A DNA stretch of 47,124 nucleotides. It comes from a virus. Of the stretch, positions 1-47,124 are shown one piece after another; within the stretch, counting starts at the first letter, position 1, and each line of letters starts with the position of its first letter. The stretch lies in IMG/VR virus record IMGVR_UViG_3300042731_005056, positions 1 to 47,124 of that record. One strand, written 5' to 3'. The translations under genes and the position numbers were made by a program. The notes under the pieces were generated by a model. It was not told the origin of the DNA and searched no databases. It was given only the letters and a program-made list of their open reading frames with translations.

Positions 1-736
1 GGCTATCGTATCCCTGCGTTCTGGACTTGATGATCGTCGGAGTCAGTTGCTGTTTGATCTTGTTGCGAAATTGCCTCAGTTTAATCTCTTGTGGGTCTAC
101 GACAGGCGACGGAGCATGAAAAACAGGGCTATAGGACACTGGAAGGTACGTTGGACCGTTTAAGTGGTCCAAGGTGTACACAGGTTCGTGCTCATTGTAC
201 CAAACCGAATTTCCAGTCGCATTTGTCGTGTCGCTCACATAGACATTGAGCGATCCTGTATTGTCGAAGTTGAATCTCAAATTCTCAGTCGTGACTGGAA
301 TCGTGTTGGTCGTAATGGTCGAACTAGAAGTGGCATCCACCGTCGTGTTGTTAAACACACCAGACCAATCCGAGGAAGTTGTTGTGTACGAAAGACCTGC
401 ATTCCCTAGATCTTGACGAATCATGTGGACCACATCCTCGGTCATAGGGCGCCCAATGTACTTATCCAAAAGATCCTTGGGGTCCTTCGCCTGAAGAACT
501 ACCTCTTCGCTGACTACAGCTCCACTGTGGTATCGCTTTTTCGTAACCGAATCAGTGAACGTCTTCCTGAATGTGTACTCTCTTCGGTCCTTGTCGTAAT
601 CGGCCTTGTCCTTCAAATCGAGCTTTCGGATCAAGATGTTTCGTTGGTGTCCTGGCTCAGTCCACCCTGGTGTGCCCCGTTTGCGTTGAGACAATCGATC
701 CCAATGCTTATCGTAGGGCGAGTATGCAACAGGCAT
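1..736 (-). CDS. hypothetical phage protein, 3' end outside window
   Basis: A frame opens at an ATG at 736 behind a strong AGGAGG ribosome site and stays open for 245 codons to the window edge, so the C-terminus is missing. It begins MPVAYSPYDKHWDRL and is rich in Lys, Asp and Arg for about 100 residues. A Thr/Ser/Asn-rich stretch follows (near residues 115-150) that looks like beta-structured or virion-type sequence. It starts 9 nt after the stop of the gene ending at 746, so it belongs to the same minus-strand operon. I do not recognise the family. A structural role is only a guess from composition. Confidence 0.75.
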   Translation of the reverse strand, partial: MPVAYSPYDKHWDRLSQRKRGTPGWTEPGHQRNILIRKLDLKDKADYDKDRREYTFRKTFTDSVTKKRYHSGAVVSEEVVLQAKDPKDLLDKYIGRPMTEDVVHMIRQDLGNAGLSYTTTSSDWSGVFNNTTVDATSSSTITTNTIPVTTENLRFNFDNTGSLNVYVSDTTNATGNSVWYNEHEPVYTLDHLNGPTYLPVSYSPVFHAPSPVVDPQEIKLRQFRNKIKQQLTPTIIKSRTQGYDS

Positions 737-745
737 AGCGTCCTC

Positions 746-1207
746 CTACCCAGGATGCGTCGGTGGGATCATGACTCCCTCAGCTCTCCGGGACGGTCGA
801 GGTAAGGGTGGCCCCTTCTCACCTACAATGATCTCCTCAAACAGAGCGTCAAAGGATTCCACCAAGGCCCCACGGCGGCCATCACTACGGCAGACATAGG
901 CCCTGTAACCTTTGGCTTTGTATTCATTGAACTTTTTGCGAGCCTCCTGGACTTCCTTCTCATCGGCCCGATTCCACACCAATCGGGTATCCCCATTGTC
1001 GTCCAAGATGCGCATCACACAGTCCGTCTCAGCCAGCTCGGGGGGCTCCAGAAGCGCTTCTCCGACCTCCTGAAGAGCCAGACGCCACCCAGCTGCCCGG
1101 AGCTTCTGCACGCGCTCCTCGGCCTCTCTGACGTCGTCTACGGACGCTGGGTCCCACACAATCCGTTTGGGTAGTTCTGACTCAGGTGTGTTGAGCTGCA
1201 GAGGCAT
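746..1207 (-). CDS. hypothetical protein with internal duplication
   Basis: This is a 153-residue acidic protein. The second half carries a block I associate with a small conserved phage family: MRILDDNGDTRLVW near residue 65, then an acidic helix, KGYRAY, and a C-terminal EEIIV. The first half contains a second, diverged copy (RIVWDPASVDDVREAEERV, then AAGWRLA), so the protein seems to be a tandem duplication of one small fold. Its ATG shares one base with the upstream stop (TGATG), which implies translational coupling. The function is unknown, and no catalytic residues stand out. Confidence 0.75.
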   Translation of the reverse strand: MPLQLNTPESELPKRIVWDPASVDDVREAEERVQKLRAAGWRLALQEVGEALLEPPELAETDCVMRILDDNGDTRLVWNRADEKEVQEARKKFNEYKAKGYRAYVCRSDGRRGALVESFDALFEEIIVGEKGPPLPRPSRRAEGVMIPPTHPG

Positions 1208-1593
1208 CAGGCATCCTCCTCTTCTTCCTCTTCGTCATCCTCTGAATCCACGTCCTCTTCTGACATCTCTTCGAGGTCTTCGCCGCTAGCCGCTTCCTCG
1301 TCCACAGTAGGATTCACGTCGTGCGCCAAGTCGGCTCCGTAGTCCTGTAAAATGGCTCGCGCACGTCGCGTCAAACTGTCAGCTGCCCGCAGCATGCCCA
1401 ACTTGAAATGATTCTCTGCTTTCGCGGCAGAACCCTCTACTGCGAAATCGTGTTCCTTGACCTGGACCGCTCGATCTAGATCGTCAATGACAGACGTCAT
1501 CCGAGAGATGATCGACGTCGTTCCGTTGCTTCCCACTGGTACGGGGAAATGGTCGTCCTTGGCCTTTCCCACAAGTTCACTTGCTTCACCCAT
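1207..1593 (-). CDS. hypothetical acidic-tailed protein
   Basis: The start is the ATG at 1593, preceded by GGAGGGAGAAC. The frame is open further upstream, but that part is an out-of-frame shadow of the MazG-like gene. The 128-residue product begins MGEASELVGKAKDD. It has a predicted helical middle with heptad-like leucines and ends in a strongly acidic tail of Glu/Asp from about residue 100. Such tails occur in phage DNA-mimic, chaperone-binding and SSB-like proteins, but nothing here fixes a function. It overlaps the preceding gene by 8 nt and the next by 1 nt. Confidence 0.65.
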   Translation of the reverse strand: MGEASELVGKAKDDHFPVPVGSNGTTSIISRMTSVIDDLDRAVQVKEHDFAVEGSAAKAENHFKLGMLRAADSLTRRARAILQDYGADLAHDVNPTVDEEAASGEDLEEMSEEDVDSEDDEEEEEEDA

Positions 1594-2173
1594 GTTCTCC
1601 CTCCGTGGTCTTGGATACGTTTTGCTCCAAGTGCGCTTTGATGATAGAGGCGAGGTCGGGCGGCTGCCACCCTGGCGGCTTTCTGACCTTGCCGGTTTCG
1701 TCTTTCCATGATCCTGGCCCAAACTTGGCCATATTAGCTCTTTGAATTTCATCCACAATTTGAGGCATAGGGAGGCCCCACGCCAAACCGTTCCACGCAG
1801 CGACATAGAGCAAATCTCCTATGGCATCCGCAACATTGGACAACAATCTGATCTTCTCTTCTTGACTGGTTTCTGGTTGTACCAACTTAGTCAACGCCAC
1901 TTCCCCAACCGCCTTTTTCAATTCCTCAAACTCCTCGTCTATAAGCCCGATACCCAATGTCGTTGTTTCAGCAGCGGGAATGTGAGGAACAACCAGCTCA
2001 TCTTCTGAAAGTTGCTCACCTGCTAGAATGAATGCCTTGACCTGATCATGCAGCGTCTGCATCGGTTCCTTCCACTTCTCTCCAGCTGGAGACACATCAC
2101 AATTTTCACAGTCACCGTCAGGACAACCCACCCAGTCATAGCAATCAGCATCAATCACTTGAGCAACCCACAC
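1586..2173 (-). CDS. MazG/PRA-PH-like nucleotide pyrophosphohydrolase
   Basis: The 195-residue product has an all-alpha NTP pyrophosphohydrolase signature of the MazG/HisE type. This consists of an EEFEELKKAV helix near residue 80, then DAIGDLLYVAAWNGLAWGL near 118-137 with the expected acidic metal ligands, and then NMAKFGP, DETGKVRKPPGW and a final PPDL. Such enzymes cleave (d)NTPs to NMPs and in phages are thought to shape nucleotide pools or blunt stringent-response alarms. The N-terminus is Cys-rich (DCYDWVGCPDGDCENCD) and may bind metal. The start is a GTG at 2173 inside the end of the upstream gene; ATG codon 38 is an alternative. Confidence 0.75.
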   Translation of the reverse strand: MWVAQVIDADCYDWVGCPDGDCENCDVSPAGEKWKEPMQTLHDQVKAFILAGEQLSEDELVVPHIPAAETTTLGIGLIDEEFEELKKAVGEVALTKLVQPETSQEEKIRLLSNVADAIGDLLYVAAWNGLAWGLPMPQIVDEIQRANMAKFGPGSWKDETGKVRKPPGWQPPDLASIIKAHLEQNVSKTTEGEHG

Positions 2174-2547
2174 GCTTCCATCTCTCGAAGGATGGCTACG
2201 TTACCACGTTGACGCCGCTCATCTTGAGGCACAGCTGCCGACTTCATAGGTATGATCTCATCAGCTAGTTGCATGCCCTCGGTGAATCGGTCGCTCGTGA
2301 TCACACCATTTTTCACCAGCCGATAATGCTTGTGGCCACAGTTCGGGCAGACCATGACGTGGTTTCCAGCCAATGCGGTGTTGAGCTTCACATAGATATA
2401 GTGGCGGCATTCACCGCACCAAAACTCGACCTCAATGCGGCGCCCAACATGCAGCTGCACAGGCATTGCTGTGTCGTTGCAATAGTAAGGTCGGCCATCT
2501 CGTTCTACAGCCGATTCGATCACCTGTCTGAATCTTTGGTCATCCAC
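2155..2547 (-). CDS. zinc-ribbon hypothetical protein
   Basis: This is a 130-residue protein with a four-cysteine zinc ribbon in the middle. CGEC lies near residue 44 and CPNCGHKHY near 67, with beta-rich sequence between them. The N-terminal 30 residues and C-terminal 50 residues are charged and probably helical. It starts 8 nt inside the upstream small gene and overlaps the MazG-like gene by 19 nt, so the three are co-translated. Ribbons of this kind often bind nucleic acid or join transcription complexes, but no specific role can be read here. Confidence 0.7.
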   Translation of the reverse strand: MDDQRFRQVIESAVERDGRPYYCNDTAMPVQLHVGRRIEVEFWCGECRHYIYVKLNTALAGNHVMVCPNCGHKHYRLVKNGVITSDRFTEGMQLADEIIPMKSAAVPQDERRQRGNVAILREMEACGLLK

Positions 2548-2737
2548 GCGACACCTCCTTCTTGGTGCGCTTGAAGTACATTGCAGCTGAAGTCGGTCGA
2601 CTACTGTCGAGATAGCCCGCAGCTTCCAACTCCTTCAATTCTGCTCTAGTGATTCTGATCTCCTGTGCACAAAACCACTTATCCGTGCCAAACCGCTGCA
2701 CCAACTGCAAGATGTATTGACGACGCTCCTCCGTCAT
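2540..2737 (-). CDS. small hypothetical protein, possible winged-helix fragment
   Basis: This 65-residue basic protein starts MTEERRQYILQLVQRFG. The segment around residues 20-45 (WFCAQEIRITRAELKELEAAGYL) has the spacing of a helix-turn-helix followed by a wing, as in small marR/PadR-like domains, but it is short and I cannot assign a family. The ATG overlaps the upstream stop as ATGA. The C-terminus is Lys-rich. It sits downstream of SbcC in the recombination operon, perhaps as a small regulator or DNA-binding adaptor. Confidence 0.6.
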   Translation of the reverse strand: MTEERRQYILQLVQRFGTDKWFCAQEIRITRAELKELEAAGYLDSSRPTSAAMYFKRTKKEVSRG

Positions 2738-2964
2738 TTCCAGTACGCTTTGTCCTTCCGATCTTTCAACGCCTGCTCGAATGGAGACAGCGGTCCAATG
2801 TTCTTCATCACGACACAGTGGTCACCGGAAACCAACATAGCTGAAGACCGAGGTATGTCAGAAACTGCAACAATGTTGATTGAATCAACTAAACTACGGA
2901 AAGCCGACTTGCCGTACATTCTCTCCAACTCTTTTTTGAACACCGGAGCATCGTAGCCCATCAC
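2734..2964 (-). CDS. hypothetical protein ending in a KAYW-type tail
   Basis: The 76-residue product begins MMGYDAPVFKKELERMYGK and follows SbcC with a 4-nt overlap. The body is unrecognised and looks mixed alpha/beta (INIVAVSDIP, MLVSGDHCVVMK). The end, PFEQALKDRKDKAYWK, matches the tails of several unrelated proteins elsewhere in this window: a Phe, an Ala-(Leu/Met), a basic patch, then Ala-Tyr-Trp. Because the bodies share nothing, the tail is probably a docking motif rather than part of the fold. This copy has one extra Lys after the Trp. Confidence 0.7.
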   Translation of the reverse strand: MMGYDAPVFKKELERMYGKSAFRSLVDSINIVAVSDIPRSSAMLVSGDHCVVMKNIGPLSPFEQALKDRKDKAYWK

Positions 2965-4886
2965 ATCACCAACTGGCTGCTGCCATGCTCTTTGACCATT
3001 TGAATGTTGCGCGTAAACAACCCCTGCATTCCTTGCTGATGCGTCACGACGAATATCGTACCTGCTTCGGCCACCATGTCAGACAACAAATCCATCACCG
3101 CATCGACCCCTGCTTCGTCGAGTCCCTCGAATGGTTCATCAAAGAATCGTTGCGGAAAAGACTTACGTGCTCGCGACGAAACAACATCCGAGATCACAAA
3201 ATTGATCCCAAGGTCTGCACGACCCTTTTCACCTCCACTGTTCCCTGCGTACGTGTCAGCCCCATTGCGATTCTGAACCAGCACACCAAATTGATCCTTC
3301 ACAACCCCCGTCTTGAGCTGTGCATGCGTCTGGAACTCAATGTGCAACTCCCCACCCGACAGGACCTTGGCGTAATGTTCGGCTCGTGCATTCATAAACG
3401 GTGCCACAGCACGCAAGATGAAACTCTTGAGGCCCTTCTGACCAAACCCATCTTTCCAAAACCCAAGGTACTTCAATCCTTGCTGACACGATGCTATCAA
3501 AACCTTCGTGCGATACAGCTTCTGATGCAGTTCAGCGATCTCATCGCGAATCTGCTGAGCAAGATCTGCATAGGGAGACGCCTGGTCCTGCAATGCCTCA
3601 ATGGCTTTCTGCGTCTTAGCCACTTGTTGAGACGTCCATTCCAGTTTGCTCTTCAGCTGCTTCACGTGGGCGGCATCCTCAATCGCTTGATTCAATTTGG
3701 TTTGAGCCTCTTTAGTCAGCTCCTTCGCACGCTCCAGAGATTCTTGTTCTTGTTTGATAACCAACTCCAACTCTTGGCTCAACACTGCTTCTCTTGGAGA
3801 GAACTTTTTGATCTTCCTTGTCAAAGCACGCAACTGCTTTGACAATTCCTCCAACAACTTGTCTGACCTCTCTGTATCAATGTTCTGCTCACACGTAGGA
3901 CAAACACCAGACAGTTCCGAAATCCGCTTCTGCCGAGCCTGTAGGTCATCCAACTCCCAACGATACCGACGGAGGACGTCTTGGAATTCACGATATCTAG
4001 TACGCGCAGCTTCAACTCTGGACTCCCACACCCGCGCCAACTTCTCCCCAGCTAACTCAACCTTCTCCTGACGCTGACGAGCTTTGTCGAGCAGCTCTTG
4101 TGGGTCACCCAGACGCTTCAACTCGGCCGTCAACTCCATGCAAAGCTGATCATCACGGGCCAACTCGGATTTCAAATCCTCAAGCGATCCTTCTCTCTGC
4201 TCTTCAAACAACTCTTCGTTCGACTCATAATGCTGAAGCTTTATCTTAGCCGAAACCAACGCCTGCTCTGCATCAGCGTATTGTGTCTCTGCAGCAGACT
4301 GCTTTGTCATCCACTCTGAAATAGCGTCCTTCACTCGACTCTGCGCAGACACAAAGTCAATCTGCGGAATTACAGCTTGTTCAAGTAGGTTTTTGATCTC
4401 AGCATCCGACATCTGACTAAACCGTTTGAATGCCCCCTGGGGCATCATAGGTCCACGAATGAATGTGTCGAAGTCGATGCCCAACAGATCTTCCAGCGTG
4501 GTTTGAGTACGGACCGTCGTATGCTCAGTCAGGTCTTTGGACTCGTGGAACAGCTGGAGCGTATTTTTGAGCTTGTGATGCTTGCGGGCACGTATTACGT
4601 GGTATGCCTCGCCGCCGACCAGGAAGTCTAACCTAACGAGACAGTCTTTGCCTACCCTGCGATGAACAACATCATCTGCGGTGTAGCCGCGAATCGTTTT
4701 TCCCCACAAACACCACAACAATGCCTCGAATAACGTGGACTTACCTGCACCATTGGAGTCAGCCACAGAGCTGTCTTGGTTCATCCCTGTGATGAGCACC
4801 AATCCCTGGTCTTTGAGGTTCCACAGCACTGGCTTCGAGATTGACAAAAAGTTCTCAACCACCAGTTTGTCAAAGATGATGTTCAT
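2961..4886 (-). CDS. sbcC: SbcC/Rad50/T4 gp46-like recombination nuclease ATPase
   Basis: This 641-residue SMC-family ATPase partners the SbcD-like nuclease two genes upstream. The Walker A region at residues 34-51 ends NGAGKST. Two long coiled-coil arms follow, joined by a zinc hook CPTC at about 329-332. Then come the ABC signature NSGGEKGRADLG near 550, Walker B in FFDEPFEGLDEAGVD, and a switch histidine in VVTHQQ. In T4 the gp46/gp47 complex resects DNA ends to feed recombination-dependent replication, and the same role is expected here. At 641 residues it is compact like gp46 rather than long like bacterial SbcC. The ATG overlaps the upstream stop by 4 nt. Confidence 0.95.
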   Translation of the reverse strand: MNIIFDKLVVENFLSISKPVLWNLKDQGLVLITGMNQDSSVADSNGAGKSTLFEALLWCLWGKTIRGYTADDVVHRRVGKDCLVRLDFLVGGEAYHVIRARKHHKLKNTLQLFHESKDLTEHTTVRTQTTLEDLLGIDFDTFIRGPMMPQGAFKRFSQMSDAEIKNLLEQAVIPQIDFVSAQSRVKDAISEWMTKQSAAETQYADAEQALVSAKIKLQHYESNEELFEEQREGSLEDLKSELARDDQLCMELTAELKRLGDPQELLDKARQRQEKVELAGEKLARVWESRVEAARTRYREFQDVLRRYRWELDDLQARQKRISELSGVCPTCEQNIDTERSDKLLEELSKQLRALTRKIKKFSPREAVLSQELELVIKQEQESLERAKELTKEAQTKLNQAIEDAAHVKQLKSKLEWTSQQVAKTQKAIEALQDQASPYADLAQQIRDEIAELHQKLYRTKVLIASCQQGLKYLGFWKDGFGQKGLKSFILRAVAPFMNARAEHYAKVLSGGELHIEFQTHAQLKTGVVKDQFGVLVQNRNGADTYAGNSGGEKGRADLGINFVISDVVSSRARKSFPQRFFDEPFEGLDEAGVDAVMDLLSDMVAEAGTIFVVTHQQGMQGLFTRNIQMVKEHGSSQLVM

Positions 4887-5218
4887 TTCTCTGGGCGATC
4901 CTCTTCCGTATGCCGATGTGCCATCAACAAACCGTACCCCGCAATGTCTCGCGCTGGGCTCTCTCCGAATGCGTCTTTGCGGTTGGCCACTCGAAACAAT
5001 TTATCGATGATCCTAACCACTGCTAGCATGTCTGCGTATTGGTGAGGCTTCACTCCATCCGGATACAAAATCATCAGTATCCCACCCGAGTTGTCGAACG
5101 ATGACCCGTACGCGTAGTTTTTGGCATCCACCATGGATCCGATCTCTGCCCCCAAAGTCTTGTAGCGCCCCACTTTCTCCTCAGTAGCTGTCGCAGCTAA
5201 GCGCTCTGTCGAAGTCAT
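4883..5218 (-). CDS. conserved phage protein, possibly nucleotide-modification-associated (DUF1599-like)
   Basis: The 111-residue protein lies between SbcC and SbcD with 4-nt overlaps on both sides. Its core, NYAYGSSFDNSGGIL, then ILYPDGVKPHQY, VRIIDKLFRVA and DAFGESPARDIAGYGLL, resembles a small all-alpha phage family annotated as nucleotide-modification associated (DUF1599 or related). The pattern is a K/S-rich turn, an RIxDKLxR helix and a D-x-x-GY helix. Members often sit near nucleotide-metabolism or replication genes. The assignment is from remembered motif layout, not a search. The position inside the recombination nuclease operon suggests co-expression rather than complex formation. 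Confidence 0.7.
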   Translation of the reverse strand: MTSTERLAATATEEKVGRYKTLGAEIGSMVDAKNYAYGSSFDNSGGILMILYPDGVKPHQYADMLAVVRIIDKLFRVANRKDAFGESPARDIAGYGLLMAHRHTEEDRPEK

Positions 5219-6303
5219 AAGCTGTCCCCATTCATCAGTGCTTGACCAATACTGATCAAGTAGTCGGTGTCCAGAATCTCCGACCCATACTCGTACGCAT
5301 AGGATGAGATCATTTCGTTGATATCCATTCCTGGGTGAAAAGACCCCACATTGACTGTGGCTTTTGTTGGATCAAGATCGACAAATTCGACTACTCGTGC
5401 CCCCAAACCATAAAGATCCTCTTCGGCTCGAAGTCGAACAGCTATATCCAATTCCCCTTGGAACTGCACACGCACATAGTTGTTTACGACATCGTCACGT
5501 TCCACAGGTACCCCATGTTCCACAACGACAAATCGTGGAGCATCCAAAGGAATAAGAGTAGGTTCTGAATACTTTTGGTTTTCTTGGGTGTCCCATAACC
5601 AACACCCACGTTCTGATCCTACATCTCCCCAGTTGTGGTGGTGCGTCGCCCCTAGATAGCGCACGTTCACCACAAGCTGTTGAGGCTCGTGATAGTGCCC
5701 TAAGAACACTTGGTCGAACTCGGAGAATCTCAAATCCGCCACTTCCAAATTGTGGTTGTCGACCAACACAAAGTTGCCACCCACTTTGGCCCCAGTGACC
5801 CCAAAGTGCCCCAGCAAAATAGCAGGATGGAAACCTTTGGGATGACTCTGCACCGCCTGCTCAACAGCCTGCAGCAGCACATCCTTGTCTGAATGGTATG
5901 GCAACGAAAAGACTTGAAGAGTTACAGCATCTACTTGAAAAGCATTCCACGTGGGTTTGTCCATAACCCGAACCACAGAGCCTAGTGAATAGACACTGTG
6001 GACATCCCCTGTACGGTTGGTTTGATCGTGATTGCCCACAAGCAAACCCACCTGAGCATACATGCGCATGTGGGCAATAGCATCGAACACCAAGTTGAAC
6101 GTCTGTACATTCAGCGTGCCACGAACGTGGAAAAGATCACCCCCAAACAGAACCACATCGACCTTGTGCTTTTTCACCAACTTGGCGATTTGGTTTAGAA
6201 CTTGGACCGAATCCCATAATCTGGAATTGATCCCACTCGACAAAACATTCGAGTATGGTTTGAACGCATGTGCATGGTGATCGCTGAACAACAAAACTCT
6301 CAT
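5215..6303 (-). CDS. sbcD: SbcD/Mre11/T4 gp47-like nuclease
   Basis: This 362-residue metallophosphoesterase carries all the phosphodiesterase motifs in order: SDHHAH (residues 7-12), GGDLFH (about 54-59), GNHD (about 92-95), LGHFG (about 165) and GHYH (about 202). A C-terminal capping and partner-binding region follows. With SbcC it forms the Mn-dependent end-processing nuclease of recombination-dependent replication. The start at 6303 follows GAGGGTACTTC. Its stop overlaps the next gene by 4 nt, and SbcC follows that, so subunit production is coupled across one intervening gene. Confidence 0.95.
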   Translation of the reverse strand: MRVLLFSDHHAHAFKPYSNVLSSGINSRLWDSVQVLNQIAKLVKKHKVDVVLFGGDLFHVRGTLNVQTFNLVFDAIAHMRMYAQVGLLVGNHDQTNRTGDVHSVYSLGSVVRVMDKPTWNAFQVDAVTLQVFSLPYHSDKDVLLQAVEQAVQSHPKGFHPAILLGHFGVTGAKVGGNFVLVDNHNLEVADLRFSEFDQVFLGHYHEPQQLVVNVRYLGATHHHNWGDVGSERGCWLWDTQENQKYSEPTLIPLDAPRFVVVEHGVPVERDDVVNNYVRVQFQGELDIAVRLRAEEDLYGLGARVVEFVDLDPTKATVNVGSFHPGMDINEMISSYAYEYGSEILDTDYLISIGQALMNGDSL

Positions 6304-6312
6304 GAAGTACCC

Positions 6313-6522
6313 TCACGCGATCCCCTTCTCAACAGCCAACCACATGGGGACCACAATCGTAAACACACCATCTGTGCCGGCCTCTAACGGATCGCTATCA
6401 TCAAGCAGCTGTGACTTCGGAATCCACACCTCCGACCCATCGACGTTGCACAACCATGCCCTCTCTGTCTCGTGGAGCACCTCAACACAGTCATACTCAA
6501 CAGGTTCGTCACCGTCTTTCAT
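6313..6522 (-). CDS. small conserved phage protein (WIPKSQ motif)
   Basis: This is a 69-residue acidic protein. It has a recognisable small-phage-protein pattern: AWLCNVDGSEVWIPKSQL in the centre and a C-terminal VPMWLAVEKGI. I know this arrangement from uncharacterised proteins next to recombination genes in many phages. The predicted fold is a small beta barrel in which the W-IPKSQ strand is most conserved. It sits directly upstream of SbcD with 9 nt between. The function is unknown; an OB-like nucleic-acid or protein contact is conceivable. Confidence 0.7.
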   Translation of the reverse strand: MKDGDEPVEYDCVEVLHETERAWLCNVDGSEVWIPKSQLLDDSDPLEAGTDGVFTIVVPMWLAVEKGIA

Positions 6523-6524
6523 AA

Positions 6525-6695
6525 CTAGACCTCTTCCTTCGCCGCACTGAGCCTGTCGAGAACATTTTCATGCAGGATCTCCAATGCCTCGATAAAATCC
6601 TCCATAGGATCATTAGCGAATTCTCGCTCAAGCCGAACAATCGCATCCGTAGTGATCTGTTCAGCACGTGCCTCTTTCTGTTCCGACAGGCCCAT
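6525..6695 (-). CDS. small helical hypothetical protein
   Basis: The start is taken at the ATG at 6695 because GGAGGAG lies 5 nt before it and overlaps the recombinase stop codon. An ATG seven codons further upstream lacks a site. The 56-residue product is acidic and almost entirely helical (TTDAIVRLEREF, FIEALEILHENVLDRL). It lies between the recombinase and the WIPKSQ protein with only a few bases on each side. I recognise no family. A small helical partner of the recombinase is possible but only from position. Confidence 0.6.
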   Translation of the reverse strand: MGLSEQKEARAEQITTDAIVRLEREFANDPMEDFIEALEILHENVLDRLSAAKEEV

Positions 6696-6696
6696 C

Positions 6697-7782
6697 TCAC
6701 TCCTCCGTCGTTGCATGTTGGTGATAGCGCTTCACCACCTCAGTCACCAACTCCGGATAGTCATCGTGCTCCAATACCTTCTCTTGAAATCCGCGCCAGC
6801 CTTGGAACTTCACCACTTCACCCTGTTCAGTGACCCATTCCTTCCACGTCTTGCCCTTGAATAGTCCCTGACTGACGGCGTGCTCGTATACTGAATAGTC
6901 CAAGCTGAATCCAAGATTGCCGAGACACGGCACATCGACTGTGCGAAGAATTGGAGCCATCTTGTTCTTGAGCACCTTAACCTGCACCTTGTGGCCAATG
7001 ATGTTGTCTTCGCCATCTTTGATCTGACCTATGCGCTTGAGACGCATGCGAAGCGTCGAGAAGAACTGCACCTTCTCCCCACCGTAGCTTTCCATAGGAT
7101 CGCCATATTTGACGTTGATGTTTCGATAGACATGATTGTTAAACACCAACGCTATCCGTTGCCTGTTGATCATCTGCATAGTGCGCTGAAGGTTCTTCCC
7201 GACCACCTTGGCTGCTTCAGCATAGAAATGATCATCAGCCTCAGCTCCCAGCTGCGCCTTTGTCGGTGTACCGCCTAAGCTGTCCCAACCAATGCACACC
7301 TTGACCGCTGCGTCGTGACTGCGCACCACCTCGATAAGCGTCTCCATGCGAGTGAAGACCTCCTCGATGGTCTCAGCCTGCACAATGATCATCTTGGACA
7401 AGTCCACCCCTAATTTCTCGAAGTAAGCCAAGTCTAACGCCTGTTCTGTATCCAAGATCACTGCCAAGCCACCCGTTGCTTGGGTCTCAGCGATAATGTG
7501 TCCAAGCAATGTCGTCTTCCCTGTCCCATTCTTCCCACTGATCTCTGTCAACCGTCCAAACGGAACAAGAGGTCGTGGAAGTGGAAGTCCCCCAGCAATT
7601 GCTGAATCGATCAAGAAGTTGCGCGTTGACACCCAGTGGTCCACCTTGCAAAGGATCGTTCCCTTGTCAGGTATGAGCGCTGCCCCCTCCCCAAACTTCC
7701 TGTCCATCTTGTCAACAATCGAACCAATGAGCGCGTGCTCGGTTAGAGCTTTGGCGGGCTTGCGCTTCGCGACTTGTGCCAT
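6697..7782 (-). CDS. uvsX: RecA/UvsX-like strand-exchange recombinase
   Basis: This 361-residue RecA-fold ATPase has Walker A GKNGTGKT at about residues 83-90 and a Walker B-like strand AVILDTEQAL. It also has the loop region MINRQRIALVFNNHV and ESYGGEKVQFFSTLRMRL, as in RecA/UvsX core domains. It would form filaments on single strands left by SbcC/D and drive strand invasion for replication starts. The length fits phage UvsX or bacterial RecA. It follows SSB, separated by a structured 221-nt leader. Its AGGAGG site abuts a hairpin copy in that leader, which suggests translational control. Confidence 0.9.
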   Translation of the reverse strand: MAQVAKRKPAKALTEHALIGSIVDKMDRKFGEGAALIPDKGTILCKVDHWVSTRNFLIDSAIAGGLPLPRPLVPFGRLTEISGKNGTGKTTLLGHIIAETQATGGLAVILDTEQALDLAYFEKLGVDLSKMIIVQAETIEEVFTRMETLIEVVRSHDAAVKVCIGWDSLGGTPTKAQLGAEADDHFYAEAAKVVGKNLQRTMQMINRQRIALVFNNHVYRNINVKYGDPMESYGGEKVQFFSTLRMRLKRIGQIKDGEDNIIGHKVQVKVLKNKMAPILRTVDVPCLGNLGFSLDYSVYEHAVSQGLFKGKTWKEWVTEQGEVVKFQGWRGFQEKVLEHDDYPELVTEVVKRYHQHATTEE

Positions 7783-8003
7783 GGGAACCTCCTACAAAAC
7801 ACCGGTCTCTCCCGGCTGTCACGCCTGCACCGAGGGGCGTTCCTGTACGTGGCGTTACCGAATTGGGGGGCTCGCCAGCCACGTCAAGAGCATAACCCCA
7901 CAAGTGCCCGTCTTTCCGGGCTGTCAGCGACTGTAGGTGGCTATTACCTCCACCCTGATGGCTTCCAAGTTGCAAGGCCCGCCGCACTCCCGGAACCGAA
8001 ACA
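7783..8003 (-). promoter_or_regulatory. structured leader between SSB and recombinase, with duplicated hairpin unit and possible leader peptide
   Basis: No long gene fits this 221-nt gap. Read as minus-strand RNA, two related units occur, one at 7933-7896 and one at 7827-7791. Each has TGACAGCC, a short GC hairpin (GCCCG/CGGGC, or CCGG/CCGG) with a purine loop, and then TTGTGGGG or TTGTAGGAGG. In the second copy the last element is the recombinase ribosome site. In the first it precedes an ATG for a possible 12-residue peptide, MLLTWLASPPIR. A further stem, ACGTGGC/GCCACGT, brackets that peptide. Confidence 0.5.
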
Positions 8004-9275
8004 TCAATCCCGTACCGCTGCGCGCATCTCAGCTTCGAGATCATCGACCTCTGTAGCATCTGACGCAGCTGCTTTCTTCGCACCTAACGACTTGGACTTG
8101 GCCACTCCGGACTTGCCCAACTTCTTTTTGCCATTGCCACTGGGGAGCTTAGTGCCTTTGGCTCTGGCAGCTTTAGAAGCCTTGGCAGCCTTCGCAGGAG
8201 CTTTTGATGCCTTGGCTTTCTTCTTTGCTGCAGGTGGAGGGTCTTCCTCTTCTTCCTCTTCCTCGTCCTCTTCTTCCTCGTCCTCTTCTTCCTCTTCCTC
8301 TTCTTCCTCGTCCTCTTCTTCCTCGTCCTCTTCTTCCTCGTCCTCTTCTTCCTCGTCAGGATCAGAATCGTCCTCTTCTTCCTCCTCTTCTTCCTCCTCC
8401 TCTTCCTCCTCCTCTTCCTCCTCCTCTTCCTCCTCCTCTTCCTCAACGCTCTCTGGCAATCCACCAGACGACCCCTGAGCCTCAGCAAGTTGCTTGGCTT
8501 CGTCTGGGTCTACTCCCTCCAAAATAGCCTGCATCTCGATAGGTGTTCGAGCAGGCATCAACCCATCCAAGTCATGCAACAAAGAATTCTCATCTGTGCT
8601 GAGAGGTTCACACTGTGCTTCCTTGATCGGAGCCTTACCAATCTTTCCCGTTGGGCGAACACGATAGTCAGTTTTGATCCCTTGACCTTCGCGAGTAATA
8701 GCGATGTCCTGCCCCTCCATCACATCAGTCATGTCCAGCTCATCGTTGAAAATGTCGAGAAGCTGCTTCCAAACTTTCGGCCCGTACGAATAGATCTGGA
8801 TCTTGGGGTCACCAACTTTGGGCAGTGTCTCCAAACCCTGAGCCTGCATCTCTGCCACATCGTTTGCCGTCCACTTCGGATCAGAGATGTCAATAATGTT
8901 GGAAAAGAACCGCTGCTTTGGCTGCAGCTGCTTGGCCATTTCCTTGTCCGCCGGATCAGAGGACCCCTTGAACTTGGCATGCTCATCACACACTGGACAG
9001 GGATCACTCTTCTTCCCAGGAGGCGTGTACCTGGGACACGTCAGATGAGCCTGGTTATTGTCATCAGGACCAATGGACCAGTGAATCCACATCTCGCGCC
9101 AAAACTGATGATGGTTGGGTCCCTCTTCCTGCCATGGGGGCAGAATTCGGATACGGTTCTTTCCTGTACGGGGCTTCCAATACAGTCGAGCAGCTGACTT
9201 GCCCCAGGCCGCCGCTCGGGCGGCCTCCTCAGCAGCTCTTTTCGCCACCTTTTTGCGATCAACCTTTGCGGGCAT
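8004..9275 (-). CDS. ssb: gp32-like single-stranded DNA-binding protein with giant acidic linker
   Basis: The start is the ATG at 9275 behind GGAGGA; the frame is open upstream but reads as non-coding there. The 423-residue protein begins with a basic helix and then has an OB-like core: RLYWKPRTGKNRIRILPPW near 28-46 and a zinc site (CPRYTPP, then CPVCDEH, near 75-95) as in T4-type gp32. After residue 265 comes an almost pure Glu/Asp run of roughly 70 residues, then a Lys/Ala-rich histone-H1-like tail. gp32 proteins normally end in a short acidic tail, so this arrangement is unusual. It coats single strands and recruits replication partners. Confidence 0.85.
   Translation of the reverse strand: MPAKVDRKKVAKRAAEEAARAAAWGKSAARLYWKPRTGKNRIRILPPWQEEGPNHHQFWREMWIHWSIGPDDNNQAHLTCPRYTPPGKKSDPCPVCDEHAKFKGSSDPADKEMAKQLQPKQRFFSNIIDISDPKWTANDVAEMQAQGLETLPKVGDPKIQIYSYGPKVWKQLLDIFNDELDMTDVMEGQDIAITREGQGIKTDYRVRPTGKIGKAPIKEAQCEPLSTDENSLLHDLDGLMPARTPIEMQAILEGVDPDEAKQLAEAQGSSGGLPESVEEEEEEEEEEEEEEEEEEEEEEEEDDSDPDEEEEDEEEEDEEEEDEEEEEEEEEDEEEEDEEEEEEEDPPPAAKKKAKASKAPAKAAKASKAARAKGTKLPSGNGKKKLGKSGVAKSKSLGAKKAAASDATEVDDLEAEMRAAVRD
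8239..8444. repeat. low-complexity GAGGAA/GAAGAGGAC tract inside SSB gene
   Basis: About 206 bp consist almost only of GAG, GAA and GAC codons on the minus strand (CTTCCTC repeats on the plus strand), encoding the acidic linker of the SSB. Sub-repeats such as CCTCGTCCTCTTCTT recur every 12-15 nt. The tract is prone to slippage, so its length may differ between isolates or assemblies. On the plus strand it produces a misleading poly-Ser open frame. Confidence 0.9.
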
Positions 9276-9309
9276 TGCCGGTTCCTCCTCTTTCGCCAGT
9301 TGTTGGCTT

Positions 9310-9849
9310 TCAGTCCCGCCGTACGGGACGTTTCTTCTTCTTGACCGATGATGACCGTGCCTTTTGGACAGCCCGCTCACGTGCCGCCTCACGAAGCACA
9401 ACAGGGTCTGCAGCTCCCTCAGCCCGATAGTTGGCTCCCAAGCTGATGAGCATCTCCTTACGCTGGATGAAGGACTCCCGCCCCTGGACCAACAACCCGT
9501 GCTCCTTGCGCGCACGAAGCAGAGCTTCCAGCAGCTGCTGGTAGTCACCGTCCGTAATCACTGAATTTTCCACCATTTTTTCAGTGAGACGCACAGGCGG
9601 GTTTGAAGTGAGCGCCTCTTGGCGCACCCGATGGTCAGTGCGCGCGTATAATTGCTCCAGCCTGTTCTTGAGTGTGGCCACCTTGTCCTTGGCCAACTCA
9701 GACAGCATGGCCCACCGCGCAAACTTGCGAGCTTGCTCAACAAATTCACCATCCAAATCTTGGGCATCGATACCAATTTCGTCATCGATATCGAGGTCAT
9801 GAACCACCCCATCAATTTCACACGTCACCTGAATGTTGATGTCTGCCAT
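9310..9849 (-). CDS. helical phage protein, candidate UvsY-like recombination mediator
   Basis: This 179-residue protein is encoded just upstream of SSB and downstream of the DNA polymerase. After a beta-rich first 30 residues it is almost wholly helical, with basic helices (LKNRLEQLYARTDHRVRQEA, LLEALLRARKEHG, FIQRKEMLISLGANYR) and a Lys/Arg-rich tail (VKKKKRPVRR). Size, charge and its place between SSB and the recombinase fit a UvsY-type loader that helps the recombinase displace SSB. Sequence similarity to T4 UvsY is not obvious by eye, so the name is a context-based inference. Confidence 0.75.
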   Translation of the reverse strand: MADINIQVTCEIDGVVHDLDIDDEIGIDAQDLDGEFVEQARKFARWAMLSELAKDKVATLKNRLEQLYARTDHRVRQEALTSNPPVRLTEKMVENSVITDGDYQQLLEALLRARKEHGLLVQGRESFIQRKEMLISLGANYRAEGAADPVVLREAARERAVQKARSSSVKKKKRPVRRD

Positions 9850-9904
9850 AGTTGCTTTTGACCTTTCCTTAGTAGTAACCCCTGCTCCCCAGACCTAGAC
9901 ACCT

Positions 9905-11974
9905 TTACAGCTTCAAAGGCTTCTTTTCAGCCCAGTTTGTTGCCGAATAAGAGAGATCGGTCGTCATAGGCACCCTGAAATCGAAATCCTCCATTTTCTC
10001 AATGATTCCCTTTAGGTAAGACAGCTCACTACGGTGCATGTAAAAGACAATCTCATCGTGGATCGGTTTGACTAGCCGCGATTTCTTCCCTCTCAACAAC
10101 TCATGCGCTCGCACCATGGCAACCTTGAAAAGATCAGCACACGTTCCCTGGATCAAAAAATTGACAGCCTGTCTTTCGATCCGCTCCACCAATCCCGTGT
10201 TCCCCCACCCCGAATAACGACGCAGCAGTTTGCTCAACTCTGGGAACCTTCGGTAGCGACCAAAGTGGTTCTGCACATAACCAGCATCCCGAACCTGCAT
10301 CTTGGTCTTGCCAATCCACCGACGAACACCACTGAGCTTGGCAAAGTATTGGTTGATGAACCCTTGGCAAGTCTTCTCGCTGTACTGCTTTTTGGGTGTA
10401 CTGATACGCAGTGACAATGTATAGGCCGTACCACCGTATATGATCAGAAAATTGATGGTCTTCGCCACACTGCGTTTGAATGACAACTCCTGGTGCAACT
10501 TGTGCGTATCGTCGTTAAGGATGGCGGTTGCTTCATCGTAATCACCACCAAACATCTGGCAAAGCGTCTGGGTATGGACATCTCTGAACGGAGGCTTGGT
10601 GTAGCAGTCAATCAGAATAGGATCTTCGCTGTAATGCGCCGTCATGCGCACTTCCATCTGCGAGTAGTCGATATAAGCCAACACGTAGTTAGGCTCCAAT
10701 ACCACTGGACCCCAGCACTTCGGACACTGATTTAACTGAATGATCGACTGCTCTGTGTGACCGCACTCCTCACAACGAAGCTCTTTGGGTGGGACAAACG
10801 CTCGTCGAATCGTCTTATCCCGACGAGGGATGTTTTGAAGATTGGGTTGTTTGGATGACATGCGCCCAGTGGTCACCATCTGGTTATAGTCGCAATGCAA
10901 TCGCTGGTCGTCGGTTAGCAGCTCTAAGATCGAATCAACGTACGTCGACTTGAGTTTTGTTGCTGCGCGGTACTCTTGAATCAACGCACACACCTCGTAC
11001 TTGGCCGCCATGGATTCCATAACACTGGCGTCAAGGCTGAACCGTCCGGTCTTCTTGGACTTCTTGGTGAGCTTCACCCCTTTGGCCAACAGTGGCTTGA
11101 TTAACGTCGCCCCACTACTTGGATTCACATCCCCCAACTCATCTATGATCCTTGCGTGCAACTCATCAATCTGCTTCTGCAAGATAGGACCGACTGAAGC
11201 CAGGTACTCTTTGTCAACAAACACACCTTGGTACTCACAGTCTTGCAGCACCCACAACAAGCTCGACTCGGAAAGATAGAGACGCCGCAAATCCAGGTCT
11301 TCAACAACACGAATCAGCTTTCGCTTGTACAGAATCCACGTGTAATGTGCATCGCTAGCCGCGTAAGGCGTCATGATGTCCAACGGCACATAGCCGTAAT
11401 GAACCTTCTTTTTGGGGATCTTGTTCTTTCGTCCAAACTCACCACGGAACTTGTCTACCGCAAGCTCCCACTTGTCTGCCTCAGCATGAATCTCCTGCTT
11501 CGCTATGAGCTTGAGCTTTTGCGACCCTGACTCGTCAATCAAACTGTGCATCAGTCGAGTGTCGTGAATGATATGCTTGGGAATAAGCTCTTCCTTGGCA
11601 AGGAAATGAAGATCAAACTTGCCGTTATGCCAAATGGTAACTCGTTTGGGATCACCAAAAAACTCTAAGAGATCATCACGTATTTGAAAGATATCAAGCT
11701 GCTTTTCCATCGTCACATGCCGAATCGGCACGTAATACGAATGCTCGGCACCCCAACTGAAACTGAAACCAATAATCTCAGCACCGTGATAACTCGACAG
11801 TCCGGAGGTCTCAACGTCACACGCTACAGTTTTTTTGATCTTGAGATCTGCGTAGAACTTACGCCAGAGAGGAAGAGTGTTGATGAGGTGGTAAATGCCC
11901 CCGGCTATACCTTGCCAGGTTCGTGCCTTCTGCTGAGGCACCTGTGGCCGCGACGCGGCTCTTTTCTGCAGCAT
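9905..11974 (-). CDS. polA: DNA polymerase I (family A) with 3'-5' exonuclease
   Basis: This 689-residue replicative polymerase has an exonuclease domain with ACDVETSG (D53, E55), WHNGKFDLHF (D121) and YAASDAHY (D208). The polymerase motifs are TTGRMSSKQPNLQNIP (about 368-383), motif A AYIDYSQMEVR (D436), motif B RSVAKTINFLIIYGG (about 501-515) and motif C PIHDEIV (D640). No 5' nuclease domain is present. A four-Cys ribbon (CEEC, then CPKC, at 401-420) is inserted just before motif A, an uncommon addition. The motif B Phe is kept as in E. coli Pol I. It starts the replication gene block. Confidence 0.95.
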   Translation of the reverse strand: MLQKRAASRPQVPQQKARTWQGIAGGIYHLINTLPLWRKFYADLKIKKTVACDVETSGLSSYHGAEIIGFSFSWGAEHSYYVPIRHVTMEKQLDIFQIRDDLLEFFGDPKRVTIWHNGKFDLHFLAKEELIPKHIIHDTRLMHSLIDESGSQKLKLIAKQEIHAEADKWELAVDKFRGEFGRKNKIPKKKVHYGYVPLDIMTPYAASDAHYTWILYKRKLIRVVEDLDLRRLYLSESSLLWVLQDCEYQGVFVDKEYLASVGPILQKQIDELHARIIDELGDVNPSSGATLIKPLLAKGVKLTKKSKKTGRFSLDASVMESMAAKYEVCALIQEYRAATKLKSTYVDSILELLTDDQRLHCDYNQMVTTGRMSSKQPNLQNIPRRDKTIRRAFVPPKELRCEECGHTEQSIIQLNQCPKCWGPVVLEPNYVLAYIDYSQMEVRMTAHYSEDPILIDCYTKPPFRDVHTQTLCQMFGGDYDEATAILNDDTHKLHQELSFKRSVAKTINFLIIYGGTAYTLSLRISTPKKQYSEKTCQGFINQYFAKLSGVRRWIGKTKMQVRDAGYVQNHFGRYRRFPELSKLLRRYSGWGNTGLVERIERQAVNFLIQGTCADLFKVAMVRAHELLRGKKSRLVKPIHDEIVFYMHRSELSYLKGIIEKMEDFDFRVPMTTDLSYSATNWAEKKPLKL

Positions 11975-11983
11975 TGGTTTTCC

Positions 11984-12238
11984 CTATCGTTTCGACTTTG
12001 CGATAATCCTCTCTACATTTCGTTTGGCTGTCCGCTGGGTGTGCTCCAAGCTTCGTTGTTTGAGCACTTCACTTCGGACAGCTGGGTCATGGCATCGCGT
12101 AGCCACTCCTCCAAGACAACGCTGCACGTTCTTGGAAGAGCACTTAGGGCACCCAACTGGATGCTGGTCACTCGAATCTAGCCAGACTTCCCAGCAGTTT
12201 CCACACAGCAAGCATTCATAGTCAACGACAAAGGGCAT
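11984..12238 (-). CDS. FmdB-like zinc-ribbon protein
   Basis: The 84-residue protein starts MPFVVDYECLLCGNCWEVW and has a second pair in VGCPKCSSKNVQRCLGG, the layout of small FmdB-type putative regulatory proteins (CxxC, about 17 residues, CPxC). The remaining 35 residues are basic and helical (VLKQRSLEHTQRTAKRN), which could contact nucleic acid. It lies immediately upstream of the polymerase gene with 9 nt between. A role in regulating or assisting the polymerase is possible only from location. Confidence 0.75.
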   Translation of the reverse strand: MPFVVDYECLLCGNCWEVWLDSSDQHPVGCPKCSSKNVQRCLGGVATRCHDPAVRSEVLKQRSLEHTQRTAKRNVERIIAKSKR

Positions 12239-12253
12239 GGCTCATAACCTCTC

Positions 12254-12481
12254 TTAACTAGGTTTGGTTTCAGCCGGAGATGGAAGTGCAGACAAAGAAG
12301 GCAAACGCAGCTCGGGGTGTTTCTCTCGGAACGAATCCCAAACCAACGCCAACCCCGTGCGACCCCCACGGTCATACCCAGCTTCTAACTGCTGCACGCA
12401 CAAGCGCACGTATGATGCGTTACGATGAGGTTCAAACAGCTGGGCTATCGTAGCCGTAAACTCATCGGAAAGGGGCATCAT
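12254..12481 (-). CDS. small hypothetical protein
   Basis: This 75-residue protein begins MMPLSDEFTATIAQLFEPHRN. It has a helical first 55 residues (YVRLCVQQLEAGYDRGG, LALVWDSFREKHPEL) and a Pro/Ser-rich end. Its ATG overlaps the upstream stop as ATGA, so it is translationally coupled to the Cys-rich gene before it. I do not recognise it. It is one of several small genes that lead into the polymerase operon. Confidence 0.65.
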   Translation of the reverse strand: MMPLSDEFTATIAQLFEPHRNASYVRLCVQQLEAGYDRGGRTGLALVWDSFREKHPELRLPSLSALPSPAETKPS

Positions 12482-12672
12482 TGGTCTTTCTCTGCCGCCT
12501 CAGCTTTTTTGTATTGGGCTGCCATCATACGCCCACCACAAGTGCAATACCACCCGCAGCAATCATAGAACCTATCGATGGTCGGAGCTAAACAACGGCA
12601 GAGCTTGAAGGGAGCACAACGGCCACCTGGATGGCGATTCCCGTATCGAAAGCGTTCACGTGGCCGCTGCAA
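12478..12672 (-). CDS. small Cys-rich protein, TTG start
   Basis: The frame is closed by a stop just upstream, so TTG at 12672 is the first usable start; AGGTGA lies 6 nt before it. The 64-residue product is Cys-rich (CAPFKLCRCL, then DCCGWYCTCGG), suggesting a metal-binding knuckle, and ends in a charged helix. It would be the first gene of the operon running to the polymerase, directly after the terminator at 12697-12731. The start overlaps the 17-nt operon-head element, so an alternative is that the true start lies further in. Confidence 0.55.
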   Translation of the reverse strand: MQRPRERFRYGNRHPGGRCAPFKLCRCLAPTIDRFYDCCGWYCTCGGRMMAAQYKKAEAAEKDQ

Positions 12673-12681
12673 AGGGTATCA
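12665..12681 (-). promoter_or_regulatory. operon-head element, copy 1 (TGATACCCTTTGCAGCG)
   Basis: The minus-strand sequence TGATACCCTTTGCAGCG sits between a terminator and the first gene of the polymerase operon. The identical 17-mer occurs at 30495-30511 before the DnaB-like helicase gene, and a one-mismatch form with one inserted base lies at 23351-23368 before another operon. Position argues for a promoter or a regulator site. It has no clear sigma-70 -35 partner. Confidence 0.4.
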
Positions 12682-12696
12682 CCTGGAATTAGGCAC

Positions 12697-12731
12697 AAAA
12701 AAGGGGGCAGACCTTTGACGGGTCTGCCCCC
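12697..12731 (-). terminator. rho-independent terminator
   Basis: On the minus strand GGGGGCAGACC and GGTCTGCCCCC form a perfect 11-bp stem with a 7-nt loop, followed directly by TTTTTT. It lies 7 nt after the stop of the histone-like gene and before the polymerase operon. The plus strand has no T run after the stem, so it works in one direction only. Confidence 0.92.
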
Positions 12732-12737
12732 TGGGTG

Positions 12738-13463
12738 TTACTCGGCTGCGACTGCAGCAGTCTCCGTAGCCTTCTTGGCTGCCTCTTGCGCTTTTGCCCG
12801 CGCAACCGCTTTCTTGTTCTTCTTCTTCTCGCCCACGCTGGTCTTGATCTCGTCCAAAGCCTTGCTCAACATGCTCGACTTCTTGGGCTTGGTCGAGGTC
12901 TTGGACTTGGCTGAAGACTTCTTCTTGGCAGAAGCCTTCTTCCCATTGCTGCTCTTCTCTGCAGCCGCCTCGCGCTTCACAGCTGCTTCGGCACGTTTAC
13001 GTGCCGCTTGGGCCTTCTCTTTGGCCACCTGCTTTGCAGTAGCCTTCTCGACCCCCTTGAGCAAAGACGCATCGGCGGGCTTGGACTTCTTGGACGCAGC
13101 TTTGACTTTCTTCTTAGCCTTACCAGACCGTCGCGTTCGCGCACTGGTCGTCTCGGTAGTCCCGCGCTTGATTCGCTCCTTTCCAGTCCGGGACAACGCA
13201 TAGGTGCCCCGAGGAAGACTGTCATTGGTGTGCGGCCCATCCACCCAACCGTCACGCACCAAACGACGCAAACCGTTGCGCACAAACGACTGAGCCTGTG
13301 CATCCTGATCCGACTCATCCCACTGCTCATAGGTCTCTTCGAGATGAGCCTTGGAAATCCGAGAGAAGACTTTCTTCAACTCCGCGATGGTGTGGTACTT
13401 CCCATCGGACAGGACGTCAAACAAACGCTGTTCCCTGTCGTTAAAACCAGTAATTTTCGCCAT
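12738..13463 (-). CDS. winged-helix / histone H1-like DNA-binding protein
   Basis: The 241-residue protein has two parts. Residues 1-95 look like a winged helix (REQRLFDVLSDGKYHTIAEL, then LRRLVRDGWVD and GTYALSRTGKERI). From about residue 105 onward it is a Lys/Ala/Ser-rich disordered tail of the histone H1 or AlgP type. It should bind DNA through the head and compact or coat it through the tail. It stands alone as a transcription unit, with a strong AGGAGG site, a palindromic possible operator upstream and a terminator right behind. Autoregulation is plausible. Similar tails occur in the SSB of this phage. Confidence 0.8.
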   Translation of the reverse strand: MAKITGFNDREQRLFDVLSDGKYHTIAELKKVFSRISKAHLEETYEQWDESDQDAQAQSFVRNGLRRLVRDGWVDGPHTNDSLPRGTYALSRTGKERIKRGTTETTSARTRRSGKAKKKVKAASKKSKPADASLLKGVEKATAKQVAKEKAQAARKRAEAAVKREAAAEKSSNGKKASAKKKSSAKSKTSTKPKKSSMLSKALDEIKTSVGEKKKNKKAVARAKAQEAAKKATETAAVAAE

Positions 13464-13506
13464 GGTAACCTCCAGATCCTCCTTTTGGTTAAAACACTAT
13501 TCGATC

Positions 13507-13527
13507 AGATCGAAGAAAGATCGATCT
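13507..13527. promoter_or_regulatory. palindromic operator candidate upstream of histone-like gene
   Basis: AGATCGA, a 7-nt spacer, then TCGATCT form a perfect inverted repeat 44 nt before the start of the winged-helix gene. Because that gene encodes a DNA-binding protein and has its own short transcription unit, this is a natural site for self-repression. The pairing is seen directly; the role is inferred. Confidence 0.4.
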
Positions 13528-13542
13528 GCAAACAAGACATAA

Positions 13543-13572
13543 CGTGTAGCTAAGAGATGCTCTAGTGTCAAG
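13543..13572 (-). promoter_or_regulatory. candidate promoter for histone-like gene (TTGACA, 18 nt, TACACG)
   Basis: A consensus -35 hexamer TTGACA (13572-13567) is followed after 18 nt by TACACG (13548-13543), a weak -10. The same spacing and a near-identical pair, TTGACC/TACACA, stand before the CobS-like gene at 18792-18763. Two matching arrangements at two operon heads raise confidence somewhat, but the -10 boxes are poor. Confidence 0.35.
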
Positions 13573-13589
13573 ATCGAATACGGAAAAAA

Positions 13590-13916
13590 CTACGTGATCA
13601 CCTCCCAAAGCTCGACATCTTGGACGTATACCTCCAGCCACCAATGGTGAGTTTCCTCACGCATTGTGGGTGGAGCCATGTGGTCCATCCCCTGTTGACG
13701 TTCCGCCAAGATGCGCTCGTTGCTAATGATCTCGCCATCTTCAGTCGGCACAAAGTCTCCACCAGTCACCTTGTCCCAGATCTCTCGGGCGGTATCTGGA
13801 CCAAACTTGTGATCGTTGTAGACAAGATAGAGCTTGAGCACATCGTCACTGTACTTTTGAAGGATCCCAGCTAACCAGTCCTCCCTGTCTGGCGTTACGG
13901 TGTCAGCCACGCGCAT
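13590..13916 (-). CDS. hypothetical protein
   Basis: The 108-residue acidic protein starts MRVADTVTPDREDWLAGIL, overlapping the upstream stop by one base. The first half is helical (YSDDVLKLYLVYNDHKFG) and the end is Trp- and His-rich (EETHHWWLEVYVQDVELWEV). No family is recognised. It is the last gene of the operon that begins with the CobS-like ATPase, and about 126 nt of non-coding sequence follows before the histone-like gene. Confidence 0.7.
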   Translation of the reverse strand: MRVADTVTPDREDWLAGILQKYSDDVLKLYLVYNDHKFGPDTAREIWDKVTGGDFVPTEDGEIISNERILAERQQGMDHMAPPTMREETHHWWLEVYVQDVELWEVIT

Positions 13917-14959
13917 TAGCGCACCTCCATATCAGACACAGTTTGCAGCAATGCGGCTGCAACGGTCTTGGCCATTTCAACTGTATTGATCCTAAATCGA
14001 CCTGTAAAGAACTCGAAGGTGTGCTTCTTGTCCTTGACAGGAACCTTTCGCACCTCCCATCCATGGTTTTTCTGAATCCACGCCACCATCCACGGGTTGC
14101 AATCCACAAGCGCCCCAGAAGCCGCGTTTGTCCACATGCGGCACACATGCATACCGTTGTAGAAAAACGTCCAGCATGAGGCTCTACGATTGACCACCAA
14201 CCCCTTTCCGTACTGCTCCACGAACCAATTTGCGGCGATCTCCCTCTGCACCCGAGACGAAGCTGTTGGGTACTTCCAACTCTCGGGCAACGCTGGCGGC
14301 TCCCCCACGTCCTGAAAAATCACCTTCATGAATTTGTCAACTGGACGACCTGTGTCTAGGTAAGGCACTCGCGCCTTGGGGGGACCTGGACGCTTACGTC
14401 TAGATCGCTTCTTGGGTCGCTTTTTCTTCTTCGTCTGTAACTGCCGCCCATGCCGCTGCACCTTGGCAAAATCATCCAACCCCACCTCCGTGGAGTCTTC
14501 AGGACGCTCCAAAGCACGTATGACACGAGACAGCACCTTGGCATCGGTGTCAGTAAGGTCTTCAACCTGGCTAGGCTCAGCATCTCCTGCAGCCTTGTGG
14601 TACACCGACTCGCACAGCTTGCGCAGCTCACACTCCAACTCGGGACAGTACGATGCCTCTTCCTCTGAATACCAAAGCCGTCCAAAGCACGCAGTTCGCT
14701 GCACCGCCGCGCACACTGCCGGGCTCTCGCTTTTGAGCACCCGTCCTATCACTAAATCAAACTGATCAACTTCTTGTTTTTCTTCCTCCTCTGGTTCTAC
14801 GATCTCAGGATACTCCCCTGGATCTTCTGGTACAGCACGGTCAACCCCATCCAATGCCGCCTTCATCTTAGGAGTCACCAAGATCGGAGCTACATCCGTG
14901 CTGTTGTTTTCCCCCAATTTGGAGAACTTCTCCTTCTCGAAATTCATTTTAGTGGCCAT
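13916..14959 (-). CDS. hypothetical protein with Cys cluster and basic linker
   Basis: The start is placed at the ATG at 14959 inside the end of the sigma-like gene; a TTG 13 codons upstream is less likely. The 347-residue product has an acidic N-terminal third and then a Cys cluster (CFGRLWYS, then CPELECELRKLC) like the small metal-binding knots in other phage proteins. A very basic linker follows (KKKKRPKKRSRRKRPGPPK). The C-terminal domain is rich in aromatic residues (NWFVEQYGKG, CWTFFYNGMHVCRMW, FEFFTGRFRI). It may bind nucleic acid. I do not know the family. Confidence 0.7.
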   Translation of the reverse strand: MATKMNFEKEKFSKLGENNSTDVAPILVTPKMKAALDGVDRAVPEDPGEYPEIVEPEEEEKQEVDQFDLVIGRVLKSESPAVCAAVQRTACFGRLWYSEEEASYCPELECELRKLCESVYHKAAGDAEPSQVEDLTDTDAKVLSRVIRALERPEDSTEVGLDDFAKVQRHGRQLQTKKKKRPKKRSRRKRPGPPKARVPYLDTGRPVDKFMKVIFQDVGEPPALPESWKYPTASSRVQREIAANWFVEQYGKGLVVNRRASCWTFFYNGMHVCRMWTNAASGALVDCNPWMVAWIQKNHGWEVRKVPVKDKKHTFEFFTGRFRINTVEMAKTVAAALLQTVSDMEVR

Positions 14960-15500
14960 GAAAAAGCCTACAGACAGCCGTTTCGATTCGTTCGACAATG
15001 CGGTCCACCTTTTTGTAGTGAATCCCTAGATACTTCGCAAAATGCGAATTCCTAACCAAGCAATGATCTTTTGGAACTCGTGAACACTCAGACCAACGCC
15101 CTTTCACAAAGGCGTGAAACTCTTCCGGTGGATCAACCATGAGAGACCACACACGATGTCCGTCTTCGTCCAGCTCCACCTGCGCCTGCTCCATCAAAAA
15201 TTCCAATGACGTTAGCTCTGTGGGTGGTTCTTGGTAATTGTCCACAGACATTTCACGATGGTATGCACGCAACGCTTCCATCTCACGTGCATGAACACGC
15301 AAGACCTTCAGCCGATACCACAGCAATCGTTGGTACAGATATGTGGAGAACTTGCGACCGCCATTAGGTACCCACAATGAAGAAGCCTTGATCGCTTCTT
15401 CCCATGCGTCGTTTCGGATGTCATCTATGTCTAACCAACGGCACTCTCGTACAAGCATCGCAGCAAAGTAGTCGATCAGTCGTTTGTACGAGAGTACCAT
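14949..15500 (-). CDS. sigma-factor-like protein
   Basis: This 183-residue protein resembles a minimal sigma-70 family member. The segment DIDDIRNDAWEEAIKAS, then FSTYLYQRLLWYRLKVLR (residues 24-69), has the sigma region 2 pattern (acidic helix, KFSTYL, basic helix). The end, FAKYLGIHYKKVDRIVERIE, has the region 4 helix-turn-helix pattern (YLG, then a recognition helix). A 60-residue spacer separates them. If functional it would redirect host RNA polymerase to phage promoters. It sits directly behind the CobT-like gene with no gap. Region 2 is divergent, so another DNA-binding role is possible. Confidence 0.65.
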   Translation of the reverse strand: MVLSYKRLIDYFAAMLVRECRWLDIDDIRNDAWEEAIKASSLWVPNGGRKFSTYLYQRLLWYRLKVLRVHAREMEALRAYHREMSVDNYQEPPTELTSLEFLMEQAQVELDEDGHRVWSLMVDPPEEFHAFVKGRWSECSRVPKDHCLVRNSHFAKYLGIHYKKVDRIVERIETAVCRLFHGH

Positions 15501-15502
15501 AG

Positions 15503-17371
15503 CTAAGCTACCTTCCTAGTCGTCAAGCGTTTCCCTTTGCGCAACATCACATCGAGCTGTTCCAACATGACTTTGGGCAGGTCTTCCACTGAGTTGATCT
15601 CAACACTGTTGGAGTAGTAGTCCTTCACATGCGGGCTACAAATCCCCACAGCAAACAGCTCCACGATACTTTCGAGCTGCTTCACCACCTCCTTGAGATA
15701 CCGCGTATGGTCTGACGTGCACCTGGTCACGTTGGGCTGCGGATACCCATCGTTGAACACGAACAGAATTTTACGGGTCTCAGGAAACTGAATCAGACGA
15801 GACGCAGCCAATCGCACCGACTCAGCATCGTACGTGTTGGCCATCGAATTTCGACTCATCTGAATGCAGCGATGCTTGACATGCCGCCAGTCCTCATCAA
15901 AGGACTTGTACACGCCAACCCACAAGTCCCCCCAACGCGAGAAGACCTCTCGCTCTTCCGGAGTTGCTCGGTTGTAGCGAGCCAGACCTGTATCGTAATC
16001 CCGAGTAGAGTACCCACAGATCTCAAACGGGATACCCAACTCGTGCAACACTTCCCCAAACAACATGGCTGCCTTCGCAGCCAAGTCCACTTTGTAGCCG
16101 TGCATGCTGCCAGAGTGATCCACCCACAAAGACGCCCGCGTGTTGAAGCTGGGAGCAACCACACGTTGGCGAAACACACGCTTGCTGGTACCAATGGGAA
16201 CACGAAACGCCGCACGGGGATCAATCTTACCGCGACGTTTACCTGACTCCCATCGGTCCTGCTTGCTGCTCAATAGATTCAAACGCATTCGCTTGAGCAG
16301 CACATTCACCATCGCCCGAGACTGCCGCAAGAAAGCAGCAGACTCTACCTTGTCACCACCCTCGATACGAACCAGCATGTCACCCTCAGTGGTGTAAATG
16401 AAATAGCGATCCTCCTGAGCAATGTCTTGCTTGCACGCATCTCGGATCATGTTCTGACGAGAACGCAGCTGCTCGTCTCTTCGCATCTCCTCATCGGTGG
16501 CATCCAACGCGTCGTCACCTTCATCAGGACCACCACCTGGCTGCTCATCCTCGTCATCCTCGTCACCGTCCCCCTCAGCTCCATCCGATTCCTCCTCATC
16601 CTCTTCCTCACCATCTGACTCGGCTTCGCTGTCCTCTTCTCCTTCTTCTCCGTCCTCTTCTTCTTCACCCTCACCAGATGCCCCCGACTCTTCGTCATCC
16701 TCTTGCTGCGGAGGCGTTAACGGAGGCTGTACATCCTCCTCTTCGTCTTCCTTCTCCTGTAGAACCTGCATCACAGTGGCTGCGTGGTCGATCACCTCCT
16801 GTGTATTGGAAAAGCCCTTGGACTGCTCAATGAGCCCCAGAACCTTCTGCAGCTTGGGCCATATCTCGGGCTCCTTTTTGAGGACGTCCTCAGTGAACCA
16901 ATGGCTCGGCCCAGAACACCCCAGAACAGCCATGCCCTGACACAGCCGTCCAAACGGCGATAGCTCAGACCACCGCTCCTTGAGTTGCTTCAATGCCCAA
17001 TCGCTGCAGCATGCCAAGTTGACCCCAGCTCCACGCCACAGCTTGCGCATCTCTGATTCAACACGCCCATCTTCCAACGCCTGGACGATGTTCCACTTTT
17101 TACGGTCATGTGACTCCAACGACTTCAGAGCATTGAAGTCGCTGAAGATCACATGAGCCACTTCATGATCGAGAAAACCCTGAATAGCGTTCAGGAACTC
17201 TTGCGATGCGTTATCGGGAATAACCGGCAAGTAGATCGTCCGGCCATCCGTCATGCACGCATCATGTTTGAAGATCACCTTGATCTTGTACTTCTCAGCC
17301 AGAATGCGCCCGAGCTTTTCGAGTGCACTCTCAAAGTACCTGATCTTGGATCGGCTCAAATACTGAGACAC
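15503..17371 (-). CDS. cobT: CobT-like VWA-domain protein with N-terminal HExxH motif
   Basis: The 622-residue protein has three parts. The N-terminal region carries HEVAH (residues 69-73) and, about 27 residues on, ALEDGRVE, spacing typical of a gluzincin-type metal site and of CobT-like proteins. A long Asp/Glu/Gly/Ser linker spans about 215-290. The C-terminal VWA domain has the MIDAS motif DHSGS within ASLWVDHSGSMHG near residue 415. CobT with CobS normally drives the CobN cobaltochelatase. Phages lack CobN but often keep this ATPase/VWA pair, where the target is unknown. It is encoded 13 nt after the CobS-like ATPase. Confidence 0.88.
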   Translation of the reverse strand: MSQYLSRSKIRYFESALEKLGRILAEKYKIKVIFKHDACMTDGRTIYLPVIPDNASQEFLNAIQGFLDHEVAHVIFSDFNALKSLESHDRKKWNIVQALEDGRVESEMRKLWRGAGVNLACCSDWALKQLKERWSELSPFGRLCQGMAVLGCSGPSHWFTEDVLKKEPEIWPKLQKVLGLIEQSKGFSNTQEVIDHAATVMQVLQEKEDEEEDVQPPLTPPQQEDDEESGASGEGEEEEDGEEGEEDSEAESDGEEEDEEESDGAEGDGDEDDEDEQPGGGPDEGDDALDATDEEMRRDEQLRSRQNMIRDACKQDIAQEDRYFIYTTEGDMLVRIEGGDKVESAAFLRQSRAMVNVLLKRMRLNLLSSKQDRWESGKRRGKIDPRAAFRVPIGTSKRVFRQRVVAPSFNTRASLWVDHSGSMHGYKVDLAAKAAMLFGEVLHELGIPFEICGYSTRDYDTGLARYNRATPEEREVFSRWGDLWVGVYKSFDEDWRHVKHRCIQMSRNSMANTYDAESVRLAASRLIQFPETRKILFVFNDGYPQPNVTRCTSDHTRYLKEVVKQLESIVELFAVGICSPHVKDYYSNSVEINSVEDLPKVMLEQLDVMLRKGKRLTTRKVA

Positions 17372-17384
17372 ACTTCACTCCAAT

Positions 17385-18671
17385 CTAGCTTCCGCTGATG
17401 TGCTCGAAAGCTCGCTGGACAATCCCCTCTGTTACCTGAGCATCCTCAGTGCTCATCCGGTTCAGAAAGCAGTAGCGAGCTGCCCTCATGGGATTTGCCA
17501 TCTTGAGGTACTTGTCGCACCAGTTGATCAAGTCACGAGGAGACAACGGCACAGAGATCTGCCCGTTGCTGTACCCATCGCGCACCTTGTTGATGGCCAG
17601 AATGAACGCATCCGCCTCAGAATCCTCCAAGTCGGGTGAGAACTTCTGGATCAACATTTGCTTCTCTTTCTCTGGCTCCAGGTACTTCATCCGAATGGTC
17701 AAGCCAAATCTGTTGATCTGGCTGTAGTTCTGGATGCGAGTGCCTTGGCTGTACAGCCCCGTGTCGTCACCCTGGCCAGCCGTGTTGGCTGTGGCGACGA
17801 TGAGGTTGTCATCGTGAAGGGGGATCAGCTCGCCGCCTGTCTCCGTCAGAAACAGCTTACCGTCCTCTTTCTGCAAAGGACGCTGAATGACGAAGCTAGT
17901 CTCTTCGCTGATCGTGTCCCACTCGTCCAAGATGATGACACATCCCGGCATGCGGAAAGCCAGAGGCAGCACGCCGTACTGGAACACCATCTCTTTGCCC
18001 TTGACGATCCACTCACCCACCAGGTCGTTACGAGTGATGCAACCGTCAAAACTGATCTTGACCACGCTGTAGTTCAGCCTGGCGCAGATCTGCTCGATGA
18101 TGGATGTCTTGCCTGTGCCTGTGTCGCCCACGAGTAGGATACGGTCCTTGCTCGCAAACCCCATGAGCAGCACCAACAACTCATCAGGTGGGAACACATA
18201 GCTCGGGTCTATTGCGGGCGTGAACTCGGTGGGCTCTGAAAAACCCTGGACCTGACGGTCCTTGATCTTAGGCTTCCCATTTTCGAGAGCCACCTCACCG
18301 TTGCTGTCTTCCTCGAACCCCAGGTCGACACCAAAAGTGTCACGCACCCAGAGCATCTTCTTCTTGCGGCGACTGCCCCCAACTGGAGACAAACGTTTCT
18401 CATACCGCTTCTCGTACTCGGCCCTGCCACGCTCCGAAAATACCGGAGCATCGGGGTGCATCTTGATGTAGTTCTCAACATCGAGTCCATGCTCGTCACG
18501 AAGATGCTTGACGAGGATGTGCCCTTCGTATCGGCAGGTCGCAACAGCGCACTTGACCTTGCCATCACTGCCTTTGTATTGGTCCAGGATCGTTTCGGTT
18601 GAATTCGCCGCCTGCTTTGTCTGCGCAGCCTTGGCCTTCGCCTTCACAGGCGTTCGCTTCGATGATGCCAC
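17385..18671 (-). CDS. cobS: CobS/MoxR-like AAA+ ATPase with zinc finger
   Basis: This 428-residue ATPase has Walker A GDTGTGKTS (182-190), Walker B CVIILDE (about 244-250) and a sensor 1 region IVATANTAG. A late RINRFG-like segment (SQINRFGLTIRM) is typical of MoxR/CobS proteins. The first 100 residues add a C2H2-type finger (C41, C46, H56, H61), followed by YIKMHPDAP as in MucR/Ros-like fingers seen in phage CobS homologues. It likely works as a hexameric remodeller with the VWA partner encoded next. It is the first gene of its operon, with promoter-like and repeat sequences just upstream. Confidence 0.92.
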   Translation of the reverse strand: MASSKRTPVKAKAKAAQTKQAANSTETILDQYKGSDGKVKCAVATCRYEGHILVKHLRDEHGLDVENYIKMHPDAPVFSERGRAEYEKRYEKRLSPVGGSRRKKKMLWVRDTFGVDLGFEEDSNGEVALENGKPKIKDRQVQGFSEPTEFTPAIDPSYVFPPDELLVLLMGFASKDRILLVGDTGTGKTSIIEQICARLNYSVVKISFDGCITRNDLVGEWIVKGKEMVFQYGVLPLAFRMPGCVIILDEWDTISEETSFVIQRPLQKEDGKLFLTETGGELIPLHDDNLIVATANTAGQGDDTGLYSQGTRIQNYSQINRFGLTIRMKYLEPEKEKQMLIQKFSPDLEDSEADAFILAINKVRDGYSNGQISVPLSPRDLINWCDKYLKMANPMRAARYCFLNRMSTEDAQVTEGIVQRAFEHISGS

Positions 18672-18718
18672 ATTTTTCTCCTAATTCTGGGTGGTTGAAA
18701 GTTGAATTGATCTCATCC

Positions 18719-18792
18719 CTACTGCAACAGGCAGTAGATCAAGCATATTAGATGGTAGGGACTGTGTACCACAAGTACCACGAAAAGGTCAA
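18719..18792 (-). promoter_or_regulatory. promoter and operator region of cobS-like operon
   Basis: The 126-nt gap between 18672 and 18797 contains TTGACC (18792-18787), 18 nt, and TACACA (18768-18763). A direct repeat GTACCAC-aa-GTACCAC (18766-18781, plus strand) lies across the -10/spacer, and a perfect 7-bp hairpin CTACTGC/GCAGTAG (18719-18737) lies downstream. Together these look like a controlled promoter with a structured leader. The hexamers are only fair matches. Confidence 0.45.
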
Positions 18793-18797
18793 GTGAC

Positions 18798-19316
18798 TTA
18801 CCAGAAGGATTTCGCTTTTCGTCTCTGTGCTAAGTCTTCAAAAGATAAGGGTTTATCGAGATCAATACCTGCGATCTCCCAATCGTTCATTTTGGCCACG
18901 ATCAACTCCTGGCCTTCTCGCTGAATAACAAACCGATGAAAGTTCAAATAGTTAATCTCCCTGGGATTCTTCACTGCTTTGAACTCAAACCCATAGGACA
19001 TAAGCTTCTGCTTGGTCGTCTCAACTGCTGAGAGAAAACCCTGATCCTCCATGTAGAACAAATCGATGTTGGGCTTGTCCTCGGTCAACGCGCGTACATG
19101 CTCTTTGCTGAAATGCAGCACTGAGGCGATGATCAGAACTCGGTCGTACAGTTGCGACGCTTGAAGCAACATCGGCTCGCTCAGCTCCTTCAACGGCTTC
19201 TTTTTGACATCGCGCTTAGCAAACAAACGTTGATCCAATGCCACCAAAACCTTCTGACACTGCTTAGGAGGTGAGGTCGCTGCCACCTTCTTTCTGGGTC
19301 CGTCAAACCACTTCAT
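18798..19316 (-). CDS. hypothetical protein with SFW-type tail
   Basis: The start is the ATG at 19316, which follows GGAGTGGTGAG and overlaps the upstream gene end; the longer open frame is a shadow. The 172-residue protein begins MKWFDGPRKK. It is mixed alpha/beta (LIIASVLHFSKEHVRAL, IDLFYMEDQGFLSAVETTKQ) with a beta-rich second half. It ends LSFEDLAQRRKAKSFW, a variant of the basic-x-x-(K/G)-A-Y-W tail found on other proteins here. It is the last gene of the primase operon. I recognise no family. Confidence 0.68.
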   Translation of the reverse strand: MKWFDGPRKKVAATSPPKQCQKVLVALDQRLFAKRDVKKKPLKELSEPMLLQASQLYDRVLIIASVLHFSKEHVRALTEDKPNIDLFYMEDQGFLSAVETTKQKLMSYGFEFKAVKNPREINYLNFHRFVIQREGQELIVAKMNDWEIAGIDLDKPLSFEDLAQRRKAKSFW

Positions 19317-19317
19317 C

Positions 19318-19671
19318 TCACCACTCCGGCTTTCGTTTTGGACGGCAAAAGCTACTGAACTTTCGATCACTGTTTTCGCTTCTATCTCGTGTTTGATCCT
19401 CCGGTTGCACACGGCGGTCAATCCGCCACTTGGTTACTTCGTAGTGCCGCTTTGCCACTTCCAACGAAGAGATGAACAAGTCCATCGCTTTGTCCCGAAC
19501 AGGCTCAGGCACACCACGAATCAAATTCTCTACTTCTCGGTCTAGTTTCTCCTCGTCCAGCCCCACAAGTCCCCGAAGCTGCGTATCCAACTCCGGAGCC
19601 TTCTGGTGCATATCTGTTCCCAAAGCGGCAAGCTCCAGCAATAGCTCCTTCAAACGTGCTTGCTTGTTCAT
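19318..19671 (-). CDS. helical hypothetical protein
   Basis: The ATG at 19671 shares a base with the upstream stop (TGATG). The 117-residue product starts MNKQARLKELLLELAALG. It is helical and charged, with a central DEEKLDREVENLIRG segment and a basic end (CRPKRKPEW). The final Trp-stop (TGGTGA) coincides with the GGAG ribosome site of the next gene, so I do not count it as a genuine member of the AYW-tail group. Function is unknown; coiled-coil contact with a neighbour is possible. Confidence 0.65.
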   Translation of the reverse strand: MNKQARLKELLLELAALGTDMHQKAPELDTQLRGLVGLDEEKLDREVENLIRGVPEPVRDKAMDLFISSLEVAKRHYEVTKWRIDRRVQPEDQTRDRSENSDRKFSSFCRPKRKPEW

Positions 19672-20414
19672 CACCACTCCCTTCGTCTGACAGGGAGCTT
19701 ACCCTTGGACTTAGGTTGTTCTTGCTTCTCTTCGGGCTCTTTCTTCTCCTTGGCCTTCTTAGATTGCTTCTTGGGCGGGCGGTCTCCCATGACGCGCTCA
19801 CGACGCAACCGATTCACCTCATCGCGCAACAACTCTTGCCGCGAAATGCTGTCCTTTTCGCGCGGCTCCTCTCCGTTTCCTCTGCTGCCTCCTCGCATGC
19901 GCATCCCTGGACCAAACGCTTTTTCAGCCCGGTCCATCGCACGATGGTAATCAGAGTCGTTAGGCGTTCGAGATTTCTTGGAACAAAGTTCGATCTCGTC
20001 GAGGTCCCACTTCTCTTCACAAAAACCCGTCGAATCCCAAATTTCCACTTGAACGCAATCCGCAAACACTTGCGAGATCACACCAGACTCATAGCCGTAC
20101 AACAAACGAACTCGTTGCCCAACTTTGTATTTGTATTTGGATCTATGAAACCGAGTATTGGCTTTCTTCTTCTCGCCAACTTCCTTCCAAACCAAAGAAG
20201 AAACCGTGTCGAGCCCCAGTGTTTCCACACGAGCCGCACTCACTGTTCGCGTAGTCACCTTGCGCTGACCAAACGACTTCTGCTTGATTTTCAGATTATG
20301 ACCCGACAGTCCCTGCTGCCAGCTGTCCAACTTCCACACTGAGCCGTCATAGAGCACCAGGTCACCCCAGTTGATATCTGCTCCAAGTCGATCCTTGGGT
20401 CGAGATGCACTCAT
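19671..20414 (-). CDS. hypothetical basic protein with SH3-like segment
   Basis: This is a 247-residue protein. The first 75 residues look beta-rich (INWGDLVLYDGSVWKLDSW). Residues about 95-140 have a KOW/Tudor-like beta pattern (YKVGQRVRLLYGYESGVISQV, VQVEIWDSTGFC). The last 100 residues are a charged disordered tail (RRERVMGDRPPKKQSKKAKE). Such small barrels often bind RNA, DNA or ribosomal partners, but no family is certain. It lies downstream of the primase with a 54-nt gap and is coupled to the next gene by TGATG. Confidence 0.65.
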   Translation of the reverse strand: MSASRPKDRLGADINWGDLVLYDGSVWKLDSWQQGLSGHNLKIKQKSFGQRKVTTRTVSAARVETLGLDTVSSLVWKEVGEKKKANTRFHRSKYKYKVGQRVRLLYGYESGVISQVFADCVQVEIWDSTGFCEEKWDLDEIELCSKKSRTPNDSDYHRAMDRAEKAFGPGMRMRGGSRGNGEEPREKDSISRQELLRDEVNRLRRERVMGDRPPKKQSKKAKEKKEPEEKQEQPKSKGKLPVRRREW

Positions 20415-20468
20415 TTCACCCTCCGTCGCCTAGCTTGTTGCAAGAGACGGTCCAGAAAAACCTCGATG

Positions 20469-21557
20469 CTAGAATCCCGATGCTTTAGCTGCCCACGCAA
20501 CGTAAGCGCTTGACTCGAATTGGATTCTGTCCACCATCTCGTCGACAAACACATTGCCCAACCGTTTGGGCGCCAGCAGCATGTCGCCGAAATCTTTGGT
20601 CTTCCAGACATCGTGGTGAAACGGGAACACACTCACCCGTTCAAACCGACCTGCCAGCCGTTTGACAACTTGAGCCATCTTAGGCTGCGCTTCATAGTCC
20701 CAGGCTAAGGTCACCTCCCGAGGCTGAAGCTCTTGTAGCAACGCCACCTGACGCGCCGAGAGCTTCTTTCCAAAGGTGGCCAAGGCACAGTGCCCGGTCA
20801 CCTCTTCCACCGCTAGAGCGTCAATGACGCCCTCCACAAGGACAATATGCCCGTTACCGTTGGGCACCCACTGCCCCTGCTGCCAATACCCCAGTGGCCA
20901 CAGCAGCCCCTGGATATCTGACTTTGGCCATACCACCCAACGCGGGTTTTTGTTCTCAACAGATCTACCCACTGCAGACCGCAACTCCCCCTCCCGGTCG
21001 TACACCGGAAAGATCAACCGCCGATTCCATCGAGCAGTGAGTTGTGACTGAGCACAGAACCTCGCATCGTGCTTTTCCAGCATCGACGATGAGATCCCAC
21101 GCGATTTCGCATAAGCCGAATCCGTACAAGGACGGAAACTGCCTGGTAACCTCATTTCCTTGATCTCCTTTTCCTTTCTTGGTTTCTCTTGCTCATCGAA
21201 CAGATCGGCGAGCATGTCACCCAACGCCTCATCAGATGTTGGGTGCACTTCGCCCGTTAACCGTTCAATGACCGCTCGAACGGAAATAGCCTCCGCGTCC
21301 GCTATGAAACGCGGAAGCCATCCCGTCCCTGGTTGTTGTTTGTGATCTCCATAGCCGCACTTGTAGCAAATCCAAACCTTCTTCTCTGCATTGATCCAAA
21401 GATGCTGCTTGGTGTCGCTGTCAGCGCAACCATTGGGAGAAAAGCAGTCAACCCGAAGTTCGTCACCAGACGCCTCCTTCACAAGGTCGAACGTCTGGTT
21501 GACGTATAGCTCCAGGTCAAACCGCTCGATTGCTCTTTGTAGCTTTCTGTTGTCCAT
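20469..21557 (-). CDS. dnaG: DnaG-like primase
   Basis: This 362-residue primase has an N-terminal zinc-binding domain with C38, C44, C64 and C67 (DCFSPNGC, then WICYKCGYG). A linker region follows, then a TOPRIM domain with VLVEGVIDALAV (E242) and a second acidic strand LAWDYEA (D287). No helicase domain is fused, and the DnaB-like helicase is encoded separately at 29182. It would lay RNA primers for the lagging strand. The start ATG follows the upstream stop immediately, with GGAG in the end of that gene as ribosome site. The length is short compared with bacterial DnaG, as usual in phages. Confidence 0.88.
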   Translation of the reverse strand: MDNRKLQRAIERFDLELYVNQTFDLVKEASGDELRVDCFSPNGCADSDTKQHLWINAEKKVWICYKCGYGDHKQQPGTGWLPRFIADAEAISVRAVIERLTGEVHPTSDEALGDMLADLFDEQEKPRKEKEIKEMRLPGSFRPCTDSAYAKSRGISSSMLEKHDARFCAQSQLTARWNRRLIFPVYDREGELRSAVGRSVENKNPRWVVWPKSDIQGLLWPLGYWQQGQWVPNGNGHIVLVEGVIDALAVEEVTGHCALATFGKKLSARQVALLQELQPREVTLAWDYEAQPKMAQVVKRLAGRFERVSVFPFHHDVWKTKDFGDMLLAPKRLGNVFVDEMVDRIQFESSAYVAWAAKASGF

Positions 21558-22928
21558 CTAGCTCCAGTATGCGCCCTTTCGTTGACGCCGCTTGATCGCA
21601 GACTCCTTCTTCTTGGGTTTCGATGGTTCAACCACTGGCTTGGCTGTTGCCTGTTGCGCCTTCTTGCGAGCAGCAATAACCGCCTTCATCGTTTTGCGCA
21701 CAGGTTTCGGAGTCGACTGTGGTGCTGGCTGCTGCGTTACAGACGGCGACCCACCCGCTGCTTTCACAGCTGCTTCGTACTTCGAGGTTTCCATCGTGTC
21801 GTGATCCTTGTCGGTCACACGCCAGTTTGAACACCCGTAGAAGTCGTAAGACTTCCCATACCGAGAAGTTCCCACACGGTGCTTGAACTGACCACCACAC
21901 TTGGAACAGACCGGAACTCCAGCAGTATGGGTATGGGTTGGTTGCTTTGGTTGAGGCTTGGGTTTGCTGCCCAGCTTACCTGTCCACGGTGCCGGCCAAC
22001 TCTTGGCCAGCTCAGCCATGCTTTCCAACCGATCCAAACTGGCTTGGTAAACCGTTCCCTGGTCGATGTATCCCAGGATGTCGTGAATCTGCCGCGCTCG
22101 TCCCCAAGACAACTCGTCTTCATTGATCTCACCGTCATCAGTGGTCTCCAACACCCACTCGGCAAACTCCGCATACTCCTGATACTTCTTGCGCGCTGCC
22201 TTCTGCTGCTTCTTCGCTGCTTTCTGCGCTGCTTGGTTCTTGCGCTCCTCTTCCTTGTTGATCGCGTTTTGCAGGTCTTGCACAGTGCCATCTGGTGGGG
22301 GCAAACACTTGATCCCACCAATACGGACGCCACCTTTGCCGCCACGAATGAGTTTGATATCGATACCCATCCGCTCTGCAGACTCGATCTTGGTCTCGTA
22401 TCGCTGCCGTTCCTTGGCTACATGAATCGCCGCAATGACCTCATCGTAGGTCATAGTGGTGATATCAATGTCCAACTTCTTCGCCTCGCGTTCCGCCTTG
22501 CGGTACACGCGCAACATTTCACGCCACTGCTCTTTGGCGATCTGTTCGAGGCGGTCCTCTATCTCCGCTCTCGGAACACCCGCCGCCAGTAGGTCTCGAC
22601 GATACTGCGCACGTCGCTCCTTGGACCACGACGCAATGATCGCACGACTACCGCACGCCTGGCCGCAAGGACCAATGAGCGTGCCTTTGTCGTCCTGCAG
22701 CCAGAACTGCACTTCCATCGGCGTCCCATTGGTTACCTCTGGGTTGCGCATGCGCTGCTTGAGTGTTGGATTCTCCTTGATGGTTTCCCTTCGATTTGAA
22801 GGATCAACTATCCGCGTCGCGCAGATGACACAACGGGTATCCCCACGTCTCACCTGGTAGATGCGAAGGTTATTGGTTTCCGCCAATCGGCGATGCAGTT
22901 TTCTTGGATCGATACGCTTTCGAGCCAT
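21558..22928 (-). CDS. topoisomerase-type zinc protein with AYWS tail
   Basis: This is a 456-residue multi-part protein. An N-terminal Cys motif (CVICATRI, later CGQACGSR) suggests a metal-binding head. Residues 120-280 form long charged helices. Near 345 a topoisomerase C4-type ribbon appears (CSKCGGQFKHR, then YGKSYDFYGCSNW). A Lys/Ala/Pro-rich tail ends AIKRRQRKGAYWS. The ribbon type usually grips single-stranded DNA. It lies one base upstream of the primase start and so may help primase or helicase work. The final motif is shared with several unrelated proteins in the window. Confidence 0.72.
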   Translation of the reverse strand: MARKRIDPRKLHRRLAETNNLRIYQVRRGDTRCVICATRIVDPSNRRETIKENPTLKQRMRNPEVTNGTPMEVQFWLQDDKGTLIGPCGQACGSRAIIASWSKERRAQYRRDLLAAGVPRAEIEDRLEQIAKEQWREMLRVYRKAEREAKKLDIDITTMTYDEVIAAIHVAKERQRYETKIESAERMGIDIKLIRGGKGGVRIGGIKCLPPPDGTVQDLQNAINKEEERKNQAAQKAAKKQQKAARKKYQEYAEFAEWVLETTDDGEINEDELSWGRARQIHDILGYIDQGTVYQASLDRLESMAELAKSWPAPWTGKLGSKPKPQPKQPTHTHTAGVPVCSKCGGQFKHRVGTSRYGKSYDFYGCSNWRVTDKDHDTMETSKYEAAVKAAGGSPSVTQQPAPQSTPKPVRKTMKAVIAARKKAQQATAKPVVEPSKPKKKESAIKRRQRKGAYWS

Positions 22929-22930
22929 GG

Positions 22931-23257
22931 CTACTTTTTCTTCTTGAGGACGTTCGAGGCTTCGCGCAGTGCCTTGGCCAATGCCGCCGCCTGATCACAC
23001 GTCAGCGGACAACCCTGCTTGGTCTGCCACTCTTCGCCCGTCTTGGTGCTGATGCCTACGCGGTACACACCGATCTTGGGATCGGCACCATCGTAGCTGT
23101 ACACCTGCACCGAGAGGACACCATGCCGACCCACGTCAATGGGGTCAGCCTCATGCAGAAGCTCCAGCTTCCCTGGATCGAAAGCTGACTTCTTTGCGCG
23201 TGTTACGCTCTGCCGTTGCGCCGCTTGGGCTGCTTTGGTCGTTCCTGACTTCGCCAT
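22931..23257 (-). CDS. small basic protein, possibly PC4-like ssDNA binder
   Basis: The 108-residue product has a Lys/Ala-rich start (MAKSGTTKAAQAAQRQ), a beta-rich middle (GVLSVQVYSYDGADPKIGVY, then RVGISTKTGEEWQTKQGCPL) and a C-terminal helix (QAAALAKALREA) with a Lys tail. Strands with W-x-TK-x-G followed by a single long helix recall transcription coactivator PC4/Sub1-type single-strand binders. The match is by pattern only. It is the first gene of the primase operon, with a good AAGGAG site and a 143-nt structured gap before it. Confidence 0.7.
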   Translation of the reverse strand: MAKSGTTKAAQAAQRQSVTRAKKSAFDPGKLELLHEADPIDVGRHGVLSVQVYSYDGADPKIGVYRVGISTKTGEEWQTKQGCPLTCDQAAALAKALREASNVLKKKK

Positions 23258-23335
23258 ACCTGTCTCCTTTGTAGTGACTTGGGGTTCCCTGCCAATTGCA
23301 GGACGCGGCTTGCAAGTCTTCCCCCATAGTCATGC

Positions 23336-23382
23336 CGCCGGCTGCTGTACCGCCTGCAAGGGGTATCAACAGCCACAGACTC
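23336..23382 (-). promoter_or_regulatory. intergenic hairpin element containing operon-head element copy 2
   Basis: The 143-nt gap 23258-23400 holds, on the minus strand, AGGAGTCTGTGGC followed by a long stem (GGCTGTTGATACC pairing with GGTACAGCAGCC, one bulge) and then GCCGGCGGCATG. The loop side contains TTGATACCCCTTGCAG, a variant of the operon-head 17-mer. A second element with the same borders lies at 26098-26132. I see no gene in this gap. Confidence 0.45.
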
Positions 23383-23400
23383 CTTTGTTGTGTTTGGAAG

Positions 23401-24483
23401 CTAGAACGTTGCCGAGTACGCAACGCTAATCGATGCCCGTAACTTACCCATTGGTTGTTTTGGATCACCAGGCTCGAAAGTTGAATGCACTCGCATTGTC
23501 AACGAAAACGGTGTCTCGTAATCCAACAATGCGTCTGTCAACACATCGCGTGCTTTGTTGGTATCCCACTCCGAAAGCTGGAGCAGTGGAAGCTGACCAA
23601 ACGCTATGGGACCTGTCCTGACGAGCACACGATCTCCCACCAAGACCTCGATCTCTTCTACGTCCCAAGCGTTCTCGTGGACCTTGACTGTGATGAACTT
23701 GGGTGTGACAGACAGCAGCTCGCTGCTACCGATCTTGGAATCGGTATCTTTGAAGATGTCGAACGAGACATTCCGTTCGTAGCTGGTCACAGGTACGCAA
23801 CAAGTTCCGTATTGACTTGAACCCGCACACGTATCCACTTTCACACACTGAATTTCACACGTGTAGTCGTTGTCGGATGTCTCACACGAGATCCCATCAT
23901 CCACCCAATCCTGCAGATGACTGCAACCCCTATCGGGGACACAGCTATACCCGTTAATCAGCGGGTCTGTGTTACCTTTCTCTGTGACCGAAATCTTGTC
24001 CAACGAAGCCGTCACCTCCCGAAAAGGCGTAGCCGTCTCGAACGACTGCACGCCCCCATCACCTATAGGGACACCGCCATCGTCCAACAACACACCACCG
24101 TCACTCGTGTTACGCAGCACATTCTGCTCCGACACACAGGTGACCAAGTCCTTGTCACACACCAAACCCTCATCACACGTGTTGTTGCGATAACACGGTC
24201 CGCCCTTCACACCCTCGGGCAAGTTGATGCCCGTCGTGTCACCACCACACGCACCCAGAAAAAACACCACCAACGCCAAAAACATCGTCGTGTACTTCAT
24301 ACCCTTCTTGCTCCCTTCACTTTTGTCTTCCAGCCAAATGCGCCACTTATGGGCGTGCGCCCACAAAACAGCCAATGGCAACAAAATGATCATATCCGCA
24401 ACAGGCGCCTCGGTCACAAACACAAGCAACGGCAAAGCACCCACTAGACCCATGATGAATGCAAACAACATATCGCTACGCAT
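23401..24483 (-). CDS. membrane/lipoprotein with two in-frame starts
   Basis: The frame runs 360 codons from an ATG at 24483 with a strong AGGAAGG site. Residues 1-50 hold two hydrophobic segments. At codon 62 (ATG at 24300, behind GGGAGCAAGAAGG) a second start opens a perfect lipoprotein signal: MKYTTMFLALVVFFLGACGG, with lipobox LGAC. The mature part is Cys-rich (CYRNNTCDEGLVCD, CVPDRGCSHL, DNDYTCEIQC) with Asp-Gly-Gly repeats and a beta-rich end, in the style of myxobacterial surface lipoproteins. Either both forms are made, or only one start is used. A host-surface or exclusion role is possible. Confidence 0.75.
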   Translation of the reverse strand: MRSDMLFAFIMGLVGALPLLVFVTEAPVADMIILLPLAVLWAHAHKWRIWLEDKSEGSKKGMKYTTMFLALVVFFLGACGGDTTGINLPEGVKGGPCYRNNTCDEGLVCDKDLVTCVSEQNVLRNTSDGGVLLDDGGVPIGDGGVQSFETATPFREVTASLDKISVTEKGNTDPLINGYSCVPDRGCSHLQDWVDDGISCETSDNDYTCEIQCVKVDTCAGSSQYGTCCVPVTSYERNVSFDIFKDTDSKIGSSELLSVTPKFITVKVHENAWDVEEIEVLVGDRVLVRTGPIAFGQLPLLQLSEWDTNKARDVLTDALLDYETPFSLTMRVHSTFEPGDPKQPMGKLRASISVAYSATF

Positions 24484-24513
24484 TGTTCTGCCTTCCTAAT
24501 CCCTACACTGGTC

Positions 24514-24831
24514 CTAGTTCTGGGCCAGCTCCCTCAGAAACAACGCGATACTTTCAGCGTCTGGCTTCGCCAAACCCAACTTCTCACCCACATAGTTCGG
24601 ATCAAACTCACCAACCCGAAAGTGGTAAGCAGCCCTGAAGTTCTCCAGTACCACCAACAACCGATACCTATCGATGTCGATCTCCCTGGACTCAACATCT
24701 GCGATTGCAGAGCACGGCACCAAAAACATCGTGAAGTGTGTGCCTCGGCGTTGGTAAGAAACCGCCACTGAGCCAAACCGCAATGCGGTCTTGATTCTCG
24801 AAATTGATCCGTCTTCTAGTTTAGCCTTCAT
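24514..24831 (-). CDS. hypothetical protein
   Basis: The start is the ATG at 24831 because AAGGAG lies 6 nt before it; a GTG nine codons upstream is less likely. The 105-residue protein begins MKAKLEDGSISRIKT. It is mixed alpha/beta, with a beta-rich middle (FGSVAVSYQRRGTHFTMFLV) and a helical end (AESIALFLRELAQN). It overlaps the upstream gene by about 11 nt. Family and function are unknown; it belongs to the run of small accessory genes between helicase and primase. Confidence 0.65.
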   Translation of the reverse strand: MKAKLEDGSISRIKTALRFGSVAVSYQRRGTHFTMFLVPCSAIADVESREIDIDRYRLLVVLENFRAAYHFRVGEFDPNYVGEKLGLAKPDAESIALFLRELAQN

Positions 24832-25144
24832 CCTTTTCTCCTTCATTGTTCTGGCCACACATATTCAACAGCTTGTGCATGGCTTCTTGTGTTCCCTTGG
24901 TACTTTCCACAAATCGCTCAATAGCTAATTTGGCTTTAGGTCCACCAGAGTTGATCACATGCTTTACGCTCTCAAATTCACGATTACGGATAACCAACTC
25001 ACCCAAAGCCTGACCAACCTCCTGCGGAACCTGCTTTCCGCTACGCACAAATGAAGCAGCCAGCCGAGACATGAGATCGATCTGATACTGCATGTCCTTT
25101 CCTATCTTACGAATCAACCTCATCCTCTCAACTTTGCTACCCAT
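24821..25144 (-). CDS. helical hypothetical protein
   Basis: The ATG at 25144 follows AAGGAGAGTTTTG and overlaps the upstream stop. The 107-residue product (MGSKVERMRLIRKIGKDMQ) is highly helical and basic at first (LMSRLAASFVRSGKQV, ALGELVIRNREFESVKHV) and ends in an acidic tail (NNEGEKDEG). It could be a small four-helix or coiled-coil protein. I recognise no family. Confidence 0.62.
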   Translation of the reverse strand: MGSKVERMRLIRKIGKDMQYQIDLMSRLAASFVRSGKQVPQEVGQALGELVIRNREFESVKHVINSGGPKAKLAIERFVESTKGTQEAMHKLLNMCGQNNEGEKDEG

Positions 25145-25568
25145 CAAAACTCTCCTTCTTGTACTTCCAGTAACCCTCACGTTTAGGAAGCTTCTTCTCC
25201 TTTTGCTGCTCTACGGGTTCATCTCCTGGCTCGGATTGACCACCACCTACCAAGAGACCATCTTTGAATATGGCGTACTGAGGCAGGTCCTTGCTGTCCT
25301 CGTCCCTCGGCAATATGATCTGAAACGCTGCCAATTCGGTGCGGTCTTTCACCAAGCTCACTCGCGCAGCAACTCGCTCCTTGTTGCTTCCAAGACCAAC
25401 GATCACACGACCGTCAATCTCGATGCTGTAGTCACTGATGCTGCCCGCTTCACGCAACAGCAACCTGACATCAATGCCACCATCCTTAGACGTTGGCCCA
25501 GTCTCGACAGTCTTCTTTCGGGCATCGCTTTTGACCATCGCCCAGAAATTGCGTACGAAACGAGGCAT
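25137..25568 (-). CDS. hypothetical protein
   Basis: This 143-residue protein begins MPRFVRNFWAMVKSDARKK. A beta-rich centre (IDVRLLLREAGSISDYSIEI, VIVGLGSNKERVAARVSLV, AAFQIILPRDE) suggests a small sandwich or ferredoxin-like fold. The end is basic (KEKKLPKREGYWKYKKESF) and includes GYW, a loose echo of the AYW tail seen elsewhere but not at the terminus. It is coupled to both neighbours by short overlaps. Function is unknown. Confidence 0.65.
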   Translation of the reverse strand: MPRFVRNFWAMVKSDARKKTVETGPTSKDGGIDVRLLLREAGSISDYSIEIDGRVIVGLGSNKERVAARVSLVKDRTELAAFQIILPRDEDSKDLPQYAIFKDGLLVGGGQSEPGDEPVEQQKEKKLPKREGYWKYKKESFDG

Positions 25569-25792
25569 CAGCGACCTCCCTTATCGATCTTCTCGAACAG
25601 CTCCAACGCAGAGTGAAACCAATCACAACTGTATGAACCCGACAGTTCGATCAGTTCATTGACCCAACGCTGTAGATCAGTTCCTTCTTCAAACGCTTTG
25701 GACAAGCCATGCATAGCTTCCAGAATAGAAGCTACTCGACCTGCGTCCCTCCTCACCTTACTCAGAAGGGAACAGCTATTGTGTTTAGGCAT
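25568..25792 (-). CDS. small helical protein, paralogue of the next upstream gene
   Basis: The start is the ATG at 25792 behind AGGAA. The 74-residue product (MPKHNSCSLLSKVRRD) aligns end to end with the protein encoded at 25823-26041. Shared features are SLL/SLA-xK, AGR, an L-x-A-M helix, the EG-x-D/E turn, LNEL/VNEL, a Ser-Cys pair, W-F/L and a final helix. The two are adjacent, so this is a tandem duplication. The predicted fold is a small helical bundle. Function is unknown. Confidence 0.65.
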   Translation of the reverse strand: MPKHNSCSLLSKVRRDAGRVASILEAMHGLSKAFEEGTDLQRWVNELIELSGSYSCDWFHSALELFEKIDKGGR

Positions 25793-25822
25793 GTGTATTC
25801 CTTTCCTGCAAAGCAAGGGCGC

Positions 25823-26041
25823 CTATGCGCCCCGCTCCGCGTTGAATATGTCTTTAAGAAGGTTGGCAGTGTCGTCCAACCAGTGAACGCCAAAGCTGCA
25901 CGACAAATTATGCAGCTCATTCAAGTAGGGCTCTATGTCGCGGCCCTCTTCATAGGCCAGCTGCATTGCAGCCAACTGGCCCACCAGCAGGTTTAGCCTG
26001 CCAGCTTTGTTTTCGATCTTATCTGCTAACGATTTCCTCAT
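25823..26041 (-). CDS. small helical protein, paralogue of the gene at 25568
   Basis: The start is the ATG at 26041 behind AAAGGAA; the open frame further upstream covers an intergenic hairpin. The 72-residue product begins MRKSLADKIENKAGRLNLL and has the same layout as its downstream neighbour (AGRL, then AAMQLAYEEGRDIEPYLNEL, a Ser-Cys pair, HWLDDTANLLKDIF). It is followed after 30 nt by the duplicate. The repeated gene pair suggests dosage or divergence under selection. Function is unknown. Confidence 0.65.
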   Translation of the reverse strand: MRKSLADKIENKAGRLNLLVGQLAAMQLAYEEGRDIEPYLNELHNLSCSFGVHWLDDTANLLKDIFNAERGA

Positions 26042-26097
26042 TGGTTTTCCTTTCGGTTGTGGACCTAGCTCTATGGGGCCTTCCAGTCTTTCGCTAG

Positions 26098-26132
26098 GCC
26101 ATGCCCCCGGCCGCCGTAGCGGCCACAGACTC
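26098..26132 (-). promoter_or_regulatory. UNCG-tetraloop hairpin in intergenic element
   Basis: Minus-strand RNA reads GGCCGC-UACG-GCGGCC at 26124-26109: a perfect 6-bp GC stem with a UACG loop closed by C-G, an exceptionally stable loop class. It is preceded by AGGAGTCTGT and followed by GGGGGCATGGCC, borders shared with the element at 23336-23382. It lies just after the stop of the gene at 26133. It may protect mRNA ends or act as a boundary; there is no U run. Confidence 0.5.
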
Positions 26133-26333
26133 CTATCCGTACACGAGATAGTGTGGTTTGCGCTCTCCACTGATCACCTTGTTGATCATCTCGGACAACG
26201 TGTCTCTGTTTTCTCGAACAAACTGACGCTTGGTCTGACGACTCGCTTTCCACATTCGATACAGCCCCTCGTCATTGTCCACCCACTGTTCGATATCTCT
26301 GAGTGTGAGCTTGTTCGCTGATCTTCTTGCCAT
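26133..26333 (-). CDS. small basic hypothetical protein
   Basis: The 66-residue product (MARRSANKLTLRDIEQWV) is helical and basic. It has a possible helix-turn-helix spacing in LTLRDIEQWVDNDEGLYRMW and a second basic helix FVRENRDTLSEMINKVISG. A clear AAGGAG site precedes the ATG. This size and pattern fit many small phage DNA- or RNA-contacting proteins, but I cannot name a family. Confidence 0.62.
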   Translation of the reverse strand: MARRSANKLTLRDIEQWVDNDEGLYRMWKASRQTKRQFVRENRDTLSEMINKVISGERKPHYLVYG

Positions 26334-26334
26334 G

Positions 26335-26526
26335 CTACTCCTTACAAAGCGCTTCCCACACCTCGGGATACTGCGCCTTCAGCTCGTTCAACTCCTTGAG
26401 GTACGCCACCAGCCGATCACTAGGTTCGCACCTACACTCTGAGCGCTCGCATAAAATCAGGTCAGACAAGCGACTCATCCTCTTTTTGACTTCGTCTTTA
26501 GTTTTAGTCACGTATGGATACTCCAC
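26335..26526 (-). CDS. small hypothetical protein, GTG start
   Basis: A GTG at 26526 follows GGAGCATGG and lies 19 nt inside the end of the upstream gene. The 63-residue product is charged and helical (KTKDEVKKRMSRLSDLIL), with a Cys pair in CERSECRCEPS and a C-terminal helix ELNELKAQYPEVWEALCK. One base separates it from the next gene. Function is unknown; the three cysteines could bind metal. Confidence 0.58.
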   Translation of the reverse strand: MEYPYVTKTKDEVKKRMSRLSDLILCERSECRCEPSDRLVAYLKELNELKAQYPEVWEALCKE

Positions 26527-26867
26527 CCATGCTCCGGAGACAGATTCACCGAAAACGTCGGTGCGCCACCGTCGCCGTTGTTGTCATGCGAGCCATGAAA
26601 GATAAGCCCACCGTTGAACCAGTATTCGTAGTCGCCGTTCGCGTTGCGCCGCTGCATCGTGAACGCGAAGCTGTAAGGTGCGAAATCCGTGAACAGCAAA
26701 CACTTGGTGCGGCCGTAATCGATAGTCGCTGTGTTGACCCCATCGTCTACGCGGCATGCGTAACCGTCGAGGTAGTTGAGTCTGTCTTGGAGCTGTTTGA
26801 TCATTCCGATCTTCTCTGCGAATGCCTTGACCTCTGCCATGTGTTCTTTGTTTTCCACTACGAGCAT
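26508..26867 (-). CDS. conserved phage protein (DUF4120-like)
   Basis: This 119-residue protein has a helical start (MLVVENKEHMAEVKAFAEK). The second half matches my memory of a small conserved family: LNYLDGYACRVDDG, then CLLFTDFAPYSFAFTM, GGLIFHGSHD, GDGGAPTFSV and a final GWSIHT. DUF4120 has this GGLI-x-H and GW-x-IHT layout. The conserved His, Asp and Cys could form an active or metal site, but no activity is established. It has a good TAGGAGG site. Confidence 0.7.
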   Translation of the reverse strand: MLVVENKEHMAEVKAFAEKIGMIKQLQDRLNYLDGYACRVDDGVNTATIDYGRTKCLLFTDFAPYSFAFTMQRRNANGDYEYWFNGGLIFHGSHDNNGDGGAPTFSVNLSPEHGWSIHT

Positions 26868-26876
26868 TGTTGCCTC

Positions 26877-27116
26877 CTAGTTATCTGCACCTGGAAGACG
26901 TAATGCTTCCAGTCTCTCGGCTTCGTCCAATGTGGCGACTAAGCCGTGCGTGTTGAAAAAGTCCATGGCCCGCGCTTGCGCTGACCATGACGTGACACAG
27001 TGCGTGCTCTCATTTGCATGTATTGCGCGTGCCAACCTAAGCGCCGCACTATCCTCTACACCTGGGTAACTTCCCGCTGGATGCAACGTTTGAAGGTTCG
27101 CTTTCCGATTTTTCAC
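26877..27116 (-). CDS. small hypothetical protein, GTG start
   Basis: The frame begins at a GTG at 27116 behind TAGGAAGCAACA. The 79-residue product has a basic start (KNRKANLQTLHPAGS) and a helical middle (DSAALRLARAIHANES). Its acidic helical end is LDEAERLEALRLPGADN. It lies 9 nt before the DUF4120-like gene. No family is recognised. Confidence 0.58.
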   Translation of the reverse strand: MKNRKANLQTLHPAGSYPGVEDSAALRLARAIHANESTHCVTSWSAQARAMDFFNTHGLVATLDEAERLEALRLPGADN

Positions 27117-27125
27117 TGTTGCTTC

Positions 27126-27497
27126 CTAGCCGTTGATGACGTTGAGATGATGCTTGACCAGACGCTTGCTCTGTTGAACCAAACGAGCCAACGCCACAGC
27201 CTCGGTGTACTTCTGGTTGACCAAATCCTGGTCGTTGTTCTGGCGAGCCTTCTCGGCATCGCGGTAACAGTTGTCCAAGTCGGCCTGCAACCGACGGGAT
27301 CGTTTCTGCTCGGCCTTCAACAGCTTGCGCTGCCGATCTCTCTCCTGCTCTGCGCGGCGGGCAATCGCCACCTTGCTCTTGCTGGTATCCAGGTTGTGGC
27401 TCAACTCGCCACGCAAGTTGAAAAACGAATTGTGAAAGGCATCCTTGAACGGGTTGTTCTCAATCTTGTGTTCCCGCCTCTTGTTCTTGCGTTTCAT
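27126..27497 (-). CDS. basic coiled-coil hypothetical protein
   Basis: The 123-residue protein opens MKRKNKRREHKIENNPF. Residues 40-85 form a long charged helix with coiled-coil character (AIARRAEQERDRQRKLLKAE, then KRSRRLQADLDNCYRDAEK), and a second helical hairpin follows. It is strongly basic. It has its own AGGAGG site behind a leader hairpin that is repeated before the next gene upstream. It might bind RNA or DNA; family unknown. Confidence 0.65.
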   Translation of the reverse strand: MKRKNKRREHKIENNPFKDAFHNSFFNLRGELSHNLDTSKSKVAIARRAEQERDRQRKLLKAEQKRSRRLQADLDNCYRDAEKARQNNDQDLVNQKYTEAVALARLVQQSKRLVKHHLNVING

Positions 27498-27580
27498 GAT
27501 CTATACCTCCTGTTTCTTTGTTGGAGCCTGATTGCTCCCAGCTGCCCACAAGCACCATTGCTTATGAGCAGACGCAACAA
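27498..27580 (-). promoter_or_regulatory. repeated leader hairpin, copy A
   Basis: The 83-nt gap contains, as RNA, a small stem AAGCA/TGCTT and then GGAGCAATCAGGCTCC, a 5-bp stem with 6-nt loop, followed by AACAAAGAAACAGGAGG and the start codon region. The block GGAGCAATCARGCTCC-NACAANGAAA-NNAGGAG also stands before the next gene (copy B, 27950-28037). The shared arrangement suggests a common translational control site. Confidence 0.5.
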
Positions 27581-27949
27581 TCAGCCGTACAGTTTGTCTT
27601 GAAGCTCTTCGGACTTCTGCTGCAGTTCCGCCTCCAAATCATCCGCTTTTGCCGCCGTATTTGCGCAGTAACTTGACAGATCAACCGCTGCGTCATGCGC
27701 AGCGTCCAAAGCCGCGTGCAAAGCGTTGCACAGCCTCACAAATTCTTTGTCGTCGTACCGTGTATGGATACGGGGCTGCTTAACTGATCTTTTGACAGCA
27801 GCAAGCAAGCTCCGCAGCTCAAACCCTACTTCTTCGATCTCTCCCTCCACACCACCGTACAGACAGCTCTTCGTATCCTGCACAAGCACTTCACGATTGA
27901 TCTGCTGTATTTCGGAACGAAGTTCTTTTTTCTTCGTCTTGTTCGTCAT
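27581..27949 (-). CDS. helical hypothetical protein
   Basis: The start is the ATG at 27949 behind AAGGAGAGAGG; the upstream extension is leader sequence. The 122-residue product (MTNKTKKKELRSEIQQINRE) is helical throughout, with a long acidic C-terminal coiled coil (TAAKADDLEAELQQKSEELQ). The middle has ALHAALDAAHDAAVDLS. I recognise no family. Its leader is a repeat of the one before the downstream gene, so the two are probably co-regulated. Confidence 0.63.
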   Translation of the reverse strand: MTNKTKKKELRSEIQQINREVLVQDTKSCLYGGVEGEIEEVGFELRSLLAAVKRSVKQPRIHTRYDDKEFVRLCNALHAALDAAHDAAVDLSSYCANTAAKADDLEAELQQKSEELQDKLYG

Positions 27950-28037
27950 AGCCTCTCTCCTTGATTTCTTGTGGGAGCTTGATTGCTCCATCGCTTGCAC
28001 TTGGTATCTCAAATGCAAGCTGTGGAATCACCAAACC
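27950..28037 (-). promoter_or_regulatory. repeated leader hairpin, copy B
   Basis: As RNA this gap has a perfect 7-bp stem GCTTGCA/TGCAAGC, whose loop includes GATACCAAG, followed by GGAGCAATCAAGCTCC and then CACAAGAAATCAAGGAG, the ribosome site. The second hairpin and spacing match copy A at 27498-27580. The GATACC-TGCA-GCG order also recalls the operon-head 17-mer. No gene is present in the gap. Confidence 0.5.
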
Positions 28038-28307
28038 CTACTCTTTGATCATCGCCTCTACAGCCTCGTAAGCCTTTCTGTACACCTCGCTATCGACCAC
28101 CGTGGCTGTATTGGACAGATACGCCAACTGCGTCGTGAACAGCACCACAATCGGGTGCGTGTTTTTCCAATCTGTGCCGTGTCCCTCGGCGTTAGCTTCG
28201 TCACAGATAGCCTGCATAGCCTTCTCGAACGAGAAAACCACACCGCTAAGGTTGCACGCGTCCTGCACGCTCATCGCGTTTTGCCAATGCTTCTTGTCGA
28301 TTGCCAT
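28038..28307 (-). CDS. conserved hypothetical phage protein
   Basis: The start is the ATG at 28307, which overlaps the upstream stop (TGATG) with AAGGAG before it. The 89-residue protein (MAIDKKHWQNAMSVQDACN) contains a pattern I have seen in many phage and plasmid proteins: DACNLSGVV, a short helix, then an EA-x-x-G-x-GTDW-x-N-x-HPI core and a C-terminal helical hairpin. The function of that family is unknown to me. It is the second gene after a terminator. Confidence 0.7.
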   Translation of the reverse strand: MAIDKKHWQNAMSVQDACNLSGVVFSFEKAMQAICDEANAEGHGTDWKNTHPIVVLFTTQLAYLSNTATVVDSEVYRKAYEAVEAMIKE

Positions 28308-28663
28308 CAGTTCAGCTCCTTCAATGTGTTGATGTACTGCTCCAACATCTCCTTGACGCAGATGCCTTGGTAGTCGTTCAAAGCCAATGCCTCTTTGGGA
28401 CCGAAGGTGCCCACATCGTAGTTGGTATCCATGAAGTCGATACCGCCCAACGAATCGACCGGCTCCATACGCCCACACCCACCGCACTTCTTGCGCATGA
28501 CCAAGAACAAGCTCGTTACCTTGTTCTTATCGATGTCTGAGAACTCATCTTGATCGAGGTAGGAAAGGTCCGCGTCATCGTCATAGTCCCAAACGAAATC
28601 AACAACGATGCCGCGCTTGTCCAACTCTGCCAGCAGGTCACTGGCTGTGTGCTTCTCATCCAT
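28307..28663 (-). CDS. acidic hypothetical protein with Cys pair
   Basis: The start is the ATG at 28663 behind AAGGAG; the longer open frame runs into the terminator hairpin and is rejected. The 118-residue product is acidic (MDEKHTASDLLAELDKRG, FVWDYDDDADLSYLDQDEF). It has a possible half zinc site KKCGGCGR and a helical end (ICVKEMLEQYINTLKEL). It is the first gene after the terminator at 28696-28724. Family unknown. Confidence 0.65.
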   Translation of the reverse strand: MDEKHTASDLLAELDKRGIVVDFVWDYDDDADLSYLDQDEFSDIDKNKVTSLFLVMRKKCGGCGRMEPVDSLGGIDFMDTNYDVGTFGPKEALALNDYQGICVKEMLEQYINTLKELN

Positions 28664-28695
28664 TCCGTTTCTCCTTGTTTGAAATGGCCCAATAG

Positions 28696-28724
28696 AAAAC
28701 GCCCCGGCCTGAAGGACCGGGGCG
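28696..28724 (-). terminator. rho-independent terminator
   Basis: On the minus strand CGCCCCGG and CCGGGGCG form a perfect 8-bp GC stem with a 9-nt loop, followed by TTTTCTATT. It ends the helicase operon about 57 nt after the stop of the gene at 28781. The tail is only moderately U-rich, so some read-through into the next genes is likely. Confidence 0.8.
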
Positions 28725-28780
28725 CTTGTTTGCTGCGACACCTATAGTATAGCTATGACAAAATTTACACGCAGGTAGGA

Positions 28781-29185
28781 TCAGCTAGGACGAGATCTGT
28801 TGGACATGACCTCATGAACCAGTGTTTCTGCCTGACCTGGGTCTGCAGTGATCTCCTCATCCGAAAGGACAATGAGTGCTGACCCATTGGTTAGCTCAAT
28901 GTTTGGAAAGTCCGTCTTCTTGAGATCCACCAACCCATCCCGCTCTAGCTGCTGGTACGCTGCATTGAACATGCAAGCCGCTATGTTCACCGTGTCGAAT
29001 GTGAGTCGCACCTCGACCTCTGGCTCTACACGTACCTTTTGCACTGCGTCCGTCAACGTCTTCGTATGTCCGTGCAACTTTCCGTTTCGTACTAGTTCCG
29101 CATATCCTTTGCGGACCATGACCCGCAGCGTCTCTAAGATGAAGTCAGTTAGCTCGTCATCGTTGTCTGGTTGCTTCTCGCTCAT
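28781..29185 (-). CDS. hypothetical protein
   Basis: The ATG at 29185 overlaps the helicase stop as ATGA. The 134-residue acidic product (MSEKQPDNDDELTDFILETL) has helical ends and a central beta region (VEPEVEVRLTFDTVN), then LTNGSALIVLSDEEITADPG. It is the last gene of the helicase operon before the terminator. Co-translation with the helicase suggests a helper role, but no loader motif is visible (no Walker A). Confidence 0.65.
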   Translation of the reverse strand: MSEKQPDNDDELTDFILETLRVMVRKGYAELVRNGKLHGHTKTLTDAVQKVRVEPEVEVRLTFDTVNIAACMFNAAYQQLERDGLVDLKKTDFPNIELTNGSALIVLSDEEITADPGQAETLVHEVMSNRSRPS

Positions 29186-30480
29186 CCTTCCCTCACTACC
29201 TCGAAGAAACACATTCGTTCAAACGCCGTCTTGATCTTAATCGTTTTATACCTCGGACCGTTGCGGTTCTTGGCTATGTAAAGACGCATGATGTCGTCAT
29301 CAACTTCTTCCTTCGTTTGGTTGATAGTGATCACCACATCGCTGATGTTCATCTTGCCAATGTCCTCGGACACATCCTGCTCTGTATGTGTCTCCATGGA
29401 GATAGCCCCACGAGTCGCCTGTGTCGCCGTCCACACCGGAAGGCACATCTCACAAGCCAGTCCCCGCAGCTCCTCCGCAATGGCCGACAGCTCGTCTCGC
29501 TTCTCCTTGTAGTGTCGTGGAGGTTGGAGCAAGTCCAAGTAATCCACAATGATCAGGTCTGGGTCAAATCCCAAACTCATGCACTGCATGATGTGCGAGC
29601 GCAATGTGGCCACTGACGCTTGTTTGGTGGGGTACTCTTTGATCATCAGCGAGTTACCATAACGCTTGCCGTAACGTTCCAGCTTGCGTACGAGCTTCAC
29701 TTCTTCTTCGATGAGATCGTTGACAGGTATTTTGGTCAGTGCTGAATCATATCGAGCGGATACCTCGTCTTGGCTCAACTCCATGGTGTAGTGCAACACC
29801 TTCTTTTTGATCGTCAGTGCTCGCTTGGCACAATGACCCAAAGCAATTGACTTGCCTCGGTTGGTAGGGGCCATCCAAATCCCCAACTGCTTGACCTTGA
29901 GCCCGCCGTTGAGCAGAAGGTCTAACTCGGTCACGCCTGTGGGCATCGTGCGATAATAGGCACGGTCCACCTGGCGTCGCAGCCTTTCCGGCCAGTCGAT
30001 GAAATACTGCTCACCCAAGTCCAGTGTTTGGGTACCGACCTGCACCGCTTGGCGAACCATCTGCTCTATCTCCTCGAATTTCTCCTCTTTAAGCAATGCT
30101 GGCGATTCGAGCACAGCAGCTTTGATGGCTTGATGCCTACAGAAAGTCGACACTTCCTTCGCGATATACTCTCGATCTTGTACTTTGTTGTGAAGTCTCT
30201 GGAACACATTCGAGTATAGTGGTATATCAGATTTAGTGATCTTTGGTCGTGGACGTAGCCGACAAGCTTTGAGAATCTCGTTTTTCAACGCTTGCGCTCC
30301 CACACGCATCTGGTAGTCCAAGTAGTAGTCCCTCATCGTGCAGAAAAACCAGGCCAAGATCGAATCACTGAAGTATTCAGGTTGAACAAGATCGTGGGTC
30401 ATCATCAGGAAGTCGTAGTCCTGAAACATGAGCGCCAAGATCTCGACCTGAAAGTCACGGGAGAATTTGAATTGTGACAT
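29182..30480 (-). CDS. dnaB: DnaB-like replicative helicase
   Basis: This 432-residue helicase has an N-terminal helical domain (to about 130). The RecA-like motor follows, with Walker A APTNRGKS (about 204-211), a catalytic-Glu region HYTMELSQDEV, Walker B LIIVDYLDLLQPP (about 309-321) and an arginine-finger-like end (YIAKNRNGPR). It matches phage DnaB/gp41-type helicases that unwind at the fork with a separate primase. GTG (30483) and ATG (30480) are adjacent; I take ATG. The start codon lies inside a 31-bp palindrome, which suggests direct control of initiation or transcription. Confidence 0.9.
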   Translation of the reverse strand: MSQFKFSRDFQVEILALMFQDYDFLMMTHDLVQPEYFSDSILAWFFCTMRDYYLDYQMRVGAQALKNEILKACRLRPRPKITKSDIPLYSNVFQRLHNKVQDREYIAKEVSTFCRHQAIKAAVLESPALLKEEKFEEIEQMVRQAVQVGTQTLDLGEQYFIDWPERLRRQVDRAYYRTMPTGVTELDLLLNGGLKVKQLGIWMAPTNRGKSIALGHCAKRALTIKKKVLHYTMELSQDEVSARYDSALTKIPVNDLIEEEVKLVRKLERYGKRYGNSLMIKEYPTKQASVATLRSHIMQCMSLGFDPDLIIVDYLDLLQPPRHYKEKRDELSAIAEELRGLACEMCLPVWTATQATRGAISMETHTEQDVSEDIGKMNISDVVITINQTKEEVDDDIMRLYIAKNRNGPRYKTIKIKTAFERMCFFEVVREG

Positions 30481-30491
30481 CACAAATTCTC
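30461..30491. promoter_or_regulatory. 31-bp palindrome over the helicase start codon
   Basis: GAGAATTTG (30461-30469) and CAAATTCTC (30483-30491) are perfectly complementary. Inside them GAATTGTGA and TCACAAATTC form a second, near-perfect inverted repeat. The whole spans the helicase start codons at 30478-30483. It could be an operator for a dimeric repressor, an origin-type site, or an RNA hairpin hiding the start codon. Confidence 0.5.
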
Positions 30492-30494
30492 GCG

Positions 30495-30511
30495 CGCTGC
30501 AAAGGGTATCA
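30495..30511 (-). promoter_or_regulatory. operon-head element, copy 3 (TGATACCCTTTGCAGCG)
   Basis: This is the same 17-mer as at 12665-12681, placed 15 nt before the helicase start codons. On the plus strand the same bases (AAAGGG) lie 10 nt before the ATG of the small plus-strand gene at 30516. It therefore sits between two divergent genes and may serve both. Confidence 0.4.
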
Positions 30512-30515
30512 AACG

Positions 30516-30728
30516 ATGTACAACCACTTGGTAGATCCTATACACGTTATCCAAAGCGTTGCCGACAGCCTACGTGGGCATGGCCAAGGACAAAAGAAGG
30601 CCGCCCACTGGATTCCTCCAGTATCAGAGAAGTTCGAGAGCTGGGCTCAAGAGCTAGAGAGGGCTATCCATCTGTTGACGGAGTCATCCCCTCCAATTGC
30701 TGAACCCGAAGCTCCAAACGAGTCGTAA
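30516..30728 (+). CDS. small plus-strand hypothetical protein
   Basis: This 70-residue protein (MYNHLVDPIHVIQSVADSLR) is encoded on the plus strand in a gap with no minus-strand gene. It has the composition of a real small helical protein (KKAAHWIPPVSEKFESW, AQELERAIHLLTES) and an acidic Pro-rich tail. AAAGGG lies 10 nt before the ATG. Its last 65 bases run against the end of the minus gene at 30664. Divergent placement next to the helicase suggests a regulator, but no DNA-binding motif is clear. Confidence 0.5.
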   Translation: MYNHLVDPIHVIQSVADSLRGHGQGQKKAAHWIPPVSEKFESWAQELERAIHLLTESSPPIAEPEAPNES

Positions 30729-30939
30729 ACTCCCAAAGAACTTCGAGTTTCCTGTGCAAGGCGAACTGATCGTCCCGCAACACCCGCACCATCGCCTCCC
30801 GATCCATGGCTTTGGACACAGACTCTTCCAGCCGAGAGCAAGAACTGCCCTCTAAGGACAAGCCCCGTCCATTACCGTTACCGGACGTCACAACCTGTGA
30901 CGGACGCTCTACAACGCGATCCATGGGGTGCTCCTTCAT
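30664..30939 (-). CDS. small hypothetical protein
   Basis: The start is the ATG at 30939, which overlaps the stop of a 48-codon membrane gene (ATGA). The 91-residue product (MKEHPMDRVVERPSQVVTSG) has a Gly/Asn/Ser-rich middle. Its C-terminal helix with coiled-coil character is FALHRKLEVLWEFTTRLELR. It may be a small tethered coiled-coil protein acting with the membrane peptide encoded just before. Family unknown. Confidence 0.55.
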   Translation of the reverse strand: MKEHPMDRVVERPSQVVTSGNGNGRGLSLEGSSCSRLEESVSKAMDREAMVRVLRDDQFALHRKLEVLWEFTTRLELRVQQLEGMTPSTDG

Positions 30940-31082
30940 CCGATCCGTCTGATCACTGTAAGACTGTTCTTTGTTGCCGTAGAAGTCCCATTGGGAATAC
31001 GGTATGATCCTCTTCCCACATGGATACGTCCACATACGTACCCTAAGATCAAACCACCTACGAAAACCAAAATACTAACCAT
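30936..31082 (-). CDS. 48-residue membrane protein
   Basis: This short gene is easily missed. ATG at 31082 lies inside the end of the upstream gene (GGAGATGG), and the frame stops at TGA overlapping the ATG of the next gene. The product has one clear membrane helix at residues 2-17 (VSILVFVGGLILGYVC). A basic Gly/Ser/Thr-rich cytoplasmic-type tail (GRIHVGRGSYRIPNG) follows. The exact stop/start overlaps on both sides support it. It could be a small inner-membrane anchor or holin-like protein, but one helix and no other evidence leave this open. Confidence 0.6.
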   Translation of the reverse strand: MVSILVFVGGLILGYVCGRIHVGRGSYRIPNGTSTATKNSLTVIRRIG

Positions 31083-31284
31083 CTCCAAATTTCATGGGCT
31101 TCACCCAATGGTTTAAGCGGGGTGCTACCCCCATCGCAGGGAAACACATCTGTCGGTTGTCGCTTGGCCACTTGGTCACAGAAGACACCCCAACCGGCTT
31201 GGCGTTGTCTGGAGGCTTACACTTATGGGTTGTTGGGGAGGAATTTGGCACAAGGAAGGACATCTCAAGTTGCTTGAGCATCAT
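31075..31284 (-). CDS. small hypothetical protein
   Basis: ATG at 31284 follows AACAAGG, 11 nt after the upstream stop. The 69-residue product (MMLKQLEMSFLVPNSSPTTH) has Cys, Pro and Lys-rich segments (KCKPPDNAKPVG, NRQMCFPAMG, APRLNHWVKPMKF) and little predicted regular structure. The paired cysteines could be structural. It is coupled by overlap to the 48-residue membrane gene. I do not recognise it. Confidence 0.55.
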   Translation of the reverse strand: MMLKQLEMSFLVPNSSPTTHKCKPPDNAKPVGVSSVTKWPSDNRQMCFPAMGVAPRLNHWVKPMKFGDG

Positions 31285-31294
31285 AAGCCTTGTT

Positions 31295-31975
31295 CTACAG
31301 CTTGTGCTGTTTCTGAAGCCGTTGATAGACCGGGTGCTTACGGAGCCACTGGACGTCGAAATACCCAACGTCTGCTGCAGAGAAGCGCAACAAGACTTCC
31401 TCCTCCGTAAGCTGCCATGATGAGATGAGACGATTCAACCGTTCGGTGTTTATCTTGTCAAGCTGGTCATCGCTAGCAATCACACGTCGTGAAAGAGACT
31501 GGACTTTTCGTCTTGGGTGATCTTCGTCGCGAATCAAACGTTGGTAGGCAATGGCTCTGTCTATGGCGGGGAACTTAGATCGAAGGCTAGCTAACTCATA
31601 GACTTTGGGGTGGCGACGAAACCATTGATCGAACCAATAGAACTGCGCCTGTATGTAGTCTTCGTAATCCATGTCCAGTCGGTCAGCGATGACCGCTGCT
31701 TTTTGAAAGTAGACAAAGGCACGGTTCTTTTTGGGATCGGTGGTTTTGATATAGCGCAGTGCGGGACGGTGCAAGTAGTGACCCAATGCTTCTTCATAAG
31801 CATAGGCCATTTGTTTAGCTTTGCGACGCAGCTCGTCTTCAGTGCTTTGGGGCGCCTCTCGCTTTAGCTTCCCTTCAAGAAGCTCTTTGGCTCGTTGGGC
31901 AAGCTCCAGTACGTCCTGCCGCGCCGTCGTTCGAGTGGATGAGGTTCTTTTTCGACGAGGGGTTGTGCTGCCCAT
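31295..31975 (-). CDS. helical hypothetical protein
   Basis: The 226-residue product is read from an ATG at 31975, the first in-frame ATG near the end of the preceding gene. The frame itself stays open upstream for 549 more codons. From residue 20 it looks fully coding: helical and rich in aromatics (RRKAKQMAYAYEEALGHYL, FQKAAVIADRLDMDYEDYI, AQFYWFDQWFRRHPKVYEL), ending QRLQKQHKL. No family is recognised. The ribosome site is weak, and the overlap with the preceding gene is 112 nt, so the true start could be elsewhere or belong to a longer product. Confidence 0.6.
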   Translation of the reverse strand: MGSTTPRRKRTSSTRTTARQDVLELAQRAKELLEGKLKREAPQSTEDELRRKAKQMAYAYEEALGHYLHRPALRYIKTTDPKKNRAFVYFQKAAVIADRLDMDYEDYIQAQFYWFDQWFRRHPKVYELASLRSKFPAIDRAIAYQRLIRDEDHPRRKVQSLSRRVIASDDQLDKINTERLNRLISSWQLTEEEVLLRFSAADVGYFDVQWLRKHPVYQRLQKQHKL

Positions 31976-32790
31976 ATTTTCAGCTCGATGCAAAAGTCTT
32001 CCCAGATCTCGCTTCTCCTGGTCCTCAGTAGTCGAATTTCCAGATACAGCGCGTTGTGTACCTCGCTCCACAATACGTCGACGTTGAACTCGTGGTGCCA
32101 AATCAGCTCCAGATTCAGATCTTGAGTGAACCGTTTGAGAAACTTTTCGATCCTTCTTTTGAAGTCCCGCTCGAAGTCCCTGATGAAGTTGCGCGCTGCC
32201 ACCGTGTTCCAGATCACGATGTGATCGGTCATTTCGGTTCGCAGCGCGTCCTTGATCAGCTCTACTTCTTTTTGAGCGCGTTGTTGCTTCATCTCGTAGG
32301 GTATCTTCACGCCTACCGGCAGAGCGTTGCGCAACTCCCTCAGAGTGATCTGTCCGCGTTGCCACCGCTCGACCATCTCCTCGAAGTCGTTTTTCGTCAC
32401 GGCCGTGTTGTACCTCGTGTTGTAAGAGGGCATCGGCAGAAGTTCGGCGGCTTGCTTCTTGCTGAGAATTCCGGCGTTCACTAGATCGTGAAGTTGGTTG
32501 GCCTTGTCTTGTGGATCTTTCAAAAACCTCAGAGGACCGGATGGTGTCATCACGGCGTTTGCGTTTCGTAGCCCTTGGAGCCTTTGCTCCTCCAGGGCTA
32601 GGTCCACGGCGGACTGGAACGGCGGCGTGTACCAGTGCCTCCTTGTCCCCGTCATCGGAAGCGCTGTGGTGAGCTGTACGGGCTCGGGGTAGTGGGGGTG
32701 GGTCTTGGCGTCCCACAGCTCCTTGGGCGGCTTCACGGCGCTGCTGGAGCGCTCCAGCAGGGACTTTCTCGGAGGCTTTATGGCCGACAT
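31864..32790 (-). CDS. helical hypothetical protein
   Basis: This 308-residue protein starts MSAIKPPRKSLLERSSSAVK. The first 90 residues are Pro-rich and extended. The rest is helical and charged (NDFEEMVERWQRGQITLREL, ARNFIRDFERDFKRRIEKF, WSEVHNALYLEIRLL). Near the end it has LERRRGRTYWS, an internal echo of the AYW tails. No enzyme motif is visible. It is overlapped over its whole length by another open frame on the same strand, but its residue pattern looks the more protein-like of the two. Confidence 0.7.
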   Translation of the reverse strand: MSAIKPPRKSLLERSSSAVKPPKELWDAKTHPHYPEPVQLTTALPMTGTRRHWYTPPFQSAVDLALEEQRLQGLRNANAVMTPSGPLRFLKDPQDKANQLHDLVNAGILSKKQAAELLPMPSYNTRYNTAVTKNDFEEMVERWQRGQITLRELRNALPVGVKIPYEMKQQRAQKEVELIKDALRTEMTDHIVIWNTVAARNFIRDFERDFKRRIEKFLKRFTQDLNLELIWHHEFNVDVLWSEVHNALYLEIRLLRTRRSEIWEDFCIELKIWAAQPLVEKEPHPLERRRGRTYWSLPNEPKSFLKGS

Positions 32791-32793
32791 CCG

Positions 32794-33066
32794 CTACCCC
32801 CCTTCCGGTACGTCTGGATAGCTGAACATCTGTTCCAGGAGTGCGGGCTGACCCCCCTCTACCAGTTTCCAGAATTGATGATCTTCTTCGTTGACAATCG
32901 CTGTCCACTGTTCGAGATGTTTCATCTGATCTTGACTCAATGTGCCCCACTGAATTGGTTTGATCCCGAAGATCTGACTGAGGAATTCGTTGTAAGCCAA
33001 TGGGCTCAGTGTTTCTTGAATCTTTGGTTGATCTTCTTTGATTTCTTGTTCGCCGAGGCAGTACAT
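32794..33066 (-). CDS. small hypothetical protein
   Basis: The ATG at 33066 has AAGGAG 9 nt upstream and is preferred over a GTG 12 codons earlier. The 90-residue acidic product (MYCLGEQEIKEDQPKIQETL) has a tail-assembly-like or adaptor-like helical look (LAYNEFLSQIFGIKPIQW, QMKHLEQWTAIVNEEDHQFW). Three bases separate it from the 308-residue gene. The arrangement of a small acidic protein followed by a longer helical one recalls portal or tail chaperone pairs, but this is only a resemblance. Confidence 0.65.
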   Translation of the reverse strand: MYCLGEQEIKEDQPKIQETLSPLAYNEFLSQIFGIKPIQWGTLSQDQMKHLEQWTAIVNEEDHQFWKLVEGGQPALLEQMFSYPDVPEGG

Positions 33067-33221
33067 CTTCTTGTTCTCCTTGGGTTTTTTGGTGTTTGGC
33101 ACCCAATTTGCTACGCGCGCCTGCGCCCGCCCGCGCGCGCGACTTATCTCTTTTTTCTTTATGATTGCTAACTGTTACCTTTTCAACAGATTCATTTGTT
33201 ATTTGCTGTTGTAACTTTAGG

Positions 33222-33294
33222 GTCTTTCTAATCTCTTCCATTCCGTTCGGTTCTCCTTCGGAGAACCTCTCTTCATTACAGAGATTAGAAAGAC
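33222..33294. repeat. large cruciform: 14-bp inverted repeat around an 8-bp hairpin
   Basis: GTCTTTCTAATCTC (33222-33235) and GAGATTAGAAAGAC (33281-33294) are exact reverse complements. Between them GGTTCTCC-TTC-GGAGAACC (33249-33267) forms a second perfect stem. Alternating CG runs flank the structure (33115-33150 and 33297-33310). This nested arrangement is typical of protein-recognised DNA or RNA structures such as origins. Confidence 0.75.
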
Positions 33295-33411
33295 AAACGC
33301 GCGCGCGCGTGGAAATTTTGAAATTCTCTTGTGATCCCGAGGGTTTGGATTGGATTTTGGCTCCCTCGGACGCCGGGTGGGTTACCTCGGGTGCGAGAGT
33401 TGAAAATCCAG

Positions 33412-33526
33412 GATCAGATGCAAGATCAACATGAAGATCAAATTGATCCTGAGTTTGATCTTGTTGATCCTGGATCTGATCCTGTGGTTTTGAAGACACC
33501 TCGGGTCTATGAGAGTTGATCTGATC
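33412..33526. repeat. cluster of ten GATC sites with 21-bp imperfect repeats
   Basis: GATC occurs at 33412, 33424, 33436, 33445, 33457, 33466, 33473, 33478, 33518 and 33523, against less than one expected in 115 bp. A 21-bp unit starting GATCCTG is repeated imperfectly at 33445 and 33466. If coding on the minus strand it gives Asp-Gln repeats; if non-coding it resembles a methylation-sensitive control site. Confidence 0.7.
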
Positions 33527-33636
33527 TTGTATTTCAGAAGCCGATTTGCGGCGTCGGAGCAGTTGCTGGCGGCGGGAAATATTCGGTAAGCTAGGGAACA
33601 AAAGTTGTTCCTGCTGTTCCATGAGAACGGCTCCCT

Positions 33637-33733
33637 ATCCGAGGCCGAATTCGTACCTCGGATCAATATGATCTTTTCAACATTTCATCACCAACACCAC
33701 AGGCACCCATCGACAGCTGAACTCGTGTTCAGC
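33637..33733. repeat. two further hairpins in the 33623-33864 gap
   Basis: ATCCGAGG (33637-33644) pairs with CCTCGGAT (33656-33663). GCTGAAC (33716-33722) pairs with GTTCAGC (33727-33733) around a TCGT loop. Neither is followed by a convincing T run on either strand. The 242-nt gap between 33623 and 33864 holds no gene I trust. Confidence 0.5.
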
Positions 33734-33864
33734 CACCTTTTCAATCTCAAGCAAAACCATATGAAACGACTACTGGTTTTCTTGCTTACGGCACGCCAGG
33801 ATCAAAGTATCGCATGTAACGATTTCAGCTACGCTATGGCAGCACTGGAAACGGGTCAAGCTCT

Positions 33865-34353
33865 TTAGTTTTGCTTGCTGTACCTTTTTTGTAACTGCGC
33901 GTAAGCAGCATTGATTTTTTGGAGGGTCTCAACTGACCCACCCCGGTCTGGATGGTGTTCGAGGCACAGCGTCTTGTAGGCTGCCTTAACGACGCTCCAG
34001 GGAGCCGTAGGTTGCAGATGCAACACAGCATGGGCATCCTGCTCCAGCGGTCCTATAAAGCCTCTGGCGCTGTCTGACGTACTGCTGCCATTGCGTGCCG
34101 CAATGCGCAACTGAACCCAGTCTGGGAGCACCCGATAGTCCACGTGCACAAAGAACCGACGCGCTGCTGCGACCAGCATGGGCAGTTTGTCAGCATGCAC
34201 CCACCAACAGTTGCGGTCCTTGTCCCACTGCCGATAGCTCAGAGGTTTGACACCCAGACGAATGAAGTCGTGGAAGCGACGGTTGTGCGAGAACTTCATC
34301 CGCGCAAACTGAGTATCGTCGTTCCACTCTGAGACGGTCAGGACTTGGGCCAT
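33865..34353 (-). CDS. J-domain protein
   Basis: The C-terminal 60 residues of this 162-residue protein are a DnaJ domain. HAVLHLQPTAPWSVVKAAYK leads into LEHHPDRGG with the invariant HPD (134-136) and the final helix INAAYAQLQKRY. J domains stimulate Hsp70 (DnaK). The first 95 residues form a separate unit (FSHNRRFHDFIRLGVKPLSY, then WDKDRNCWWVHADKL) that recalls small HARP-like DNA-contact domains in phage helicases. The protein may direct host DnaK to a nucleic-acid complex. It starts inside the end of the SLOG-like gene with GGAG upstream. Confidence 0.85.
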   Translation of the reverse strand: MAQVLTVSEWNDDTQFARMKFSHNRRFHDFIRLGVKPLSYRQWDKDRNCWWVHADKLPMLVAAARRFFVHVDYRVLPDWVQLRIAARNGSSTSDSARGFIGPLEQDAHAVLHLQPTAPWSVVKAAYKTLCLEHHPDRGGSVETLQKINAAYAQLQKRYSKQN

Positions 34354-34697
34354 TCCCAGTTCTCCGTGGAGAATGTCACACCCCCATCCTGTTCATGTAC
34401 AACGATAATTGGTTTGTTGGAACAGCGCGCGTAGTTGCACGTGCCATTAAGATGACGTGTTCCATTCATGAACAAGATCACACCGTCACTAAGATCAATA
34501 GCAGTACGGCGGGGATGGCTGTGTACGGGGTAACCCAGCTTATTTGCGATCTTCTTGACATGCACCTTGATACCCTTTGCACCGGCCACAAACACGGTAC
34601 AGGGACCTAGTTGTCGAATGGCAGTGTCGATAAGATCAAGTTTGGTAAAGGTGGATGAACCAACTATGCTGACTCGGATGTTTTTTGTTGCAGGCAT
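34338..34697 (-). CDS. SLOG/Rossmann-like small protein
   Basis: The start is the ATG at 34697. The 119-residue product has an alternating strand-helix pattern of the SLOG (DprA/LOG/YspA-like) type: RVSIVGSSTFTKLDLIDTAI, then TVFVAGAKGIKVHVKKIANK, YPVHSH, DLSDGVILFMNG and PIIVVHEQ. SLOG folds bind nucleotides or nucleotide-derived ligands and occur in DNA processing and defence sensing. The glycine in VAGAKG fits the phosphate-binding turn. The ligand is unknown. It overlaps the membrane protein gene by 34 nt. Confidence 0.72.
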   Translation of the reverse strand: MPATKNIRVSIVGSSTFTKLDLIDTAIRQLGPCTVFVAGAKGIKVHVKKIANKLGYPVHSHPRRTAIDLSDGVILFMNGTRHLNGTCNYARCSNKPIIVVHEQDGGVTFSTENWEWPKS

Positions 34698-35305
34698 TGT
34701 TCGATCACTTCCTCGACTGCTGTGAGGTAGCCTTTTCGTACCCACGCCTTTGGCCACGGTCGACCGTATGCCCACCCTCCAACTGTGTTGATTCGAGCTG
34801 CTGCTCGGTTTCTGGTGTCGTCAACGGTGTATCCGTTTTTGAGAGCCCAGCGCCAAGCGGCAATGTCCGCATCTAACTCCAGGCGATATCTGCCATAACA
34901 AAAGAAAATGGGGAAGGGCAGAACGAAGTATACCAGTGCCATGGGTCCTAAGCCCACCCAGGCACGGATACGACGTCCTAGCTTGCCCGGTATCCATCCC
35001 ACAATAGGAATGAGGTAACCACACATCACGCACTGCCACGTATGGCGACACTCGTGCACCAACAATCGTTTGCTTAGCGCAGAGAACCGACGAGGGTAGC
35101 CTTGCAGCGGACCAATGGTAGTGGCGTACATTTGCAAAAAGACGTTGAGTTTCATTTTGACGTTCAGCACTCCAAACGACAGAATCGCACCGATCCACCA
35201 CAATACTGTCCAGAACCGTGCATCCTTGGTACTGATCCTCGCGATGGGTTCGATGGAGGTAGCGATCTTTTGGTATCGGAATCGTTCAAAAACCCAGCTA
35301 GCCAT
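34664..35305 (-). CDS. membrane protein with HExxH metalloprotease motif
   Basis: The 213-residue protein has a basic start, hydrophobic segments at about 32-48 (WTVLWWIGAILSFGVL) and 118-137 (LGPMALVYFVLPFPIFFCYG), and between them HECRH (84-88) in LLVHECRHTWQ. A possible third ligand follows in LELDAD (142-147). HE-x-x-H-x-W-Q followed by E-x-D-A is the layout of small gluzincin-like membrane proteins of unknown function. It may cut or bind envelope proteins. It starts with GGAGTGTCAAC-ATG and precedes the SLOG-like gene. Confidence 0.75.
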   Translation of the reverse strand: MASWVFERFRYQKIATSIEPIARISTKDARFWTVLWWIGAILSFGVLNVKMKLNVFLQMYATTIGPLQGYPRRFSALSKRLLVHECRHTWQCVMCGYLIPIVGWIPGKLGRRIRAWVGLGPMALVYFVLPFPIFFCYGRYRLELDADIAAWRWALKNGYTVDDTRNRAAARINTVGGWAYGRPWPKAWVRKGYLTAVEEVIEQCLQQKTSESA

Positions 35306-35480
35306 GTTGACACTCCTCTCGAAGCTGACGTGTTCGCTGCAAAGCTTCGATCACAGTAGGCCGCTGGTCTACAACTATCGGATGAGTAGTTCCGCAATGC
35401 GGACAATGCTCAGAATTGTCTATCTCTTTGGCTTCGATGTAGTAGTGCCCACAGCGGGCGCATCGATAGACAGATCGCAT
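35298..35480 (-). CDS. zinc-ribbon protein
   Basis: This 60-residue protein has a classic ribbon: CARCGHYYIEAKE followed by CPHCGTTHP, then a short basic helix (VIEALQRTRQLREEC). It overlaps the methyltransferase end by 61 nt and the next gene by 8 nt. AAGG lies 8 nt before the ATG. It may be a small nucleic-acid or partner-binding module; no specific role can be read. Confidence 0.68.
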   Translation of the reverse strand: MRSVYRCARCGHYYIEAKEIDNSEHCPHCGTTHPIVVDQRPTVIEALQRTRQLREECQHG

Positions 35481-36175
35481 ACCACCAGCCTTCTGATCGC
35501 TTCAGATGGATCGATATCGCTGATGATATAATGCCGATCAAGTTTTTCGCAAACTTGGCCAACCACACCAGACCCACAAAAAGGGTCCAGCACACGGTCA
35601 CCTGGCTGGGTTGACTGCGCGACCAGAAGCTCGATCAAGTCTGCAGGTTTTTCGGTGGGGTAGAAGCGTTTCCCTTTGAGTCGTTTGAAGGACAGCACAT
35701 CCGAAGGTCTAGGATCGTTCAATCGTCTATGCTTGCCTTTTCGCAGCACTTTTTCGGCCATTAGGATGAACTCGTACTGCGCGCGATAGTGATAACCCAT
35801 GCCAGCGATTTGCTTGTCCCACACAAGCGCCTTCCAGTATTTGAACCCCTGGTCAATTATGGGAGGTTTCACTACATCTCGGGTCTCTTCATCACAGAAG
35901 AGGTACAGATGGGTGCCCTTGCGCAACACGCGGTACAGTTCTCGAAACAGATCTGGGAAGCGGCTGTTGGGAAAGATCTCGAACCACTCGTTGCTCGAAG
36001 CCTTGGACTTCTTGAGTCGAGTAGTGGTGCCCATCGTACGCCACTTTTCAAGCGACTCATAAGGTGGATCGGTGATTACTAAATCCACTGATTCTGATGG
36101 AATCGTCTGCAGCAACTCCACTGCGTCTGCTCGACAAATGTGCCCCTTGGGAGATCTAACTATTCGTTTTGCCAT
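35420..36175 (-). CDS. site-specific DNA methyltransferase (beta-type N6/N4)
   Basis: The ATG at 36175 follows GGGAGGACGG and is preferred over a longer GTG frame. The 251-residue enzyme has motif IV first (DLVITDPPYESLEKW, DPPY at 36-39). A target-binding segment and TEKP (about 174) follow, then the AdoMet motif DPFCGSG (about 197-203). This is the beta-class order. DPPY favours adenine-N6 methylation, though N4-cytosine is possible. No restriction partner is adjacent, so it is probably an orphan for host-restriction evasion or regulation. The recognition site is unknown. It is divergent to a plus-strand lipoprotein gene 26 nt away. Confidence 0.88.
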   Translation of the reverse strand: MAKRIVRSPKGHICRADAVELLQTIPSESVDLVITDPPYESLEKWRTMGTTTRLKKSKASSNEWFEIFPNSRFPDLFRELYRVLRKGTHLYLFCDEETRDVVKPPIIDQGFKYWKALVWDKQIAGMGYHYRAQYEFILMAEKVLRKGKHRRLNDPRPSDVLSFKRLKGKRFYPTEKPADLIELLVAQSTQPGDRVLDPFCGSGVVGQVCEKLDRHYIISDIDPSEAIRRLVVCDLSIDAPAVGTTTSKPKR

Positions 36176-36201
36176 CCGTCCTCCCGTATGCTCTTCGCAC
36201 C

Positions 36202-36420
36202 ATGAAACTTGCGGTGCTGGCGTGCCTTCTTGCGTGTTCAAGTTGTGTAGGGGCGATCTACACAGAGCCCAAGATACTTCGTCGAGTTGATTGTGAGTTT
36301 GTACCCACTACGGGAATTCCTTGTGCGTACCGAATCCCATTGAAAAAGGATCAACTAATTTGGCTGGACTTGCTTTACCTAGAAGGAAATCGAATGACCA
36401 AAGGTAAGCCAGTCAAATGA
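36202..36420 (+). CDS. small lipoprotein on the plus strand
   Basis: A 72-residue frame exactly fills the gap between the methyltransferase start and the endolysin stop. It begins MKLAVLACLLACSSCVGAIY, a textbook lipoprotein signal with possible lipidated Cys at 12 or 15. A short mature part follows (LRRVDCEFVPTTGIPCAYRI) with a Cys pair, and a basic end. The protein pattern is convincing, but no Shine-Dalgarno site is visible. Being next to the endolysin it could be an outer-membrane spanin-type lysis protein, though it lacks the usual Pro-rich stretch and is on the other strand. Confidence 0.68.
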   Translation: MKLAVLACLLACSSCVGAIYTEPKILRRVDCEFVPTTGIPCAYRIPLKKDQLIWLDLLYLEGNRMTKGKPVK

Positions 36421-37465
36421 TCCCTAATTCTCCCATGCGCTGGTGTAACGACGCTGCTGTCTTGGGACCATACGCCCCATCTGGTTTGAGTACCCGTCCA
36501 CGGTCATGTTTGGTTTTGGCAAATGCCGAAGTGCTTCGCTGATACCAGCGCACAGCATTACGGAACGCACGTTCTCGATGGGTCCCACAATCCCCAGAGT
36601 GAAAACCCATCTGATACAGATTTATCTTGGCTTTCTCTGTGTCGTCGATCACCACGTCTGTGGGTTGCTCCCATTTCACAAGGCATTCGTCAGGTTCGTC
36701 TCGAAGCTCGTTGATTGTGTCCATCCACTCAGTGCCTTCTCCTGAATTAGGAGCCACTGTGGGAAACAATCGTGGATCGGAAATTCGTTTATCAAAGTTG
36801 TGAATGTGCTCTCGAATTTTGTGGATAGGAAAAGCTGGACCTGCGTCACGCTTGAGAGCCCACACACATTGGTGTGTGAGTATCCAATCCATGTCGAGTG
36901 CAAATGATGTCCAGGCTTGGCACAACCGTCCTACGTTGATGCAGCACAGAATCTGGTCCCATGAAAAGGACTCGACTACCTGTTTGCCATTCGGAGAGGT
37001 TACTGTAGGTTTTCCCAGGTAGGTGTCCTTGTCACCTTTGATACGTCCCACGTTGCGGCATTCGACCCCCAACGTCATGTTGTTGGTCCAGTTACCGTGC
37101 CACGTCCCTGCGTACCACGGAGCGAGGATGATCGTGGGGACAGGGAAGAACTCTTGCAGCTCTTGATCGACATTGGACCACATATCCCCAATGAGATTTT
37201 TGGGGATGCGATCAAAGATCATCACGTGGCAACTCGATCCTGTGTTGCCCCATCCAGGATGATTGAACCATTTCATGGACTTGAGGCCGTTAGCGCCTCC
37301 CGTATAGTGGTATAGTATACCGCGCGGCATGCCGTGTTTCCACGGACGGGTCCGGTTCACAGGTCGTGTCGGTGACGTCTGTAGGTTGAGCGCCTGCAGA
37401 ATGTTCCTGCTCACGTGAATCAGCTCGTTGTAAGCTTCCAACCCGTCCTTCATTGTTTTGAACAT
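36413..37465 (-). CDS. endolysin: N-acetylmuramoyl-L-alanine amidase with peptidoglycan-binding domain
   Basis: The ATG at 37465 is behind GGAGAAGAGAGCC. The 350-residue enzyme has an amidase_2 fold: RGILYHYTGGANG (zinc His 53), then HVMIFDR, and GTWHGNW (His 123) with LGVECRNVG. About 150 residues follow, then a C-terminal peptidoglycan-binding domain (INLYQMGFHSGDCGTHRERA, FRNAVRWYQR, LKPDGAYGPKTAASLHQRM). It cleaves the amide between muramic acid and the stem peptide at lysis. No signal peptide is seen, so a holin is expected. The first 45 residues overlap another frame. Confidence 0.9.
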   Translation of the reverse strand: MFKTMKDGLEAYNELIHVSRNILQALNLQTSPTRPVNRTRPWKHGMPRGILYHYTGGANGLKSMKWFNHPGWGNTGSSCHVMIFDRIPKNLIGDMWSNVDQELQEFFPVPTIILAPWYAGTWHGNWTNNMTLGVECRNVGRIKGDKDTYLGKPTVTSPNGKQVVESFSWDQILCCINVGRLCQAWTSFALDMDWILTHQCVWALKRDAGPAFPIHKIREHIHNFDKRISDPRLFPTVAPNSGEGTEWMDTINELRDEPDECLVKWEQPTDVVIDDTEKAKINLYQMGFHSGDCGTHRERAFRNAVRWYQRSTSAFAKTKHDRGRVLKPDGAYGPKTAASLHQRMGELGII

Positions 37466-37796
37466 GGCTCTCTTCTCCAGCACGGCTAGCCGCCTCAACA
37501 GCCAGCTCGAAGTCTCGCAGTGCTAAGCGCATGCGAACCGTTTGCAGGTTCTTGTGCTCGAACTCCTCTTCAGCGACACCTTGTTCTAGCTGCTTCTCGT
37601 TGAGTTTAACCCAATCGTTGAGAGCTTGGGTAATGTCTAGCGCCAATGCGGGATCGATTATCAAATGAAATGCGCCCGAGGTATGTATCTCGGCGTGCAG
37701 CAAAGCAGACTGTTGACGGAGACGTTCAACTTGTCTGTCGGTAGCTCGAACAGTAGGACGGTGCTTGTGCTTTTTGAGGATCGCAGTCTCATTCAT
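37290..37796 (-). CDS. hypothetical protein overlapping the endolysin gene
   Basis: ATG at 37796 has GGAAGGAGCC before it. The 168-residue product (MNETAILKKHKHRPTVRATD) is helical and coherent for about 110 residues (ALDITQALNDWVKLNEKQL, RMRLALRDFELAVEAASRAG). The remaining 58 residues overlap the endolysin start in another frame and look less protein-like. The stop nevertheless lies at 37290, so the overlap of about 175 nt is real if both starts are right. A sequencing frameshift near 37470 is an alternative. Function is unknown. Confidence 0.6.
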   Translation of the reverse strand: MNETAILKKHKHRPTVRATDRQVERLRQQSALLHAEIHTSGAFHLIIDPALALDITQALNDWVKLNEKQLEQGVAEEEFEHKNLQTVRMRLALRDFELAVEAASRAGEESHVQNNEGRVGSLQRADSREQEHSAGAQPTDVTDTTCEPDPSVETRHAARYTIPLYGRR

Positions 37797-37816
37797 GGCT
37801 GGCTCCTTCCTTTGGG

Positions 37817-38377
37817 CTACCCCCAGTAGGCTTTCTGTTTCTTCTCTTTCATTGCTTCTTTGAATGTGATCCACTTCTTGGTCAATTTCTCCCAACGATG
37901 CAGAACCTCCTTTGGGTCCATCTTCGAGATGCTGATCAGTTTCCATTCACAACCAGCATCGTATTCTCCATTCCAATCAGGACCTGAATACCAGGCATCA
38001 AATCTCACCAAAAACGGTTGTTCTGGAGCAACACCGTGATGAAGCGCCCAGTCTGAAAAAGGAAAATCGCAACGCCAGTTGATTCCCCAGTCAATGAAAT
38101 CCCACCTGCTGCCTTCCAACTCGTACTCCAACCACGTCATACGAGGTTGGCCGTCTTTGGTAAGTGGAGGATCAAACTGTGGATAGTCTGACAAGATGCT
38201 AGGTTCAAGATCGTAGTCTTCGTTAGGCACCAGCTCTAGCCAAATGAAACAACTCAGGTTGTGCTTGCCAAAGAAGATCCCAGGCCAACCCGCGTTCACA
38301 TATTCGCGTTCAGGTAGGTCACATTGGTGCATGGGCTTCCAATGAGTCATTAGTGGCTTCAATTTTGGACAGGCCAT
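37817..38377 (-). CDS. hypothetical protein ending in a KAYWG tail
   Basis: The start is taken at the ATG at 38377, inside the end of the previous gene. The 186-residue product (MACPKLKPLMTHWKPMHQC) is Trp- and Asp-rich and beta-like (FIWLELVPNEDYDLEPSIL, TWLEYELEGSRWDFIDWG, LVRFDAWYSGPDWNGEYD). It ends FKEAMKEKKQKAYWG, a clear copy of the basic/AYW tail also found at 2734, 21558 and 41297. The body resembles no family I know. The next gene begins 21 nt later with its own ribosome site, so the tail is not a by-product of a ribosome site. Confidence 0.68.
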   Translation of the reverse strand: MACPKLKPLMTHWKPMHQCDLPEREYVNAGWPGIFFGKHNLSCFIWLELVPNEDYDLEPSILSDYPQFDPPLTKDGQPRMTWLEYELEGSRWDFIDWGINWRCDFPFSDWALHHGVAPEQPFLVRFDAWYSGPDWNGEYDAGCEWKLISISKMDPKEVLHRWEKLTKKWITFKEAMKEKKQKAYWG

Positions 38378-38655
38378 GTAGGACCAGGAAGATCGTGATC
38401 TGAAGGATCCACTAGTGACATATGCACCCGACAAAGACCGTCTTCTTTTTCCTCAAGCCCTCGAACACAGACAACACGTGCTGTGACGTTTGGATAGAAA
38501 GTTGCTTCGTGGAGAATGTGTTCTCTTGTATCGTCTAGCATACGAACTACAAATGGTTGATCGTGCGACATATCTACAACGCAACTTCCACAGAGACATT
38601 TGTTCTTGGTTTCAACGTCCACGTCTTTGTCGCACTTCATACACTTTGGTTTCAT
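38359..38655 (-). CDS. zinc-binding hypothetical protein
   Basis: This 98-residue protein begins MKPKCMKCDKDVDVETKNK and completes a four-Cys site with CLCGSC near residue 20-25. The rest is beta-rich (QPFVVRMLDDTREHILHEA, VTARVVCVRGLEEKEDGLC). The layout, an N-terminal ribbon and a small beta domain, is common in phage accessory proteins of unknown role. A good AGGAGAG site precedes the ATG. Confidence 0.68.
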   Translation of the reverse strand: MKPKCMKCDKDVDVETKNKCLCGSCVVDMSHDQPFVVRMLDDTREHILHEATFYPNVTARVVCVRGLEEKEDGLCRVHMSLVDPSDHDLPGPTWPVQN

Positions 38656-38665
38656 ATTGACTCTC

Positions 38666-38902
38666 CTATCTTCTTGTCCTCGTTAGCAAACGAAACAACG
38701 TGCGCCTCCACCCAATTGCCCAAACAGCTCTGTAGTGCCCAAAGCCGCATTCGGGACAAGCTCGCTGTTCACCTACGAAGACACGTTCGCAGCGTGCACA
38801 AACTCGGAGTGCTCGTGACCACCATTTACTGATCTTCTCATGGATCAGATATCCAATAACAAACGCAAGCAGAACAAACACCCAAAGGCACACTTCAGTC
38901 AT
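38666..38902 (-). CDS. single-helix membrane protein with zinc ribbon
   Basis: ATG at 38902 follows GAGATCGG. The 78-residue product has one membrane helix (VCLWVFVLLAFVIGYLIH, residues 4-21), a basic turn, then a ribbon CARCERVFVGEQRACPECGF and a basic end (RRTLFRLLTRTRR). The ribbon would lie in the cytoplasm under the positive-inside rule. An ATG 12 codons upstream is possible. It is separated from the next gene by the pentamer array. Function is unknown. Confidence 0.65.
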   Translation of the reverse strand: MTEVCLWVFVLLAFVIGYLIHEKISKWWSRALRVCARCERVFVGEQRACPECGFGHYRAVWAIGWRRTLFRLLTRTRR

Positions 38903-38958
38903 TTTTCCGATCTCGGTTTTGTTTGGAACTAACAGCATGTCCAAACCCTTGGATTGGT

Positions 38959-39158
38959 GCGCAATGCTACACAGCGCATCACTTCGCTTCGCTCTGCTAG
39001 GCAACGCTGCGCGTCACTAAGCATAGCCCGACAGCGCATCACCCGGCTCGGCCCGGCTACACAGCGCTATACATCGCCCGACCTGGCACGGCCTAGCTTC
39101 GCTCGGCATAGCTTTGCAATGCAGTGCTCTGCTCGGCTCGGCATAGCTCTGCATCGCT
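38959..39158. repeat. degenerate pentanucleotide array, 40 in-phase units
   Basis: Exactly 40 consecutive 5-mers of the form NNRCN fill the whole gap between two genes. Position 4 is C in all 40 units, position 3 is always A or G, and position 5 is mostly T or A (GCGCA ATGCT ACACA...). There is no indel in 200 bp. The period is not three, so it is not coding. It ends at the stop codon of the gene at 39157. Two units equal about one helical turn, so C-R steps recur on one DNA face. Confidence 0.9.
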
Positions 39159-39723
39159 ACGAGATCTTCCATTTGTTAACTACAAATCTTCCAAATGGAC
39201 CTTTCCGATCAGGTCTAAAATCTCCGAGTCCAATTCGTTTTCCAGCAGCATCCACGATCTGCCGCAGAAGTTCTTTGGTCATAAGCTCTGTGTCTATCTC
39301 AAGTGAGAACACAAGCTCCCAGTCATGAAAACACGGACGATGGCACAAGATACGTCCGCCAGTTGCTGGGATGCGCACAGGACGTGTATCAACTCCCCAG
39401 CTATCTTTAGACTTCAAAGGGATACAAAGTTCTTGGATCCACACACATGCTGGAATGAGGGAAGATTTTTGCGTTGTTACCTTTGCCCTTCCTGCTTTGA
39501 AAAACTTCCCAGCTTCAGTGATGCAAGACATGAGATTAGGACCGGGTATGATCAGCTTTCCACTTTCGTCCTTGTACAGCTTTTTCTCAGCTTGCTCCTT
39601 TGGCGATCCTTGTTGCCCAACTCCTGCTGGTCTAGATCCAGAAGTAGCCACCATTTGAGCTTCGTCTGTGAACCTGTTGCATAGTAACGGACTAACTCCC
39701 TGAATTGTGACATTCGCAAACAT
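39157..39723 (-). CDS. conserved protein of unknown function with GLGDFRP motif
   Basis: ATG at 39723 follows AAGGGAG. The 188-residue protein begins MFANVTIQGVSPLLCNRF and continues with EKKLYKDESGKLIIPGPNL, an AGKFFKAGRAKVTTQKSSL block, DTRPVRIPATGGR, and a conserved end AGKRIGLGDFRPDRKGPFG. I have seen this set of motifs in phage and bacterial proteins of unknown function. The Gly-rich end recalls RAMP-type folds, but I cannot prove the link. A nucleic-acid role is possible. The pentamer array begins directly after its stop. Confidence 0.72.
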   Translation of the reverse strand: MFANVTIQGVSPLLCNRFTDEAQMVATSGSRPAGVGQQGSPKEQAEKKLYKDESGKLIIPGPNLMSCITEAGKFFKAGRAKVTTQKSSLIPACVWIQELCIPLKSKDSWGVDTRPVRIPATGGRILCHRPCFHDWELVFSLEIDTELMTKELLRQIVDAAGKRIGLGDFRPDRKGPFGRFVVNKWKIS

Positions 39724-39797
39724 TGCGAAACTCCCTTCTAAATGCGCCTGGTACAAACCAAGCCACTGCTTCGCACCGTAGCGCTGTGCGCCTTTCA

Positions 39798-41300
39798 CTA
39801 CTTTCCTATTTCGATCTTGAAACACTCCTCAGCACGATAGTCGTGCAACCGCTTCATCGAATGTCGAGTGAGGTACGGATGTGTAAAATCTGCTGTGTCG
39901 ATGACTGTTAGGTGATCAACGTTACCTCCTTTTCGCAATCCACGTCCAACGCGCTGCAGTGTCCGAATGGAAGACTTGCCTCCTCCAGCCAAGACCAGCG
40001 CGTCGATGTTTGGGATGTCCACACCTTCATCCAGGATGGACGTAGCAATGATCACTTTCAGCTCCCCTTTGCGAAAGTCATCAAGTGCTTTCTGACGAAC
40101 CTCTGAAGTCTCTTGACCGTTGATGAACTGGTGAGGGATGAAACCTTGCTGGGGGGATTGCCACAACTTCGCATCGAGAATCTCACCGTGTTTGATCTCC
40201 TTGACCAACATCAACACAGAGAGACCTTGGTTCACCAATTCAGCGGTCAACAGACACAGTTTGGTGTTCCGCCACGTGTTTTCAACGATGCCTAGCTGAT
40301 AGACTTCTTGCCACTTGGTTCGTTTGGCAATCACAGGTTTGGTGATCTTGTGAACCTGTATGGTGGGCTGAACACTGATCCCGCGATCAATGAGTTCCTT
40401 GTTGCGCACCGTGTGAGCCACGGGTCCGGTCACCCCGATGAGTCTGAGATCGGCTCCGTCGCTGCGTTTGAGCGGTGTTCCACTGAGCCCAAAACGGTAA
40501 TAGGCATCACAGAAACGCATGACCTGGTACCAGGAGTCACTGGCGACGTGATGACATTCGTCAGCAAAAACCACCTTCACGCTCTTGAGGAAGTTGCGAC
40601 ACTCATCCTTGCCGATCCGAGCGTACAACGTGTCCACTGTGGCCACGGTGACCCACCGTCCTGGGTTCCAGGCGCCGTCACCCACGACCCCCACATCCCG
40701 CGAGTCGTTGGGCTGCAACCCCAGGTAGGCCCGAAACATCTTGGAGGTCTGCCGCAGCAGCTCCAAGTTCGGGACCATGAACAACGTTGGCAGACGCAAC
40801 ATCTTGATAACTAAGGCAGAAATGACAGTCTTGCCCCCGTTAGTGGCTACAGCGGCTACTCCGCGACGAGCTGCGACCAGCGCTTGGGCACACTCGGGCT
40901 GGTAGTCAAACGGGTAGTCGAACCGGACTCCCTGCAGAGACAGCCCTGAGACTGGCTGTGGCTGCCCAGGACAGTTCCTCTGGTCATCAACCTGCACCTG
41001 GACCTGCTCTTTGCGCAGCGCCTTGAGGACGATTTGGGTGAGCCCTGCAGGGAAGGTGCGGGTGACCTGCTTGAACAGCTTGATTCGCCCATCCCACTGC
41101 TTGGACCTGTACTGTGCCGTGAACCGGTAGCCCGGCTGCAGGTAAGATGTGGCATCCAGGATGGGTTGAACCGGAAAGGTGCCCTCGATTTTGGCGTCCG
41201 TCCCCTGGATCACGATGGTGCAGCTGTACTGCTTGCCAATGGCCTTGGTTGCCCGCGCCTTGGATTGCTGGTGAAGCTTCGTGTAGTTCAATCGGCTCAC
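39798..41300 (-). CDS. uvsW: UvsW-like SF2 helicase
   Basis: This 500-residue helicase has an N-terminal domain (to about 125). Then come the SF2 motifs: AVATNGGKT (Walker A, 152-158), VFADECHH (DECH box, 247-250), LSGTPLKR (motif III, about 272) and, in the second RecA lobe, IIATSILDEGVDIP and TLQRVGRGLRKGG (motif VI). T4 UvsW unwinds R-loops and branched recombination intermediates and switches replication mode, and this protein should do the same. It begins at a GTG (41300) that overlaps the upstream stop, with GGGAG 8 nt before it. Confidence 0.9.
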   Translation of the reverse strand: MSRLNYTKLHQQSKARATKAIGKQYSCTIVIQGTDAKIEGTFPVQPILDATSYLQPGYRFTAQYRSKQWDGRIKLFKQVTRTFPAGLTQIVLKALRKEQVQVQVDDQRNCPGQPQPVSGLSLQGVRFDYPFDYQPECAQALVAARRGVAAVATNGGKTVISALVIKMLRLPTLFMVPNLELLRQTSKMFRAYLGLQPNDSRDVGVVGDGAWNPGRWVTVATVDTLYARIGKDECRNFLKSVKVVFADECHHVASDSWYQVMRFCDAYYRFGLSGTPLKRSDGADLRLIGVTGPVAHTVRNKELIDRGISVQPTIQVHKITKPVIAKRTKWQEVYQLGIVENTWRNTKLCLLTAELVNQGLSVLMLVKEIKHGEILDAKLWQSPQQGFIPHQFINGQETSEVRQKALDDFRKGELKVIIATSILDEGVDIPNIDALVLAGGGKSSIRTLQRVGRGLRKGGNVDHLTVIDTADFTHPYLTRHSMKRLHDYRAEECFKIEIGK

Positions 41301-41794
41301 CAGTAAGCTCCCTTCTTTCGTCGCTTCATAGCTTCAGCGAATTCGCTTTCAGGTTTCTCTTTTTCAGCTTTGGCTATTTCGTGCTCAAAGCCCCACTTGG
41401 GCTCGCACAGTGACGACAAAAACTGAGTCAGTTGGGTCATCATCAGTTCTTCATCTGAAGGAATGCCTTCGGTGGTCACCAAGTGACTTACCAAATAGTC
41501 TGCCCCTCCTCTGACCTTTTCTTCGATAACTTCTTGCATGTGGTCAAAGGCAGGAATGATTCCCGATCCTCTATACGCTTCAGCGTTGCCCTGAATGATT
41601 TCAGTCCCTCGTGGAAACTTCCACGACTTCATCACTACCCACACTGAGGTAGCGGCCACAGGAAGCTTGAACAGTGTGACCCAGTACGTGGCCTTTTTCG
41701 CCCACGTCTTTCGTAAGGCCACCGTTGCTATCGCTGTGGCTCCTGACAAACCATCTTGATCTGTTTCGATCTTTGATACGCTTTTGTGGTCCAT
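41297..41794 (-). CDS. hypothetical protein ending in a GAYW tail
   Basis: The 165-residue protein (MDHKSVSKIETDQDGLSGAT) has a hydrophobic central segment (WVTLFKLPVAATSVWVVM) and a helical second half (MMTQLTQFLSSLCEPKWGF). Its final residues are FAEAMKRRKKGAYW. That tail is shared with unrelated proteins at 2734, 21558 and 37817. Upstream lie DnaA-box-like repeats and a possible promoter. The gene leads directly into the helicase gene. The body is unrecognised. A membrane or peripheral-membrane location is possible. Confidence 0.68.
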   Translation of the reverse strand: MDHKSVSKIETDQDGLSGATAIATVALRKTWAKKATYWVTLFKLPVAATSVWVVMKSWKFPRGTEIIQGNAEAYRGSGIIPAFDHMQEVIEEKVRGGADYLVSHLVTTEGIPSDEELMMTQLTQFLSSLCEPKWGFEHEIAKAEKEKPESEFAEAMKRRKKGAYW

Positions 41795-41825
41795 TTCTCT
41801 GTTCTGTGCACAGGATTTTCAACAG

Positions 41826-41871
41826 CTGTGGGTAAGTCTACTGACAAAACTACCCACAGAATTGCCCACAG
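41826..41871. promoter_or_regulatory. three DnaA-box-like repeats (CTGTGGGTA family)
   Basis: The gap 41795-41895 contains CTGTGGGTA (41826-41834), its exact reverse complement TACCCACAG (41851-41859) and TGCCCACAG (41863-41871). Read with one flanking base, the first matches the DnaA box TTATCCACA at 8 of 9 positions and the others at 7 of 9. They may be DnaA sites or operators. TATACT lies just upstream of the set on the minus strand. Confidence 0.45.
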
Positions 41872-41895
41872 TATAAGTAGTAACCGTGACGCCGG

Positions 41896-42357
41896 TCAGA
41901 TAGACGGAGATGTCTCAGCTTTTTCAGGAGGGGCAGACTTGCCTGTGAGGAAGAAACCAGAATCTGGATGGAACTCAAATAGTTCCCCACGCTGCTTGAT
42001 TTTGGACCAAGCATAGGGATTGACCGTTATCGTTCTGGGGGTCCGAAAATCCCGCCAAAACACCCCTGCTCCAATGCCAGGTAAGTTCCGTTTTTTGTAG
42101 TAGAGCACGACCAAGTTTGCGTTAGGCAACACCTGATCAAAGAGCATTCTGATCCTACCCACTAGCGCATTCATGCAGTTCCGACCCACGTGACAGGAGT
42201 TGTCTTCTCGTAGGCAGATCAGTGGCTCAATCTGAGGTGAAGATTCTCGATACAGGAAGCACTCGGGAAAGATGTCTTCTAGCTTGAAAAACGCGGTGCG
42301 GCTCGACATCACCACAAAGTACATAACTGGATTGGGTGCTATTTCACTTTCCACCAT
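41896..42357 (-). CDS. hypothetical protein
   Basis: This 153-residue protein (MVESEIAPNPVMYFVVMSSR) overlaps the HAD gene by 19 nt. It is mixed alpha/beta, with PQIEPLICLREDNSCHVGRN, then MNALVGRIRMLFDQVLPNAN, LVVLYYKKRNLPGIG and RTITVNPYAW. Two Cys, a His and several Arg are scattered, but no enzyme motif is clear. Later ATGs (codons 12 and 17) are possible starts. Family unknown. Confidence 0.65.
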   Translation of the reverse strand: MVESEIAPNPVMYFVVMSSRTAFFKLEDIFPECFLYRESSPQIEPLICLREDNSCHVGRNCMNALVGRIRMLFDQVLPNANLVVLYYKKRNLPGIGAGVFWRDFRTPRTITVNPYAWSKIKQRGELFEFHPDSGFFLTGKSAPPEKAETSPSI

Positions 42358-42791
42358 GGTTTGAACTCCGTCACCCGATCAAACGATCTGGCTTTGCCGT
42401 CGAAGTTGACAGCGAGATCATCAATGTAAACATCCGCAATGATCTTGGGTCCGCCGTCAGGAGGCTGCCATGGGTGACGATTGATGAAATCGTACGGAAT
42501 GTTGTGTTGCTCCAAGTGGAGCCTCATCTCTTCGGACTCCTGACGAACAGTCCAAATAACGATCTTCCAACCATCGGCACGCAGTTGGTTCAACTTTTCG
42601 ACAACACCTGGTATGGGGTCTCCGAATTCTCCAGTATGGGTGTAGTGGGGAAGCTTATCGATGATGGTCCCATCTAGATCTACAGCCACCAACTTAGGGC
42701 GTTCTCGGTTCCATGCGCTAGCAGCAGCAGCGCTCACGGACTTTTCCAGCTCTCTCCAAGCCGCTCGTGCTTTGATGTCGTCATAACTCAT
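42339..42791 (-). CDS. HAD-superfamily phosphatase
   Basis: ATG at 42791 follows TAGGAACATCA. The 150-residue protein has HAD motif I VAVDLDGTIID (about 36-46), a motif II region GWKIVIWTVRQE near 74 and motif IV IADVYIDDLAVN near 120. The short cap-less form fits small phage phosphatases of the hydroxymethyl/5'-nucleotidase or polynucleotide 3'-phosphatase type. Which substrate it uses cannot be read. A kinase domain is absent, so it is not a full Pnkp. Confidence 0.85.
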   Translation of the reverse strand: MSYDDIKARAAWRELEKSVSAAAASAWNRERPKLVAVDLDGTIIDKLPHYTHTGEFGDPIPGVVEKLNQLRADGWKIVIWTVRQESEEMRLHLEQHNIPYDFINRHPWQPPDGGPKIIADVYIDDLAVNFDGKARSFDRVTEFKPWWKVK

Positions 42792-42799
42792 TGATGTTC

Positions 42800-43276
42800 C
42801 TATTGTGCGATGAGCGCACCAGTTAGCACAGCCGCTGCTGCTGTCGCAACCGCAGCCACGCTCCAAGCTACCCAGCTTCCGTACCAAGGACGATTTTCAG
42901 CTTCATGTCGAAGCTTGTTTTCCTTTTCCCATTTGACAAGCAACCGTTGGTTCTCCTTGCGAAGCAACTCGTGGTCATCTGTCAACGAACTGATCTGTTT
43001 GTCCTGGTTCTCTGTCAACTCAGTACACAGCTTGACTTGCTGGTCGAGTTGAGGGATTTGCAGTCCCCAACTGCGATAGTCCGTATATATGTGGAGGATC
43101 GTTTTGAACTCCTCCAAAGAGAAGATACGGTAGCTTTCACCGTCTTCAGCAAGGATTTGTGACCCATTTGGAAGAGGAAGTAGCCCAGCCTCTGGCGAGA
43201 GCATGGACACGTTGGAATCGCCCAACGCTCCGGTTGTGCCGTGGAGAATCAGAAGTAGAACGAGTGTCTTGATCAT
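42800..43276 (-). CDS. exported coiled-coil protein with C-terminal membrane helix
   Basis: The 158-residue protein starts with a hydrophobic signal-like segment (MIKTLVLLLILHGTTGALG). It has a coiled coil over about 75-125 (QLDQQVKLCTELTENQDKQI, LLRKENQRLLVKWEKENKLR) and ends in a membrane helix (WVAWSVAAVATAAAAVLTG). This layout would place the coiled coil in the periplasm. A lysis (spanin-like) or envelope-contact role is possible. The ATG overlaps the upstream stop as CATGA. Confidence 0.7.
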   Translation of the reverse strand: MIKTLVLLLILHGTTGALGDSNVSMLSPEAGLLPLPNGSQILAEDGESYRIFSLEEFKTILHIYTDYRSWGLQIPQLDQQVKLCTELTENQDKQISSLTDDHELLRKENQRLLVKWEKENKLRHEAENRPWYGSWVAWSVAAVATAAAAVLTGALIAQ

Positions 43277-43704
43277 GGCGCTGGGATAGTGAAGGAGGTA
43301 CCACAGCGATTACAAACTACTGCGCGCAACTCACTCGGTTCGGCCTTATCCTCTGCAGCGCCCTTGACCAATACTACAGTTCCCCCTCGACCTTCCATGA
43401 ACAAAATCAGATTAGGGCATTTGCTGTTAGCGCACACCGCTTGTTTCAAACTAACCTCAGCAACAGAAACATCACGCAGAACAGGTTGCGCAATAGGCTC
43501 AGAAACGTGTTCTCGTATTTGAGAGCGCTGCTTACGTCGCTCTTCTCGAAAAGCGATCCTATCCTCTTTGGACATCGCACGAACTTTTTTAATTCGCGCT
43601 TCCAGCTTTTTCCGCCTCGCCTCGGGCATCTGTTGAAGTACGCTTTCTCTCTTTTTCTTTCTGGCGTCACTCAGTTTCGGAGTCTCTTGAACTTCTGGTG
43701 CCAT
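43273..43704 (-). CDS. basic helical protein with C-terminal zinc ribbon
   Basis: The first 70 residues of this 143-residue protein are a very basic helix (KLSDARKKKRESVLQQMPEA, RKKLEARIKKVRAMSKEDR). The last 55 contain a ribbon, CANSKCPN followed by AVVCNRCGTSFTI. It should bind nucleic acid or a charged partner. AAAGGAT precedes the ATG. It overlaps both neighbours. Family unknown. Confidence 0.68.
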   Translation of the reverse strand: MAPEVQETPKLSDARKKKRESVLQQMPEARRKKLEARIKKVRAMSKEDRIAFREERRKQRSQIREHVSEPIAQPVLRDVSVAEVSLKQAVCANSKCPNLILFMEGRGGTVVLVKGAAEDKAEPSELRAVVCNRCGTSFTIPAP

Positions 43705-44176
43705 GATTGATCCTTTCTATAAGCGCGTCGACATCTTCCCACGACGTTACACGGTTCAGCTCTGAATGGATACGGCGACGTTCTGATTCGAGCTTAACGA
43801 TGTCGTCTTTAGTTTTCTCGATCCTAGCCATTAATCTTTGGGACGACTCGATCAGCGCTTCTCGAAAATCTGCATTCTCTTCAAGCTTGGTATTCACCTC
43901 AGCTTGATGCTTGGCTTCTTGGTCGACATCCACTTGGTGCCGTAGCTTAGCGATCTCTTTCCCACGCTTCCAGGCTCTCCATGCCATGATGGCCACCCCA
44001 ATCACTACAGCCAACACCATGACGATCCCTGTAATCCACCCCCAAGGCTTGCCTGTTTGATTCAGAGGAACCTGTGCCGACTCTTTGCGTTGTTCAATCC
44101 AACCCATCAGCCCAGTAAGCAGCCCTGGAATGTTAGGTTTGGTTATCTGCTCTTCGGGCTTTTCCGCGTTGGTCAT
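43667..44176 (-). CDS. membrane protein with long C-terminal coiled coil
   Basis: ATG at 44176 overlaps the upstream stop. The 169-residue protein has a soluble start, a membrane helix near 48-68 (WGWITGIVMVLAVVIGVAIM), a basic stop-transfer (RAWKRGKEIAKLRH) and a long coiled coil to the end (NTKLEENADFREALIESSQ, KTKDDIVKLESERRRIH). The layout is like an inner-membrane spanin or a virion assembly anchor, but with the basic side after the helix the coiled coil would be cytoplasmic. It follows a virion protein gene. Confidence 0.7.
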   Translation of the reverse strand: MTNAEKPEEQITKPNIPGLLTGLMGWIEQRKESAQVPLNQTGKPWGWITGIVMVLAVVIGVAIMAWRAWKRGKEIAKLRHQVDVDQEAKHQAEVNTKLEENADFREALIESSQRLMARIEKTKDDIVKLESERRRIHSELNRVTSWEDVDALIERINHGTRSSRDSETE

Positions 44177-44931
44177 TCGCCATACCCAGGAAAAACCGTA
44201 GCCGATTCGACAAACCGAACGAAATCTACAGTACAAACTGTAGTTCCTGGTGAACTAGTCGAGTTGTTCGTGAAAGTTAGCCCGACTCGATCTGGGGATA
44301 TTGTTGGAGACCCAGATCCCAACCAAATCGCTTGTCCTGTGGTTGTGAAAGCCCAGAAATGGTACGCTGAACCTACTTTATGAATAGCCACATACTCGTA
44401 GAGATGCCCGGATCCTCCAGTACCTTGAGCAACCTGCTTCAATATAGTAGTGGAACCGCCATCTGTGTACTGAGCTTGAAGTCCCGCTGTCGTACTCGTA
44501 TCCGACTCAAACAGAAAGATCGTAGCTCGATTGTTCAAATCGATTTGTCCGCCGGATGTTTCTCCTAGCTCCAAGCCTATTCCACCATCGTTGTTCAAAT
44601 TCTGGTCTACTCTGTAGCCAAACGATCCTCGAATCCAAACAAGGAAGTTAGTAGGAACTGTCACAGCTCGTGACACGCTGTAACCAGTATTGTCTCCGGG
44701 GGCTTGAATTGAATAGCAACTCTTGCGCCAAGTGTTGACATCTCTACGAGGTGCTCCGGAGGAAAACCCTGCGTAAGGATCGATGGCAGAAGCGCTAGCC
44801 GTAAAACTCTCTGCCCACGCAGCAGGCAGCTCATCTGACTCAAACTCAATATCGTATTCATGCGCTGTACTTGGGGGTACCCACAGGCCCGCACGCATTT
44901 CAAACTGGGATAATCTAGGTTTCTGACCCAT
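44173..44931 (-). CDS. virion surface protein, lectin-like (LamG-type) fold
   Basis: ATG at 44931 follows AAAGGATAAC. The 252-residue protein begins MGQKPRLSQFEMRAGLWVPP. It is beta-rich with the look of a concanavalin/LamG sandwich (DIEFESDELPAAWAESF, VWIRGSFGYRVDQN, GGIGLELGETSGGQIDLNN, YEYVAIHKVGSAYHFWAF). The pattern of a FES/D-ELP-x-W start resembles the last domain of the larger protein encoded just before. Such domains decorate tail fibres or capsids and bind glycans. No signal peptide is seen. Confidence 0.72.
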   Translation of the reverse strand: MGQKPRLSQFEMRAGLWVPPSTAHEYDIEFESDELPAAWAESFTASASAIDPYAGFSSGAPRRDVNTWRKSCYSIQAPGDNTGYSVSRAVTVPTNFLVWIRGSFGYRVDQNLNNDGGIGLELGETSGGQIDLNNRATIFLFESDTSTTAGLQAQYTDGGSTTILKQVAQGTGGSGHLYEYVAIHKVGSAYHFWAFTTTGQAIWLGSGSPTISPDRVGLTFTNNSTSSPGTTVCTVDFVRFVESATVFPGYGE

Positions 44932-44942
44932 GATGTTATCCT

Positions 44943-47124
44943 TTACGCAATACGACGGAACCAAGGCACGCTGAAACGCATCTTCTGACTACTGCTTGTC
45001 GACAGCGCCCACGCAAAGATCCCGAACCGACTAGGTGTCCAAGTACCTGGTGTGTATGTGTTGGAGCCGTTACCGTCTAGGTACTGGATACCGTCAAACG
45101 AGTAAGTGAATGTGGCGACACCGGTTGTGTTGTTCCAATGAAGCTTCAAGTAAATCGTAAGCTGAGTATCGTCTTTGTAGTTCTCGATTGCAGTCCCACC
45201 AACAGCAATCACTCTGTTGAAGGCTTGGACATCGAAGTACATGCGCTCGCTGGACGTAATCGGTGTTGAGATCAGGTCTTTCTCGATCCACAACCCGATG
45301 TGGCCGTAACTCAAAAAATCAAGCAAGTTGATGTTGAACTTGGCTGCGATCTCCCAGTCCTGAGCAGACGGAGCCGGCTGAGTGAGGACGTGCGTTTCAG
45401 TCGCCCAGTTTGCTGGTGTGTTCGTGTCAGCACGAACGTCCCAGTACATCGATCCACCAGCTATGCCCCACGATTCACCACCGGCAGTCGGCGCACCAGC
45501 AGCTTCCCAAGTCCACTGAGTTCCCAAATTGCTGGTACCGTCTGCTGAGAACTCATCATCATAGCTGGTAGGGTCGCTCGGGGGTGTGTCTGGTGTGACA
45601 TCTGCGGAACTGCCGCTCCCGAACACAGTGCCCGAACAGATTCGATCTTTGTCGATCCATTCGTCGACCCACCCCAAAACAGTAAACTCGACATAGGCCG
45701 CATTTCCGCTTCCTGTGATCCTGTCGAGCTGGTGGTAAACGGTTTGGGATGTGAACAAAGGCACTGTCATCGCGACCATCTCAGTGAAATTCCCACCAGT
45801 AGTCGCGTATGCCTGAACGTGTTGGTATGACTTGGACGTTGAAGTACCCGCAACCCAATACTGCCATCCGTCAGCTGACGCTGCGGAATCCACCTTACCC
45901 TGGCCGTAAACAACATTGGCCGTAGCCGGAACATGAGCACTTAGATCTAAGGAAGTGAGGGTAAATGGTGCCTGCGTTGTTGGATTGAAAGCAATCTTCG
46001 ACACTGCCCCCAGAAATTTGTTTCCGATCTGCCTGTATTGAGCCAGGTTGCCACTACCGTCGATATATGTGGACCAAACGTATTTCCAATTGCTGTACCC
46101 AGCAGGACCAGAATCTGGAGTATTGTCAGAAGCAACAATAGTCAACTGAGAGTCGTTTATTGAATCTGGAACAACGTAGAAGTACAACCACTTGCTGTTA
46201 CCTTGACTTGCTGTTTCGTCGTAACCAAGATCACCATTTCCGTTGGCTTTGTCCCACGTACTTGTGACCATAGTGCGCTGTTGGTTGTCTTGTAATGTCA
46301 AACAAATGGTAGCTGGCTGTCCGGGAAAGGGACCAAAACTAATCGTTGTGGATGTTGCCCATGTCCCTTGAGGTGGCTTCGTGTCTTGAAGAAGACTGGA
46401 ACCAGCACCAGTAATTTGCTCTCCCGTGAAAATCCATTCGTCGATGCAGCCAAGCGCACGCACGTTGATGTTGTCGGCCGTACCCGAGCCCCCTCCTAAC
46501 GCCAGCTCGTGGTAGATCGTCTGCGCTTCAAACAGCGGTACATTCGCAACAACCTCTCCAACCATTGCTGAAGAACTTGACGGAACATGCACCTGAGCAT
46601 GGTAATCGCCAGAACGACCACTTACGGTGTAGTACCACTGCTGAGCAGACGAACGCGTCACACGAATCTGAAGCTCAGCCGAACCGGCCGTTGGTGGGAT
46701 GTATTTGAGTGACTGAGACGTCCACGCAAATGCAGCTTGGCTGTTTGAGTCGAACTCATACGGCGCAGCACTCCAATCAAAACGATTGCGCCCCGTTTGT
46801 TTGATCGGGTACAGATTACCAGCTGCTGTTACGTAGTCGAACCAGATATACTTCCAATTCGTCGTCCCAACCGGACCAACGCTAGGCGGGTTATCAGAGG
46901 CGATGATCGTTAACTGCGTGTTGTCCGACGAATTCGGTTTTGCGTAGAAGTAGATGAACTTATCGTTGCCTTGGCTCGCTGCCTCATCGTATCCAAGATC
47001 GCCTACGCCGTTTGACTTGTCCCAAACCAACGATCCCATGATTCGCTGTAGACCATCTTGCAGCGTTAGCCTCGTAGAGGCTGGCCTACCGGGATGAGGC
47101 CCGAACCTGACCTGCGTATTGGAT
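44943..47124 (-). CDS. large virion protein with duplicated modules, 5' end outside window
   Basis: The frame is open to the window edge, so the N-terminus is missing (at least 726 residues present). Two copies of a roughly 245-residue beta-rich module are visible, each with FGP-x-PG-x-PA, LTLQD, a WDK-x-NG-x-GDLGYDE-x-ASQGN block, an LTI-x-ASDN block and a YHEL/YHQL end. A C-terminal LamG-like domain follows (DEFSADGTSNLGTQWTWEAA, FDVQAFNRVIAV, LYLKLHW-like strands). This suits a tail or capsid decoration protein that binds sugars. The next gene has a related single domain. Confidence 0.8.
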   Translation of the reverse strand, partial: SNTQVRFGPHPGRPASTRLTLQDGLQRIMGSLVWDKSNGVGDLGYDEAASQGNDKFIYFYAKPNSSDNTQLTIIASDNPPSVGPVGTTNWKYIWFDYVTAAGNLYPIKQTGRNRFDWSAAPYEFDSNSQAAFAWTSQSLKYIPPTAGSAELQIRVTRSSAQQWYYTVSGRSGDYHAQVHVPSSSSAMVGEVVANVPLFEAQTIYHELALGGGSGTADNINVRALGCIDEWIFTGEQITGAGSSLLQDTKPPQGTWATSTTISFGPFPGQPATICLTLQDNQQRTMVTSTWDKANGNGDLGYDETASQGNSKWLYFYVVPDSINDSQLTIVASDNTPDSGPAGYSNWKYVWSTYIDGSGNLAQYRQIGNKFLGAVSKIAFNPTTQAPFTLTSLDLSAHVPATANVVYGQGKVDSAASADGWQYWVAGTSTSKSYQHVQAYATTGGNFTEMVAMTVPLFTSQTVYHQLDRITGSGNAAYVEFTVLGWVDEWIDKDRICSGTVFGSGSSADVTPDTPPSDPTSYDDEFSADGTSNLGTQWTWEAAGAPTAGGESWGIAGGSMYWDVRADTNTPANWATETHVLTQPAPSAQDWEIAAKFNINLLDFLSYGHIGLWIEKDLISTPITSSERMYFDVQAFNRVIAVGGTAIENYKDDTQLTIYLKLHWNNTTGVATFTYSFDGIQYLDGNGSNTYTPGTWTPSRFGIFAWALSTSSSQKMRFSVPWFRRIA

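Follow-up and report, generated by a model that had tools for sequence, protein, structure and literature searches.

Within a virus record of 47,124 bases, which was analysed as a whole and is called the window here, a minus-strand frame of 775 codons (ORF775) is coding over its whole length and is under protein-level constraint in its middle part, where two further open frames, g90 and g308, overprint it. ORF775 is very probably one gene. The status of g90 and g308 as genes is moderately supported, and dual coding of 401 codons by ORF775 together with g90 and g308 appears rather probable. The features of the locus, which lies on the minus strand, are the following:

31295–33622, minus strand: ORF775, very probably one long gene, consisting of an N-part, a basic low-order middle and a conserved C-terminal domain
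33631–33636, minus strand: AGGGAG at the start of ORF775, an ATG (anti-SD energy −8.2)
33067–33622, minus strand: N-part of ORF775, with repeat-rich, origin-like DNA (putative function)
32794–33066, minus strand: g90, a probable gene, with an ORF of 90 aa that overprints the middle of ORF775; AAGGAG at 33076–33081
31864–32790, minus strand: g308, a probable gene, with an ORF of 308 aa that likewise overprints the ORF775 middle; purine-rich site at 32797–32806
31295–31860, minus strand: conserved C-terminal domain of ORF775, about 190 aa
33865–34353, minus strand: DnaJ-domain protein, upstream neighbour of ORF775 (Pfam DnaJ, 3.5e-08)
29182–30483, minus strand: DnaB-type replicative helicase, downstream (3') neighbour of ORF775 (PHROG 19, 5.5e-76; Pfam DnaB_C)
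33409–33484, no strand assigned: GATC-rich long inverted repeat, with 8 GATC sites in 33412–33478 (z −6.6 when treated as single-stranded DNA)
33222–33294, no strand assigned: second long inverted repeat, with 35-nt arms (z −6.9), containing AAGGAG and an in-frame ATG of ORF775 (33241)
33297–33312, no strand assigned: first alternating CG tract; the ORF775 frame translates it as (T)RAR
33123–33141, no strand assigned: second C+G tract, within SRARAGAGAR of the ORF775 frame

The geometry given in the preliminary description of this DNA was confirmed. The frame from 33622 to 31295 opens with ATG and runs through 775 sense codons with zero internal stops, and the two overprinted ORFs lie at the positions claimed for them, although g90 would be lengthened to 33102 by an alternative GTG start. 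Both share one frame, which is offset from that of ORF775, and together they cover 1,203 nt (401 codons), over which the two frames are open on the same strand. When the residues of g308 were kept and codons followed phage usage, 16.8 stops were expected in the ORF775 frame over 31864–32790; when the synonymous codons of g308 itself were shuffled, 6.6 were expected. None is present, an outcome which occurred in 0 of 3,000 simulations under either null model. The overlap had also been described as exceptionally long, and within the window this stands, the longest same-strand shadow run in the 27 other genes being 200 codons; there is, however, a selection caveat, and a wider sample of 352 kb (the window and 18 related loci, three of them, L008–L010, near-identical) contains one out-of-frame same-strand overlap longer than that with g308. 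It spans 321 codons at a GC content of 60% in L008–L010, and overlap length alone is therefore no proof.

Since the absence of stops was the reason why this case had been picked, sites other than stops were examined. Where the third base of a g308 codon is a pyrimidine and the next codon starts with A or G, T was found in 0 of 77 cases (it is always C), as against 21 of 33 before C. For g308 and g90 together, third-base T amounted to 1/93 before purine and 32/48 before C (Fisher 1.3e-18), and the lowest fraction of T before purine among the 27 other genes of the window, which were used as the control set, was 0.29. A T before a purine would be read as Tyr, Cys, Trp or stop in the ORF775 frame, a C as His, Gln or Arg. 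With a context-dependent phage codon model, the ORF775 frame over g308 showed 0 stops versus 11.4 expected (z −3.8), 4 residues of Phe, Ile, Met, Tyr, Trp or Cys versus 32.2 (z −6.4), and 53 Arg versus 28.6 (z +6.4). The deficits of stops and of hydrophobic residues were combined in none of the 27 control genes; the nearest were 39798–41300, with a hydrophobic z of −4.1 yet 19 stops, and 5215–6303, with a stop z of −3.6 yet a hydrophobic z of +4.7. From the third-base context and these two deficits it follows that the ORF775 frame is read as protein in the overlap. Instead of translation of ORF775, the pattern could be attributed to a gene of recent acquisition with an extreme preference in codon context, or to another constraint at the nucleotide level, as codon context varies in this phage and the gene at 5215–6303 strongly avoids T before AA, AG and GA. 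Such an explanation is most improbable, given the opposite behaviour of T before C and before purines in g308: the difference in T fraction (purine versus C) is −0.64 there, and the lowest value among 197 long ORFs was −0.47 (window and 18 loci, some of them near-duplicates, ORF775 taking the place of g308). Moreover, the context matches exactly the amino acids which are lost in the ORF775 frame.

ORF775 is a member of a gene family which is located between dnaJ-like and dnaB-type helicase genes in these phages. Its C-terminal domain has homologues in six IMG/VR contigs, with identities of 45% (L025), 37% (L026) and 24–33% (L023, L002, L022 and L030). A DnaJ-like gene precedes the domain gene in six of the six, and a DnaB-type gene follows it in five of the six within the stretch fetched; the DnaB-type helicase of L025 is 61% identical to that of the window. 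Neither a family in Pfam, PHROG or NCBIfam nor a sequence in the PDB matched the domain above cut-off, and a structure model was too weak (pLDDT 53) for the fold search to give anything credible. The domain genes comprise 222 codons in L002, 246 in L022, 295 in L030, 349 in L023, about 432–504 in L026 (depending on the start) and 546 in L025. N-terminal to the domain, the protein is polar and basic in the window and in L025 (Arg+Lys 0.20 and 0.19) and poor in order-promoting residues (0.15 and 0.18, respectively). Third-position GC is low in the N-parts of relatives that are coded only once (0.24–0.31 in L025, 0.40 in L026).

The preliminary description had left room for two genes which happen to share a frame. 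This is rejected, since the middle of ORF775 is itself under protein-level constraint, since the C-terminal domain lacks a ribosome site of its own near the overlap (in-frame starts at 31993, 31975 and 31810 gave −4.2, −2.2 and −0.1 kcal/mol), and since L025 and L026 carry the domain together with a long low-order N-part in a single ORF. As these two relatives have one long ORF with a polar, low-order middle, both ends of ORF775 are assigned to one gene. A wider form of the same idea would take the leader region, g90, g308 and an independent C-terminal gene as separate genes, the long frame being open by chance; the short domain genes of L002 (222 aa), L022 (246) and L030 (295) and the ribosome sites at g90 and g308 would agree with it. 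It was nevertheless rejected as very unlikely, because the constraint on the through-frame (avoidance of T before purine, no stops where 11.4 were expected) and the long ORFs of L025 and L026 already contradict it, as does the domain without a nearby ribosome site. In-frame starts inside ORF775, at 33241 (−8.8) and 32365 (−8.9), could yield shorter forms of the product.

The two overprinted ORFs are now the weaker side. The claim that they are two good genes is supported by the strong ribosome sites of both: the anti-SD energy is −8.5 for g90 (77 of 1,236 local positions were as good or better) and −11.7 for g308 (7 of 1,236), and only 3 nt separate the stop of g90 from the start of g308. The alternative to be weighed is that only ORF775 is a gene; its middle would then be an extended linker, basic and disordered, and the two overprinted ORFs would be open shadow frames, in which GC-rich first and AT-rich third bases imitate a coding pattern one base along. 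This is a serious possibility, if not a probable one, and the rightly placed ribosome sites and the close spacing speak against it. A second-frame run of this length had a P of 0.031 given the residues and codons of ORF775, which likewise argues against shadows. With the residues of ORF775 kept, the second frame contains 1 stop versus 5.2 expected from its own codon frequencies (P 0.02) or 3.3 expected from phage usage (P 0.13), values that can be counted in favour of shadows. A shadow of 320 codons in L010 has 0 stops versus 5.6 expected, and GC-richer phages show comparable chance shadows. Stop counts as sole proof were dropped as decisive after these controls, because any long open shadow, including those of L010 and L012, scores well.

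A further signal came from ORF775 codons with T as second base, although the test was selected after the counts had been seen: the third base was G in 11 of 20 cases before G and in 2 of 32 before C or T (p 0.00014), with p ≥ 0.081 for the same test in the 27 control genes. At p < 0.1 the effect was absent from the N-part and the C-terminal domain of ORF775 and from the relatives. The pattern produces Trp and avoids Cys in the second frame, where 12 Trp were found versus 5.6 expected (z +4.3) and 2 Cys versus 7.9 (z −3.8), both beyond the range of the controls; this bias also favours genes over shadows. Codon typicality of the second frame (z 3.4) fell inside the control range of 1.0–6.1 and thus gave no signal. 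Two other lines of evidence were withdrawn. GC by codon position, which had seemed to be proof for g308, is explained by the low GC at third positions of ORF775; since the singly coded N-parts of relatives share this property, g308 would show its gene-like GC pattern even if it were no gene, and the low-order N-parts of variable length in these relatives fit a single-gene explanation. The lack of A after codons with T as second base (0/53) does not stand as independent proof of the second frame, because open +1 shadows in L010 (2/56) and L012 (3/43) look alike.

Homology searches with g308 gave nothing at usable scores in IMG/VR, GTDB genomes, phage records, Pfam, PHROGs, NCBIfam, PADLOC-DB or the PDB, its Pfam matches being sub-threshold (E 0.004 and 0.02); the searches of IMG/VR, GTDB, phage records and the PDB were carried out with g308 only, and g90 was without a homologue at usable scores in Pfam, PHROGs, NCBIfam and PADLOC-DB. 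No close relative carrying the 308-aa ORF was found in IMG/VR, GTDB genomes or phages, and a search for g308 in the whole records of L002, L003, L023, L025 and L026 gave nothing. A single-sequence AlphaFold2 model of g308 was poor (pLDDT 50), and a fold search with it returned nothing credible. The lack of homologues for both ORFs counts in favour of shadow frames. Together with a codon-position pattern which is largely a by-product of ORF775, it tells against "two good genes". Real dual coding, which had been considered in the preliminary description, is still favoured, but it is unproven because g90 and g308 have become the weaker side.

A possible counterpart of g308 was seen in L025, where an ORF of 109 codons is embedded within the domain gene (ORF546) in the same phase as g308 and ends, relative to the domain, within about 11 codons of the place where g308 ends, as counted by eye. 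Residues 212–303 of g308 showed a weak co-terminal similarity to it (P 0.013–0.039 from shuffles). The embedded ORF lacks a strong start site (−3.8), and with 0.7 stops expected (probability of none about 0.4) it could well be open by chance. An alignment of the DNA with that of L025 gave 0.62/0.43/0.62 at the three positions of the ORF775 frame in the overlap versus 0.63/0.69/0.42 in the domain; the values changed to 0.73/0.62/0.77 under another gap setting, and a third setting aligned nothing, so that this comparison is suggestive only.

The DNA of the first 185 codons of ORF775 had been regarded as free of any other gene. It is, however, occupied by two long inverted repeats (33222–33294 and 33409–33484), which are the two longest of 7 inverted-repeat pairs found in the window. 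The region 33103–33640 folds far better than shuffles (z −7.2), and 0 stops in the 185 codons had a P of 0.0013 with dinucleotide shuffles. Similar features are present in L025, which has an inverted repeat with 38-nt arms at 4254–4355, inside the 5' part of the domain gene, as well as GATC clusters and a fold z of −7.15 in its N-part, like 33103–33640 of the window. They are weaker in L023; here, the domain gene contains a smaller GATC cluster, read as Asp-Gln, and an alternating CG tract, read as SRARARV, both in the frame that is used in the window. No inverted repeats, GATC clusters or CG tracts of this kind were seen in L002 and L022. Within ORF775 an AT-rich stretch was noted by eye, and the GC skew shifts from about −0.16 to about −0.04 near 31 kb, which fits an origin at ORF775 but is no proof. 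The 5' part of ORF775 is origin-like, and it may function as an origin of replication. The N-termini of L023 and L026 appeared winged-helix-like by eye (without a Pfam match for L023); that of ORF775 did not have this look. Other searches at the locus were negative: Rfam gave nothing in the window that reached its gathering score, weak microRNA matches in 31000–34400 were rejected as chance, and the single sigma-70 promoter site in 30500–34000 was fewer than in shuffles.

A model for comparison is gene O of phage lambda. According to PMC6022878, this initiator gene contains the origin, in which inverted-repeat iterons and an AT-rich stretch are found, and the O protein, whose gene neighbours replication genes, consists of an N-terminal DNA-binding part, a flexible linker and a C-terminal part which meets the helicase loader. 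ORF775 is similar in having repeats and an AT-rich stretch inside the gene, an adjacent dnaB, a flexible linker and a C-terminal domain. It differs in that the linker comprises about 400 residues, lambda O as a whole having 299 aa, that two candidate genes are overprinted on it, and that no sequence relation of ORF775 to known initiator families was found in Pfam, PHROG, NCBIfam or the PDB; membership of the lambda O family is not claimed, because there was no sequence match. By analogy, the product of ORF775 would most likely act like the lambda O initiator, binding to an origin within its own gene, in the 5' DNA with its inverted repeats, GATC clusters and CG tracts, and recruiting the helicase; this 5' part is followed by the Arg/Ser/Gln-rich disordered middle and the conserved C-terminal domain. 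g90 and g308 would be written in the second frame across this middle and translated from their own ribosome sites on the ORF775 messenger, with the result that 401 codons would code twice. The disordered middle could tolerate the overlap by avoiding Tyr, Cys, Trp and stop, and the other frame would keep a normal protein; a second frame could persist there, since an initiator linker is not bound to preserve a fold. This complete reading, a lambda O-like ORF775 with g90 and g308 translated from the overprinted frame, is the one which we moderately prefer, initiator function, origin function and expression of any of the products being what we infer. Judged from sequence distribution, ORF775 would be the older frame and g90 and g308 the newer ones, because six relatives have the domain gene and none has g308. 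Synonymous usage pointed to the opposite order of age (z −9.9 for the ORF775 middle in the long frame, −5.1 for g308), but this criterion is weak, because codon usage is unusual throughout the N-terminal part of the family.

Small viruses offer well-known examples of long same-strand overlaps. In phiX174, which has a very small genome, the gene pairs A/B and D/E are nested on the same strand, out of frame and with internal ribosome sites, and the overlaps extend over about 90–120 codons; g90 and g308 within ORF775 would be same-strand nested phage genes of this kind, with an overlap of 401 codons. For the polymerase/surface overlap of hepatitis B virus, both products are established. There, as stated in PMC8227390, the polymerase spacer and the surface gene overlap on the same strand in a second frame over about 1,200 nt, a de novo origin has been proposed for the spacer frame, and an enrichment of basic residues is noted for +2 frames that arise de novo; because of this enrichment, synonymous nulls were used in our analysis and not raw composition. 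In both systems the spacer of a replication protein, a putative one in the case of ORF775, shares about 1,200 nt with a second frame of the same strand, although hepatitis B virus is a reverse-transcribing animal virus and not a dsDNA phage. In PMC8903798, +1 same-strand overlaps are described as common in dsDNA viruses, where same-strand overlaps are mostly of a few nucleotides; the median +1 overlap is given there as 14 nt, compared with 1,203 nt for ORF775, and +1 overlaps above 2,000 nt are named for ssRNA+ viruses. In the open-access literature on overlapping phage genes that was searched, no comparable same-strand dual coding in a phage replication initiator was listed.

It seems evenly balanced whether this 2.3-kb stretch of a dsDNA phage indeed carries three layers, namely an initiator-like gene, an internal origin and two genes overprinted on a disordered linker which has been shaped to tolerate the second frame. 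The context test, in which third-base T before purine is compared with T before C, needs a single genome and is applicable to any phage genome. Even if g90 and g308 were shadows, the locus would be a warning for gene callers: a frame shifted by one base against a disordered, Arg/Ser-rich ORF can pass convincingly for a gene. The case also draws attention to a gene family beside dnaB which is uncharacterised and contains origin-like DNA, and, if the overlap of 401 codons is true, disordered linkers would be sites where new phage genes can start.

Same-strand, out-of-frame ORFs are also present in the comparison locus L010 (14772-15794 and 14831-16435; GC 60%), with an overlap of 321 codons, which exceeds in length the overlap of g308, the 308-aa ORF that lies in a second frame over the middle of ORF775. 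The same pair of ORFs was found in L008 and L009; the overlap in L010 served only as a control.

Avoidance of stops in an alternative frame was also observed in another gene of the window:

5215-6303, minus strand, nuclease-like gene

Its +2 frame contained 4 stops versus 16.6 expected (z -3.6), and contexts for Tyr/Cys/Trp in this frame were over-used (z +4.7). Usage of T depended on context, with 0 of 18 before AA versus 22 of 26 before GT. Since the open run extended over at most 121 codons, codon context is probably behind this pattern.

The ORF at 8004-9548 (minus strand), which contains an extended stretch of nearly exclusively Glu/Asp residues, appeared single-strand-binding-like by eye. 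In relatives possessing the C-terminal domain of ORF775, long inserts which look intein-like by eye were noticed in ORFs for a DnaB-type helicase and a ribonucleotide-reductase-like protein (L022:8646-11717, L023:8572-13323). The DNA methyltransferase ORF L025:524-2224 (566 aa), judged from its translation, looks like the methyltransferase of the window (35420-36241, 273 aa) interrupted by an intein-like insert.

Near ORF775, at about 31000, there is a step in GC skew, with values of roughly -0.16 before it and roughly -0.04 after it. An AAGGAG site is located in the inner stem of an inverted repeat (33222-33294), which also includes an in-frame ATG of ORF775 at 33241 (anti-SD energy -8.8 kcal/mol); because of this arrangement, the repeat could perhaps exert translational control of a shorter form of ORF775.

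What the first reader, a model, noticed from the sequence alone, without database searches (positions are those of the whole stretch)
38959..39158. Intergenic array of 40 perfect-phase degenerate pentamers (NNRCN)
The 200 bp between two genes are made only of 5-mers with C at position 4 and a purine at position 3, 40 in a row with no phase slip, while the other bases vary freely. Ordinary slippage gives identical units; here only a skeleton is kept, which suggests selection for a helical-phase DNA signal (two units per turn) or for a periodic protein filament. It could be a packaging, segregation or recombination site.
Basis: seen in the sequence. Interest (0 to 1): 0.85.

Follow-up and report, generated by a model that had tools for sequence, protein, structure and literature searches.

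The report
Phage guide-RNA array (VIPR system)
The odd 200-base stretch is very probably the guide RNA of a recently described phage weapon called VIPR, in which a small CRISPR-like protein reads two variable letters in every five to find and silence genes of competing phages; this copy is unusually long.

Summary
In detail: 40 uninterrupted pentamers lie at window 38961-39160. On the coding (-) strand each unit is N-N-D-G-Y (G 40/40; Y = C32/T8; D = A18/T15/G6/C1). The tract begins at the stop codon of the gene upstream (39157-39723, -). That gene encodes a RAMP/Cas7-like protein: AlphaFold2 pLDDT 92.5, best Foldseek hits Csm3-type Cas7, sequence match to PDB 36pp 'SUSP1 Vipr protein' (E 1.4e-10). 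This is a VIPR locus (preprint PMC13142463): a Vipr protein plus vrRNAs made of GGY/NN pentamers that read DNA with one skipped base per unit. Independent support: a pattern-only scan of IMG/VR gave 120 array loci, of which 84 encode a Vipr homologue, against 0 of 75 control loci. Phage SUSP1 itself shows the four arrays the preprint reports. Four vrRNAs of the window's relatives match other phages' genes under the 1-nt-skip rule (9-11 units), with the skipped base at codon position 3. No target was found for the window's own tract. It departs from described guides in length (40 units against 9-16) and in having the first G of GGY mostly replaced by A/T. Packaging, segregation and DNA-curvature readings are not supported; periodic protein binding is close to right.

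The parts
38961..39160 (-). vrRNA variable tract: 40 contiguous NNDGY pentamers (NN = predicted target-reading letters, GY = invariant skeleton)
   Evidence: same kind of array beside the homologous gene in relatives
38939..38960 (-). putative 3' tail of the vrRNA, GCACCAATCCAAGGGTTTGGAC; the motif A(A/T)TCCAAGG recurs directly after arrays of relatives (L010 AATCCA, L011/L012 ATTCCAAGG, L013 AATCCAGGG, L016 AATCCAAGG, L017 AGTCCAAGG)
   Evidence: tail structure not established
39157..39723 (-). vipr gene (188 aa, ATG with AGAAGGGAG upstream); RAMP/Cas7-like; stop codon TAG overlaps the first array unit
   Evidence: phrog_4652 E 1.8e-20; PDB 36pp SUSP1 Vipr E 1.4e-10, profile 2.5e-37; AF2 pLDDT 92.5; Foldseek Csm3/Cas7, E 1.4e-7
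39798..41300 (-). UvsW-like SF2 helicase directly upstream of vipr; possible accessory gene, or simply a replication neighbour
   Evidence: ResIII, Helicase_C, UvsW_N; distantly related to the helicases that relatives' vrRNAs target; role inferred only
38666..38938 (-). next gene downstream (90 aa, weak zinc-ribbon match); probably a neighbour, not part of the system

Best explanation
The stretch encodes the variable tract of a VIPR guide RNA (vrRNA). It is transcribed from the - strand, most likely together with the vipr gene whose stop codon it overlaps, and is followed by a short conserved tail (inferred from sequence). Vipr protomers are expected to coat the RNA, one per pentamer, holding the invariant G-Y and presenting the two N bases of each unit. 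The string of dinucleotides then pairs with double-stranded DNA with one target base skipped per unit (NN-x-NN-x), so the skipped base falls on codon wobble positions of the target gene, and transcription of that gene in a competing phage or prophage is repressed. Shown here: tract, gene, homology, fold, linkage across many phages, tail motif, and decoding of relatives' guides. Taken from the preprint on SUSP1 and P. fulva: RNA binding, the skip rule, repression. Inferred for this phage: expression, processing and target.
For: Array exact. Neighbour gene is Vipr by sequence and RAMP by predicted fold. Array-to-Vipr linkage from a scan that used the array pattern alone: 84 of 120 loci against 0 of 75 control loci; among cellular-genome pattern hits the only two encoding the protein, L038 and L095, have degenerate arrays beside it. 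Positive control: phiSUSP1 shows one array upstream and three downstream of its vipr gene, 12-15 units each, as the preprint states, and includes D = A/T units. Skip-1 decoding of relatives: L016 to L143 and L015 to L151 (20/20 bases over 10 units each), L016 to L010 (11 units), L012 to L011 (19/20); 20/20 matches occurred only with skip 1, and 0 occurred in 1305 shuffled arrays. Skipped base at codon position 3 in the plausible gene each time. The targets include an SF2 helicase gene (L143, L151) and a DUF3799/PDDEXK gene (L010). Mechanism: PMC13142463.
Against: No target found for the window's own tract: six 8-unit skip-1 patterns in IMG/VR gave only matches whose extension is at chance; tblastn of the decoded 40-residue peptide against phages and plasmids gave nothing. 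The tract is 40 units long where the preprint reports 9-16, and the first G of GGY is kept in only 6 of 40 units. No expression data. The preprint's supplement (figs S17-S22) could not be read.
Confidence: 0.92

Rival explanations
1. A periodic double-stranded DNA signal (packaging, segregation, recombination or curvature site) bound by a filament-forming protein, two units per helical turn.
For: Exact 5-base phase over 200 bp.
Against: Skeleton is strand-specific (G invariant, next base C or T; GT in AT-rich phages), follows the coding strand of vipr, is linked to a RAMP gene, and the N letters decode to foreign genes in relatives.
Confidence: 0.03
2. A cis-regulatory RNA leader: the pentamers in the mRNA bind Vipr (as TRAP binds NAG repeats every 5 nt) to regulate translation of the adjacent genes, without guiding to DNA.
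For: Arrays sit just upstream of start codons and downstream of the vipr stop codon; TRAP also binds repeats at 5-nt spacing (my knowledge).
Against: Variable letters of relatives' arrays match other phages' genes at 9-11 units with a wobble skip; SUSP1 RNP binds and represses decoded dsDNA targets (PMC13142463). It could coexist with guide function.
Confidence: 0.04
3. Ordinary tandem repeat made by slippage and then decayed.
For: Most GCNNN pattern hits in cellular genomes are such repeats.
Against: Mutations are confined to fixed positions; G is 40/40; no unit-level autocorrelation in the window tract (p=0.21); tight linkage to vipr.
Confidence: 0.01

Closest known systems
VIPR (Viral Interference Programmable Repeat), Escherichia phage SUSP1 and Pseudomonas fulva prophage, PMC13142463; Vipr = PDB 36pp
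   Same: Phage-encoded small RAMP protein of the same family; adjacent strand-specific pentamer arrays with invariant G-Y and hypervariable NN; tail after the array; close relatives' guides obey the 1-nt-skip code.
   Different: One 40-unit tract instead of several 9-16 unit guides; first G of GGY mostly A/T (SUSP1 has only a minority of such units); different tail sequence; the vap gene is not identified (a UvsW-like helicase is the neighbour).
Class 1 CRISPR-Cas (Csm3/Cas7 backbones)
   Same: RAMP fold; RNA-guided oligomer (inferred here).
   Different: No CRISPR repeats or cas operon seen beside the gene; 5-nt unit with noncontiguous code rather than 6-nt period with continuous spacer.
TRAP (trp RNA-binding attenuation protein) and its (G/U)AG-N2 repeats
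   Same: RNA repeats at 5-nt spacing read by identical protomers.
   Different: Unrelated protein; TRAP repeats keep NAG, not GY, and serve attenuation in cis.

Membership tests
VIPR | Vipr protein (RAMP homologue of the 36pp family) encoded next to the arrays | tested here: met
   phmmer E 1.4e-10 and profile E 2.5e-37 to 36pp; AF2 model matches Csm3/Cas7; G-loop-like GLGDFRP..GPFGRF conserved
VIPR | tandem pentamers with invariant G-pyrimidine and hypervariable NN ('GGY/NN or a related consensus') | tested here: met
   40/40 GY units. The first G is kept in only 6/40, but D=A/T units also occur in SUSP1 itself and in the window's clade, so strict GGY is not defining
VIPR | tract length 9-16 units (descriptive range for two clades, not treated here as defining) | tested here: not met
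   40 units; other vipr loci have uninterrupted runs of 31-52 units (L143 52, L151 50, L168 34)
VIPR | invariable 3' tail after the repeat tract | tested here: inconclusive
   A(A/T)TCCAAGG motif shared with relatives; structure or pseudoknot not shown
VIPR | 1-nt-skip targeting of foreign DNA | tested here: inconclusive
   met for four vrRNAs of relatives; no target found for the window's own tract
VIPR | vrRNA expressed and bound by Vipr | not testable with these tools
   needs RNA sequencing and pull-down
VIPR | vap accessory gene | tested here: inconclusive
   SF2 helicase at 39798-41300; helicases are among predicted Vap enzymes in the preprint, but the assignment was not tested
Class 1 CRISPR-Cas | near-identical repeats with unique spacers and a cas operon | tested here: not met
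   Only array of this kind in the window is the pentamer tract; no cas operon match among the eight flanking genes scanned
Slippage microsatellite | near-identical units | tested here: not met
   12 different NN among 40 units with a fixed skeleton

The most novel reading that the evidence does not exclude
The 40-unit tract is one continuous guide: about 40 Vipr protomers on one RNA reading a ~120-bp gapped target (or a dense series of overlapping guides without separators), in a VIPR subtype whose skeleton is D-G-Y rather than G-G-Y. This would be a far longer and more specific address than any RNA-guided system I know of.
Probability: 0.25. Interest if true: 0.7.

Novelty: new member of a known kind. 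Interest (0 to 1): 0.55.

Why it matters
It ties an apparently inexplicable phage repeat to an RNA-guided system first described in 2026, and supports from independent metagenomic data two of that preprint's claims: vrRNAs are linked to Vipr, and they read genes with one skipped base at the wobble position. It adds natural predicted targets in uncultivated phages: a conserved SF2-helicase motif and a PDDEXK gene carried by other VIPR phages. It also shows that tract length (to 40 or more units) and the first skeleton base vary more than the preprint's main text describes, which bears on how Vipr holds its RNA.

Tried and rejected
BLAST of the array or region against INPHARED phages: no match. 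GCNNN pattern in cellular genomes: almost all are slippage repeats, rejected. RNA fold of the tract: not more stable than unit shuffles (z +0.94), so no hairpin explanation. Rfam: nothing in the window or eight array loci. Promoter/terminator scan: at chance. Target of the window tract: six exact 8-unit patterns plus tblastn, none beyond chance; the best (L294, 10 units) has stops in the NNx frame and the skip off the wobble position, and was preselected by the pattern, so rejected. D as a third coding letter: in relatives' decoded guides D equals the skip base in 2 of 8 units, no support. Dinucleotide composition: NN resembles codon positions 1-2 (r 0.50) but also reverse-complement positions 2-3 (r 0.45), weak evidence only.

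Full report
Observation. The tract is exactly as described: 40 pentamers in one phase. Read on the - strand, the coding strand of the flanking genes, each unit is NN-D-G-Y, at window 38961-39160. G is 40/40, Y is C32/T8, D is A18/T15/G6/C1. The first unit overlaps the TAG stop codon of the upstream gene. A second look for shorter arrays in the window found only this one.

From the array to a gene. Relatives of the upstream protein in IMG/VR (14 loci) nearly all carry several degenerate arrays of the same kind, 7-18 units, on the coding strand, often ending just before a start codon. To test whether the link is real I scanned IMG/VR with the array pattern alone (14 x GCNNN). Of 120 loci returned, 84 encode a homologue of that protein after one profile iteration, often within about 20 bases of an array. 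Of 75 loci fetched by unrelated patterns, none does, and none has an array of 8 or more degenerate units. In cellular genomes the same pattern mostly hits simple slippage repeats; the two loci that do carry the gene, L038 (Fibrobacteres MAG) and L095 (Alphaproteobacteria MAG), have degenerate arrays beside it.

What the protein is. All 64 aligned members match phrog_4652, of unknown function. The profile and the window protein alone match PDB 36pp, 'SUSP1 Vipr protein' (E 2.5e-37 and 1.4e-10). AlphaFold2 gives pLDDT 92.5, and Foldseek's top PDB matches are Csm3/Cas7 RAMP subunits (E 1.4e-7). W139 and G182 are invariant, and the glycine-rich GLGDFRP..GPFGRF stretch is nearly so.

The known system. 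The preprint PMC13142463 describes VIPR: a Vipr RAMP protein plus vrRNAs of 9-16 GGY/NN pentamers and a 3' tail. The NN dinucleotides pair with double-stranded DNA with one target base skipped per unit, mostly at codon wobble positions, repressing genes of competing phages. As a positive control I took phiSUSP1 from the phage collection: my scan shows one array upstream and three downstream of the vipr gene, 12-15 units each, matching the preprint's count. SUSP1 and wV8 arrays use GT where GC-rich phages use GC, so the skeleton is G-pyrimidine on one strand, which speaks for RNA. They also contain units in which the first G is A or T, so the window's D-G-Y is an extreme of an existing tolerance.

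Testing the code independently. I decoded 261 arrays against all sequence then held (5.7 Mb with both strands) under 0-3 nt skips, arrays masked. Ten-unit perfect matches (20/20) occurred only with a 1-nt skip; none occurred in 1305 shuffled arrays. One of the three was the window against L294, which had been preselected by pattern and is discounted. The others are L016 to L143 and L015 to L151; both hit the same helicase peptide, KYLCNVNVLTTGFDAP. The helicases are 64% identical to each other, and each lies downstream of a vipr gene in its own locus. L018/L019 carry the site too. L015's own helicase has LANANLLTIGFDAP there and matches its own guide at only 18 of 22, compatible with self-avoidance. 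Two weaker cases are L016 to L010 (a DUF3799/PDDEXK gene, 11 units) and L012 to L011 (19/20). In all four the skipped base falls at codon position 3 of the plausible gene.

The window's own tract. No target was found. Six exact 8-unit patterns in IMG/VR gave 93 contig stretches whose extension is at chance, and the decoded peptide found nothing in phages or plasmids. This is not evidence against function: the collection is a small sample and exact search tolerates no mismatch. The tract differs from described guides in length and skeleton. Other vipr loci have uninterrupted runs of 31-52 units, so length alone is not unique. Whether 40 units act as one guide or several is open. Its dinucleotides lack GG, CC, TG and TC entirely and are half palindromic, which I cannot explain.

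Mechanism and status. Shown here: tract, Vipr identity, fold, linkage, tail motif A(A/T)TCCAAGG, and decoding of relatives' guides. From the preprint: RNA binding, skip rule, repression, phage conflict. Inferred for this phage: expression, processing, target, and any role of the neighbouring UvsW-like helicase. Verdict: a new, unusually long member of the VIPR kind.

Noticed in passing
L020 4148-4950: Twelve or so vrRNA-like blocks of 8-16 units in a row upstream of vipr, each ending in AAGGATTTTAG: a guide array with a constant separator.
   Followed up: partly
L212, L214, L240 (CGC); L222 (GCG): Array loci whose constant triplet looks like CGC or GCG rather than GGY, with the base before GC almost never G. 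Strand not established.
   Followed up: partly
L143 8525-8554; L151 6093-6122; L018/L019 ~7102: Guides of L015 and L016 converge on one conserved SF2-helicase motif in other VIPR phages; L015's own helicase differs there.
   Followed up: yes
L264 2577-2871 (Pseudomonas phage LESphi2), L261 2641-2809 (phage DSL-LC04), L263 (wV8), L265 ~12165-12408 (phiHSIC): Isolate phages with vipr homologues annotated hypothetical (or HTH regulator) and flanking pentamer arrays; possible tractable models.
   Followed up: partly
L262 (Gordonia phage Trine): A phrog_4652-like gene (gene 41) with no array seen in the flanks inspected.
   Followed up: no
L095 1021-1563 and 3771-4346: Alphaproteobacteria MAG contig with two vipr-like genes and several arrays.
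   Followed up: no
L145 6900-7200: Arrays in a UViG named after an IMG genome id (2681812969) alternate with stretches that look tRNA-like by eye (GGAGTCGAACC); ARAGORN reports no tRNA.
   Followed up: partly
window 38961-39160: The tract's dinucleotides never include GG, CC, TG or TC, and 20 of 40 are palindromic (26% in relatives' arrays).
   Followed up: partly
window 15503-18671: CobT/CobS-like pair of genes (phrog_1576/17276 and phrog_249), annotated as porphyrin or cobalamin genes in other phages.
   Followed up: no
window 8242-8444: 13.5 copies of a 15-bp repeat TCTTCCTCGTCCTCT, probably inside a coding region.
   Followed up: no
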